DNA from: Anas platyrhynchos | Taxonomy: Eukaryota; Chordata; Aves; Anseriformes; Anatidae | DNA length: 64,000 nt | Assembly (NCBI RefSeq): GCF_047663525.1 | Contig: NC_092611.1 | Span: 6,423,001-6,487,000 of the forward strand | Direction: 5' to 3' | In this document: positions 1-64,000 of the stretch, one piece after another | How positions within the stretch are numbered: the first letter of the stretch is position 1 | Layout: each line of letters opens with the position of its first letter | Program-made: the position numbers and the translations under genes | The notes under the pieces: model-generated | Database searches by the model: none | Told to the model about the DNA's origin: nothing | What the model saw: the letters and a program-made list of their open reading frames with translations, nothing else

Positions 1-540
1 GAAAGAGCACATTAAAATTAATTGAACGAGCCCCAGCACTCATGAAAGAGATGTTCTTCCACGGCTGTTCATCTGCATCCTTGCTTCCCTCAAAGACACT
101 TGTCATTAATCCAGACTCGCTCAGCACATGCTGTGTCTTGTAAAGCAGAATGAAGCACACAAGACTCAGGATCTGCTGCAGTTTGTTACCGAGTTTGTAA
201 TATGCAATTGTGGGAATGATTATATCACCAACTGGATCTCATCTGTCCCTGCTCATTCAAACAGGCAAGCTGAAATGAACGGTGACAGGAAAATGTTCTT
301 GTTTGCACACAAACAGTTTAATAACTAGCAATTTCACAAAGAGAAAAGTAGGGGGAAAATAAGTTGAAGGACAGAGAAACTCACGTATTAAATTCTGCAG
401 AGAAGTTAACTCTCAAGAACAACATCATTAGGGTTTGCAGTGTGCCCTGAAAAGTGGTAAAAGCAGCTAAAAAGGTTAATTTTTTCCCCCTAAATCTCTC
501 ACCCAGCGACCACTACTTTGCACACCTTTTAAAACAGTCA

Positions 541-800
541 GGAAATTATATTAATTTCTCTAATGTGCGCGATGCCATAAGTTCCTTTTTTAATTATTAT
601 GATCAAAATATTGCTTAAAATTAAAGGCAGCTGCATTTGTTTCTGACGGATATCATAATTGCAATTGTAAATTGGGAAATGTAATGTTTCCTGGTGCTGC
701 TGTGAGTAATGGTTCTGAAATCATTATAGATAGGTAGATATAAATAAACCAAGAGATCTGTGAAAACAGAGCAAAAGCAAGCTAAAAAGGATAATTAGCA
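541..800. promoter_or_regulatory. AT-rich island, candidate conserved non-coding element
   Basis: AT-rich, non-repetitive sequence with several homeodomain-type cores (taattattat, cataattgcaattg, aaattaaag) in a generally GC-rich window. It resembles many vertebrate conserved non-coding elements in composition. This is composition-based inference only. Confidence 0.3.
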
Positions 801-833
801 GACTGAATAGGAAGAGAAGAGTTCAGTGCTCAG

Positions 834-904
834 AAAAAAAAAAAAAAAAAAGTCTAAAAATTTCTGTGGAGTTCTGTGACTGCATTAAAAAAAAAAAAAA
901 AAAA
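834..904. repeat. Paired A18 tracts
   Basis: Two uninterrupted runs of 18 A (834-851 and 887-904) are separated by 35 unique bases. They may be tails of two decayed retroposed insertions, but no element body is recognised. Confidence 0.85.
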
Positions 905-1086
905 GAATTTTCAGTCCAGAGGAATGTGTTCTGCATCAGCTCAAACCATGGGGTAAAAACCACACAGAAGAGAAACAGTGGGAAAAAGCGTGGCAGGTAT
1001 TTGCTCTAGCAACACCCATCTATTTCGACTGCAGAGGAAAGAAAGGGAAAGGTAAAACTAACATTAATGTTAAAGTCTAGGGCTGC

Positions 1087-1126
1087 TTTATTATTGTTAT
1101 TATCATTATTATTATTATTGTTATTA
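1087..1126. repeat. ATT trinucleotide microsatellite
   Basis: An imperfect run of ATT/GTT units about 40 bp long. Confidence 0.9.
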
Positions 1127-3807
1127 GGGAAAAATAAAATAAAGGATTTCTGGTGCCGAGGGCCCGACGACTGGAAAATGGCCAGCCTACCAGTGCCATT
1201 TATCAGCACACCCTGAGACATAACGAGCAATCACACTCCAGCTGGTTGATCATCGATAGGCAGGGATGGGCTGTGCGTAACCGTGCCGCAGGCTTTGGGA
1301 AGCGGAGGCTGCAAAAGGAGCAGCTGCAAATTGGAGCCTTCAGCCTGGGGGTCCTGCCCTGCGAAAAGTTGCTGGCTGCAAGTGGTGCCCCGAAACTGCA
1401 GCACGAGAGGAGCTCTGGAAGCTGAGGGCTGAGCCCGTGGCTCACCGAAAGGATGAGCAGGGAGGAAGGGGAAAGCTGTCAGCAGCTGTGCAAAGCCCTG
1501 GAAGGTCTCCAGGTGGAAAAACAGATATCGCTGGATGCACCGACTGCAGGGCTGGAGCTGTTCCTGGCACGGGCGGAGGGAGTGGGAGGTGGAGGCTGAG
1601 AGGTTTTTTGGAGATGTTTGCTAGAGATCCAACGAGAGGCACGGGGAGCTGCAGGGAGCTGCGGAGCTCTGATGCTCTGGGACAGATGAAACTTGGCTTC
1701 TATGGTTTCGCCCACAAAATCCGCTAGCACAAACAGAGCTGAAGTCATTTAACATCTGCTGAAGGGATGCGTGTTCCTGGATGTGGAAGGAGGCACTTTG
1801 ACCTTAACTGGAGCAAAACCAAGGCCCAGAATTTGACTAGCCAGGCAAAATTCCAAGGAAATCCAGTCCATCTCATACAGCTGATTACCAAGAAACGCTT
1901 TCCATCTACTGGGGTCAGAAGCTTAGAGTCTTCTCAGGGTTCATTAGAGAAATAGGACCATCGTTTTTCTTCTTCAGCTCCCAGAGCCACCTCCTGCAAG
2001 GATCTCCTGGCAGCCAGGAATGAATCTAACAGGGACGCTGACCGATAGGAGAGTCTTTGTGCATTCTGCACACAGTATTGATTTTCACATTCACAGAGAA
2101 ATGAATTAGATGCCAATTGTATACGAACTGAGCCGTGGTCTCTTGTTCAGCATGTCTCACTGTCCGTGTGAATAGAAGGACATCTGCAAAACCCCGGGTG
2201 CCCTTTAGGGGAAACAGAGGCTGAGGAGGGTGGGATGCAGCTGTGGGACTAAACGGCTGTCTCCAGTCCTCTGCTATTGTCAGCAAGCGCCTCGGGGAAG
2301 GCCACTGCTAAACTGATCAGGCTGCAGTATAAAACCATAGAGAAATGGATTCCAGCTCCATGATCACCATGGTATTGACGTAGGTGGTTATAGACCAACC
2401 CCAGACCCCCTAGCTCAAGGGAGCCAGAAGATAAATGGTGGGTACCGAGTGAATAATGTGGAGCTGGACTCCCCTCTGCTTCGCAGGACCCTTCGCTTGC
2501 ACAAATCCAGCTGCATTTTTGTTCTTCTGCTTGACAAATGACAAAATAGACTTGCGGGCTATGAGCATCTCTGTGCTGCACACAACGACCTGCCCCTTCC
2601 AGAGCTTCAAAACCACCAGGCAGGGCAGTTGTCTGTCTCCAGGAGATGCAGGGATGCAGAGGATGGGCAGGGCACCAGGGCTGTGTCCCCTCCTGCCACA
2701 AGTGACAAGGGCAGAGCCCCGAGCCGTGACAAATGCCATGACCCCGTGCCATGAAGCTCCGTCTCCAGCTCCCATCAGCAGCAGCTCCCATCTTCATCAT
2801 CGCCATCACCGAGGAGAGCTCAGGCACCGAAGCCAGGACTGGTTTAATCTTCTGCAGACCTGCAACAACTCCGAACCCTCTGTCTAACATCACTCAGCAT
2901 GACTGCTTAATTACAGTAATTAGGAAGCGTGATAGGAACCTGCGCAGCGCGAAGGAGGTACTGCTCTCAGGAAATGGATTCTCTGTCAGTCGGGTCCATT
3001 AGGAGGTCAGCCTGCCTGTCATTTCCAGCTCCTGGGGCTGCCTGTGCTCAATTTGGGGAGGCCAGTTGGGGACAAGCTGGGCCAGACCCCGAGTCCTGGG
3101 CAGGGATGTGCGATGTCTCCTCTTCCTTCCCTCCCATCCCCAGGACTGCTTTTACACACCGGGACCAGGACCCTCTAGAAGACAAGGACAGAGCTGTTCG
3201 GAGAGGGCGGGTGGCAGCCAGGTGTCCTCTCCGACCACCACCCCATGGGACAGGGAGCTCCTATCACCCAGCACAGGTCCCAGCAGCAGCCAGGTTGGGC
3301 TCGGCATCTCCTCCACCACCACGAAGAGCTGATGTGGAACTGCCCTGGAGGAGAGCCCACCAGGGTACCACCCCTCACCCCTGATGGAGAAGCCAGGACA
3401 TTTTTGGGATGTTCTGCACTAGCACAACCCTCTCCCCACGCCACCCCACTTTTCGGTCCTGACCCACCCTGGTGCATAGCCCACCTGCAGGTGTTCCCTT
3501 GGCTGCTCTCACTCACAAACCACATCTCTCTGGGCCAGCTCCAAGGGTTATGGGGACATTTCCATTCCTGCCGTGCCTCAGAAACCCCTTCCCTGCCCGC
3601 TTTGTGGCCGAGGGACCCGGCTCAGAGCCTGCCCCCAGCCAGGACAGAAATAATCCTGGCCCCACACCACCGCACCGAGGAAGGAGCTAGCGCTCCGGCT
3701 CTGAGTTAATGAACCATAAATTCCAGCTTAATGAGTTTTATACTGAGGAGAATAATTAATGTAATTAGTACTGATATGAAAATGATGGTACTCGAGCCCG
3801 GATTACG

Positions 3808-3837
3808 AGGGGGAGGGGGGCCTGGGGGTGGGAGGGA
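3808..3837 (+). other. G-quadruplex-type tract
   Basis: Four or more G runs of three or longer separated by short loops (aggggg a gggggg cct ggggg t ggg a ggg). The pattern allows an intramolecular G-quadruplex on the plus strand; nothing links it to a promoter. Confidence 0.6.
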
Positions 3838-4852
3838 GCTCGGAGAAAGCTGGTTCAGCCTGCGGTGCTGCTCACCCAGAGGAACGGGGCTGGATGCGTT
3901 CCTGGCAGGTTTTAAAACCTCACCTCCCCTCCGCCATAAAGAGAAAGAAAATAGAGCATGACAGTAGAGCAGGAAAGAGATCAGCCATCCCCGTCTGCAG
4001 CAGAGATGTGGAATCTTTAATGCAGCTCTTCCCCACGCTGTCCTTTAATTTGCAGCTCCCCCATTCCACTCCATGCTCTCGGAGCATTGTCTGCCCTCCA
4101 CGGTGCCTATTTTTTGCTCCTATATGAAAAGCTCTTTATAAAGCTGCCTAGCTCCAAGGATAAAACAACAGCTCTTTAGCTACAGAATTATTTTGGTAGG
4201 TTTTATGTATTTTACACAGTCCGAGAGGCAGTAACAACAATATTTTAATTTTAAGCCTATATATTTATACCTAAGTGGCTGTATACACATTAAGTGGCCA
4301 AGTAGGAGGTGCTCTATTCTGGGGGAAGCACTGATCGTAGCACATTTGACAGCAGAAAAAGGCACCGAAAACCTCATCTGCAGAGCTGGCCCTGCAGCAC
4401 ATCCAGGAGCGGTGGGGAAATTAAAAGAGAAAGCAGGAATGGGGGTGTTTGTGAGCACCTTTATTTGAGTAGGCGCTGTTCCCTCTGAACCCACGCGAAG
4501 CATCCCTGCCCTCAGCCTGGTGTCGGCGCGCTCTGCAGGGCAGTGGTGGGAGCCTCTGTGCAAAAGGCACCTGGTAGAGGTGATCCCGAGTTCCTTTCTC
4601 CTGCTCTGAAAACAACAACAGTCCCGGGGGGAGATGCCAGCTTCCAGAAATACAGGATAAACCTGCCTGGCTGTGCAAAACAAGGAGAGCCTTGCCAGAA
4701 GTCTGCTTTCACCACCCTGTGCCATTGCTCGGATCCGCGCCCTGTCCTGGCTGTGTTGTCCCAAGGGTGGGTTGGGGCTCCTTGAGACCCTCCAAGAAAC
4801 CACCAAGAGAAGCTCTGGAGTTGGGAGCAATGTGTGCTGGGGGCCTGACAGC

Positions 4853-4880
4853 TTATCTTATCTTTTCTTATCTTATTTTA
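4853..4880. repeat. TTATC-type short tandem repeat
   Basis: About five imperfect units of ttatc/ttttc in non-coding DNA. Confidence 0.8.
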
Positions 4881-7842
4881 AGCCAGCAGACACCCGCCCA
4901 ACAGGGATTGCCTCCGGCTGCTGCTAACCCAGGCTGTATTCATGCCATGGACTGCGGGGCAGAGCCCCTTCTCCCCTCCTTCATGCCCCCCCCACCGGCT
5001 CCCTGCCATTTTCCTGCCCAGCTCTTCGCCAAACGTGTTCCAGAAGATCTTCACCCAGAGGCAGAGGCACTATCCTTAGGCAGCGGAGCGTTTCTATTAA
5101 AAAATATCCTGCGGATTTCTCATTCTCGGAGTTAGTGGTTTGGGCTACAAATTCTCTAATTGCGTATCGATCAAACCTGGCTGATTGGGCACCTCCTGAG
5201 GAGGCACAGGGTTCGTGTTCAGCTGGATTTACACGCCGTGTCCTATCAGCCGTGCCTCCAAGGCTGTGTCACCGCTGGTGCTGCTTCCAGGGCAGGATGC
5301 AAGGCGAGAGGCGGCTCGGTGTGCTCCGGAGGGCACCGGGGTGAGCAGGCAGCCTGTGCTTGTGCAAGGACAGAAATGGGTGTGCAAGCGTGTACATTTT
5401 GGGATATGAATGCACAGAGGGTGATAGATGAATGTCTCAGGAATAAGTCTGCGTTGGCAGAAAGGAAGAGGTCGAGCCCCTCACCCAGGTTTCACAGCCA
5501 CGACAGGAGTTATAACTCTTCAGTTCATCTTTATTTAAGGTCTGTGATCAGTCTTTTCCATCTGCAGGAGCTATTGTGTCAATGCCACCAAGATGTGGAG
5601 CAGAAATCCCAGCATTTCACCCCAGTAGCAGGAAGAATGGTTTTATGGGAGTAACACCAACCCCTCCTGCACCCTGCCAGCCCACGGACCCACCACCAGG
5701 CTCAGCCAGTTCCCTGCTCGACTCCTCCAGCCACCCACTCCCAGCAGCCTTACTGGATGGCCCTTTTCCCAGAAAAGGTGTCTTTCCAGATCCCTTTACA
5801 CCATGGCAGGAGGGGAACACCTCTCGTTAAAGCTGCTGCAGGATCATCGAGGTCAGCACAACGTGGGCAGCCTCAGCACGGAGCAAAGCTCGCGTCCAGC
5901 CCTTGGCATCGGGTCCAGCAAAGTTTGGGACCAGCCACTGGGCAAATGTCGTGCAACCGTGTGGAAGGGAGGGAGGAATCAGAGCCCGAATTGGAACATT
6001 TCTAAATGCAGCTTTGTAAAAGACCGGCCTGAATTGCTTCCCATCCCTTTCTTCAGGTACAGATTTTTCCTTTTCCCCGACGTACAAAGGACTTTAGTGG
6101 TATGCAGAGGCTCTCTTTTCCCCCCTTTTTTTGAGACCAACCCATTTCTTAAGGAGAAGAGAGAATGTTAAGAGGCAACAAGAACCAAGACATTTCCTCA
6201 GCTTAATGTATGTGCTGTCAAACGACCTCTTTGAATTTAGGCTTTTCTTGCGTTTTCCCTTTCTGAGGAGGATTGAAATCCTTTCACTTTGCTGAAAAGC
6301 ACAGTAAAACCCTTTGTGGCAGTCATCCGTGGGCAGCTCAAACTCAAAGCTGCACAAGGCGAGCGGAGTCCCTCTCATGCTGCAGTCCGTGCCTTTGCTT
6401 TCCCCCTCCCCATCAAAGCACCGGCCCCAGCCGCTGGCAGCAGAGGAAACCACCTGCAAGATGTTCCCTTCCTCCTCTGCCAACAGCCATTTTACCTGCC
6501 TGGTTTTCTGCTGCACCTGAAAACCTGACCACATTGCACTTTTTATTTGAATTTTTAGATCCGGCTGAAGCTGCATCGGATGAAGGTTTCCCAATCAAAT
6601 CTACTTTAATTGCTGCCATGCAGGCAGCATCCTGTTATTACGGGCATGCAGAAAGGGAAATGTGTGAGCTTCTCCTCAATGGTCAGTGGTGCTGGGTTGG
6701 CTGCAGGAGGTCAGAGAGCCCTGGGTTTTCCCGTGCTGTGTCACCTTTCCCACCAGGGTGACCAAAGGCAGATTTGGCAGAGTCCAAAGCATGGCTCCCT
6801 TGCTGGGGTGAATGTCCTGGCCACGGTTTCAGCTCCGAGCACACCCATTTTGTAGCTCTGTGGTAACCAAAAAGTGTGTTGAGGAGAAAACAAGAGAGAA
6901 AAACATTATCTGGAGCAAGACACGTAGCACTCGAGCCTGTTGGTGTAGGGACATGCCTGGCTGAATCCTATGGAGGCTGGCAGGGAAACGTGAATCCAGG
7001 TGACTCCAAAAAAGGCTTCAGGCAGTCAAAACCACACGGATGGTACCGGAAAAGTCACACCTAATGCTAGAAGGCTGTGTCTGTACAGTCCCTGACATCC
7101 TGGGGATGGGAGCACCAGCACACGTGGAGGCTGCTGGGCATACAGGAGGCATTGGCCTGGCACTGGTGAGCGTGGCTCCATCCTCCCTCGGTGCTATATT
7201 GCCTCGCTGAGTTATAAACCTCTCCCTTATGTTCTATGTGCCAGCCTGCAGGGAACCCACGAGGTAGTGCGAACACGTGTGTGCTTCTCGGTGGAGGGAG
7301 AGGGGCAAGCGGGGTGAGACTTGAGGCTGCTGAAGGTGATGGGGACAAAGAAAGTGCATAGAACATCGAGAGCTGCTTAGATTCAGACATACAAAAATAA
7401 AAGGGTGCCTCCATCAGTGTGGCACAGCAGGAGCTGGACTGAAATGACCAGCACAGTGCTCACACCTCCTCCTGGGGAGGAATTAGCTCGGCACCAGGCT
7501 CACTTCCCACCTGTAGAAGTGGCACTGGGACGTGGTTTGGGGTCTGGGCAGCAGGGTGATGCTGTGGTCCCCTTTTCTCCCTCCTGCATGCACTCTGCTC
7601 TGACATCCTCGTGGTCTCAGCGTGATGCTAAGCGTGCAGAATGCCAAATACCCAACCCACGAGAGAGGAAAGCAAACCCCCGATCACCAGGCAGGCACAT
7701 CCCCTTGTTCACAACTGTCCCAGCCCTCACCCTACATACGCCATACCTGGGTGAAACAGATGAAATTCATCCCCGAAGCCAGGCTCTTCTACAGGGTTTT
7801 CATTCCTTTGTCTCCACTTCCTCTTCTTTGCTCTTATATACA

Positions 7843-9051
7843 TATAAGTGTATATCTATATTTATTTTTTCTCTAATACACGTGAACACAAATGTGATGT
7901 GGAGATAAATTCCCTTCTCTAAAACACTTTGTGGTCACAGTAATGTACACATTTGGATTTACATACCCACACACATTCCAAATATCAAAAAAAAATATAG
8001 TCCCAAAACTAAGATGCTTTTAAAAAAAAAAAAAAGAAGTTAAAAGGCCAGATTCCTCTATTGGCTTTTATCCTTCATTAAGAGTGCGAAGATTACCTGA
8101 AATCATGATTTTTTTCTTCATATTCTGCCTGAGTTCATTTTGAAATTCCAATCAACAGATGCAAGAAGGAGAAGGGGAAAAGCTAGTGGGGGGTCACACT
8201 AGGCTTTGAAAAGGAAAATTAGAGAGAATATTTTTCTTTCTAATTTTTTTTTTCCTCTCTGGGTTGCAGGTTATAAGAAGGTTTTTTAAAGGATGCTTTC
8301 TCCAAAGCGTTGGCTTCAAATTACGTCCCCATGGCATCTGGATTAAACAGAGTCAATCAGAAAAATTTGGAGTGGGAGTGGGAGGGAAAAAAGAAACAAA
8401 AGCCCTAAACCAAGCCCTTCTTTCTATTCTTGGTTGGTTCTGAGCATCTTTCAGTGTAAGCATCTTATTATTTGGTTCAGCAACCTTGGCTGTTTAGTTG
8501 TTTGCAACAGGGATTTCCCATCCCCACTGCCAAGGGGGAAAACAGTTTTCTCCAAGGGAGTAAAAAAAAAACCTCCAGCCTCAGATTTGGGCACTGGCCG
8601 GGCTTTGAAACTTCACACAAGCTGGAAGAAGGGTTGTGGAGGATCCACACCTGGCTACTCTGGTGCAAGCAGTGCAGAGAGGGACACGAGGGGACCTACG
8701 GACATTTAATGGGGTCGGGCACATCCCATCCCACACGGGGCAGCTGCCACCCGCCTATGCATGCATGCACACAGCCAGCTTGGTACAGGGGGGCCAGCAC
8801 GAGAGAAGAAAGGTTCAAGAGCTGGATGAGATGTGGGCGAAGGCAGTGCTCCCTCGAGCATTAGCAAGCCAGGCAGATACTTAACCTAATCACGTCGCTT
8901 ACAACCGCACCGAAATTTAGAAATCAATAAATAAAATAAGCAACGGCAAAGTGTGTGTCGGGGAGGGGGGGTTAAAAGGCCTTGGCTGTTGAGCGACGGG
9001 GTCGGGAGGTGTGAAAAACATTTAGCTTCGTCTTTTTGCTGTGCTGACACT
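7843..9051 (-). other. NECTIN1: Possible 3' untranslated region of exon C
   Basis: About 1.2 kb from the EQYV stop to an AATAAA on the minus strand. The region turns AT-rich between about 7900 and 8460, with a conserved-looking unique sequence. The end is inferred from the signal only; an ATTAAA at 8705-8710 is a nearer alternative. Confidence 0.4.
7861..7866 (-). terminator. NECTIN1: Possible polyadenylation signal AATAAA (exon C)
   Basis: AATAAA on the minus strand in gaaaaAATAAAtata, 1.19 kb after the EQYV stop and the first full consensus downstream of it. It sits in an AT-rich patch, so chance is possible. Confidence 0.4.
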
Positions 9052-9270
9052 TCAGACGTACTGTTCCTTAGGACAGATGTAAGGGGCCCGGGAGCCGGGG
9101 GGTGGGCAGCAGAAGGAGACGTCGGGGTGCTGAGGGTAGAGGTCTCGCGGGAGGTCTGACAGGGGGGCGTAGGCGTGGGGGATCTTCTCCAGGTATCGAC
9201 CTTCGCGTGGGTAGCAGCGGCTCAGGTAATCACTCGCATTCGGTACCTCTGAGTGACACTTTCCAAAGTC
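9052..9270 (-). CDS. NECTIN1: Candidate nectin-1 terminal exon C: tail ending EQYV
   Basis: This open segment of 219 nt (72 codons and a stop) starts directly after a strong acceptor, tgtctctctgcttccag, in phase 0. That phase is compatible with the donors of exons B2 and B3. It reads DFGKCHSEVPNASDYLSRCY, PREGRYLEKIPHAYAPLSD, then a proline/cysteine-rich part with VSFCCPPPGSR, and ends YICPKEQYV. The last four residues fit the nectin C-terminal motif E/A-X-Y-V that binds the afadin PDZ domain. YAPL fits a YxxΦ endocytic motif. Combined with exons 2-5 and B1-B3 it gives 496 residues plus the signal exon. I do not recognise this tail from described nectin-1 isoforms. Alternatively it is a terminal exon of an unrecognised neighbour, or a chance open frame. 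Confidence 0.65.
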   Translation of the reverse strand, partial: DFGKCHSEVPNASDYLSRCYPREGRYLEKIPHAYAPLSDLPRDLYPQHPDVSFCCPPPGSRAPYICPKEQYV

Positions 9271-12200
9271 CTGGAAGCAGAGAGACACAAGGGTGATTTG
9301 TCACCCGGGTGATAAATCCTCGCATTTTTAACATCTTCACATTTTTAACATCCTGCCTCACTTCCCAAAATGCCCATTTTGCTACAGAATAAAGGATTTT
9401 GCATCCTCTGCCCCTTGCCTGTAAGGGCTCTGCCTCTCTCAAAAAAATAAGTGTCAGGGCAAGAAAGGGCAGTTTATTTTCAGTCTTCCCAACTCTTCCA
9501 CACCTGAGTTTGGAAAAAAGCCCTGCTTGTACGCATCGCTGATCTAACACAGCCTCGTGCTCTTTTATACAAAGGTCACATTGCTCTGAGCACAGGCTCG
9601 GGAGGCACAATGGGTTATTGTGCCCGGTGTTTGCCCAGCAGCTCCCAGTGCCTCTGCTCAGCTTTACCTGGGTGAGCAGCTCCTTTGTCAGCCACATTTG
9701 TGAGTTAAAAGGACTGCGGGAAACATGAAGGACTTGCAAGACAGAGGTGGTCCCAGCACCTTCCTGGGGTGCTTGGAGAGTGTTTTTAGGGACGCTTTGC
9801 AAAACGTGATTCTTCCTCCCCAAGTGCCACATGAAATGAAAAGCTCCCGGAGTCCAAAGCGCTTTGATTCCCATTGAGGTAATTTTGCGGAGGGGCAGCA
9901 AGCAATGCTGAACAAACGCTGCTTGTTTGAGTGCAAAAAATCACAGAGACACCTTTTCCCAAAAAAGCTCTGGGCAAACAGCACGGGCGCTGGGATGGCA
10001 GCGTGAGCTCCCAGTAGTGCAGAGCAACCTCCCAGCCCCAGCCCTGCTCCCCAGGGGGTGGCAGCAGGTGGGGAGGGCTCCTCCTGCTCAAATTCCCTTT
10101 CCTCCCAGTTGAATCCCTGCAAAAGGACCCAAGCAGGAGGGACGCGTAGCACTCACCAAGGTCTTGGTCTCAATAAGGGCTATTCTCATCTCTAAGAGGC
10201 AGCAAATCCACTGGCAATCACCTTTTATGCCTGTGGATTGATTTGGGGCTGGCTGGAGCAAGTAACTTGCCCTGCAGTCCTTCCTTGTTCTCTTTCAAAG
10301 TACCAGAAACAATCAGTTTAGAGAAGAGGACAAAGATTTGACCCTCGGGAGAAAAAGCCTGAAGGAACAGAACAATCTACTCAGCTCCTCCGCCGCCAGT
10401 GCCTGGATAAATATTTCACCAGGACACTTAAAAAATCACATAGAAAACAAAGTGTCGACAATAATTTATTGATGGTTCAGCCTGCTACAAGAGGCAACAA
10501 GAAAGCTGAAGGGCTGCACAGTCTTAGGCCAGCAGCAGCCTCGCAAAGAGCCGTGGAGGCCACCAGAGGATGGGAGGCTGGAGCTGCAGGAAAGGAGCTG
10601 CAGTGCTAAGGTCAATCTGACTTTATTTCTCTTTCCTTGGCAAAACGCTGCACCCACTGCTCAAGCTTTTTAAAGTCAGTGATCCTGACCTGGGCAGACA
10701 GCAAGGGGCCGCATGTTCAGCTCTAGATCCCTTCTATTTGGAGCTGCTGGGCTGGTGTCTCTGAAATTCAAGTGAGCCGTTCCCACACCTATCTCCTAAG
10801 GTTTTCATCCACTTCTGGCTTCTAAGTGCAAAGTGTAAAAGGGAAGAAGCTGGGCAGCAGCATTACAGCTGTTTAACAGGATCAATCCAAGCTGGGGACA
10901 TTAGGAAGCTGCTCTTGGTCCCTTACTGCTAAGGCACAGCAGCACTGAACCTTAACCCCTATAATCTCTTCCCAGAGGGTTTGGGCAGCCCTGCCATACA
11001 GCTCTCAGGTGGGAGTTATGTTTACGCAGCAAGTCGAGGCCTCTAAAGGATTGAAGGCTGAACTGTGCACAGCCCTGTGGCTGGAAAACTGGGCAGGCTG
11101 TGGCAACACGCTTAGAGAACAAGAGAACAATCCCCCTACAAATCCCATAGCAGGCACAGGGATCCATACCATGATGGGAGAAGGGAACAAACAACAGCTG
11201 ATTGTTATTCTTCTGATTGTAACAGCTGATAAAAACGGATGGAGAAGGGCTAGCAGTTAAGGAGAGGGGTAACTAGAATGTGCAGAGGTGCTCTCCCTGC
11301 ATAATCTGCTCTCAGGAAATGTTAGATGCAGCAGAAAACTCCTGAAAACTTCTTTCCATACCTGTGGGGAGGGTGGAAATGTATTAACCCTGCTCTCCTG
11401 CTTTAAGTGGTAAGTCATTAATGGGTAACTGAACCTCCTGGGTAAAGCTAACCTGAAAGGGAAGTGGTCTCAGGGACTGGGGTCCAGTAGGACATAGCAG
11501 GAGAGGAGCTCTTAGCCAGCAATCAATCCTCAGTTAATGGGAGGGTGGGTTTATGTGTGTTTGGGGCATACAATGGAAAAATATAGGGCTTCGTACAAAA
11601 ATGAGTGCTCAAAAGGTCTGGTAGCAAAGAGGCTCTCAGTTAACACAAATAGACATCTTGTGTAAACCGAGCTCGTGGGTAGCATCCGGAGCTGCAAGAA
11701 GCACATCATGAGGCGCTACTTTGTGGGATGCCCATTAGCAATGTGCTGGCTCAGCAAAAACATCTTTCCTTTTTTCTGTCTAATGATTAATGTGGGCACG
11801 AAACAAGCATCCATGAAGCAAGGCTAGAGAGAATCAGTGCAGTTCTGCCAGCTCTTCTGGGCAGGTGAGTACAAGCATGCTTTCCTTTCCTTTCTTGCCA
11901 TTTTGGGCTCACTTTTCATGGGTCAGCAGGGCCAGGGCTGGGCAGCTGGAGAATGCCAGCACTGGGGCAGAGGAAGGGAGTTCCCTGTCTCTTTTCACCT
12001 TCCTTTAGCCCATGAAGCCAGGAGTCAATTGCTCCTGCTTTGTTCCCTTATCTCATTTCTAAGTACCGAAAGGGAAGAGAAGAGAATCAGCCTGATGTTT
12101 ATTAACATCTAGCAGCCGGTGCCCTTTGACTTCCTTCCCCAGTCCCACTGTGACTTTTTCCAAATCTAATTTATCTTTAACAAAGTTTGAAATTAAATTA

Positions 12201-14607
12201 GGGATAATGAACTAATTAAATTGAACTGCCACTTTCCCCCACCTGACTTCTCCTGCTTGTCTTTGTTTCCAGTATGGCTGCATACAATTCCTCGTTATCT
12301 GGGTTACATCCTCCCCCCTCAGTTTTATTTTCAAGGGCTTGATTAAAGGGGATGTCAGCAATCTATCCATTTCAGACAGCCCAGCAGATTACCTTTAAAC
12401 GGTCTTTATTTGATTGAATTAGAGAGCTTTCATTTCTGCTATGACTTATTCTCATCCCTTCTCCATCTCCTATGCACTTGTGATCATCTCCTTGGTAGGA
12501 CTAGCTGTGCCACAGCTTTCCCTCCAATCTGACCACGTGCAATACTTCTTATCACTAAATAATCAGCTCTTACTGATCTAAAAGAGACAAGTTCCTTCTC
12601 AATGTTCTGAGGATTTACCTGCTCCAGTCTCTGGAAAACCCCAGAGCTGAAATTCCCCCAAATTAGGGAAGGAGCTATGATGAAGGATGCACCCACAGAT
12701 ACATGCAAGTACTATTTCTGCAGTAAGCTCACTCCTAAGGTTGCATTCCTCCTTACGGCATGCTTTTAGCTCTTCAGCTATAGCTACTAACCTGTTCTCT
12801 CTTCCTACAGCATCTTAGGCCATCAATAACCTTAAACCTTTACCCTCATGCTGTTTCCCTTGTGAGCTGTCTCTAAAACTTCACAGCCAGGGTAGGGTTG
12901 GTGCCCTCATCCTACAGCTGGGCAACTAATGGGGAGCCACCTCAGCACTTTTCTTAATTCCTCCCACAAACTGGAAATGGGTTATTGAACAGGGGCGTGC
13001 TCAGGCAACTTCTGTGTTGATAGGAAGGAGAAGTGGTAAACGGGAGCTGAGCCAGTGTTTGGTGGTTCTTCAGTATCCCCAGCTCACACTGTGCCAAATC
13101 TGTGATGGGTGCAGATTTAGTGGTTTTATAGTGGGTTTTGTAGGGAAAACAGAGCTGGGAATCTGATCCCGGCTCTCTGATTTACTGGGATCTTGATGCA
13201 AGTCTCAAGGTTTGAGCTATTCTTGCTCTAACAGGGACAAGAAATTCCCAAACAAAAGTGAGAACAGGAGTGTGGGGAGGTGAAGGGGGAGGAAATAATT
13301 AAAAAAGCATAAAAAAAATAAAAAATCACCCTGATCTGTGGTGTGTCATAGCAGGGAGATTTCGTGGCGGTGAGATTACACCTTCAAAGCACCATATGAC
13401 TGGCTTTATTTTTGCTTCAGAGAAGCTGGGAGGATTTCCAAATTTGGATTTAGAGGATTACTGTCCTTTTGCTGACAGTAAAATCCCCCACCCTGGGGAG
13501 GACGAGGTGAGACCTCCCAGGATGGATTAGGCAGCGCCTGCCTTGTTCGTACCCAGGCGAGTGGTCCTCTGGTGCAGCCCGAGGAGCTGCAGCGATGCGG
13601 AGGTGAAGGCGTAAAGAAAAGAGGCTGCTCCCAACCACAGCCTCCTCCAGCCTGTTGGAGCTGGGCAGGCTGGTGCCTGGTGCCTGAGCACAAATAGACC
13701 CCAAAATCGAATGGAGATGAAAAAGCAACCCCAAAGCGACCCAGAACTTACTGTCCGCTCTCGCTCGTTACGTCTACGAAGACCTTGATCCTCATTCTGG
13801 GAGCAGGGGTGGGCAAGACACCGCAAGAGAGAGAGGTTACCGCTGCGCTCCGGGGCCGGCCCCGCTGCAGGCACTTACCTAGGGAGGTTTTTGCTACAGC
13901 AGGGGAACTACAGGGCTCCTTCCAGCACGGGAAAGCCAGGGGGCACGGGGGTAGAGGCAAACTGAACCAGCCCACCACGCGCCTTCCTCTCAGGCTGCTC
14001 TGCCCCACTGTCACCCACCTGGTGGCACTGATGTTCCTGGTCTGCAAGGGGACTTCTTTAAAAGTCGTTTTCCTCCCGCTCACCCCCCTGCATAGAGCTA
14101 TTTCCTTCCAAGGGAATTCCCAAGGTTTCAATTCCCTTGCCACTTATTCTCTCCTCCAACCCAGCCCTCTCCATCCCCAAGCTGCTGTTTCTGTGAGCAT
14201 CCTCTGGTGACCCCGGAGGGATTTGGGGTGCTGCAGAGCACTCCAGTACCCCCTCTACTTTGGATAGGGAACTGGTGGCTTTAATCCCTGAGAAAGGGGT
14301 AGGATTATAGGGTAAGGGGGTGGGAGAAGACCTTGAGGACACCAGTTTTCTCTTCAAATGCCATTCTGCTTCACAGTGTCACTGGTAAATAGAGAGGCCC
14401 CAGGACCACCACTGGTGGGTTTGAATGTGAACCGAGTCCTAAGCAGTCCCTGCTGTGGGACCTGAGCCTAAAGGGCCTGGGTGACACTCCGAGTGGAACA
14501 AACAGGGAACAAATGAGCGGGTCTGATTGCTGGTTTTGAGAAGGAGAGCACCAAAGGAAAAATCTCCCTCCCTCTCTCAAGCACTCCAACATGCCATCTG
14601 CATCAGC
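9271..14607 (-). other. NECTIN1: Stretch between exon B4 and exon C; intronic if exon C is used
   Basis: 5.3 kb without a supported exon. It includes a MIR-like SINE remnant (13153-13222), an AT-rich patch (12170-12240) and simple A/T tracts near 13300-13325. For transcripts using exon C it is the 3' part of a 10.6 kb intron starting at 19822. No gene is seen. Confidence 0.65.
13153..13222 (+). mobile_element. MIR-like SINE remnant
   Basis: The run gctgggaatctgatcccgg, then ctctctgatttactggg, then gcaagtctcaaggtttgagc, resembles the MIR core in forward orientation (gggttcgaatcccggctc, ccacttactagc, gggcaagt, cctctgagc). Similarity is partial and by memory; an RNA-polymerase III B-box-like part is recognisable only as tctgatcccgg. 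Confidence 0.4.
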
Positions 14608-15335
14608 CCCGTGCAACGCAAGCTCTTTATTTTGCATACGCAGTCCCTCCCTGGCTGCCTCGCGTTCACTTTCAGATGCAGGAACCTTTCCGTGTTCCCA
14701 TATTCTCTCACATACTCTCCCACCTTGTTCTTTCACACATGCACATATGCTCCCTCTTATCTATAGTCTCTTCCACGCACACAAACCCATTTTTCCCCCC
14801 CTCCTTCTTTCAGTCCCATTCTCTCCCTCCCCTTCTTGTACTGGGTAGCTTGGGAGGGCCTGTTTAACATCTCCCCAAAGTTTTGTCCTCAGCCTCTGCA
14901 CGTCCTAGTGATGCTGCTTTGCTTTGCAAAAAAAATGCCCCCAGACAAGCTGTGCCTTTCAAACCCACCTCATTCCTCCCTGTGCCTCCAGCCCAGCTGG
15001 CTGCAGAGGGGCTGCTTGGGTCAGAAACCACCCCATTAACACTTCCCCCACCCCATGCCTCTCATCGCTGCAGAAAGCAAAGGAAAACGCTGCAGAGAGC
15101 ATGCACAGAAGGCAAGGAGATCCCTGCCAGCCCCCCCCCGGCACGAGGGGAGCAGAGGGGCAGCATCGCGTGCAGGGCTATGGGGTGGGTAGGATGGGGC
15201 CGGGGGGCTGCTGAATGGGGAGGGCAGGAGGTGCAGGGCAAGCACTGGCTGCAGAGGAGCAGGGGGAGGAAGGCAGAGTGCGATCGTGTACCTTGAGGCC
15301 AGAATCTGAGGGGAAAGGGCCTAGAGTGACATGCG
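14608..15335 (-). other. NECTIN1: 3' untranslated region of exon B4
   Basis: About 0.7 kb from the stop to just past an AATAAA on the minus strand. The plus-strand text is G-rich near 15180-15210 and 15530-15680. The end is inferred from the signal only. Confidence 0.5.
14626..14631 (-). terminator. NECTIN1: Probable polyadenylation signal AATAAA (exon B4)
   Basis: AATAAA on the minus strand in the context gcaaAATAAAgagctt, about 700 nt after the stop. GU-rich sequence (gcgttgcacgggg and tgttggagtg on the minus strand) follows, as expected downstream of a cleavage site. Further AATAAA copies lie near 13404 and 12406. Confidence 0.55.
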
Positions 15336-15476
15336 CTAGCGTAAGTTGGGCTGGATGGTTGCGTACTCGACTAGGTCTCCGCCAGCATGGATGGAGCTCC
15401 GAGGGCTGGGTGACGAGGCCAGAGCGGACGTGTCCAGCTCTGCATAGTGGACATCACAGTCCTTGTTGCCAGAGTT
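15336..15476 (-). CDS. NECTIN1: Nectin-1 terminal exon B4: tail with two ITIM-like motifs
   Basis: This terminal exon is entered in phase 0 and encodes 46 residues and a stop. It begins NSGNKDCDVHYAELDTS and ends DLVEYATIQPNLR. Both VHYAEL and VEYATI fit the ITIM consensus [I/V/L/S]-x-Y-x-x-[L/V/I], which recruits SHP phosphatases once phosphorylated. A serine-rich spacer (SSPSPRSS) lies between them. The tail lacks a nectin-type C-terminal PDZ motif, so this isoform would not bind afadin in the usual way. The acceptor is tctctccag. With exons 2-5 and B1-B3 the frame closes at 470 residues excluding the signal exon. The exon is convincing by acceptor, phase and sequence coherence; the inhibitory-signalling role is inferred from motif pattern. 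Confidence 0.85.
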   Translation of the reverse strand, partial: NSGNKDCDVHYAELDTSALASSPSPRSSIHAGGDLVEYATIQPNLR

Positions 15477-18400
15477 CTGGAGAGAAGAGAGCAGCAAGGC
15501 GGTGGGGACACAGGAGGAGAGGATTTGGGGGTCAGGAGGGGGGGGGTGAGGACACGGGAGCCGAGCCAAAGGGAGCGAGTGAATGAGGTGGGAGAGGGGG
15601 GTGTGTAATGGGACGGGGAGAAAGAAGAGAAGGGTGAAGGGGGGAGGAAGAAAAAAGAGTTAGAAAGAGGGAGGGAGGGATGTAATGAACAATCAGTCAG
15701 GTAAAATCCCAAATCAAACCACAGGCCCCCCTGGCATTGCTCCCCAGAGCTGCCGGTGAGCAGAGCTCTGAGCCCCCCTGCCCTGCACCTGCTCCGATCT
15801 CCCCCTCACCCCCTCTGGGACCAGCACCTTCCTCACCCGGGGCTGGTTCAGTGATTTCAAGCCTTACAGGCTACCTGAGCTGGCACTTGACCCAGGAATT
15901 TGGGGTGATGATGATGGGGAAGGATTGAGTGTGGGGTGTCAGGCGGGAGATGCCTGCAGGGAGTGGGTCCAGAGCCATGGCACCAAGGGTGGGGGGAGGC
16001 TGCAGGCACATTGCTGTAGGAAAATGCTACGGCTTAGCCAGTGCTGCTGTTTTTTATTTTTTTTTTTTTGCCCAAGTGTGGGGGCTGTAATGGTCTTTTT
16101 TACATGCTGTGTTTTTGCACAAGGCTTTACTGCACATTATGCTGCTGCGGATTAACTCTGCAGCGTGATTTTGTCATTGTGGTAATGTAATAGATGCTAA
16201 AAGCATCCTTCTTTTGGCATGAAAATATTTACGGGCTTTTCCTTTCTAAGCAGGCTTATCAGCAAGAACTGCATGAATGGAATATTACCCAATTTGTCTG
16301 ATCACTCCTATCCAGACATCCTTCATGCTTTGCAAACGGCAATGGCCAGAGGACCTTGGGAAGCAGCAGGACCTGGAGCCCTCAGTGCTCCATAGGGGAA
16401 AACAGCCACCAGCACGAGGAAAGGTGCATTTTTGGGACAGCCCTGATGTCAGTAGCCAAGGTGTGAGGGGTACCCTGGCTCCTTCCCCCGTGGAGTTGCT
16501 TTAATTTCCATGCTAGCATTCAGCAAACATCTGCTGAGCCTCTCTGAGAGGAGAGACCTTGCTCTTCCACATGAAATAGCTTTCACATTTCCCCAGCCTT
16601 TTTCCAAAAAGGCCACATCGCGCAGAAATTATGCAAAAGGTGTTGAATCCAAAAACGTTTCCCTTCCTTTGGTTTGGAGCTGTCCTCAGCCACGCAGCAG
16701 CTGTGGCAGAGCCATTCTCAGGAGTTTATGGCCCTGTAACGATGTGGTTTAATGCCTCTTGCTGGAAGGGGCTGTTTGGGGATGATCAGCTCTGGCCATT
16801 GCAGATTAAATATCCATGGATGTTGAAGAGGATGAGTGGTGCCAACTCCATTCTCAAACCTAAATCTATGCCCTGCAGAACTGTCCCCTTGGTCGTTGTG
16901 TCTCAGCACCCTCTCCAACCCCAGGGAAGGGCAGACCAAGCCTTTATCTCCTTCTCCAAACTAGTGCTGCCTTCCCCTGGTGGTGATATCTCTGTGGAGT
17001 TCCCCTGCTCTCTGCCACTCCTGGGCTTGCTCCTGCTCCCTGCTGCTTGTTTGGAACAAAATTTATTACAATATCAATAATGTGACTTGTATACAAGGTC
17101 TAGCACTGCTACATGCAAGCGCTCTGTGTAAATCATCAGCATCGGCACCCTGGTAATTGCCCTGTAAACCGAGAGGAATTATTTTGCTGTCTGCAGCAAT
17201 GAAACTTTCCTTTCTGCTCCGCAAATGGGTATCGCTGACACTTACACTAATCACACCACAGCTCCCACATGCGCTCGTGCTTCCACCCCTCACGCTCCTC
17301 CTCGCTGCCAAGCACGCAGCGTTTGCATGGCGCAGGCACTGCTGGGCACGCCTCTGCTTTTGCACACCCACTTTATTTAACACACCCACTGATGTGCATG
17401 GATGCCACCGCTCACAGACACACGTCCTGCTGGTAGGTGTCACCTGAAGCGCACACACATCCACCCCATTCACTCCTGCTTGGATGCCCTCGCATCAACC
17501 AAAGCTTTTGCCCCACGAGGGCTTGGAGACAAACGCTGCAGGCAGCCTCTTGCACACATCTGTGCCCTTAATTGGCCCCTGCGCTGTCCTTGAGTGTCTG
17601 TGCACTCAGCTTTATGTTCATGGTATCTTTCCCACAGCTTAAAACGCCCAAGCACCCCTGTTCACTTGAAGCCCCTGTCCCTGCAGATGTGCTTCAGCTT
17701 TTTACCTTGCCTGGGTCCTGCTGGCACACACCCACATGCTGTACCCGCACTTGGGGCTGCTCCCTCCCCACCTCTCCAATGTTTTCTCCTCCTGGCACCT
17801 CTCCCACTCCCCCCACCCTCCCTCTTTGCCATCTCTCATTGGTTTCTGACTCCCATTCTCGTGCCATGAAATTGTCGACCCCAGGCAGTGGCTCTCACAC
17901 AGCCTGGCGATGAAGCCGGCTTATCCCAAATGAGGAGGGTTTGCCCAATCCATTTAAAGCCAAATGCGCCTGCTCCGTTTTCCTGCAGAATCGCTTCCCT
18001 TCAAAAAGGAAAATGGGGTGTCTGTGAGCGGTCCTGCAGGGAGGGGGGCAGGAGCTGGCTCCTCTGCAAAGCACGGCTGGGCAGCGTGATGCGCACCTGG
18101 CCCTGGCTGCGTTATCCGAGCAGGATCCAGCACATCCAGCCCGTGCTGGCAGCAAAGGGACACCCTCCCTCCCCTTGCCAGCCACAAACCCGCACAGCCT
18201 GCTGCCTGCCCAGCGGATACGGCGATTTAGCAAGAAGCAGGAGCAAGCCTCATCTCGCTCCTGCAGCACGAAGCCACAGCGCGGTGCGCACGTGTGATGG
18301 GAGCCCAGTGGCACCAGCACAGCCAGCAGGACAGGGGACACGGCCAACCCACAGATCAGTGCCAAGAGCGGTCACAGCTGCAGCAGCAATGGCCGAGACA

Positions 18401-19822
18401 CCCGGACCCCATCCCCAGCGCAGAGGGACTTTTATCACGGGACAGAGGAAGCCAGGGCTGCGCAGCTCGTCGCCACTTGGCTCGAGGCACAGCGAAGGAG
18501 CAGCGAGTGCCAAGCATGGGATGTGGAGATGCATCTTCTCAGACCAGGATTGAGAGCAGCAAACTCTGTTCCCATGGTTACTGAGCAGCTACCCATCAGG
18601 CCCCATCTCACATCACTAACTCTGCCACTTAATTAACCGACTGCTCGTTATTTCCCGAAACGAGCTCCTCCATCCTCCTGCTTGCCTGAAACTCAGCTCT
18701 CAGATGCTCTCCACAGAGCAGCCCGTCTGGCTCTAGTGCCCTGTTTCATTTAAACCTCATCTGCCACTCAGCGAGGGTTGGAAAGGGCTGGAGACAAGCC
18801 CCGGGACTGCGGGAGGGCTCCAAGGGGAAGTTTTTCTTTGGGGACACCAGCCACTTCCAGCTCGGGTGAAGTAAATAAGATCACATCGGCACAGAGCCGC
18901 GTCTGAGCCCTTTTATCGCTGAGCCCTCGGCGCCTGCCTTGCTGCAGACTTCTGCTAGCGAAAGGTCACTGGGCCCCATCCTTCCATTATCCGCACAGGA
19001 ATGCGCATCGAGGGGTCATTTCGGGATGAGCCGGAGGGAAGGGAATAATTAGCCGCGTTCATAAAATATTACTCAGTATTGGCTGGTATTTCTGCTGCCC
19101 CCTCAAACAAACGGGCTCACACTGCAGGGGTGCAGAGGCTCACGCGCAGGACCCTGAGCCCTGCCTTGTTGTCCCAGGCCTGCTGGGAGGAAAGTTTTTG
19201 GTTTTCCCTTCGTGGAAGGACTCCAGAGCTACCTGTGCTCCGTCTCCTCTGCCTTTGCCCTTCTGTACTCAACCTTTTCTCCAGCAGCCTCCCTCCTTGA
19301 CGAGCAGCCCTTCCCGCTAGCAGCTCTCCCTGACCCTTAATCTCCCTGCTGCTGCTGCCTCACATTAGCATCCCTTTCTCTGCGAGGCTGAACAAATCCA
19401 CACAAAACAAGGGGGTTTAAAGAACTTGTCGATTGAGTCAAACTCTGGCACACTCTGCCCGGCAGATAATTGCTTGGAGGAGCTGCTGCTTTCGGCTGCA
19501 GGCACTCGCGGGGCTCAGCTGCAGGAGGTGACCGGGGTGGGACAGGGGGTTTAACTCTACAGAGGAGGTCCTCTGACGGAGATTTGGAAGAAGAAAGGTG
19601 TTTCAGTGGGGAATGACCCCTAAAACCCCAGCTGGAGGACCTGTGGAAGCCAAGAGGCAGGTGCTGAAGCAGGGCCACCAGTCTGTGCTCTGGGATGGGA
19701 TGCTCCTTGCTCTGAAGGCTGCTGGTGCACCCGCTGGCTTTTGGGGTTTTTGGTTTCGTGGGGTGAGGGATCTTGGGGGAAAGCAGTGAGGCCGGGGCTG
19801 AGGATGCCTCCTGTCTCCTTAC
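15477..19822 (-). other. NECTIN1: NECTIN1 intron between exons B3 and B4
   Basis: 4.3 kb with a gtaagg donor and a ttctctccag acceptor. Open frames on both strands at 17.9-18.5 kb lie in GC-rich sequence without a domain. An AT-rich patch occurs at 16130-16270. No gene is seen. Confidence 0.8.
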
Positions 19823-19933
19823 CAGCTTGTCGGTGTAGGGAGAGGGCTCGCTGGCTGCCATGTCGTAGTACGGAGGCTGCAGGGGGAGCTTCTGGATTTC
19901 CTCCTCGTGCTTCATGTTGTCCAGGTGAACAAC
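19823..19933 (-). CDS. NECTIN1: Nectin-1 alternative exon B3: cytoplasmic cassette with PPYY/YYDM
   Basis: This exon of 111 nt (37 codons) is phase 0 at both ends, so it can be included or skipped without a frame change. It reads VVHLDNMKHEEEIQK, LPLQPPYYDM, then ASEPSPYTDKL. PPYY fits the WW-domain ligand PPxY, and YYDM fits the YxxM pattern bound by PI3-kinase SH2 domains when phosphorylated. The acceptor is ctgttacag and the donor is CTG|gtaaggag. From memory, the human short transmembrane form (458 residues) is closer in length to a form lacking this cassette (about 460) than to one including it (about 498), so it may be alternatively spliced. That comparison is unverified. Confidence 0.85.
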
Positions 19934-20300
19934 CTGTAACAGGAGGGAGAAGAGGGGTGAGGGGAGCAAGTACAGTCCTTCTGTCACAGCCTGGGACACC
20001 ACACGGTGCCGCCATGAAGGGCAGTGCCTCTTACCTTCTCCCTGGCCATATTATTTGCCTCCTGTTCTTATTTCATTCTCACATTCCTCTTCTCATCACC
20101 ACCACTCACGCCATACAAAAAAAAGTGAGGATGCTCAAAAGCCCTCACACCTAAGAGCCCGTCTGAACACCAGCTCGTTCTGAATTCAATCCCTCCTGAA
20201 GGGAGCAAGCAGGATCCAAAGCACCCCTTTCCGTTTGCACTTTGGGCTCATGTTTTCCCTGCCAGGGGAAGGGGCTCGCCGCGAGGCTGGGGAGCCGTAC
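19934..20300 (-). other. NECTIN1: NECTIN1 intron between exons B2 and B3
   Basis: 367 nt, with donor gtacgg and acceptor ctcctgttacag. Nothing else is seen. Confidence 0.85.
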
Positions 20301-20388
20301 CTGGATGTCTTCTGCAGTCAGGTGGCTTTTCAGCTCCTGTTTCCTCTTCGGTGGAGGGGCAGGCTTGTGGGATGGAGGCAAGTCAATT
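20301..20388 (-). CDS. NECTIN1: Nectin-1 alternative exon B2: proline-rich cytoplasmic segment
   Basis: This exon of 88 nt enters in phase 2 (CT|A gives Leu) and leaves in phase 0. It reads IDLPPSHKPAPPPKRKQE, then LKSHLTAEDIQ. The proline-basic segment fits the class II SH3-ligand pattern P-x-x-P-x-K. The acceptor is ctttacctgcag and the donor is CAG|gtacgg. It follows the second transmembrane exon directly and lies in the cytoplasm. Because it ends in phase 0 it can be joined to any of the exons at 19933, 15476 or 9270 without a frame change. The function of the SH3-like motif is inferred from pattern only. Confidence 0.85.
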
Positions 20389-21648
20389 CTGCAGGTAAAG
20401 AAGTGGCTGGTGGTTAGAGGGCAGGAGGAAGGGGTCTCGTACACCAGGACAGGCTGGATCCTGCGTGCACTAAGGGTCTGGTTGTGTTTGTCTGCCAATG
20501 CAGTCACTTGTTCCTCTCCTGGGGCACCACAGAGCACCCAGCAGTGGTAATGGGTAATTAGCAGGAGGTAATATCACACCCACGGCAAGCTCGGGAGCTG
20601 CTCTGGAGCCCTAGCCCCTGCCCCAGGCTTTCCATTAGGGGATTGAATCTTCCTCCTCCATGCCAAAGGGGTTTTGTCCCCGACCCCCCATCAGGGGATC
20701 AGCTCCTGTCCCAGGGCACAGGGCTTGGCAGCCGTTGTAATCCCAGCCCGGAGCCTGTCTCTCTGCATTCTGTTCGTGCGCGCAGATGTGTCTAATCCTG
20801 TTACAAAACTTATTAAAACTCCGATCTGCTAATTAGCCGGCTTCCCCTCTCCAAAATTCACCAGATCTTCTGATAGGGATGGGCGGCTTCCCTGGGCAGC
20901 CTAACAGCTTGCAGCATGGGACCCGAATTTATGGGTGAGAGGAGGAGTAAAATGGGTCCCAGAGGCTCTGCAAAACACGGACTTGATGGCTCGAAAGAAA
21001 AGAAAAGCTATTAACTTTCCGAGGCTTTGGAGCAGACCCCACAATAGAGGCAGCACCTCTGCAGTCCAGGGCACCGTTGTGTTTCTATTCTCAGCTAAAG
21101 TGGCTGTTCCCTGTTCCTTCCTGGAGGGCCATTGTGGGAAGTGGATGGTCTGAATGCATCTCTGTCATGGGGCTGATGCTGTTGATGCAATTTCACCTTG
21201 TGGTGCTGTTTTTTTGTTGTTGTTCGTGTGCCTTTCTGTCTCCCTTCCTGCTTTCCGCGGTTCCCTTCCCTCCCTCCCTCGCTATCCTCCGCTGCCCTCT
21301 CTCAAATGGGATTAAATGGAGCACAAAATGTGGCCGCGTGTAGCAGCGGCGCGCTGGGGAGTGCGGAAGATGAAAGCAACTTGTGGCCTTGGGGCTCTCA
21401 GGGCAAGGTGGGAAGGGAGGGGGTGCCGCAGCGAGGCAGAGCTCTGCGGGGAGAGGACAGGGAGAACATCTCTGCAGAGGGCTCTGTCCGTGCTGCACTT
21501 GGCTCTGAGCTCCACGCCATGCATGGAAAATCCAGGAAAATATATTTCCCTCCTGGCTTTTCTTGCGTGCAGGCAGGGAAAGGACCGGCAGCGCCCTGCG
21601 TCTGCTGCCCCATCCCGCGGCACCCGCGGGCAGCACAGCACTACTCAC
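20389..21648 (-). other. NECTIN1: NECTIN1 intron between exons B1 and B2
   Basis: 1.26 kb with a gtgagt donor and a tttacctgcag acceptor. It holds an AT-rich patch near 20800-20880 and a T/C-rich stretch near 21190-21300. No gene is seen. Confidence 0.8.
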
Positions 21649-21796
21649 AGGTCGTGGTCGGCGTCCGTGCGGTTCTTCTGTTGCCTCCTGTAGACGACGA
21701 ACACGGTGACAGCCACGCCGATGATGAGCACCGCGGCGATGACGCCTCCCATGATCCCAATGATGCCGCCCGGGGCGCCCTGAGGTAGCGGCTTGT
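21649..21796 (-). CDS. NECTIN1: Nectin-1 alternative exon B1: second transmembrane segment
   Basis: This internal exon of 148 nt, phase 1 in and phase 2 out, can be joined to the same donor as module A (G|AC gives Asp). It encodes a short linker DKPLPQGAPGG, a hydrophobic helix (IIGIMGGVIAAVLIIGVAVTV then FVVY) and a stop-transfer/cytoplasmic start RRQQKNRTDADHD. The acceptor is gtgttgcag and the donor is CT|gtgagtag. Nectin-1 in mammals has a shorter transmembrane isoform with a different anchor and tail, and this exon fits that role. No Ig exons lie between this and exon 38283-38824, so a separate nectin gene is unlikely. The helix is rich in small residues with G-x-x-x-G spacing, unlike the helix of module A. 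Confidence 0.88.
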
Positions 21797-22510
21797 CTGC
21801 AACACACAGCGAAGCACAGGGCAGGGGGTTAGAGCCACACGGCTCACCGTGCCTCCAAGGGCTGGCAGCTTCCTAATTCTGCTATTTGCCCTTAAATTGG
21901 GTGGTTATTCCTGGATGTTCCCTTGTTCTGTGCTGGAAGAAGGAAGGGTCAGGGAATAAAGGTGCCCCAAAGCAGCCTCCCATGTTGGGCACTCCTGTGG
22001 GACTCATGCGGACCTGCCACTAGATATTATTTAATTATCTCAAAATTATCTCATTCTGCAGGGCTTGGTCACAGCCTCTTCACTGAAATCCTGTCCCTGT
22101 TGAGATGAAGAAGAGCTTTGCTTTAAATGTAGAGCTTAGAAAAGCTGAGGACCAACGCTCGATTCATTGAGGTGGAGCAGAGGGATGTGCATCAGAGCCT
22201 GGCACCCCTAAACCTTACAAAATGGGTGTCCCGAGTGGAGGATTTGGGGATGAGGGAGGGATGGATCACATCTCGTGCTCCATCTCCTGTCTGGCCCATT
22301 GCTCTGTGGCATGGGACGGCTCCTCGGTGACTACCGTGGACCTCATCCAAAGGAAGCCAATCCCATGGGCCTGACGGGAAACCGCTTTGAAACGTACGAT
22401 AAAAGGATTTAATTTGCTCTACCTTCCAACCTAATTAAACTTGAAAAGTAGCTAATTGGTACTTTGTACTTACAGCGCTGGCAGTGATGAAAGAAGGAGA
22501 TAATTGGAAT

Positions 22511-22724
22511 GGAGGAAGAAGGAGGAGGAGGAGGAGAAGGAAGAGAAATCCAGGGGAAGGAGCAAGACAGGGAAGAAGGAAAAAAGTGCTTTGTAGAACT
22601 TGTCTGTCACACCTAGTTTTTGTGCTTTTCTTGATGGCTACTGGCTGCTCTCAGAGAGTAGATATTGGACTATAGATATTGGATAGAGACAGAGAGAGAG
22701 ATAGAGAGAGTAGATACTGGACCA
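22511..22724. repeat. Purine-rich simple repeats (GGA, then GAGA/GATA)
   Basis: A GGA/GAA-rich tract (22511-22548) is followed after about 105 bp by an imperfect repeat (22654-22724) in which gagagtagatattgg-like units recur three times around an agagagagag core. These are simple-sequence expansions in the long intron. Confidence 0.8.
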
Positions 22725-25700
22725 GCCTGGTGCAGAGTTGGCTGCGCTGACCCTTTGGCAGCAGCCCCGTTCCCAGCGCCCACCTCACCGCCAGCCTTCA
22801 CCATCCACCTTCCCTCCTGTCATCCAGGACTGAACCAAGATGTACAAACATTTCCCAGGGAAATCCCCTCTCCAGCAAATCACAGCCCAGAGACCCGGAG
22901 CATTTAGTGCACCAGCGCCAACCACGGAAATTCCCAGCACCACGCCAGGACACTGCAACCGATGAGGAATTCGCCCCGAGAACTGCCTTGACACTGATCC
23001 CGCACCCCTTTCCCCATGACTTCCATGCAAACCTGCTTTTCCCTTACTTCATGAGGACACCGGCAGCCCCCTCCCTGCCTCCCCACACCCCCGCTCCCCA
23101 ATTAAGAGCTCCGAGCTGGATGTCTTCAAGTGGCAGGATGCCGGAGTCATCAAGACGCGAGGTTCCTCTCCCCATCGTCCTCATCTCCGGCAGTCACTTT
23201 TCTCTCTCTTCCCTTCTCCACATTATCTTGTAAATAATATTTCTGCCCTGAGACAGCTTGCTTACAGCCGCGCTCGGGCAGACAGCTGACAAGTCACAAT
23301 CCGAGCCCCCGGACGGCATTTGAGATTGTGGCAGGGATGGTGACGGTGAAGGATCTCCCAGTCACTTTGGCTGGGGCATTTCCATGATGGATCAGCCCCT
23401 AATGGCTCTCGGGCTGGCAGGTAACGAGCAGGGAACATCAGCCTCCTGCTATTGCTGTAAATCAGCAGGTGTGTGCGTGAGAGATGGGGACGGGGGCGGG
23501 AGGAGAAAAGGAGGGGTGGGGAGGCAGATGGATAAAGCTGAAAGGAGTCTGCAGGAGCTGGAACGGGGCTGTGCCACAGCAGAAAGGGGGCACGGAGGTT
23601 TGGAGAAATGGAAATGCAGCCAACAGGTTGCAGATTTAAACATAAAGCACTGGGTAAAGAGAGTAAGGGGATGAGGGGAGGAAAAGATGGGGGAGCACAA
23701 GGAGAAACGTGTTTTGGGGGGTCAATCACAGCGCTTCCCTATAACCAAGCTCTCACCGCTGTGGTGTGAGCATCCTGCTGTTGGTACCCACTCCGGCTGC
23801 CTAAGACAGGGCTGCACAGCCATGCAGCTCTTCCAGAGAGATGGCTGAGCTGTGACAAAATCCTGCCACAAGTCCTGCCCCTGCACGTGTGGGTCTGCTC
23901 CCCTAGGGCTGAGCCAGCCTGCAGAAGTGCTGGGCTCGTCTCTGCAGGACTCCAGCTAGAAGAAAAAGAGTAAGAGGCAAAAAGACCTTCCCTTCTGCTT
24001 TCTCTTCCCTCTTTTTATTTATTTATTTTTCATTCTCCTCTCATCTGCATCCCCAGCTGTTTGTTTCCTCGCTCTCCCCTTTCCTGGGGCAGGGCTGCAG
24101 CTGGTATATTGCGTATTTTGAGGGCTGCTTCCCCAGGTCGCCTCCTGCCAGACCCCGCTGTCCTGGAGGGCAGGAGGCTGTGGGAAGGCTGCTGGGCTCC
24201 AACTGGAGGGCACTGGGGAAACATCAGGAGCAGATTGTACAAAGCAGGGGGTGAGGGCTCGGTTACACTGACAGGGCTTTTGGGCAGCCCCAGGAAGATG
24301 TTTGCAAGGCTGGAGAATCGGGGATCAGAATAAATTGGCAGGACAGCTCAAGGGCCTCTGGAGTGGAGTGGGAAAAGGCTTTGCCAATTAAGAATGCAAA
24401 ACCCCTTGCTCTGTGTCACGCTCAAATAATTTAAAACTCTCCAAAAAGTTGGTGTGAGGCACTTGGCAGGGAGGCAGGTACCAGGGAACCCAAAGGGGCT
24501 GAATGAGCAGCTCAGCCTTATCTGGATGTCTGAGGGCTGCTGGGAACTCCTCGTTCCTGCTGGAAACTGAATTAATTCAAAGTATTACAATTAAGGAGAA
24601 AACAAGGACACCCCGCCCCCAGCCTCCTTCGGAGCAGTTTGGTTCATTGCTTTGTTCTCCCACGGCTCTTCTGGAGATGGAAGCAGACACAGGAAAGGAA
24701 GAAATGTGGTTATCTGCCCATAAAGCCTCCTTCCAGCCACCTGGTAGCGTGTCTGGCTTTCCAAGAGGAACCAGCGCTAGGCGAGGATCTTTCTAGCAAG
24801 AAGATCGATTGAACCATTTTCCTGAGATGCTGATACTGTAATCCACCAGCGCGGATCCTCAGTTAAATCACGTCCAGCAGCCCAAAGGTGCTGGCTGTCC
24901 CCACCTCCCCAAAAAATTAAGGATGCCCACTAACAGGAGAGCCACACCGGGCGCAATCTCAGCACGCAGCCCACGCAGAGCTTCCTAGCTCTGGCTGTGA
25001 ACCCTCCCTTGTCCAAACAGCCTCAGGGCTGATGGCTCCGTGGAGCCGTGGCTGTGATTTACTGCCCGGGCCCTGCAAACAGCCGTGGTAGCGTTTCAAA
25101 CCAGCAAGACAAAGGGATGGAGCTGTCCACACACGCCGTGCCCGCGGGGTGAAATAGTGCAGCTGCAGAGCGCACCAGTAAATAAAAACAGGGGAACAAT
25201 GAAGGCTTTGGAGAACCAGCTCACAGGAGAGAGAGAGAGATGTTCCCAAAGGGAACTCAAAGTGAGGCGAAGACGGGTGAACTGGAAAGCTTCCAGAGGA
25301 GGGCACGCCGGAGCAGAGGAAATGACTCACATGCCCTCGGTGCGGGGGGAGCGATGTGGAGGACTTCACGGGAGGAGCAGAAAGGAGAGGTGGTGTCTGC
25401 CACGCTTTTGGGGGTAGTCTCCTCTTAAAGATGCTTCAGTGGCTGGGTTGGTTGCATCGTGAAGCACCTGGATGGTCTTGGGGTCCTGACAGCAGGACCC
25501 ATCACATCCCCACCGAGGGTCTGTGCTGCCCTGGGGCTGGCTCGTAATATCATCTTGTAATGTCCCTGTGCACAGGGATGTCCCAGGGCACAGAATGGGT
25601 CCTGCATGCCCTGCTGGCATGAACAGGGTGGGATGGAGGTGCTGCTGGGCAGAAAGGCTTTATTTATGAGGATTCTGTCCCATATTTTCTGTCCTGGCCA

Positions 25701-27071
25701 TCTCCCATGGGGCCAGCTGAGAGCGAGCCCGAGCCCCATCGAGCTGCTGGTGCTCAGCCTTCATCCCCCAGGAAACCTGAGGCTGGGTCATTCCCCAGCC
25801 CCAGCTCACTGCAGCTCACACTCTTCTGCCTCTGCCTCCTCCTAACTTCAGCCTGATCCTTCAGTGCTTCACAGAAAGCAGCACAGCAACTCGCAGCACT
25901 TCTAATAAACCATTTGCTGAAAGGTCTGCCCGCATCTGTAACCAGCTGCGAAGAAGGGTTCCGTTTCTGCTTATCCCCTCCCCACACAAAACAAATCCCC
26001 GTCTATTTCATGGCTGGCTAGCCAAGGCACTCAGCAACGTGCAGCTTTGCTCGCAGACACATTGCAAATCAATGGGAGGGAGTCGTGATTCTTCTCCTTT
26101 CATTAGGCTGGCAGCTAGCAGAGCCTCAAAGCTGCCAGCCTTGCTAGAGTTAACGCAGCCTCAGCACGAAATTGCACCCCTGTTTGGGCACACAGAGCCC
26201 GTGTGGCTAAAGCAGGCTGTCCCAGTACAGCGCCAGCTCCCAGTAAGCCTGTCTGTGCCCTGGATTGCTGTCCTGATCCAGTGGAAGGGCTGAGCCCTTT
26301 TGCTGGACTCCTCCTGCCCGCTGAACCTCCGAGTAACACGATGAGATCAGACGATGCATATTTATAATGCACCCCACCTGACACATTCCAGGGAGCCTGA
26401 GACGCAGCGAGTTTGCCGAGCTAAATTAAACCGAGCTGAAAAGCTTGGCAGAGCAAATACGTCCCCGGTTAGGTTTTAAAGACGAGCAGGATTGTCTAAT
26501 TCGAGACGCGCCGCAGTAGCGCGCACACCCCCGGGCACAAGCTGCTTGGGAGCCTCGTGGCACCTCGTGTCTGCAAAGGGTTAAAGACACTTAAATAAAG
26601 GCTGCTCCCAGGGGATGTGGGCACAGGGCTGATGGTGGGATAAGCAGCGGTCCCTGGAGGTTTTAAAGGGATCTTAAGTCCGAGGGAGGTGGGTTTCTCA
26701 GGGGCAGCCCCATTCACCGAGTAGCTTAAGTGAAGCCCTCGCAGGGACAGTTACCGGGTGCTCATCTGGTGACCTAAGCTGGGAGAAACTGGGGGAGGCA
26801 GGCCTCAGCCTGGGGAAAAGAGGAGCATTTTGGCTAGCCGAGGTTGCTAGCAGGGATTTCGGAGCAGGAGGAGCCTCATGGCTTCACCTGGTGGCAAAGG
26901 CATTGCAGGAGCAGAGCGGATCCAGCAGCCCTCCCCAACCCTGCCCAGAGACTCAGCCAGCCACAGAAGGAGCTCAGGACCTCTCTGGTTGCAGGAGAAG
27001 ATTTTTCTGGTTTTATATCCCCCGAGGAGCTGGAGGTGCACCCAGACCCCTCTGCGAGTGACCTGGTGCAT

Positions 27072-27084
27072 CCCCCCCCCCCCC
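27072..27084. repeat. Poly(C) tract of 13 bases
   Basis: An uninterrupted run of 13 C on the plus strand in non-coding DNA. Confidence 0.9.
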
Positions 27085-29466
27085 AAATTGCTCTGCTGGG
27101 AACCGAGGGGCTGGGTATCCCGAGAGCATGCAGGGACACGGGTACCCCGCTGTCTGGGCACTCATCGTGACATCCCTTTAAGATCCCTGCCCGTTTTGTT
27201 CCCCTCTGTAATTTTTACAAGCCCGACCAGTAATTAAAACCTCTGCAAGCCACTCGTTCGTCTCAGATGTGGTCTGGGGAGACCCTGGCAGAGCGGTGGC
27301 CGAGCCAGCCCTCCGCGGGGAGCCGCTTGGAGCAGCGCGCCCAGCTGCAAGCAGACACAGGGACGAGCTGGGTTTTATCAGGGATTTCACACACATTCCT
27401 GCACAGGCAATCTCTTTGCCATGCACCGCGGGTGGGGGCAGCTCAGCCCCGTCCCATAACCACCAGCTCCCTCCCTTTCCCCTCCTGCATGGGAAGCGCA
27501 GAGCCAGCCCTGGTTAAGTAGCTGCTGGCTGCAAAAGCATGTCTGGAATGCGGCTTTAACCCCTGCTGACCTTCCCTCGCATGCCTCCCGAGCCTCCTCC
27601 TAGCCACTAGCAGGGAGGATGTTGGATTAGAGCAGGGGGAGCAGCCCATTAACCCCCTGGGATCCAGCAGAGGTAGGGCGAGTTGTGCTGGGAGATGCCC
27701 CGCAGGTTCCTCTGGCCGCGCTGGCTTCTCTCCTGCTTCTGGAGCAAAGCGTGGCAGCTGTCAAACAGCACCTGGAAACGCGCCCTGACAGCTCAGGAAG
27801 GAAGCTCTTCGCTTTGTGGGAGGACAGAGCTCAGCACGAAGAGCCAGGAGACCAGAGGATGCGACAGCAGCCGCGTGTTTGCAGCAGAGGCAGCGCCCTT
27901 CTGCACGCACACTGCACCCCAGCCAGGATCTGTCCCCGTTACCTCCAGGCTCTGTGATGTCCCTGGCTCTCGGTGGCACTTGGTGGCTCTAGCAAAGAGG
28001 GGGACCTTATTTCTGCTGTCTCCAGCTCTGCCCTCTCTGCAGCCAACACCACGGACTGCCCGGCTTCCCAGGGTGTCTCGGTGCAGTTAGGTGGAGAGCA
28101 CCCAGGCTGGGCTGGGGGCTGATGAGCCCCGGGTTATCTGATGTTTCCTCTGCCTCCCAAGCCTTAATTTTAGTTCTGCTTCATTTCCTTGCAGCTCGGC
28201 AGAGTAATGAACAATCAAATCCCTTTTGTAATTTATTTCTCCTGCTGTACAGTCTCGAGGAGGTGATGGCACTCGAAATTGCCTCTCCTGGAGGAAGGAA
28301 GGGGCCGGATCCCAACTCCCCTTACACCACAGCATCTCCCTGGACCTCGGCAGCCAGCCCCAGCTGCCCAGAGAGCAGCAGGTCTCAAATCCGTGTTTAG
28401 CCAGAGCTACAGCCTCGCTTCCTTGATGAGCCCATTAAGGTCGTGCTATTACAAGCAGCCACCAGATGAATCGTGTCAGATCGACGGCACAGGGACTGCA
28501 GCTCAGGCTCTGTGTTAATAGAGTTAATTTGCTCAGCAATCTTCAGCATCACTCCTGGGAAACATCTCACTCTGCTCGGCCACGGGTCCTGGGCCACTTT
28601 TACCTGGTTTTGCCCGCAGGGTGCTTGCACCCCAGGACTGGTGAACCCTGGATGTCCCCAAGGGATGAGCTCAGCTCCCTGCTGGCATCAGCTGGAGGCT
28701 GCTTGGGGCTGGGTGCGGGCACAAGGTGTGCGTGACACGAGGGGGAACTGCTCTGCGTCCCTGTCACACGGCCAAAAACAAAGAATTGTGCAAATGGAAA
28801 GGGGAGCAGGGCCACAGCTCTCACAAGAGGCAGCCCAGGCATTGTTTTCTCGGCCTTTTTCCTGCTTTTCTGTCTCCTTCTCACCGGAAGGAAAGACTCC
28901 TAACAAAGGATGCCTCCCAGCTTCCCAAACGTCTCGCAAGCAGTCTCTGCCTTAGCATGCAACCACCAATATTTATCCACGTCACCTTCTCCAGCTGGGC
29001 GTGTGCTGGCTTCCCCCACCTCCAGTACAGATCAAACAGAAATGCTGCAAGAAGAAGGACCCGTGAGTACGAATGAGAAGCTGTGAAGCTGTTGATACAA
29101 AAGCTAAGGTCACCCTGGGGAATGCAACAGGGGGAAAAAAAATTTGCAGTGCTGCATAGGCACTTTACCAGATGGAGATGGTCAAGAGGGCAGTGATCAT
29201 TCAGAAAAGGCAGAAGATTTGAATAACTGTTCATGATCTGTCTCGGGAGAGAAACGGAAATTTGTTCGTGGCTTTTGAGATGACAAAACAATTTCTGCAT
29301 GTTAGGAGATGGCAGAACCAAGCAATTGCTGGGCAGCATCTCTTAGGATACTCCACTTATTATAAGAAAATATGTTGGAAACTTAGCCAAAGAGCCATCT
29401 AACTCACCTCTGTTAGCTTCTTCTGTTTTTAAATACATTGGGCCAGTTAAATTCTAGAAGGTTAAT

Positions 29467-29660
29467 TCTGGCAGACTGGAAGAGGGCACAGAAAATGACC
29501 TGAAACCTGTAGGCTGATTTGCTGGCATCAAAGAAAAAGCTAACACGGGCTGCAGTTAATAAAGAATTAAGAGGCAGGAATATAATCAATGCCAGTCTAC
29601 ACGGTTCATGGAAATAGGTCTTGTCAGTCAAACACAATGTCATTTTTTGCCCACTAAACC
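29467..29660 (+). mobile_element. Eroded CR1/L3-type LINE reverse-transcriptase fragment
   Basis: The plus strand resembles the part of CR1/L3-family LINEs that encodes the end of the reverse-transcriptase core. One frame reads VNKELRGRNIINASLHGS followed by an in-frame stop, comparable with the family pattern NKEL-x-x-x-NIIN-x-x-QHGF. Upstream, the bases around ctggcagactggaagag and aaacctgtaggctg match the VPEDWKK and YRPVSL coding parts, with a deletion between them. The copy is frameshifted and inactive. The element may extend left to about 29060, where composition is also less GC-rich, but I cannot recognise that part. Identification is by memory of the family. Confidence 0.65.
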
Positions 29661-29908
29661 AGTCATCTCATCAAAGTAAGCACAGAGATGGAACAGAAAA
29701 CAGATTAAGAGTGACTAACTGACAGGTCTCGGGAGGAGCTGTCAGGAGGGAATCGCCCCTGGTGGACACGTTTCTGCCCAGGGTAATGGGGGAAGGAGTG
29801 GAGGGCCTGATCCAGCTCGGTGCTTTCATCAGGTGTGTGCAGATAATCGCTGCCTGGGTGCCTCAGCGGTGCTGGGAGAGGCTGAGGATGCTGCATAAAG
29901 GCCACGAT

Positions 29909-29967
29909 GGATGCAGGATGCTGTAATGCAATCAGTTATAATTGTACGGCCACAGTACCCTGCATCC
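29909..29967. repeat. Imperfect inverted repeat / hairpin
   Basis: GGATGCAGG (29909-29917) and its exact complement CCTGCATCC (29959-29967) flank about 41 bases. CTGT and ACAG inside them extend the stem after small bulges. It may be a remnant of a short inverted-repeat element or chance. Confidence 0.4.
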
Positions 29968-30464
29968 GCATCCTTACCCTTAGTTTTAAAAGGAAAAGAA
30001 GAAATGAGAAAATAATTGAGTAAATCTAGGTTTCCAGTATGTCTACTGCAAACAGGCCTTAAGGGGTGTTCCTTGACACCTCCCTGCAAGAAATAAACCG
30101 GTGGCAAGGTGCAGCAGGCGTGCTGGGAGCTGCACACATTGCCCCAGGGGCTGCCAGGGCTGAGCACAGCCCCAGGGTCATGTCGTAACCACCCCACGAG
30201 CCTTCCCCATCCCCAAATCTCCTTCTCCCCACCCTAATCCCTTGCCATGTGTCAGCCTTTTTGGCTCAGCAGTCAGCCGGATGCTGAGAGCGGGGACGTG
30301 ACCTCCTCTCCGACACAGGGAAGGTGGCGAGCCCCAAGGAAAAACCATCCTGGGGGGGGGGAAAGGGGTCCTGAGGCTGTCGGGGAGGGTGCGGAGCTGC
30401 TCCGTGCCTGCTCCTCTCCTGTTGCTCAGGTAACACTTCCAAGGCAGGTCCTCCAAGCAAATTT

Positions 30465-30720
30465 TTAGGTCAGTTATAATTGGGAAACCTCGCATGGAGC
30501 TATAAAACATCGGTTAATATGCTGGAACTATCTAGTTAAATGCCAATTATAAAACCCCATAAGCTCCTCAACTCAAATATATTAATAACATAATTAAACA
30601 TTTATTGCTTATGCAAATTAAAAGTTAAGTTAATCGGACATCAACGAAACCCTGGGAAGTGACCATTTAAGTAACTAATTTCTATTTAATTACGATTTCT
30701 TCCTATTATAAAGCCCCCAT
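30465..30720. promoter_or_regulatory. AT-rich island, candidate conserved non-coding element
   Basis: About 255 bp that is strongly AT-rich inside GC-rich flanks, with a perfect octamer ATGCAAAT at 30611-30618 (the POU-factor consensus) and many TAAT/ATTA homeodomain-type cores. There is no low-complexity repetition that would explain the composition. The regulatory role is inference; conservation was not tested. Confidence 0.35.
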
Positions 30721-33290
30721 GCCATTATTTCTGGACTGCTCGGCAGTGTTTACTGGAGACTCAGCATTCCCACCCCGCTACCCATCGCTAATCCCAGACA
30801 GCTGCAGCATTCATCCCGCAGCCGGGGCCTCGCACAGCTGGCAGCAGCTGGGCTGGGTGCCCCCGTTCCCTGCTCCTTCTCCCACCTCCTCCTTCGTTAA
30901 GCTGCTGGGGAGGCACAGCCGGGATTAAATCTCCTCCGTCCTGGAGCGGAAAAGGGAAGGGAGATGCACCAGACCCATGGCGAGGCACCTGCTGGGGATG
31001 CCAATGATGGGTGTTGGTATAGATCCGACAGGCAGAAGGGAAGGATTTAGCTCTTCCGAGCTCCTCCCCGAGCCTTGTCCCTGGTTCCCTCCACCCTTTT
31101 GCCAAAATCACATCACTTTCTCCGCATCGCCGCTGGGCCAGGGCACTTTTTGCACAGTGGGGAGATCGCCGGCCTCGGAGGATGTGTTCCAGCTCCTCGG
31201 GTGGACAAAGCTGCGTGCCAGCAGCAAGCTCCTGTTCATTACTGTTGTAAAGCGGTAATTGAAAGGGCTGGGAGCTACAGCAGGACAGTGAAATGAGGCC
31301 GGGAGATGGGAAATGAAGCATTTCGTTCCTCGAGGGATGGAGATGTTTCCCCTGGCGAGCCCAGCCTGTGAGGCCAGGGCCATACGGATGGGCTCCCTCC
31401 CTCCAAGCGACAGGCAATCAGTTAAACCTGACAGGTGTGAAGTTGGCAATTTTCTTTTCAAAACTGTGAGATAAACAGGCTGGCAGGAGTTTGAGAGGAG
31501 CCGAGAGATAAGGGAGAAATAGAAACGTTTCAGGCACCTCTCTCCGTGGGGCTCGCGATGGATGGAGGAAAAAAGTCTGCCCCAGATGTAGATCGGGAGC
31601 TAGATTAGAAACAAGGCTTGGTGAACAGGCAGGAATGATCGAGAGGAAGCCCTTCCCCTCCCGGATGCTCAGAGGGTGATGCCCTCGGTCCCACAGGATT
31701 TGGTTTGTGTTCATTTCTAAGGATTTTGCAAGAACAGAATTCCTCCCCCTGAGCCCCCCAACAAGCCACAGGGCAGGGTTTTCTGCAAAGGGGCAGAAAG
31801 AGCATTCGATGCCTCTTTTGCACTCAGACCATTTTCTTCCCCAAATTCAGACCTTTCAGTCCCCCTGGGGCTGAAGCAACCTTTTCCATGCACATTTAAA
31901 TCACGTACACATGCACAGCGCGGTGCCCCTGCTTTGCTTGCGCAGCCACGCTTGGTTCTCTTCCTTCTGCGAGCTAGTATGTAAAATTTTAGGAGTGCAA
32001 CACCCGTTGGTATTTTACAGGCTGATCCTTGTTCTGCAAACACTATATAAGAGGGAGCCTGCATCCAAACACGTCCGGGAAGGCTGTGAAATGCCTTGTT
32101 GGGAGGAGGAGTGAGCCAGCCCCCCCTTCGCCTTCTGCCAGGCACCACGGAGGGCATCTGAGGCTCAACAGCACTTCTCGGTGTCACAGGTCCCCCAGCT
32201 GGAATACATTTGCATAAAGCAATTTCCTCTAACAAATACGTTCGTACAAACCAAACTCAAGTTCGCAAATAACCTGAAAACATGGGGGGAAAAAAAAATA
32301 ATCAGGCGTATTTGTTACTACAAGTAATTCACCCAGCTCTGCTCTGAAGCAGCGAAGTTCTCTCGGTTCGACTTTTCGGGCACCGGCTATAGGGGGCTCG
32401 GAGGGATGTGTGACCTTTACCTCTCACATTTACGTTAATCTGCATGGGTGGCAATGAGCATCACTCTGTCCTAGTCAGGAAAGCTGGGTGTGCTTACACC
32501 ACCCGGGAGCCTGGCTCTGTACCTTCAATGTGGATATTTCCCTCCTGCACCCTGCGCACAGCCAGCCCCAGGCAGGCACATCCCCTGCTGCTTGCTTGGA
32601 GCTCGCTGCTGGAGCAAACACGATCCCCTTGGTCATCCCCAGCCACCCCGACCTCGCTCCTCCACCACCTCCCTGCTGGCTTCTCTGCTCACTGACCGGC
32701 CTCTGATGTTGCTTTTGTGGCCAGCAGCGCTCGCCTGCAGAGCCGTGGCTTTGGGAAGAGATCCCAGCCACGCTGCCACCTTTCCTGCACGCATTTGCTG
32801 GCGTTCCTGACCCAGCGTGCTTCTGGTTTGTTCCAGAGAAACACGAGACGTGGGGGTGCTCCAGGGGAGTCAGCTCCCGCCGCGCTCAGCGCTCTGCAAC
32901 CTGAGCTGCCCAGGAGAGGCCCCCTGCCATGGGTTTTATCCATCATCGCTTCGCTGCAAGGCACGGCCTGGGAAATCAGCGCAGCATTTCCCTAGGGCTC
33001 ATCCCAGCAGCACCACGGGCACAGGCAGCGCCTCCTTTTCTCCTTTTTACCATCCTCGACCCCCCAAAAAAACTACACCTCCAACTTCTGTCCTTCCTAG
33101 GAGGGGCTGGCAGAAGGGGAAAGCAAAGGTGGTGATTACAGGAGCGCACAGATCCAGCCTGGACAGTGGTCACAGCTCCCTTGGCCATGCTGCAGGCTGA
33201 TGACAAGTCTTCCTGGGTTTTAATCCTTCACATTTGGGGGCGATGCTCAAGGATAGGGCTCTGGGGAGCTGCTGCCAGGCGCACACAGAG

Positions 33291-33353
33291 CATCCATCCA
33301 TCCGTCCGTCTGTCCGTCCGTCCGTCCATCCATCCATCCATCCATCCATCCAG
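33291..33353. repeat. ATCC/GTCC tetranucleotide microsatellite
   Basis: About fifteen tandem CATC/CGTC units with an interrupted core (gtccgtctgtccgtcc). The pure ATCC run at the right end is probably length-variable. Confidence 0.95.
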
Positions 33354-34417
33354 CTGCTGTGCCTGCACACAGCCCACGGGCTGCACCAAACCTCTCCTTG
33401 GTGCCTAACCCCAACCCTTCCCTCTCCGTCCAGCTCATCCCTTCACGGAGAAGACCAGGCCAGGCTCAGACGTGGCTCAGGATCCCCCATCCTCTCCCCC
33501 AGTGTCGGGGATTTTGGTTCACGCCTCCAGCAGCCAGCCACGTGCCGCAGTCAGGCACGAAGATGCTTTCCCTGGGAGCCTTCTCCAGGCCAGAGGCACG
33601 GCAAAGCTCCTGTTGGTATCAGCACGAGGAAGAACGTGCACGTTTTCTCTGATCTCTTGCTTCCTTTGTCTCTCACTCCCTTGCAAAACCCCGGGACTCA
33701 CAGGGCTGCCTGCCTTGATCTTTGGGAACAAGGCTGCCTTTGCAGCGTGTGCTCACGGCCACGGAGCTGGATGAAAAGGGGAAAGGCAAAGCAGCGACCT
33801 GACTGATCCTTCCTCCCGAAGCACCCTGGGCATCCCTACGGCTTTTACATGGTTTTGGTGCCCGATCGCCACGGTAGCCAAGCTGCAGGAGCATCCTACA
33901 ACCTCAGCCCAAAGGTTGGCCCAGCCCCGTGTCCTGGCCCAGCCACTTAGCCCTGGCTAAGTTTCAGCCTCAGCAGCATCCTTTGACAAGGAATTTCACT
34001 GTTTGCACTGTAAACAGTGGGAAAAAAACAACTCCTTTTAATTTTTTTACACTATAAACAGGGAAAAAAAAGAAAAAAAAATCCCATCTCATTTATTTTG
34101 AATCTATTGCCCAAGAATTTCTCATAAGACCACCCACTCCACTGGCAAAAGCCATCGCTCCATGTCCCCTTTCTGGGGTGCTGTTTTTAGGAGGCTCCCA
34201 AGATCTCCAGACTTGTTTCGGAGATCTCCTAAGCCTCCTCCTTCATCCGCAAGGAATTCCCACTGCAAAGCACTGCAGAGCACAGGAGCAGCCCCGGGGT
34301 GCTGGAAGCAAATCCCATTCCTGCCCCCACCACCCCTGACAGCCACAAGCCACGGGATGCAGAAGGACGCAGCCAGAGGTGCGCAAAAAGAGGAGAGTGT
34401 TTCTTTTTTTAAAATTC

Positions 34418-34423
34418 TTTATT
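34418..34423 (-). terminator. NECTIN1: Probable distal polyadenylation signal AATAAA (module A)
   Basis: AATAAA on the minus strand within the context ttataAATAAAgaat, about 3.86 kb downstream of the stop and at the low-coordinate edge of the AT-rich block, after which GC-rich sequence resumes. Further AATAAA copies at 34645-34650 and 34652-34657 could serve instead. Confidence 0.5.
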
Positions 34424-34685
34424 TATAAAAAAGTACATTTTTTTTTTCCACAGCTGAGCCACTATTGTGTTTTTTTTTTTTTTTGTACAAGTAAAAGGAA
34501 GGGTGATGCAACACCCTGCCCACACAAATTATAACCATGAAAATGTCCCCCTGGACCCCAAACAAACAAATCATTACAAAGGATGGAAAACAAAAAACAA
34601 ACAAACAAAAAAAAATCATAAAAGTCCATTACATTATTATTATTTTTATTTTTTATTTTTTACAAAAGCACTTACAACACAGATT

Positions 34686-34705
34686 AAAAAAAAAAAAAAA
34701 AAAAA
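34686..34705. repeat. Poly(A) tract of 20 bases
   Basis: An uninterrupted run of 20 A on the plus strand (U on the transcript) within the AT-rich distal 3'UTR of module A. Confidence 0.9.
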
Positions 34706-36751
34706 GAAGTGGGGTTGGGGCTGTTTGTCTGTCTGCAGTCTTTATTCCACACTGACAATTACAGCAAGAGGAAGAAGAAAACGAGATAAAATCACCGGAT
34801 TTAAGGAATCACGTTTTAAAAAAATAATAAAATAAAAAAAGGCAAAAAGAAAAGAAAAAAGCAGATCCTCAGCGAGAACACCTCGGTCAGCACCGGGGTG
34901 TGCCAGCGAGGATCCTGCCTGTTGCCTTCACCCCAAGCACATTTTGTGGCTCTGGTGCTCTCCCCGCGGCACCGGGTGCCACCGCGAGCCCCTCACCCCC
35001 CTGCTTCTCCCCATCCTGGGACCCCCGACCCATTTTGGACCCCCTTGAGCTTCGTGCAGCCGCCGGCACGATGCCCTCACCCACCTCCCGGCCTCTCGGC
35101 CATGGGGGCTTTCCCTCTGAGCTCTGAGCCCAAAACTGCCCAAATCCACGTGTGCGTGCTTGTGTAGGGGAAAGGCAAACAGCAAAGGAGATCTGCAGCC
35201 CCCTTTCTAATTGCATTCCCTTCTCTAATTGCTTGAAGATCAATCTTTTGAGTCTCTCTCTCTCTCCCTCAACCCCTCGGTGATTTCTGCTGAACAGTTG
35301 TGTTTCTTTTTTATTTTTTTTTTTGACTCAACACCAGGAAAATGGCTCCCTTTGTCCCTCGTGTCTTTGCAATCAATTTGGTGCTACCATTTCAGTTTGA
35401 TTTTTTTTTTTTTTACTAAAGAAATCTTCAGGTTTTATTTTTTTTTCCCCCTTGACTGAATGAAAACGATTTTACAACCGGGGGAAAAAAAAAAAAAAAG
35501 TAATTAAATAAGGGAAAATAACATCACTGGGGCGAATTGCAATGAATAATCCTAGACGTAAGCCCCAGCAGGAAAACTGCTGGGGTGTCTGTACGTCAAC
35601 TATAGGATCGTTTGGGGTTGTGACACCAATGTGCCAGCTCCTGAGCACGTGGAGGGAAGGAGCTGGGGCTCAGCCCTTGTTCATCTGGGTGAGCTCCACC
35701 AGGATGCCCGGGGGGCTTGGGGCAGCCCCCAGCTCCCTGCTCACCTCTCCTGCCTGGCTGGCTCTGGAGGTGCTCTCTGGGGACCCTTTCCAAACCCAAA
35801 GCTGACTCAACTAACGAGCTGCAGCATAAATTGGGACTTTTCCAGCAGCTCCTGGCACCTCAGCAAGGCAGGGCAGCGCCGTGCCCTCAGCAGGTGATGG
35901 GTGGGAGAGGACAGGGACGTGCTGGGAGTGGGTCCCAGCCTCCTGCCTGCCCTCGGTTGGGCCCGGCGGGGTTTTACACCTCCACAGCACTTTTTGATGG
36001 CAGGGGAGTGGAGGAGCAGGAGGCTTGGGCTTGGGTTTGGGTCAGCTGAGACCCTCCTGGGAAGCTGGGGGGGCTCGTGGTGGGACCCCTGGTGCCCAGG
36101 GTATTACACCAGGGAATTTTGGCCATGCCCTACCCGCTACCTCCTCTTCTTCCTCCGAGCCCCCTGTTCTCCGGAGCCCCCAGATGGGCAATGGACAAGC
36201 CAAGGAGGTTATATCCCCAAAATGACACCTCAAAGTGAGGGCAATAACTACGGTGTCAGCAAATTGGGAGCAGTTTGGGGTTCTGAAATGCTGGGGAGGC
36301 GAATTTGCCTCCTGGAAGAATCGCTGCTGGACCCCACGGCGTGCAACAGCCCCATATCATCTATTACAGAGGGATGGCAGAGATTTCATCCCCTGCGGGG
36401 GCTGCTTGGTTCTGGGGTGCTCCTGCTGGGGTTGGAGGGACACGGGAAGGGCTGGCCATGTTTTGGTAAGGGTCAGCTTTAGGGCTGAGGTGGCCACAGG
36501 GCTTCCTGCAGCGCGGGGCTGTTCTGCCAGCAGCCAGGAAGCAGGAAAGCACCGAGGAAAGCACCAGAGGCTGCTTGGATCAGAGCTGAGCTGGACTCAT
36601 CTGCGTGGGTCTGGCTCTGCAGCAGGAAAACCGCTGGATGCTGGGGAACAAAACCCAGCGGGCAGGGCAGGAGGAGAAAGCAGCCCTGCTGGTGGTAGAG
36701 GGGCGTGATAACACAGCGCGGAGAACTGGGGGTTTCTTTTCAAACAAAAGA

Positions 36752-36757
36752 TTTATT
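36752..36757 (-). terminator. NECTIN1: Possible proximal polyadenylation signal AATAAA (module A)
   Basis: AATAAA on the minus strand, about 1.5 kb downstream of the EWYV stop. It lies next to an A/T-rich low-complexity tract, so it may be chance. It would give a short 3'UTR form. Confidence 0.35.
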
Positions 36758-36771
36758 TATACATCCAATTA

Positions 36772-36838
36772 AAAAAACAAAACAAAAAAATAAAATAAAA
36801 ATTAAAAAAAAAAAAAAAGAAGAAGAAGAAGAAGAGCG
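36772..36838. repeat. A-rich low-complexity tract with GAA repeat
   Basis: A run of AAAAC/AAAAT-type sequence, a pure A stretch and then about six GAA units, inside the proposed 3'UTR of module A. On the transcribed strand it is a U-rich tract followed by TTC repeats. Confidence 0.85.
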
Positions 36839-38282
36839 ATAATCCCCAACCCAGTGAATCTGATTTGGATAAGGTCAGTGTCAGAGCGCCCGGGAGCCTG
36901 GAGTCCCATTTACCCACGGAGCAGAGATAGCAGCAGCCCGAGCCCTAAATCCCACTGTGGGGGCCCGGGGGAAGGAGGACGAGATCAGTAGCCCAGGCTC
37001 CCTCCCTCCTGCCCTATCTCCCGAGGCTTTGCTGATCAGAGGGAGAGGACATGGGAAAAGTGGCAACCAAAGCAGGCCAAGCAACGCACCCATGGGCTCG
37101 GGCTGCTGCTAGAGGGATTAAGCACCGCTCGCATGCTCTGACCGAAAGAAAGAGGAAAAAAAAAATAAACAAAATCAAGTGTAAACACATGACAATTAAG
37201 TCTTAGTGGTATAATAAAAGCACGGGGCCTGTCCCCAGCCCCTGCAGTACGGTGGGCAGGGGGGGAGCGCTGCCCCCCGGGTGCAGCCCGGGGCTGGGGG
37301 CTGCGAGAAGGGGCCAGGGCTGCTTCGAGCCATCACAGGGGGGGGAAAAAAAATGTCAGCAATAAATACTCCTCGTCTTTCTGTTATAAAGAACGCTCCG
37401 ACAAAGACGGAAAACGAACAGGCAGGAGGTGATGGATGGGAGGAGGAAAATGGCAGCTCCGCTCCCCTGCCCTGCTATCAGCCCACGCACCCGGGGCTGG
37501 TTTTGGGGCTTTCCTCCCCCTTCTCTCCTCATTTTCCTTTTCTCGAGTCATTCCGGCCCGGGAGCGGATCCCCCAGGCGTGCAGCAGGCGATGGGGACAA
37601 TGCCCAAGCCCTGCTGGGAGCAACGTGCTCAGGAAGAAAAGTCCTTCCAGCCGGCCCTGGCACCTCCGTTTCCTTCGCCACCAGCTCCTCTGGCCTCTGT
37701 CCTGCGGACAGCCCGGCCGGCCCCCTCCCCGGGTTAAAACAAAGCAGAAGACGACAACATACAAACAAATTCCAGTGTTTCAGGGGTGCCGAAGTGGGAG
37801 GAGGAACCTTGGGGAGGGACGCGGGGCCAAAGGGCCCCCTGAGCTATGAAGACACGAACAGAGTGTAATATACAGGCTGGGCACCAGTCGTTAAAGCAAA
37901 GAGGAACACCTACGCCACCGACCAATACAAACACCACAGAAGGGGACGAAAATTTTCCAGAGAAATTAAAAAGGCAAAAAACCAAAACCGAGAAAATAAT
38001 TACCCGACCTCCCACCTCCCGTCCCCTCCCCGCCGCCCCCCCCCCAAAAAAAAACAAAACAAAAAAAAAACAAAAAACGATCCGTAAGCAAAGCTTTTCC
38101 CCCCCCCCACACACACACCCCCCGTGTCCCCCTCCCCAACCCGCTCGCCAGCGCCGGAGCCTCCGAAGTCCTTGGGGGGCGTGCGGGGGGCTTGGGGGCC
38201 CCGGGGGGGCTCGGCGGCACCTCAGGGGGAGCTGGCGGGCGCGTGGCTGCGTGCGGGCGCGTGGCTGGAGCCGGGAGGCGAG

Positions 38283-38824
38283 CTACACGTACCACTCCTT
38301 TTTGGAAATGAAGGAGCCGTCGTTCTGCGACACCATGTTCTCGGCGATGTCGAGCTGCTCGGGGTCGTACTGGAAGCCGAGTGTCCGCTCGTCGTAGGGC
38401 TCGGGGTGCGCCTCGCCCTCGTCCACCGTGAAGTAAGGCCGCTTGGCGTCCTCCTCGTACTTGTTGGGGCCGCCCAGCTTGCGCTCGCCGCCCGCGTCCT
38501 CGTCCTCGTCTTCGTAGGTGCTGCCTCCCAGGGGGCCCGGCTTCTTCTCGTCGTCCGAGTCGTCGGGGTACTGCAGGTTTTGGGCCATGGGGGGGTGATG
38601 CTGCGGGATGCCGGCCTTGCTGTAGCCGTTGCCGTAGACGTGCTTCTTTGTGCTGTAGTCACCCTTGAAGGTGTGACGCCGGCGCCGGAGTACCACAAAG
38701 AGCACCACGGCCACCACCAGGACCAGCGAGACGCCTCCCACTATGCCCCCGATCACGGGGGTGGGGATGTTCGGCTGCACCATGGATTTGCGATCATCGA
38801 TTGGAGACGGGGTGTAGGGAAATT
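38283..38824 (-). CDS. NECTIN1: Nectin-1 terminal exon A: transmembrane helix and EWYV tail
   Basis: This terminal exon carries 542 nt of coding sequence, entered in phase 1 so that G|AA gives Glu of the juxtamembrane segment EFPYTPSP. A hydrophobic helix follows (PVIGGIVGG ... VVLFVVL), stopped by RRRRHTFKG, then a long cytoplasmic tail. Visible tail features are YSTKKHVYGNGYSKAGIP, PDDSDDEKK, an acidic run with DEDEDAGG, RPYFTVDEGEA, YDPEQLDIAENMVSQNDG and the C-terminus SKKEWYV. EWYV fits the nectin E/A-X-Y-V motif that binds the PDZ domain of afadin and links nectins to actin at adherens junctions. Joined to exons 2-5 it gives 488 residues, plus the missing signal exon; human nectin-1 of this form has 517. 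The acceptor is ttttcctacccag. The acidic run looks shorter than the mammalian glutamate run. Confidence 0.96.
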
Positions 38825-38900
38825 CTGGGTAGGAAAAGACAGATGGAAGGGGGAACAGTGTCAAACCATGCGGAAACGCGCCCTCCCTCCATGCTCTCAT

Positions 38901-38931
<31 letters not shown>

Positions 38932-41900
38932 GGGTGGGGTGGGTGGGAGGGGTGGGAAGATGAGGGTAAGGAACAGGGAAGGGAAAAAAGCAGGGAAAGG
39001 GGAGAAGGGTGCGTCAGAGCAGGGGTCGGGGCAGGAGCTCTGCCCCGGCGCGGGGATGCGGCCATGCCGTGCCAAGCTGCCCAAGCTGCATGCAGGAGCC
39101 CAGCAGGCTGGAAGCGGCGTTTCCCTTCCCACCCCTCCCGGTTCCTCCAGGCGTGCTCAGATCCCACACCCCCAGTGCCATCGGTCCGGGTGTTTTCCAT
39201 TTCACGGGGAGCTTTCACGCGTCCCCACAGCCCTACGATGCTCCGGCACCAGGAGCAGGACCCCAAACCCACCCAGTAGTGGGCACCAAGCGGCTGCGGT
39301 GCTCCGTGTCCCCCTCCTCAGCACCCCAGCCCACCCTGAGCCCACCCCCAAGGGCAGCAGCACCTCGTTGCCCCCACACACACCCCACGGGCACACGGTG
39401 ATGCTCGGGGTCGGGGCTGGCTGCCCGGCGGCGCAGGGACACCGACCTCCCCCCCTGCTGCTCCTACGGCCGGCGCGGTGCCATGGCTCAAGCTAATCTT
39501 GTTCCAGCAGATACCCCGACCCCCCATAAACAAACAATGCCAGAAAGAGTAGAAGAGATATGGGAAAGCTGCTCCCTGCTCTCTCACGCACTTTGAGCCA
39601 TGCTTTTTGGCACGGATAAAGTCTGACCCAGGACGTAAGTCACCCTCCCCAGCCCTCCCTCGGCACACTTGACAGCCCCTGGCCAAATTCTGCTCTTTTT
39701 CTCCAACTGCCCGTCAAGCAGCGGTGTCCAGGAGGCTTCAAGCACCAAGTGGCTGTCTCTGTCCTTCACCTGCCTCTGAATTTCAGCCAGGTTAACACCC
39801 CCTGGCACCCCTAGGTATTGTTAAGGGGGGTCCTCAGGGCCCATCCTGTGTCATGCTGGTCATTTTGGGCTCTGCTGTGCCCGGACCCTCCATCCCTCAC
39901 CCCCATCCATGTGGGCAGGGGGAGAAGAGAGGGACAGAAAGCCACGACAGCATGAGCAGACCGTGGGACCAGCACCCAGCCACGAGCCCTTTTATTGCTG
40001 CTCAGGACCCTCCCAACCCTCACTTTATACCCGGCAGGCACCGCAGGACCTCAGCACGTCCTCCACAAGAGCAGCCAGGATGGGCGATGGGCTGGGAGGG
40101 GTTGAAAGAAAGCGGATCTGGGGCTGGATCTGCTTTTTGTCCCCTCGTCACGGGCCTGTGGGAGTCTGCTGCTGGCAGCCAAGTTTCTGCAGGAGGGCAG
40201 GAAACCCTGAGCAAGGCAGAGCAGTGCAGGGAGCTGCCCTGCAGCACAAGGCAGCCCAGCCACGAAGGGAGAGGGGAGAAAAGAGTTTGCTTCCTCTCCG
40301 CAGAGGCAGTTCCAGGAGCAGCTGCACGTTTTGGACACGGGCTCTGAATGCGAGCAATCGCCGGCCTGATCTTTTTGGCACAAGCTTTTTGCTCGTGCCT
40401 GGGAGCTGTTTCACCCCTGCCTTTCCCGAGACATCGTCCCAGCCGCGGCACCGTGGTTTCTGCAGCGCTGCCTCGCCTCGAGCGAAGCCTCACGAGCCTG
40501 AAAGCAGGCGCCGAGCAGCACAGTGGGCAGGACGGGCTGGGGGGCAGGCAGATGGAAGGCTCCCTGCTGCAGCCAGAACCAGGAGAAAGATGCTGCGCAG
40601 GCAGGAGTCAGCATCTCCTTCCAAAGACAGCCCTCGGAGCAGGAGCGAGGGCATGCATTTCAGCACGGGGAGCTGAGGCTGGGCTCTGGGAAGCCAAAAC
40701 CACATGTTGCTTCACCAGAAGGCTTGTCAGAGCCAGCTGCTGAATGCAAAGCCTCTCTGCCGAGCCAGCAAGAAATGTCACGTCCATCCCCTGCTAGTCC
40801 TGGCTGCCGAGGGCTCCGCTTCAACCACACGAGCATCCGCGCAGCATCCAGCCCTGCTCGTGCCAGCTCCCGTGCTGCCCAGACCCCAAAGTTCCCATGA
40901 CGAGCCTCCTTATCAGCCCAGGTTGGAGGCACGAAAGGCAAAGGCGAACGTTTTCCTCCCTCTCCCGTGTGTATTTATTTTCTCCTGCCCTTTGTGCTGC
41001 CCGCCCCTGAGATAACGCTCGCCTACGGGCCACCCCTGTGCCAAGGCCACCGCCGCGGCCACGGCAGCCAGCGCGCCGCTCCCGGGCTTTTCACACCTTC
41101 TTCTGCTGAATTTATTTTCTGCTCAGCTCCCGTCCACGTCCTCCTCGCCGTGGCCCACTTCCCATGCCGGAGAAACCAAAACCGAACCGTGGGAAGAGAG
41201 GGATTGGGCAAGTGGGAAGCCCGCAGCCCAAATCTCCCACCTTCCTGCCCAAACCGCGCTCCGAGCCTGCGGGACCAAGGGGCTCAGGGGGCGCAGAAGG
41301 GGAGCGTGGCCAAGCCTGGGGTGTGGGGGGGGCGGTCAGAAATGGGTAAAAAAAAGAGGAAAGAGGGATCCAGGGCGGGCCGAGGCGTGCCACCACCGCT
41401 GGATGGCGGTGCAGACCACCGCTGCCTCCCAGCGCCCCTCTCCGTGGCCTCTGGGCACCCCCCCTGCAGGGTTGGGAGAGGGACCCTTGGGTGCCCCTGC
41501 CCTGCCACAAGGACACCGAGGACACCGCCAGGCTCCTTGGTGGCTCGGGATGGAGCGGGTTCTGGGCACGCAGCCCCACAAAGGGGAGGCAGGGTGCTGC
41601 CCACCCGCTTTTCGGGCGCAGGGCGTCAAGGAGGGGGAAGTGTGGGAACAGGATCCCCCCCCCTTTTTGTGTCCGAGGGGTGCGTGAAATTTTTTTTTGG
41701 AGAGCGGTGCGGTGCCTGAGCGCGCTGGGGGCCCTCCATGTGAAAAATCCATTAGGAAGAGAGTCTGGAGAGAATTAAAGCCGCTGTGAAAAGCAGAGTG
41801 GGGAAACAGGAGACGGCGGAGAGCGGGGAGGGGGAACAAGCCGGGCTTTAATGCCAGCATAAAGAGCCTGTCCTCCTCCTGCTCCCCCCCTCCCAGCCCT

Positions 41901-44900
41901 CATAAAAACAGGGAGCGCTGTGTGAATAGGAATTAGAGCAGCAACACTATCTGCCCGCTGCCCGGCTCTGCCAGCTGTTGCTTTCAGCCCAGCTCCCTGT
42001 CCCCGTGCCAGCTCCCGCACGGCAGCTGGGAGCGAGGGGGCTGGGGATGGCCCCGGGGCTTCGCTCCCCTTCCCTTTGATCCCACCAGCATCGTCCTGCT
42101 CCTGCCTCCCCCAGGAGGGGGCTCGGGGGCTTCTCCCGCTGCTGGGAGCTGGGAGCTGGCAGCACCCAGGGGTGACGACGCCGACCGTCCCCATCACGAG
42201 GGTGGCTTTGGAAAAAATACAGGTGTTAAAATCGCTCCTTTCTGTTCATGGCTGGTTTCCAGCACAAAAAAAAAAGGGACCTATGCAGATCACGCTGCCC
42301 GCCCATCCATCCCTCAGCTTTTTGAGCCTGCTGGCCAATTTCGGTGCTATCTGATGGAGAAGGAGCAGAATTATCCCCACCACACAGCTCTCGGAGGTGG
42401 GATCCCTGGCAGAGGTGGGACCTAAACCTCATTAGACATCAGAGAACCCACAGGGACAAGAGCTTGCTCCCAAGGGCAGGAAGGGCCCTGATCAGAAAAA
42501 AAAGGTATTTTTAGCCACCAGATTATTCTTCTATGATGATGAGGAAAGGGTTTTTCAAAAGCCCAGTGCTCATTGTGCTGCTTGGGTGTTTTATAAGGGG
42601 CTGCTTCCTGTGGGCACGGCTCCTCGTGGAGTCACAGCCCCGTCCTCTTCCCTTCAATCAAGGGCCAAGGAGAAACTCAGCACCGGCCCCCGATGCAGCA
42701 GCAGCTGGTAGGGGCGAGCAGCAGCTCTGGGGAGGAGCAGGAGCCCTAAAACCAGTGGGTTCCCAGCTCCCAGCTGGCACCAAGCAAACAGAGTGGTTCA
42801 TTTTATTATTTTTTGGAGACAGATTGCTGGCGGCAACCCATCCACGCCAAATTATCCCGGGACTTTGACCCATTCTGCTCCTGAGTCACAACAGGGAGAC
42901 ACCTCAGCCCTGGCAGGGCTGGTTGGAGAACCTGGCAGCTTTGCTGCCCTTTTCCCTCTCAGCATCCCACCTCCTGCAGCAGGGGTCCTGCCTTCCCGTC
43001 CCCATGGCGCAGGGAGCAGAGGAGGCAGAGGGGGGAGAACAAACCTCTGGCGACCCATCCAGCAGTGCAGCAGCTGCCGCTGGCGTGTCAGAGGGTGACG
43101 GCTTTCAGGCCAGATGCCAAGCGAGGTTTTAATCTCCTGCCAGGTCACCTACCGCTTGTCAATCAGGATGCCAGCAGGCGGGGAGCAGCAGATGCCGTCT
43201 GGAGGGGCAGCAGCAGGCAGAGCCCCCCCATCCAGCTGCCCTTAGCCCCCTGCCCCGCGTCCTCTTAGCACCCAGGAGCTGGGTGGTGGCTGGGCTGTGG
43301 TGCTGCCCGGAGAGCTCTTCATCTCGTGCTCGGAGCCCGTCACAACCCCACGGGCTGTTTGCTGTGACCTTGCTGCGCTGGGCTGGCTGCTGGTGTGCGA
43401 ATAACTCCCTGCTGAGAGCTCCTGCAGCTCTCCCCTACCCGAACTGCAAACCCCCCCAAATTTGTACGCACCCCCGTGTGCCCGAGGGCCAGGGCACGCA
43501 ATAATCATGTCACGGGGCAACAAAAGCTGCTGCACCCCAGCACGGCCCCGAAAACACGTGCGTGCTCACACGTGCGCCGATGCTCACGCACGGCTGCACA
43601 GCAGGGCAGCCCCGTGCCAGCGGGCGGTTTTTGGGGTCGCAGACGGAGGGGAGCTCCCCTCCACACGCGTGTGCAAGCAGGCAGGGCAGCCCCAGGCAGT
43701 CCATACCCCCAGACTTTGATTATGTCACCCTCCCGGCCGGAATAAAGAGCTACATGTCACACTACACGGCTTGGCTGCCACTGACAAAGGTCCTGCAAGG
43801 CGGGAGAAGCTATTACAGGAACAGATTGCAGGAATAAAATATTAAATTTCCACTTATCAATCCCTTTAATACGCTCAAACTCCAGCAGAAGCGTGCAGCC
43901 GTCTCCCCCCCGAAACGAATCGGGGCTGACCCAGCCCTGCTCCTCCTCCCGGGGGCTGGGATGGAGGATGCTGGGCGGCTGCTGCAGGTTTTTCTCTGCA
44001 TCAACCTTCTGTGGTTTTTATTTATTTATTTTTTTTCTCCCCAGGCTGGCTGCTCACTAGATTGAGCTCCGTTTACGGCATGCATCTCTTGAAAGATGTT
44101 TCGTGGTCTGCTGACAATCCCGAAATTGTCTGCAAGACCCAAACAAATGTACCTGTAATAGCTGAGCGAGGGCGGCTGAGCCCTCCCCAGCACTGGCCTA
44201 ATCGGTCCTGAGGGAGAGCTGGATAAACATATTCAGATCCCATGAATTATTAAAAGCGTGGTGGTTTTTATTTTTATTTTTTTACATGCCGGAGCCCTGC
44301 CTTAGCGTGTCGGCTGCTCCCTGCTCCTAGCGGGGGCTGCTGGTGCGTCCCTCTGTCCCTCTTGTTCAACCTCAGCACCACGATTTGGATTTTGGGGAAT
44401 AAACTGGGAATGCAGGCAGACCTCTACCCAACGTTGTGTGCTGCCCCTGTGGGGCTGGCAGTTTGCAGAGCCCCAGGAACGCGGCGCTCTGCTGGGCACC
44501 TCCAGCAGCTGGCTGGGTTTTGGCCACGACCTTGCCCTTTTTTTGGGGTTTTGGGCAGGGATGTGCTCAGCACAGAGCTCTGTCTGTCTGGTTCCTTCCC
44601 CCCAGCAAACAAAAAATCCCCCAGAGAAAAGCATGTACCGGGAACAACTCAGCAGGCACGGCTCCAGGACAGGAGGTGTGAATTAAAGGCCTGCCACAGT
44701 GATAATGATCATAAATAAATGCTTCGTAATTAGCATCTAATTAGCACATCCCATCCATTGACCTCCGAGCGCTCGGATAGAGGAAGATTCGCCCGCTTCC
44801 CCCACGTCACAGCGAGGGGAAGGCAGCGGCGAGGGTGCCGGCTGCGGTGTCACGGCTCCTGGCTGCCCAGTTCTCCCAGTTTCACCAGCTCGGCGCTCAC

Positions 44901-45509
44901 CACTGCAGCCCCCCAGCCTCTCTGTGCACCCCCAGCCCCGGGGGGCACAGCTCTGGAGCCCCAGCACCCTGTGAGCTCAGCTAGCTTGTGCTGCCTGGAT
45001 ATTGTCCCCTGGGGACAAGGGACACCAGGAGGAGCCCACCACAGACCCCCCATGCATCACCCCAGCCACCAAGCAGGTGTCCCGGGGGGCTGTGGCAGGT
45101 GTCACCGTCTTCTCCTGACCTATCTGTGTGCTTTTTTTCCTTCCCTCTGTCCTCATCCCACTCCTTCCACCTTCCAGCAAGCACCTCCCCGACATGTCTC
45201 AGCTCTTAACACGTCCAATGAGCCACCCGAGCCCGAAGCAGAAAAGAAGACGAGGGGAACGAGACCGAAGGCCTCTTGGTGTAAGAAAGGAAAAGACGAC
45301 GAGAGAAAAGGAGAAAAAAAATCCAAGCAAACCCAGGAGAAAGCAAAGAGCCCCTGCTCCCTTTGCACCAAGACTTTTCCCCCCAGGGACACCGGGGGTT
45401 CAGACAGACATTGAGAAGACATCGCTGGCTGGCAGAGGTCAGCAGCTCACCCCCACCTCCTCTCCCCACCTCCTCCTCCTCTTTCAGAGCACGCCGAGTG
45501 CTTTCCTAC
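38825..45509 (-). other. NECTIN1: NECTIN1 intron 5 (proximal 3' module)
   Basis: This is 6.7 kb of GC-rich intron between the last ectodomain exon and the module A terminal exon. It includes a CpG-rich stretch at roughly 41000-41720 and a 27-base T run (38905-38931) about 80 nt upstream of the exon acceptor in transcription order. An AT-rich patch at about 43790-43880 is flanked by GC-rich DNA. The many open frames on both strands are a by-product of high GC content and have no recognisable domain. Confidence 0.8.
38905..38931. repeat. Poly(T) tract of 27 bases in intron 5
   Basis: An uninterrupted run of 27 T on the plus strand, so A-rich on the transcribed strand, 80-107 nt upstream of the module A exon. 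It could be a retroposon tail relic, but no body sequence is recognisable. Confidence 0.9.
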
Positions 45510-45661
45510 CTGTGACATTGACTTCCACCAAGCCCGACCGGGTCCCGATGGCGTTGGAGGCCTCGCAGATGTAGGTGCCGGCCACGCTGTAGGAGACGGG
45601 CCCCTTGAAGTAGATGGTGTTGTTCTGGATCTCCACACTGCCGGGCAGCGTCCCGTTTGGC
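45510..45661 (-). CDS. NECTIN1: Nectin-1 exon 5: second C2-type Ig domain, second half
   Basis: This exon of 152 nt enters in phase 2 and leaves in phase 1. It completes the membrane-proximal Ig domain with segments PNGTLPGSVEIQNNT, FKGPVSYS, VAGTYICEASNAIGTRSG and VEVNVT. The cysteine of TYICEAS pairs with the one in exon 4. N-glycosylation sequons are visible at NGT, NNT and NVT. The acceptor is ttctcccctag and the donor is G|gtaggaaag. This is the last exon shared by all the tails proposed here, because the following exons at 38824 and at 21796 both have phase 1 acceptors that accept the terminal G. If this donor is not used, the open frame runs eight more residues into the intron and stops, which would give a secreted ectodomain. 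Confidence 0.95.
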
Positions 45662-48605
45662 CTAGGGGAGAATAAAACCATGGCAGAGCCCAGAGGTGGT
45701 GCTCAAGACGACCAAGGAGCCCTGCAGGGGTGATGCTGAAATGCTGCTTCTGCTCCTGCCACGTAGCCAGGCTTGAAACCAAACCCTGGGGCTGAAGCGT
45801 TACAGGGAAAAGTCTGGGGTGTCTCCGGGGTAAATCCTTTGCGTGATGAGGATCAGCTCTTTGTATGGATCTTTTGTTCTCGGTGATTTCAAGGGAGACC
45901 GGCAATATTTGGGTCACAGCTAGCCCCTTGGGTTTGGCTAATGGCATGCGGAGTGCTTTTAGACCATTTTCTCCCTGTCCAGAGCACAGCCTGGGAGCTT
46001 AAAGTGCTTCATTTCCCAGCACAATCCCCACGTGGGTGCAAACGTGGGGTAAAGCAGCCAGCTGATGGGTTTGTTTCAGGCAGCTCACCCCTAGCAGGCC
46101 CATGTTGAGGGTGTTTCTCCAGCCTTAACTTCCCATTTGATGGAAAATATGGGAATGGGACATTGACCTAACCCTGCTTTACTCCACTTTCCTGCCCGTG
46201 TAACTGCTGGCCGATCAGCCGGTGTTAATTGTAACTCCAGCTCGAGTAAAGTGGTGCTAATTTACAGCCCTGCCATCGCTGGCCTGCCCGTGTCAGCAGA
46301 GTCAGAGAAGTGTGAAGTTGGAACCATGCAAAGCTAAGTCTAGAGGTACACAGAGTAAATGAACAAAGGCAGATAAAAATAAAAAAAAGCCTGTGTGTTA
46401 GGAAACGACACACATGGCCTGGTTATTCTTAATTACTGAAGCAAAGTAAAGTAATTACTTCTCTTAGGCAATTAAAAATTACTCAAGTAGTTCTTTCCCC
46501 TCCTCCCAACAAAAATGTGCACATATTGTCAGCAATTTGTAAGAAACAAAAGCCAATAATGGGGCATAATTATATTTGCAAAGAAGTGCCTAAATGCACA
46601 CGGGCAAATTTGGCCTGTCTATATAGACACACGGGCACATGCGGGGAGCAAACAGCTGGGGCAGAAAAAGGGGCACTCCTCCCCAGCCACCCCGAGCCAG
46701 GGATGCTGGTGGAGGAGCAGAGCAGCCTGGGGGTGAAGTAGGGCTCCGAATTTACAGACAAGGCACACCTGGAAGCTGCTGAGGGAGGCTGGGGCTGCTT
46801 CTATCAGCTCCTCACCGGGAAAGGAGAGGAGAGGAAGCTTGGCCAGCCTTGCTCGCTCTCACCCTCTGCTTCCCTTGTCTCCTGCCTGCCCTCTCCTTAC
46901 CTTCAGCTGCAGTCCAGCTTTCCTTTCCGTCCTCTTTCAGGTCAATAATCCTATTTTCCGTCCTAACTGACCCAACAAGTGTGCCAAAGGGAGAGGCTGG
47001 GAAATTGGATCGAAGAGCTGTTGGGCTTAGAAGCCTGTACTCTCTAATTCCGTGCTCTCCCTCTCTCCCTTCTTCTCCCCACAGGCCCTCCTCAAAGCCA
47101 AGTATTGCTGCTCCCTCTGCCTCTGAGCTGTACATCAAGCAACCCTCACCAGGACAGCGGGTTAAAGACAGACAAATGGACACACTCACAGCTCACGGAG
47201 AATTCACAGGAAAAGCTTTCTTTCCAGTGTTAAAAAAAAAATAAATCACCAACCCCACAAGCACAGAGGAACCAACTCAGTGCCTGGCTCAAAAACGCGA
47301 AGTTGCCAGGAATTATTTCTGCCAGAGCTGAATTTATTCCCCCCAGCGTGCCAACCAGGTGTGGAAACGAAGCGCCGGAGCCGGTGATGCTGTGCCGTGC
47401 TCAGCCCTGACACCTGCATCCCCTGTTGTGCTTGAGCCCAGTCGGTAGCTAACCCTTTTTCCTGCCCTGGGCTACGAGAACATCACCTGGCTGAGAAATC
47501 TGGCAGCGGGTTGCCCCATGCTTCTGCTCTCAGCCTGCCTTCAGCATGGCTGCGGGGCAGGAGCTGGAGATGCTCGTGCCGCTGGCTGTGAGCTCCTGCT
47601 GCGGACAGCCTGCTGCCCAGGTGCCCAGCAAGAGCTCAGCCTTGCATGAAAGACCAGAACAAAGGGATGACTTGCCCAAAAGCTGAGAGAAAACCTGCCT
47701 CCTGTCCTCGGCTCCATCCCACAGGGCTCACTTCAGCTCAATTCTTCAGCTCTGCTGCATGGAGAGCCGGCATCTCCTCTGCCTTGGGTGCCACAAGGGG
47801 CATCTCTGCCTCCAACACCTTCCTGGCAATGCTGAGAGGAACCCAGAGAGACCCCTCAGAGTTTAAATCAAGCTAGAAGAACCACCAGAGAGAGCTGGGG
47901 ATGAGAACAGAAAAAAAAAAGCAAGAAAAACAATCCTCTTCAGGCTTGCATTGTGAGCAGTTTGATCTGGAAGCAAAATGAGAGACAATATGCCCAGCTC
48001 CTTGCAAAGCCATTTTGAGAGCCTCTTTCCCGATGACAAATGCCAGATGAAAAGAAGAAAGGATCCATTTTATCTCTCTATTTTTTTAAAGCTACATAAG
48101 TGCTTATAGAAAAGGCAGAGAGGGAGGGAGAACCACCTCAGGTTCCATCAATTCCCACCCGGCTCCCCGGGCATCCCCCGCTCGCTGCTCAGTCCCTTTG
48201 GTGTGTTCAGCCAAGAGCTGGAGCCCTGGAGGACGAGGAATTACTTCTGGTTAATGTCAGATGCGTGGGGATGAGCGCTCCAAAGGGGAGCTCCTGCTCA
48301 CAGCCAGGGCTGCTTCCAAGGAAAGTTTGGGGTTTTTTTTACACGCAGAGGAATTTTGCGCTATTTGTGCCCCTTTAAGGAAGGGAAATCCCTTGTTGTT
48401 TGGCAGCGGAGCAATGATATACGCAGGGGCACTGCGAGGTGATGGTACTAGGAGGTTATTCTGGGTGCTGAGGCTGTGCTGGTACTGGTAGCAAGCTCCA
48501 GCTCAAAGGCAGGGAGTCAGGATCCTCTCCATTGCCCTTCTTCCTCCCAAGGAAGGTGACTGGAAGGTGACATTTGGGGACAGCAGGAGCACTGCGGGTA
48601 CTTAC
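45662..48605 (-). other. NECTIN1: NECTIN1 intron 4
   Basis: This is an intron of 2.9 kb between the two halves of the third Ig domain. It contains an AT-rich stretch at about 46430-46600 with several TAATTA/AATTA motifs in otherwise GC-rich DNA, and an A-rich tract near 47232. No gene is seen; the open frames show no domain. Confidence 0.85.
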
Positions 48606-48723
48606 AGCTTCCACTCGTAGGTGTGAGCGGGGGGGTTGGCGTCAGACTTGCAGATCAGCTTCACGTCCTTCCGATTGAGAAACCAGTTGCCATCGAACCC
48701 CTCGATAGTGACTTCTGGCTCGT
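48606..48723 (-). CDS. NECTIN1: Nectin-1 exon 4: second C2-type Ig domain, first half
   Basis: This exon of 118 nt enters in phase 1 and leaves in phase 2. The split first codon (T from exon 3 plus AC) gives Tyr, so the start reads YEPEVTIEGFDGNW, a signature of nectin-1. The first disulfide cysteine of the membrane-proximal Ig domain is in VKLICKSDANPP, and the end reads TYEWK plus a leucine codon split as CT|G. The acceptor follows a long pyrimidine tract ending ctgcag; the donor is CT|gtaagtac. In the nectin family this third Ig domain is encoded by two exons, as here. I am confident because the protein sequence, splice sites and phases all agree. Confidence 0.95.
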
Positions 48724-49058
48724 CTGCAGGGGGCAGAAAAAAAGGAAAGCAGGACGGGAAAGCAGAGGGAAGGGGAGCAAGCAGGAAGAGAAGAGGGGGC
48801 AGGCAGAGAGAAAAAGGTAGGGACAAAGGGATATGGTAGAGGCAGCGAGGGAAAGGAGGTAGGAGAAAGGGAAAACATCATTATTCCAAGGGATCACTTC
48901 CATCTGCACCCTCCAGAACAAGAAAGCAGCCCCCACTCCCACCCCTCCACCCGACCAGCACCACTCCTTCAGCAAACCCCTCTTTGGCCAAGTTTTATCC
49001 CCCAACCCATGCACCGATGCTGGATCTCTGCTCCCCAGCCCTGCCCCAGCTCACTTAC
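48724..49058 (-). other. NECTIN1: NECTIN1 intron 3
   Basis: This is a short intron of 335 nt with a gtaagt donor and a ctgcag acceptor. It is rich in purines on the plus strand (long aggaag-type stretches between about 48735 and 48870), which on the transcribed strand is an extended polypyrimidine tract leading into the acceptor. Nothing else is seen. Confidence 0.9.
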
Positions 49059-49361
49059 ACTGCACGTTGAGGGTCATGCTGTCGGTGAAGCGCTCCAGCT
49101 GGTAGTTGACCACGCACATGAGCTGCTGCCGGTGGGCTTCGCGGCTCGGCACCAGGCGGTAGCGGCTGATCACCGTGATGGTGCCGTTGCTGTTGCGGAT
49201 CTCCTGGAACTCCGCTTCCCCTTTGAGCTTGGTGTCCCAGGTGACGGTGCTGGGGGGCTTCCCGTTCGAGGAGATGCACGTGGCTACCAGGATCTTCTCC
49301 GTCCTGCCAGCCTTGGCGATGAGGGGCCGCGTGGTGCCCTCCATCCGATTCGTGGGCTTGG
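49059..49361 (-). CDS. NECTIN1: Nectin-1 exon 3: first C2-type Ig domain
   Basis: This exon of 303 nt is phase 1 at both ends. Joined to the previous exon it reads TVL-AKPTNRMEG, the expected linker between the IgV and first constant-type Ig domains of nectin-1. The two disulfide cysteines are in LVATCISS and QLMCVVNY, and the core Trp is in TVTWDTK. The segment ISRYRLVPSREAH is very characteristic of nectin-1. Sequons are visible at NGT in EIRNSNGTI, and at the NRM-adjacent linker there is none. This domain supports the ectodomain and lateral (cis) arrangement rather than being the main trans-contact. The acceptor is cttcttgcag and the donor is T|gtaagtga, a near-perfect consensus. The open frame would run only two codons past the donor before a stop, which supports the donor choice. 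Confidence 0.96.
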
Positions 49362-50022
49362 CTGCAAGAAGTGCGAAGAAGGAGGAGGAGGAGAAAAGGG
49401 TGCGAAGGGATGGTTAGAAAAGCCAACGCTACCTTCTCTGCTACAACCCAAGAGACATCTAGCACCACTGCGCCCGTGACAGACCTCGTTGGGAATCCAG
49501 AACTGGTGCAAATTGCTAGCAGGGAAAGACTGGTGGAGGTGCCCTGGATGCAGATACATGATGAAGTTGGTGCTTTCCTGCTACAGGTTTTCAGCCCTGT
49601 TACTATGAGAGAAACCCCAACTGGAGAGCAAATGAATCACGTAGACCTTGGGTGGGGTCTCTTCACTCACAGCTCTAAGCTCTGCTTGTGCTCAGGGCCT
49701 CTCTGTTGTCTTTTCTCCCTGTTCCTTTGACAGATACAGGTACATTAACTCACCACTCCCCTGGGGAACAGGTCACTTATACGGTGCCTGTAGTAAGTGA
49801 CAGGGGAGCTGAGGCCTGGAAGGAGGAGGAGACGTTCCCAGGACCTACCCTGTGTTCCCAGCCCTTCACCTCTTCACAGTCACCTTAAAAGAGCATGGGA
49901 GGTAACATTTACACCCAGGATTCGCCTTCTCCCTGAGTCCCAAGGAAGGGAGCCTCAGATCCCTCTACGTGTGTTTAACCAGAGGAAAAGGTCTGCACCC
50001 CAAAACCTGCCCAGTGTCTTAC
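49362..50022 (-). other. NECTIN1: NECTIN1 intron 2
   Basis: This is the 661 nt intron between the IgV and first C2-type Ig exons, with a gtaaga donor and a cttcttgcag acceptor on the minus strand. No gene is seen. The part at about 49725-49845 weakly resembles a MIR SINE core (a run like ggtcact...agtaagtgacagg), but too little is preserved to call it firmly. Confidence 0.85.
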
Positions 50023-50373
50023 CCAGCACGGTGAGGTTGAGCTGACCTTCCCGGTTGCCGGTGGGGAAGGTGGCAAACTCGCAGATGTACACCCCCTCAT
50101 CCTCCAGCTCCAGCCGGGAGAGCTGAATGGTGCCGTCTTTGAAGGACGGGTTGCGGAAAGTCACCCGCTCTTTGTAGGGCGAGAGGATGGAGACCCCCAT
50201 GGCCGGGTTGTAGATGGCCACATTCTGCTTGCTGTTGTTGGTGGCTTTCTGCCAAGTGACCTGCGTGATCTTCACATTGGGGAGCGGGTTGGTGAAGCTG
50301 CAGTGCAGGACCACGTCCGTCCCGATGTACCCCGAGACTGTGTCATTGACTAAGACAGTCTGAGCTTGCACCC
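50023..50373 (-). CDS. NECTIN1: Nectin-1 exon 2: membrane-distal IgV domain
   Basis: This exon of 351 nt encodes the V-type immunoglobulin domain that mediates nectin dimerisation between cells; in mammals it is also the docking domain for alphaherpesvirus glycoprotein D. The reading frame includes VNDTVSGYIGTDVVLHCSF, the tryptophan of VTWQK, and DEGVYICEFATFPTGN, so both disulfide cysteines (HCSF and YICEF) and the core Trp are present. N-glycosylation sequons are visible at NDT, NNS and NLT. The acceptor on the minus strand is a pyrimidine-rich tract ending gttgcag, and the donor is G|gtaagac. Both ends are phase 1, the usual arrangement for Ig-domain exons. The first codon is completed by one base from exon 1, which is outside or not found. 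Similarity to mammalian nectin-1 is high in the DEGVYICEFATFPTGNRE segment. I am very sure of the family and confident of the nectin-1 assignment. Confidence 0.96.
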
Positions 50374-52194
50374 CTGCAACGACATGGGAAGATGTGAATA
50401 TACACACGCTTCTTGGGGAAGGAAAACAAAAGAACAGCTGGTGGATACTGGGCCCGTGAACTCCTTTATTTATTCGCTCTTTTCTTCTCGTCACGGCCGA
50501 TCCAAGAGCAGGCTATGGCTACAGGCTGGCAGCAACAACCTGCCTCCACCTGCAGCTCCGTTCCCATTTGGAAGCACCTCCTGCCCCACCACAACCAGCC
50601 CCAGTGCTCTGCAGCCTCCCTGGGGCTCGGGATCACCAAAAGGCACGAGGTTGGATCAGGAATAACTTCCCTTCCCTTTGCCTTCAACCTTGGAAGGCTC
50701 TGCCTCAGTTATTGCAAGTTACACACAACTTGTGTGTCTGTAGGCATACGAAGGCGCAGATATTTATCAGCACAGCATGTACTAACATATGCTAACACAC
50801 ACTCAGGCATCCATTTAATCCTATTGGAAGTGCACCAGTAATTAAATGAGCTGCAAAGACCGAGGCCTGGATTTCAGAGCAGCAACAGCTCCTGGAGAAG
50901 AGCAGATTTATGGCGGTGCCCATCCACCTTGCATGATCTATCTGCATGATCCGGATACCTTCTGTGGCCTTTTTTTTTAAAAAAAAAAAGCACAAACAAA
51001 CAGAAGTGACTGCGTTTAGGAGCCTTCCATCTTAATTCTGCAGAGGGAAGACGAAAGGTGCTTGGGAGAAGTGGTGGCTGGTGCTCACGACCGCGATTCT
51101 GTCTCATTCAATTCCTCCCCTGCCAGATGGAGAAAAATGTCTCCCACCAGACTGACCCCAAAATTCATCTTTGGCTGCCACCGTGTCTTTCCCTAATCTG
51201 TATGTTTAGAGATAATGCGCTGGTAATTACACAGCCGGTATTTATATGAGAAATACAATGGAGGAGCGAGGTGGTGAGAACAAGAAAAGCGCGTTCTGCT
51301 CACTCCTGGCACAGCCTGGGCCGGGATGTGTTCTGGGAGGGGAAAGGGAAGAAAGGGGTAAGAAGAAAAGAGAGATGCACAAAGAGGGAGGAACATGAAA
51401 GGGTAGTGAAAGAAAGACTGGGGAAAGAGGAAAAAAATGGAAGGTAGGAGAAACGGGACAGCATCTTCTAGCTGAGGGGATGGAGCATTTCTGGAGTCCC
51501 CCCAACCATGTTCCTGCAGGGACCAAAGGGCTCCCCGAGTGCTAGGGCAGTGTAAACTCCCCGCTCCCAGCCCCCAGCACTGCTCCTTCTGCCTTCCCCA
51601 CAGGAACGTGGCCTCGAGTGGCTCCTTCCTGCAGCTTCCCACGCAGCCAGACGCACCTCATCTCGCCCACGAACACCACTTCTACCTCTCTCCCCACCGT
51701 GCCGCCCCCTCCACGCCTGCTCGGCCCGATCTCAGCCCCCTTCCCACCTCGGCCTCTCCTCAATCCCCTTCTCCTTCATGCCGAGCCCGTGACCCCGAGG
51801 ACAAGCCTCAACAACCCAGCCCGGCCACGAGACGCCAGCAGCTGACCACAGTCAGCAGCAATTAAGCCCGAAACTCAGTCTCTGGAGCTTTGTGTGAACT
51901 TGCCCCCTTCCTGAGTCAAGCGCCAGTTGGCCCCACACCCTACCACGCCGGCTGGGTGCTGAGGAATGTTTTTTTTTTCAGCACAGCCACAGCAAAGCAC
52001 TGGTGCCCTCATGTGCCTGCATGCGTGAAGCCAGCGAGTCCTGGGAGATGGCAGGGGAGCTGCTGGGGCTGCACCAGCCCCTCCCAGCACAGCCAGGGCC
52101 GTTTTGGGATGGGTGTCCCACCAGAAAGCAGAGGGAAGGGATGTTCCTGCTCTGATGGAGTCATGGCTGGACCAGCTATCTCCGTGCCACCTCA

Positions 52195-52245
52195 GGCTCA
52201 GGCCTCCAGAAGGTTCAGGCCTCCAGAAGGCTCATGCCTCCAGGA
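52195..52245. repeat. Three tandem copies of a 17-bp unit
   Basis: Units ggctcaggcctccagaa, ggttcaggcctccagaa and ggctcatgcctccagga follow each other without a gap in probable intron 1. Confidence 0.9.
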
Positions 52246-55200
52246 TGTCCAAGCATTTAGACACCACAAAACCTTCCTGACACCAGCCCGGCCTGCACAC
52301 TTGGCCCAGAGGGGCCTCCTGATGAAACGGGGGCAGCGGGTGCAGATCAGGGCTGGGTTTGGGTACGTTGTGCTGGGATTTGGGGCAAGAACAGCTAAAA
52401 GCGCTCCTCACCGAGGAGCCTCTCGCCGAGCTGCCTGCACCTGCGGGGCTGAGCCCCAGCTCTGCCAAGCGGCCCGGCTCTGAAGCCCTTTTGCGCCTGG
52501 CGAGGCGTGTGGGAGCTTGCCGAGGAGCAAAAGCAAAAGCAATCCTGTAGCACAAGCCCTGGGAACAACCTGCGGTGTGCTCAGCACACCCTCCTCCTCC
52601 CAGCGCCGCAGCGGAGCGGCTTCAGCAGCGCTGGTCCCCACCTCTTTTAGGGCCCCCCGAGCGGGACCTGCCCGGGGCTGGGGCGCTGGTGCTGCTGGCC
52701 CCGCTCCCACACGAGCTCCCTGGCCCCCCACAGGCCCCAGCTGCTCGCTCGGAGCCATGTTTTCGAAATCCCACTCCAAGAGGCCACGTTGGTGGTGGCC
52801 TCGTGGTGTCACAAACACCAGAGCTGGGCTGGACCCCGCAGAAGGCCGGGAAGCCACCGGGCCCTGCTTGGAGGAGCCTTGCAGGGCTGTGTGGGCTCCA
52901 TGGACAAGGGACACGGCATGAAGGAGGCTGTGCCAGGCTTGAGGCCAAGGGGATGGCCACCAGCGGTGTGTCCCTTAATATACAGCCAGCCAGGCTGGCA
53001 GGGGTGGGTGTGTAGCATGAGAGGGGTCAACCCAACCCCTCGCTCATCATTACGGCATTCCTGTTTGTGCTATTTCTCTGAAAATTAACCAAATGCCTTC
53101 TCACAAAGCCAGTGGTTCTCCTTGACCTTGGGTGAGGAGCTCCCAGTTCTGACCTCCCCCTTTTGCCCTGCTCCTGCCATGGGATCCATGCGTCGGCACA
53201 GACCGTACTGGGACATAAACTGGGGAAAAGGCAAACTTTCGGGCTGATGATCCTCAACCAGAAAGGTGCTGCAGAGCCCTCAGCATCCCAGGTGCAAAGT
53301 GTCAGACTTTCGGCCGGGGAAAAAGCCGGTGCCAGCTGCAGATTGCCTGCCAAGGGCGCAGCGCTGCCAACGCCACGATTCAGGCCCCTACACGCAGCAG
53401 CTGTAACAAAAACAAATTCCAAACTTTCTAGAGGCTTCAGGGGAAAAGGGAAAAAAAAAAAAAAAAGCAGTGAAGAAATAACAAACAATAAAAAAAAAAA
53501 AAAAGAACACAAACACCGTGCGGAAATCGCGTTTCCTTTCCAGGTGACTGAATAACTCACGGCTCTTTTGCAAGACGGGGTAAAGTCCTCGTGTGCTGCT
53601 CCTCCAAACCTCCCATCGGGGGCAATAAGGCACCCATTGCACTGCTCCACACCGCAGCAATAACACCCACACCCCAGCAGGGACGGCGAGGAACGGGAAC
53701 AGACGGAGGAAAGGGGTTTTGCAAGGAGCTGGAGCCGCTTCCCATGCTCCCCATCCTAAATCAGAAGCCAGAGGGCAAAGCGGGTGCTGTCATGCTCCTG
53801 GGAGGGTTCGTTTGCAAGGTGACTGAGCCGGGACGGCGGGTCCTCGCCCCGTTACACACTCAATAATTCATCAGGGTGAACGCATAGATTATTGATGGCA
53901 CCGAGTGTGCAAGCCAGGGAGAGGAGGAGAAACTAAAATCCCTAATCAGCCCCTGGAGAGGCTCGGGCATATTAAGCAGGATGTGTGTGTGCATGTGCCG
54001 TGCTGGGGCTCTTCGCCTTGCTTTTTCTCTGCTGAATGATGTGTGTGGTCGACATGGCAGAGAAAAGGCTTGGGATACATCCTGCCATTCCTATGCCAGA
54101 TCTCCCGGTGCCCACCGATCCACTCCGACACCTCCCAGGGGCAGCCGGCACACCAGGAAGGATGAGCTGTATAGGTTGAAGCTTGCCGAGCTGCAATTTA
54201 CTCATTAGTTTTTTGGTGGTGTGTGTTTTTTTTTTTTTGTTTCGCTTTGTTTTGTTTTTAAGGGCCAAAAGCAGTAAAAAAGGCCCAGCTGAGCGCCAAA
54301 GACATGTTGGTGCCAAGACCTCATTAGTGGAGACCTCTGGGATCCTACTCCTCCACCCTGGCTTCTGAAGTGGTTTGCGTTGCTGCCTTTCCCCACGATC
54401 CCGAGCCCAGATATTCACTAGGTCATGCAAGGCCTTGGGGGCTCCGTGCAGAGCTCGGGTGCCCTGCGGCACAGGCAGGGGGCTGGGAGCGAAGGTCTGG
54501 GTGCACTTCGGTGCCTGGATCCTGAGAAAGAACCAAGGAACCTGATGACCCTTGAGGGCTTTGCAGAATCCTTTCAGCGCCGAAAGGGGACCTGCGCCCA
54601 GCTGCTGCCTGATGCTAAGATGCAAAAGCTAAGAGGCAGAGAGAGGAGAAAAGCCATGTGAAAGGTGCCAGTGGAGTCCTGCCATGATCAATAAGCAATA
54701 AGCACTCAGCCTGGTGAGGACACAAAGGTTTCGAGGCCACTAGCTGCCATCAGGGCATCATCTCTCTCCTCCTCCCCTCCACCCAGCTGCACGTAACGCC
54801 ACCAGGAGCAGAGGTGGCTGACTCAGCCAAGGCAGCTGGTGGCTCCTGAACCTTGAACCCTTTCTCCGAAGAGCCCAGGAGGTGCTGTTACGTGGCTGCT
54901 CCCACACTTGCAAGACCTGGTTCCTGCTCCCTCATATAGAAAGCTCTGGAACTGATCTCCAGGCATTAGCGAGCTCTGTCACAACAGCCAGCCTCCAATC
55001 AATGCCTCTTTGTTAAGTACCCTGTGAACTCCACTCTGCTTTGCACAACCTTGCCTCCGCTGAGCCTCTCGCTGATTTCTCGCTCTCCTGTTCCCTGATA
55101 CTCATCTCACCCCGAGGGCATTGAAACAGCCCTTGGCAGCGGTGTGATGAGCCGCCCTTTGGTGTGGCAATATCACGGCTGATGCAAATGTCAGAGGATC

Positions 55201-57052
55201 CATCCTAATAGACTTGGCATCACTGAGAACTGAAGGGGATGTGGAGAAGGTCACAGCAGCTGGACCTCCCACAAGGACAAGGCGATGCCTCGTGCTGCCA
55301 CCTACAAAAGACCCTGCAGCAAGCACCTGGCTTCGAGCTGGCCCCTTGCCCTGCAGCTCGGTATGAGGGATGCTGCCCGAAACAGGGGCTTGCACACCTC
55401 AGAGACACTTCAAGATGTCTACAAGCTCCTCATGATGGTACAAATGGGATGAAACTGGAAGTTGGAATTTCCCAGCTGTTGGTAGTCGTTTCTTTTTCTC
55501 CTTATATTCCTGAATTCCTATTTCAAGTCCCCCCGGTTTTTAAGCGGAGATCAAGGGCTGAGATGCAGCACGCAGGGCAGCATGCACCCAGCATCCAAAA
55601 GCCCAAAGGAACACCACAGGTGCGTTAGGCAGGGTGGGAAATGGGAAAGAAAGATCCTAAAGCCAAGCAGGGGAATTTCAGGTGGCAGGAAGCAAAGGCT
55701 TGAGCTGGCGCTGGGCCACGACGTTGGGGTTAAAAACCTTCCCTCTTGCCAGGGAGACCTGGTATGGATTGCCAGGTGTATTCAGTACCCTGCTGCTCTT
55801 CCAGAAGAGGACAGAGCTCGCCTTGCCCGCTTTGTAGATGGCTTGGAGCTCATTACAAAGCTGGAGAGGTCTCTCTGCCCAAGTTTCCTGCAGCAGCACA
55901 CCTCCCCTGCAGGTCTCCATCCAGCTCAGCCCCCTCTTACATGCACCAAAGGGGTTAGGAGGGGAAGGCTGCCTGCCCAGAACAACAGGACGTGGCCTCG
56001 GAAAAGAGAAGTGGGAAGATTGCAGCTCCAGGTGACCCAGCTGCAAGGGAAAGGCCTGAGATAACTGATGGGGTAGGGGCACGCCGAGAGGAACTGTGAG
56101 CCTGAGCATCCCTTGGCCCCAGCTGTGAGCTGGGAGCTTTATGGGAGCTGACAGGAGATGGCAGCGTGCACAATGGCCCACCTGGCTCTCACCCAAGTAC
56201 CTTGCGAAAAGAAAAAGAAAAATAAAAAAAGAAGGAAAAAAAAAAGGAACAGGCTTGTTGCTGGCTTGTGGGGTTCATGTCCAGAGCCAGCACACAGCAG
56301 TGACAGCAGTGTTTGAGGCTGGCAGTGGGTGAGCTCTCTTGCCAGCCCTTCACTGACTGTCTGCTGGGACAGGACAGCGGAGATGCCTTTGGGATAAAGC
56401 AGGGTTGCCTTCTGCTGCCCATGCAGTTTTTCCTCTTTGGATAATGAGAGCACAAAGCAGCCTCGGGATCCCCTTGGATGAAAGATCTTTCCCAGGGGGT
56501 CTGATCCTCTGATGCTCCCCGCGTTCTCTGTTACGGTTTGGGAAGCCTCAATCGAGCCTTCACAAAGGCCCCAACCAAGACTAAAGCCACGCTTGTCCTG
56601 GGTGTTCTCCATACAGAGAGATGAAAGAAAAGCAGACGCCGGGGTGAGACCAAACAGATCAAACAGCGGCGAGGAGCGGGGCTGCACCCCAGCTCCTGCT
56701 GCCCGTGCTTCCCCCTTGCAAACAGCCCCAGCTGCAGCCGGCCTCCCACTTCCCCACCAGGGCTGCACCCCGGAGGAGTGGGAAGGCACCAACCATGCCT
56801 GCTTTGCTCCCGGCTCTCGCTCCTTGCCGTACCTTCCCTGACTTTCACACAGCTGCTTTGCTTCGCCCCCGAGACCAGGGGAGGGGAACATGCCCCGTGG
56901 CAGCAGCGGGGAGGCTGGCAGAGCAAGGGCTCTGGCTGCAAGTGCTGACGCAGCGCTGGGAAAGGCCTTCCTGCAATAAAGCCGCCAAATCCCGTGCTCA
57001 GCAACAAAGCACAAAGGCTCCTCAGTCACGGCGGAGGAGCCAGCCCCTGCTG

Positions 57053-57077
57053 CCCGCCCCGCCTCGCCAGCACGTCA
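57053..57077 (-). promoter_or_regulatory. GC box with CRE-like half site
   Basis: On the minus strand TGACGT (57072-57077) is followed closely by a GGCGGGGCGGG box (57053-57063). This pairing is typical of TATA-less promoters, but no exon with a signal peptide was found downstream, so an alternative promoter or enhancer in intron 1 is only a possibility. Confidence 0.2.
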
Positions 57078-59267
57078 GCTAATCCCTCGGCCGGTTCCCA
57101 CACACCTGAGCAGCCGCTGCCCCTCGCCGCTGCCTGGCTTGCACCAGCTCCCGGCCGTGCAGCCCGTCCCTCCGGGCTTTTTGGGGCTGGACTCGGCTCC
57201 AGCTCCTTCCCTCAGCTCTTTTCCCACCGTGTGCTCTTGCTCATACCTGTCCGGTCCTTCTCCTCCCCTCACGGCCTCGTGGGACACCCCCCAGCTGAGG
57301 CGCATCGCCCTCCTGCCCCCCATCTGTCCCCGTCACCGAGGAGCCTCTCAGCTGGTCCACAAGGCTCATTTTGTTGACTTGTCCTCTCTCTATTCAAGCC
57401 TTACAAATTTTCACACCCCTCTTGTGTCTCTCCACCATCATCACTTTCCTCTTCCTCTGGACAGGCACCAAGTGGATGCGTCCAGGGTCCCAAGTCGGTG
57501 CTAGGAAAAGCAGGCAGGGGGCAGGAAGAGCCAAGGGTGGGCAAAAAAACAACACCTCAAAGACCTTCATCCCAAGAGTCATCCCTTGTCTGTCAGCAAG
57601 ATATAACCTGAGCTCCTCTCGCTTACCAACTCTGACCTCTAAGCAAATGGGAAAATTGATCCTGGGCATGTCTGATGGCCTGAGAAAGGGGACCAGACTC
57701 AGAGACAATGTCTAATATGTCTGCTTGGAGCTTGGGGGGGGAAGCAAGGGCAGAAAAGAACAACACAGCCAGAAAAGTGAGTACAAGGGAGGGGAAAGAA
57801 GCTGAAGCCTTGAGTAGGGGAAAGCCAGTTCAGTTGAGATTGAAGGTCACGACACCTTATCACGATGGACTGAGCCCCTAAAATGTGCGTGAGTATTTTC
57901 TCTGCCTTGCCTCTTCCTTGGTTTTCTGCAGTACCTCAGATGTTGCTCAAAGAGCCCCGGTCCGAGGCTAAATATTCTCCCTATTACAGCTCTCCAGGTG
58001 CCGAGGAGGAGGGATTTAATGAAGAGCTGTGAAGAGGGGATCAAGATAGCAACCCATAGAGAGTCTCATTTCCGAAATGGAGGAACTTGAGTCTGAAGAG
58101 ATTCAATAATAAAAAAAAAAAAAGGAAAAAAATAAAAATAAACTTGACGGCACAAAAGGAGAGAGCACGAAATCCTTCCCTCCCCGGGCTGCCAGCTCAG
58201 AGCAAGAAACCCGGCCCCGCTGGTGACTCACTCGCCTCCACAATGGGAACGCGACAAAGCCGAAACTCTGCTGACTCAGGTGTGACTCCAGCGCAGGGGT
58301 TAGTGGCTGGCAGCCCCATTTTGGCTGCCCCCACCAGCCTCGGCCCCGGTTCCCTGTGTCCTGACTCGAACCAAACCTCTTCTATCGGCAGGGGAGGTGC
58401 CGGGTCGCAGGGAATTACAGCACGCACAAACCCTCCGCTCCCCTGGCCAAGGCATGGTGAAAAAAAGCCCTGCCAAACCATGCTGGTGGTGACCGGGCCT
58501 GGAATTTCTGCGGAGGAGATCAAAACTCCTCTTTGCTTTCCTGTAGTTTAAAGGCTTGCTAACCAGGCACAGCCTTCTGACTTGTGGTCTTGCTTTCCTC
58601 TTGTCTTTCCTCCCATTATCCATTGGGGATATAACATATTGCTGGATATTTCACCAGCTCCTAACGTTAAAGAGAAATATTTTCTACAACGGCACGTGGG
58701 AATGCCATGCTCTTTGCTAGTATAATTTGTCCACAGACAGAAGCAGTTCATTTCTTTTTTGTGACCAGACAAATGGGATATAAGTTCTGGTGGCTCACAA
58801 CCCATCAGGGCTGTCAAGAAACCTTTGCAAGCAGCATGAACACAAGCATGGCACCCCCAGATGCCCAGGACAGGCACCCTTCACCGCCTGCCTGCTTGTA
58901 TTTTTTCTTATAATGCATTTTCTCTTGTCCTAGAGATCTTTCTGCAGGAAAATGGGAAGAGACCTCCCAGCTGTTTGGGTTGTTTGAGGACTCCTGCCCA
59001 TGAACAGCGGGCTGTGAAGAACAGTGTGTACATGTAAACCAAAAACCCAGTGCCTGGCCTGACTGCCAGGCTGCTACTGCTCGGACTTCTTATCACAAAG
59101 TCCCTGCACAAGGAAACAATTTTACAGATTCCTCCTTTTCCCAGATTTATGATCCCCACAGCACTGTGACACCACGTTTCAGTCCTACCCCCCCCCCGCC
59201 CCACCTGTAGGAATAACTCTGCATATTTATGGACAACCTCGCATCTTCAAAAGGCTTTTCAGAGAGA

Positions 59268-59400
59268 AACTAATTAATCCTCCAGCACCCGAGAGGCAGG
59301 TAAGTATTATTACCCCCTGCTTTCAGGGATGGGGAAATCAGAGGTGCTGAATGACAAAGAAATGTGCCCAAGGCCACCCAGGTAATCATTGGCAGCCTCA
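59268..59400 (-). mobile_element. MIR-type SINE remnant
   Basis: Reading the plus strand, taattaatcctccagcac, gaggcaggtaagtattatt, gggatggggaaat, tgcccaaggccacccaggta and cattggcagc follow in the order expected for the reverse complement of a MIR core, so the element is in minus orientation. Several of these segments match the MIR consensus almost base for base. Family assignment is by memory. Confidence 0.6.
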
Positions 59401-59491
59401 CCTCAATGGCTTCGGCTTGCTGTGGGCCTCTGAATATTCTGGTGACAACTCTCACCTCCCTGCCCCACCTACAACTCGTGCAGACCTCAGG

Positions 59492-59545
59492 TCACCTTCA
59501 CTTTTACGGCTGGGGAAACTGAGGCACGGGCAGATGAAGTGGGAA
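59492..59545 (-). mobile_element. Second short MIR-like remnant
   Basis: The segment cttttacggctggggaaact followed by gaggcacgggcagatgaagt resembles the centre of a reverse-complement MIR core (ttttacagatggggaaact, gaggcacagagaggttaagt). It is about 95 bp past the first remnant and may be a second insertion. Confidence 0.45.
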
Positions 59546-60311
59546 AGCTCTGCTGCCAGAGCCTGGAAGAGACCCTAAGCATTATTCATCTTAACAGCTA
59601 CGCTAAAATTCCCGAAATACGGCTCGAGTTCTTCCTGGCAATGAACAGATCCATGACATTTTGTGTTAACGTGCCAGAAATTATGAGAGGCACCCAGGCT
59701 ATTAGGGCTGCTGTTAAGGTCGCGGCCTACATTGCGGCCTCCCTCCAGGAGGATGCAGGAATGGCTGCTGAGCCTCAGAAGGGTCTCACAGGTGGGTTTT
59801 GGGGAAGCCTGCTGAGTTTCGGAGACGTGGGGCTGTAAACAAGGGCCAGGACCACCCATCGGAGGCAGCCCCGGTGGGAGCAGCGAGGGTCAGAGCTGGC
59901 GGGAGGCCCCCCATGAGGGGTCACGCTCCCTGCCTCCTCCTGCCCCCCACACGGCCCCGGGACGTGGATTTGCTTTTTGGGAGAGGTAGATAAGTGGGAA
60001 CAACACTGCTACATCCACTCATATCAGCCAGCGAGGGCTCGGGGAGGCAGTGCTCAGCCCAGAGCACAGGGCAGGGCCGGAGGAGCAGGGGTCAGTGATT
60101 GCAGTGCAATGAGAGAAGCCAGAAAACCCCCGTGAAAAGAAACCCGGGATTTTTCCTGCCCTCATTATCCACCCCCTCCTCAGACAAGGTGGCTTTGTGC
60201 TTCCAGGCAGCCCCGGGGAGGAACTGAGCTGTGACGGAGCATTCAGGGAACTTGCTGCTAAATCGAGTCACTTGGAGGTGGCTCCACATGCTGTGTGCTC
60301 TGTGACTCACC

Positions 60312-60456
60312 GGGGCTCCTGGGGCAGAGATATCCCTGCATGAAACTCAGTGACACTGGGGCTCCTGTGGCCCCAAAGCAGAGATATCCCTGCATGAAAC
60401 TCAGTGGCACCAGGGCTCTTGTGGCCCTGGAGCAGAGATGTCCCTCCATGCACATC
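60312..60456. repeat. Triplicated minisatellite, unit about 46-54 bp
   Basis: Three diverged copies start at 60312, 60358 and 60412, each with ggggctcctg-like start, then gcagagatatccctgcatga and a cagtg-cac end. The second copy carries an extra tggcccc-type segment that the third shares. No coding role is seen. Confidence 0.85.
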
Positions 60457-63400
60457 CTGGAGCACCTCAGCTGCACATCACCCCGACCCTGATGGGTGAT
60501 GCCTCAACAGGTACCAACACCAAGTCAATGCTGGTTTTCTGGCTGATTTTTGAGGCCTCTCACAGCACAGAGGAGGCTCAGCCTCACTTTTTTTCCCCCC
60601 TCATCTGGGGATGCTCAAGCAGGAAGGCTGGGATATCAGCAACAGCGACAGGAGCTGTGGGTAGCTACAAGGCTTGAATCTCGATGGCGTGCGTGATTCA
60701 CATATTTCCTCTAAACCTAAGTGTTCCTAATGTCTAAATTTATGATAGAGACAAGCCAGAACCAAAAAGCAATCACTTCCCCATAAAGATACATTAACAG
60801 TCGACAAGACAGGGCAAGCTGAGAGTACACATCCCATTCCCAGCCTCACTCTGGAGAAACTAAGCCCAGGGACCGGGGGTTAAATAGCTCTGTCGGCCCT
60901 AATTGGCGCATTTCATCGCTGTTCAGAGTTCCTTTATTGACTCCTGTTCAGACTGCAGCAGCACTGGGCTCCCTGAGTCCTTCTCATGCAGAAACAGGCG
61001 GTGATCTGAGGGTGGCAGAGCTCTGGTGGATCGCCCACCCTACAAAACCCCAAGGGCAGCTGCTCCCAGGGGATGGCCGGGTGCTGGGTCCCAGCAGGGA
61101 CCAGGGACTAAGAGGCCACAGAAATGGGAAACATGTGAAAAAGAGAAACGAGAGCTAGTGGAAAATTTTCCAGCGCAGCATGTTTTTCTGATGGGAAGTG
61201 CCACTTGGTCCAAGCCAAAACTATCCAGTGGAACGTGCTGATTTTGACAGAACTAAAGTCAAAAACTAAAAAGCCTTTTGATAAGGTTGAGATTGGTTTG
61301 TGCTAACCTTGGAACAGAATGTTTCCTTTTTTTGTGGCGTTAGAGTTTCCCACTCTAAAACAAGTTTTCTTTTCTTTTTTTTTTCTTTTTGAAGGCTTGT
61401 ATTTATTTTAGGGCAACTTCTTCTGGACTCTCATTCCTTTTAAATGGTGTATGGCAAAGCACTGACCAGAACTGCAACCAGAATGAAATGCTTTGGTTGT
61501 AACGCCATGAGACACTTTGGATTACAGCAGACCCATGTTTTCTTCAGAAATTTCATTTCTGCAGAAATTCTTGTACGTCCATTTGTTTCGAGGCAGAAAC
61601 AAAGCTCAGTCTGAAATGCCCAGCATCCCCACATGCCAACCTGATCCAGTCACCTCCAGAGCTCACCTTCCCAACAGCTCTTACACCCAAGGACAAGGCA
61701 CCTCCTGCATCTCGTCCCCTTCAAACACAAAGCGGACCAGTACATTTTTTTAGCAGACGTGACAACACGGACACAGTTCCTGCAGAAAATCCTACATTTC
61801 TTAAAGATAAACTTTACCCCAAAAGTGTCAGCCAGCTCTCCTGGTGGGAGGTAAATGAAAAAATAATAATAATTAAAAAAAATCCTGCACCTCTGGGGGT
61901 CTAAGTGAGGGCAGCACTGCTGTGATAGATTTCCCTGACCCCCCCATGCCAGGTCCCACGATAGCTGAGGACCACCAGATGGCCACCACACAACTGAGGG
62001 GGGCAAGGAGGGAATGAATCCCTGTAACACAACCTAAACCTGGGCTCCCAGTGCTCCCCAGAAGGGAATGAGCCTGCCCAGGACTCCCCTTGGGGCTTCC
62101 CAACCTCTGGGCACGGCAGCTGGGCTTGAAATGCTCACAAGCTGCTCGGGTGTCCCTCGTTGGCCACCCCTGCTCGAGAGCAGCCACTGCTGGAGCTAAC
62201 AGCTGCTAAGAAACATCCTCACTTGTTGCTATCTCCAAGGTGATAGATAGAACACAGCTGGATGCCTGAATATCTAAAAAGACAGATGGAAGGATATAAA
62301 TAGCCAAGAGAAAAAAAAGAGGACAAAAAGTCCCATCTCCAACCTTGTAAAAAATGACCAGAATAGTAGCGCAGGAAGGCTTCCAGAAATAACCAGATGG
62401 GTACTGAATGGATGTAAATGAAACATTAAAAAAAAATAATAGAAAAGAAACCAGGGAAAAGAGATCAAAGAAGGTTTCTTAATGTCTCTGAACTGTAATT
62501 CTCCCATCAGGGTCAGAGAGCTAATGTCATCTGGGTGCCACCACCAGTTCCTGGCAGTCCGGTACCCAGATACTGCAGTGGGAGAGGCAGTGGGAGAGGA
62601 AGATAAGCCCAGAGATAAATGTCATTAACTCCTATTAGTGTGTGTCAGGGAGTTCAAAGGGTCACTGCAGTGATGGGTGGGAGTCTCAGGGGCTGTGCCT
62701 GGCAGCAGAGGTTTGTTTGCACAGCCTCGGAAGGAGGTGAGCTGGGAGGGAAGGGATGCCAGCTCTCACGGTGCCATGCAGAAATAATTGCCACTTGTGG
62801 GGCTGAAGGCAACATAAAGGGACAAACCAGTGTCATCCCCGAGGCTGCCTTCACCCCCGGGGGCTACAGGAGCTCAGCAAGCACCAAGGCAAGGGCTGGG
62901 CTTTGGGCTGTGGATGTTGGACAGCCAAGGACTCGACGGGGCAGCAGCAGGAAGCCCGAGAGGAAGTTTACAGCTGGCCTCGGAAAGGTGAGCCTGGCCT
63001 GGCCTCCAAGAGCTTCCATGTCCCACAGGGAAGTGTAAGAGCTGAGATGCAAGCCTGCACAGGGCCCGGTGGGAGCCTGAACCTCGGGCTGACAGCTCAC
63101 TGGCGCGGTGTGAATCTGAAGTAATTGCACTGTTTGCTCTGGGAATACTCCAGATGCACTCGGCGTAACTGAGAAATAGACTCCACGCTCCCATCGCAGG
63201 ACCTGGAAATCTTTGGCTTTTCCACATCCTTCTAGCTAGGACTTTTTTTCCCCCTTTTTTTTTCATATTCTCTTTCCTTCCATTGCCCTTATTCCAGGAA
63301 AAAAGAAAAAAAGGGTGTTTGAGTTTCTGCCTTCCCTCCCTCGCTGTTCCACGCAATGCCTGCATCCTCCAGACTTGCCCTGCAGCTGACGGGTGCTGTG

Positions 63401-64000
63401 CACCAGACGATGAGCTAAGGGTCCCTTGGGCACGGAGGCACGCTCTGTGCCAGCAGCTGTTTGGGCTGCAGGGTTAAGCCGTTTTAATTACCTGGAAGCA
63501 GAGCCCCAGCCAAAGCCTGGGCAGCGCGTACAGCAAGACCTGCTGTCCCAGCGGGCTGGGATGGCTCAAGCAGGCTGCCTGCTGATCTCCGGCTAGATTA
63601 AATTCTTCTGCAAGAGCAGGACCACAGCTTTATGGCAGCGGGGATAACCTCCTTCCTGCACCTGGGGTCTCTGTTTGCTTTGGGGCAATGCCTGTGTCCC
63701 AGGACAAATGCAAAGCCCCAAGCCCTGTGCCTTCAGCAGGGTCTGAAGCTGCCTTTTTCCATTCATAGCACTGCAGAGAGGCAGACCTCACTTCTCCAAG
63801 CCTTAAGAGTTTCAGATCAGCAGTGTGTCATCCCAGAAAGGGCCACTGGTAGGGCAGACACAGCACATGCCATGGCTAGCACAGAAACCCCAAAAACTGC
63901 CACGCAGCTTATGAAGAGCGGGATTTATTTTTTTTTCTAAACAAACCAAGGACAAATTAATAAGGAAAAAAAAAAAGCCAGACGCGTCCTGAACTTCCCA

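Follow-up and report, generated by a model that had tools for sequence, protein, structure and literature searches.

The NECTIN1 gene in the window

The window analysed here, a stretch of 64,000 nucleotides from the Anas platyrhynchos contig NC_092611.1 (assembly GCF_047663525.1, positions 6,423,001 to 6,487,000), carries on its minus strand the exons of a nectin gene together with a distal segment referred to below as exon X. When the ectodomain exons were joined and compared with solved structures, they matched nectin-1 with an E value of 1.5e-160, nectin-3 with 2.3e-60 and nectin-2 with 1.7e-50. The gene is identified as NECTIN1 by this nectin-1 ectodomain, which lies upstream of exon X on the same strand. 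The features considered in this report are as follows, with positions counted from the first letter of the window.

50023-50373, minus strand: V-domain exon, in the joined ectodomain match to nectin-1
49059-49361, minus strand: first C-domain exon, in the same match
48606-48723, minus strand: second C-domain exon, first part, in the same match
45510-45661, minus strand: second C-domain exon, second part, with a phase-1 end that feeds both tails
38283-38824, minus strand: alpha terminal exon, encoding the first transmembrane segment and a tail with a KKEWYV end
21649-21796, minus strand: TM2 exon, an open frame encoding the second transmembrane segment
20301-20388, minus strand: exon B2, phase-0 end
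19823-19933, minus strand: exon B3, phase-0 end, which would join B4 or exon X
15336-15476, minus strand: exon B4, terminal, with the ITIM-like motifs VHYAEL and VEYATI
15367-15476, minus strand: short B4, ending at an internal donor GA/GTACGC (the slash marks the junction), with the second ITIM-like motif lost
13752-13796, minus strand: 45-base microexon MRIKVFVDVTSESGQ, with acceptor ctcccag and donor GTAAGT
9052-9270, minus strand: exon X, frame a, recognised by acceptor, translation and conservation
9222-9270, minus strand: exon X, frame b, encoding TLESVTQRYRMRVIT followed by TGA at 9224-9222, equal to the end of the lizard protein P0026
8705-8710, minus strand: ATTAAA lying beyond exon X, a possible poly(A) signal by motif match only

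The last ectodomain exon, with its phase-1 end, can join either the alpha exon or the TM2 exon. The TM2 exon (21796-21649), B2 (20388-20301) and B3 (19933-19823) constitute a single open frame which continues into exon X. Both B2 and B3 end at codon boundaries, and after B3 two continuations are open in phase 0, namely B4 (15476-15336) and exon X (9270-9052). B2 and B3 may resemble the tail of human nectin-1beta, and exon X may resemble the end of nectin-2delta. ITIMs conform to the pattern V/I/L/S-x-Y-x-x-L/V/I, and it is by this motif that B4 is read as a putative ITIM exon. The donor inside B4 is weak, agreeing with the consensus at five of nine places, and it is equalled or bettered by 42% of the GT dinucleotides on the minus strand. 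The microexon is intact in the window and is optional between short B4 and frame b of exon X; its 15 residues are all identical to those of the Anolis protein P0030. Phase 0 of the microexon (13796-13752, minus strand) is also open and reads NEDQGLRRRNERERT, and we met no annotated isoform that carries this reading.

Exon X and its splice signals

Exon X consists of 72 codons between 9270 and 9052 on the minus strand, with a stop codon at 9054-9052, and the last residues of frame a are ICPKEQYV. Its acceptor directly adjoins position 9270, the minus-strand letters being tctctctgcttccag before the junction and GACTTTGGAAAG after it, and 13 of the 16 bases at -5 to -20 are pyrimidines, a value equalled or bettered by 5% of the YAG sites of this strand. 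An earlier sequence-only reading of this DNA had described a 72-codon segment behind an acceptor, in the phase of B2 and B3 and with a KEQYV end, and every one of these elements is present. Beyond the ATTAAA, the next poly(A)-type motif is an AATAAA at 7866.

On the minus strand of the window, with all three frames taken together, there are four instances of [EADKQ]-x-[YFW]-V-stop, and E-x-Y-V is found in only two of them, exon X and the alpha exon (EWYV). When the host genome was searched with exon X, accepting E values up to 0.001, the sole match was exon X itself, and a search with the whole tail, accepting values up to 10, gave seven matches of which four were exons of NECTIN1 itself and three were weak (E 1.8, 6.2 and 9.2). 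Exon X alone matched no family in Pfam. Against solved structures it retrieved 14 sequences, all kinesin light chains, with a best E value of 0.0036; the match covers residues 19-52 (window positions 9216-9115, minus strand), is weak, and was set aside as probably due to chance.

Exon X thus combines three attributes of a terminal exon, an acceptor, a phase that matches B2 and B3, and an end homologous to that of annotated nectin-1 proteins. It is, as judged from sequence, a genuine alternative last exon of NECTIN1 for the tail that carries the second transmembrane segment, and splicing into it would be expected in Anas platyrhynchos. The earlier proposal of a terminal exon with an E-x-Y-V end, alternative on this tail to the ITIM exon at 15476, is upheld.

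Conservation of exon X and its KEQYV end

A protein search with the joined tail drew 115 proteins out of 444 candidates, and among these were nectin-1 isoforms predicted for vulture, manakin, turtles, gecko, anoles, frogs, newt, sturgeon, teleosts and cartilaginous fishes, while a search with only the last exon as query yielded 14 matches among 22 candidates and missed the frogs and rays found with the joined tail. Pooling of the searches produced a set of 117 proteins, each representing one 90% cluster, and these proteins of relatives are mostly pipeline predictions. Exon X in frame a forms the C-terminal end of 65 of the 117; a further 29, sharks among them, end in full B4, 16 carry a shortened B4 followed by another end, and seven end otherwise, one of these (P0005) having an exon X match with a different end. 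The exon had been presented earlier as unrecognised, a description that is not supported, given that predicted isoforms of many non-mammalian vertebrates already end in it.

The C-termini of the 65 exon X proteins are EQSV in 40 (teleosts by name), EQYV in 23, KEQA in one and DQRI in one, so that a C-terminal valine after EQ-x is retained in 63. All 23 relatives with the EQYV end, which include horn shark, sawfish, skate and electric ray, share the last 14 residues GSRAP[YF][IV][CY]PKEQYV. Over the whole exon, identity is 81% to vulture and 72% to turtle; the proteins concerned bear a nectin-1 annotation or contain the Ig domains of nectin-1. Ten exon X sequences, from bird to shark, have 15 invariant columns, among them P56, G59-P63 and P67-V72, and because of these columns exon X is judged to be old and its PDZ-type end to be its best-kept part. 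Chance, which the sequence-only reading had already called improbable for such an end, is excluded by the uniformity of the 23 EQYV relatives.

Several gene models depart from the common arrangement. P0015 from Crocodylus porosus ends PKEQA and not PKEQYV, which may be a real loss or an error in the gene model. In P0083, P0089 and P0108, from cartilaginous fishes, B2 is joined directly to exon X (DDIQ-YNGN) and B3 is skipped, both junctions being in phase 0. P0053, P0117, P0111 and P0073, from ray-finned fishes, contain additional residues after the TM2 exon and before B2, for example IAVAAVADSCVTQAPEKPESPTR.

Since the KEQYV end is present in cartilaginous fishes, its distribution places it in the ancestor of the jawed vertebrates. 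The absence of a KEQYV-type end from the described beta form would then likely be a loss. No mammal occurs among the representative names of the 117-protein set, which is weak evidence of loss as such a search misses distant relatives. The earlier suggestion that junction anchoring was re-gained on a different cytoplasmic tail probably has the direction wrong, because the end already exists in cartilaginous fishes.

A second reading frame and a shortened B4

Neither the second reading frame of exon X nor the microexon featured in the earlier account. The first 49 bases of exon X, including a stop, are also open in the +1 frame, which we term frame b. On entry into this frame base 9270 completes a glutamate codon, and the donor inside B4 leaves that codon intact. 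The lizard protein P0026 ends GGDLVE-TLESVTQRYRMRVIT, its last 15 residues agreeing with frame b of the window exon at 15 of 15 positions, and Anolis P0030 inserts the sequence that matches the 45-base exon at 13796-13752.

B4 is cut at LV[ED] in 16 of the 117 proteins. Frame-b ends with their stop are annotated in lizards, gar, shark, ray and teleosts and are entered from the donor inside B4, in some isoforms by way of the 45-base microexon. Birds, turtles, crocodiles and amphibians contribute none of the 16 short-B4 proteins. In the teleost proteins P0090, P0091, P0092, P0094, P0100 and P0111, from percomorphs, an earlier stop leaves a frame-b end of only nine residues.

We then asked of annotated pairs whether a single DNA sequence can encode both the frame-a and the frame-b peptide of a species. 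For pairs from the same species the fit was exact in Anolis sagrei (16/16), Paralichthys (10/10) and Denticeps (16/16), and 10/11 in Syngnathus typhle, and each of these four fits ranked best of the 509-535 offsets within its own protein. Across species, exact fits were obtained for Pristis with Hemitrygon and for Acipenser with Lepisosteus (16/16 each). Among the 16 short-B4 proteins the comparisons covered these six cases and, against the window, P0026; of the other nine, P0052 and P0046 had their frame-b ends set against peptides of other species, with inexact best fits of 15/16 and 14/16. In annotated isoforms, as read from their sequences, exon X yields two peptides in two frames.

Tests for selection on frame b

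The tests for selection employed proteins of other species, whose shared ancestry makes them non-independent. Changes in frame a were counted in 13 amniote relatives as distinct changes explicable by a single base, with three two-base changes left out, and P0067, whose assumed first residues do not occur, was dropped from the frame-b comparison. In the first test, based on codon position, first-position-only changes accounted for 12 of 17 in residues 1-16 versus 26 of 64 downstream (p 0.027). Under a lenient count, 13 of 14 frame-a changes in residues 1-16 are possibly silent in frame b, compared with 26 of 48 in residues 17-72, which were read in the same hypothetical frame as a comparison set (p 0.007); under a strict count, with ambiguous codons scored against silence, the figure is 10 of 14 (p 0.20). 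The silent fraction expected from codon structure alone is 31-43%.

Nine distinct amniote 16-residue peptides differ from that of the window at 3-6 residues, and six of them permit an identical frame b; random frame-a mutants with 3-6 changes keep it in 0.3-9%. The remaining three, from turtle (P0007), Anolis and crocodile (P0015), do not permit it. Between Anolis and the window, frame a has changed at 6 of 16 residues and frame b at 1 of 15 (p 0.08). Frame-a peptides of frogs, newt and teleosts cannot encode the amniote frame b. A residue-shuffle control was set aside as it ignores homology. Because most frame-a changes fall where frame b can stay unchanged, purifying selection on frame b appears likely.

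A possible splice-frame switch

In the reading that we consider moderately probable, the conserved exon X, an alternative 3'-terminal exon of NECTIN1, likely acts as a splice-frame switch between anchoring and signalling tails. Joining of B3 to exon X would produce a 72-residue end terminating in KEQYV, on an anchored tail without ITIMs, and this end is a predicted ligand of a PDZ scaffold such as afadin. Joining of B3 to full B4 would instead supply two ITIMs, putative sites for SH2-domain phosphatases. If the donor inside B4 were spliced to exon X, the first 49 bases of the latter would give TLESVTQRYRMRVIT and a stop, so that short B4 with frame b, whether or not the microexon is included, would produce a tail that bears a single ITIM and lacks a PDZ ligand. 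A basic end would be added by frame b, leaving the KEQYV codons in the 3'UTR.

The wider proposition is tentative, and we regard it as somewhat doubtful: that an exon of NECTIN1 has been under selection in two frames since the ancestor of the jawed vertebrates, the phase of entry deciding between a PDZ-anchored receptor and an ITIM receptor with one motif and not two, and that mammals have lost this switch, so that work on mammals has missed much of the ancestral range of tails.

Of the other explanations, that exon X is a chance open frame and no exon at all is extremely improbable. E-x-Y-V is a short pattern, and exon X belongs to no Pfam family and has only the weak kinesin light chain match, but a chance origin is excluded by conservation, with the vulture and turtle identities given above and an end that is invariant down to sharks. 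A single-frame exon with a PDZ-type end, whose frame-b ends are annotated splicing noise kept only by way of frame a, is a more substantial alternative and one that we hold to be unlikely. Neither the strict count of silent changes nor the Anolis comparison yields a low p value, the B4 donor is weak, birds are missing from the short-B4 proteins and percomorphs have a shortened frame b, all of which would be compatible with noise; yet frame b and its stop recur from lizards and gar to shark, ray and teleosts, it has changed in Anolis at a single residue where frame a changed at six, and the microexon that feeds it is identical in bird and lizard.

A further alternative leaves the conservation of the exon as it stands and supposes that KEQYV is not a ligand of the afadin PDZ domain, being bound by another PDZ protein or kept for another reason. 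To this we give a somewhat greater chance, while still thinking it rather improbable. The residue at -2 is Q where EWYV has W, 40 of the 65 relatives end EQSV, and the conserved block begins a good way before the final four residues. Nevertheless the family motif E/A-X-Y-V as described (PMC3053160) permits any residue at -2, and nearly all of the relatives retain the C-terminal valine after EQ-x. Afadin is the precedent offered by the family, by analogy, and with Q at -2 and EQSV in teleosts the partner of this end may be another.

Implications and comparison with known systems

No title on exon X or on a second NECTIN1 frame appeared among the open-licence literature matches listed. Exon X is real, ancient and already annotated, and the second frame is the new part, undescribed among those matches. 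Nectin-1 is a receptor of adherens junctions and the one through which herpes simplex virus mainly enters neurons and epithelia (PMC3182920); whether nectin splice variants are functionally conserved among species has been called interesting to examine (PMC7286890). If other vertebrates can indeed place a PDZ-type end or ITIMs on the same second tail, splicing could decide whether nectin contacts hold or signal, and nectin-1 as modelled on mammals would be a reduced version. Moreover, a short two-frame overlap extending from cartilaginous fishes to lizards could provide a clean test of functional versus noisy frameshifting splicing.

Nectin-1beta, or HIgR, shares its ectodomain with the alpha form and has a different transmembrane region and tail, as described in PMC3873263, and the TM2-B2-B3 arrangement of the window would be the bird counterpart of that tail. 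Nectin-1beta is described as lacking a PDZ-binding motif (PMC3053160), whereas the exon X form ends EQYV and in this respect departs from the beta form. E/A-X-Y-V ends occur in nectin-1alpha, -2alpha, -2delta and -3alpha; EQYV fits this motif, as does the EWYV of the alpha exon in the window, but exon X has Q at -2 and a different upstream tail, and teleosts have EQSV. PVR (necl-5) carries an ITIM and no PDZ motif, as stated in PMC7286890, and exon B4 would give nectin-1 an ITIM tail of the PVR kind, differing in that B4 has a pair of ITIM-like motifs and is one of the ends between which splicing chooses.

The second frame finds its closest parallel in frameshifting splicing, where a last exon is read in another frame and the coding sequence of one isoform is the 3'UTR of another, as set out in PMC7392665 and PMC13247117. 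The word nectin is absent from the main texts of both papers. The splicing-accessible coding 3'UTRs and dual-coding isoforms arising there from non-triplet splicing are alike to the present case in that a change of splice phase rereads the last exon, and the 49-base overlap of frame b falls below the threshold of 60 recoded bases that PMC13247117 sets for dual coding. Compared with the cases described there, exon X is distinguished by phylogenetic depth, with its pair of ends recurring from cartilaginous fishes to lizards, and by an exchange of signalling modules in which a PDZ-type end would be swapped for ITIM tails.
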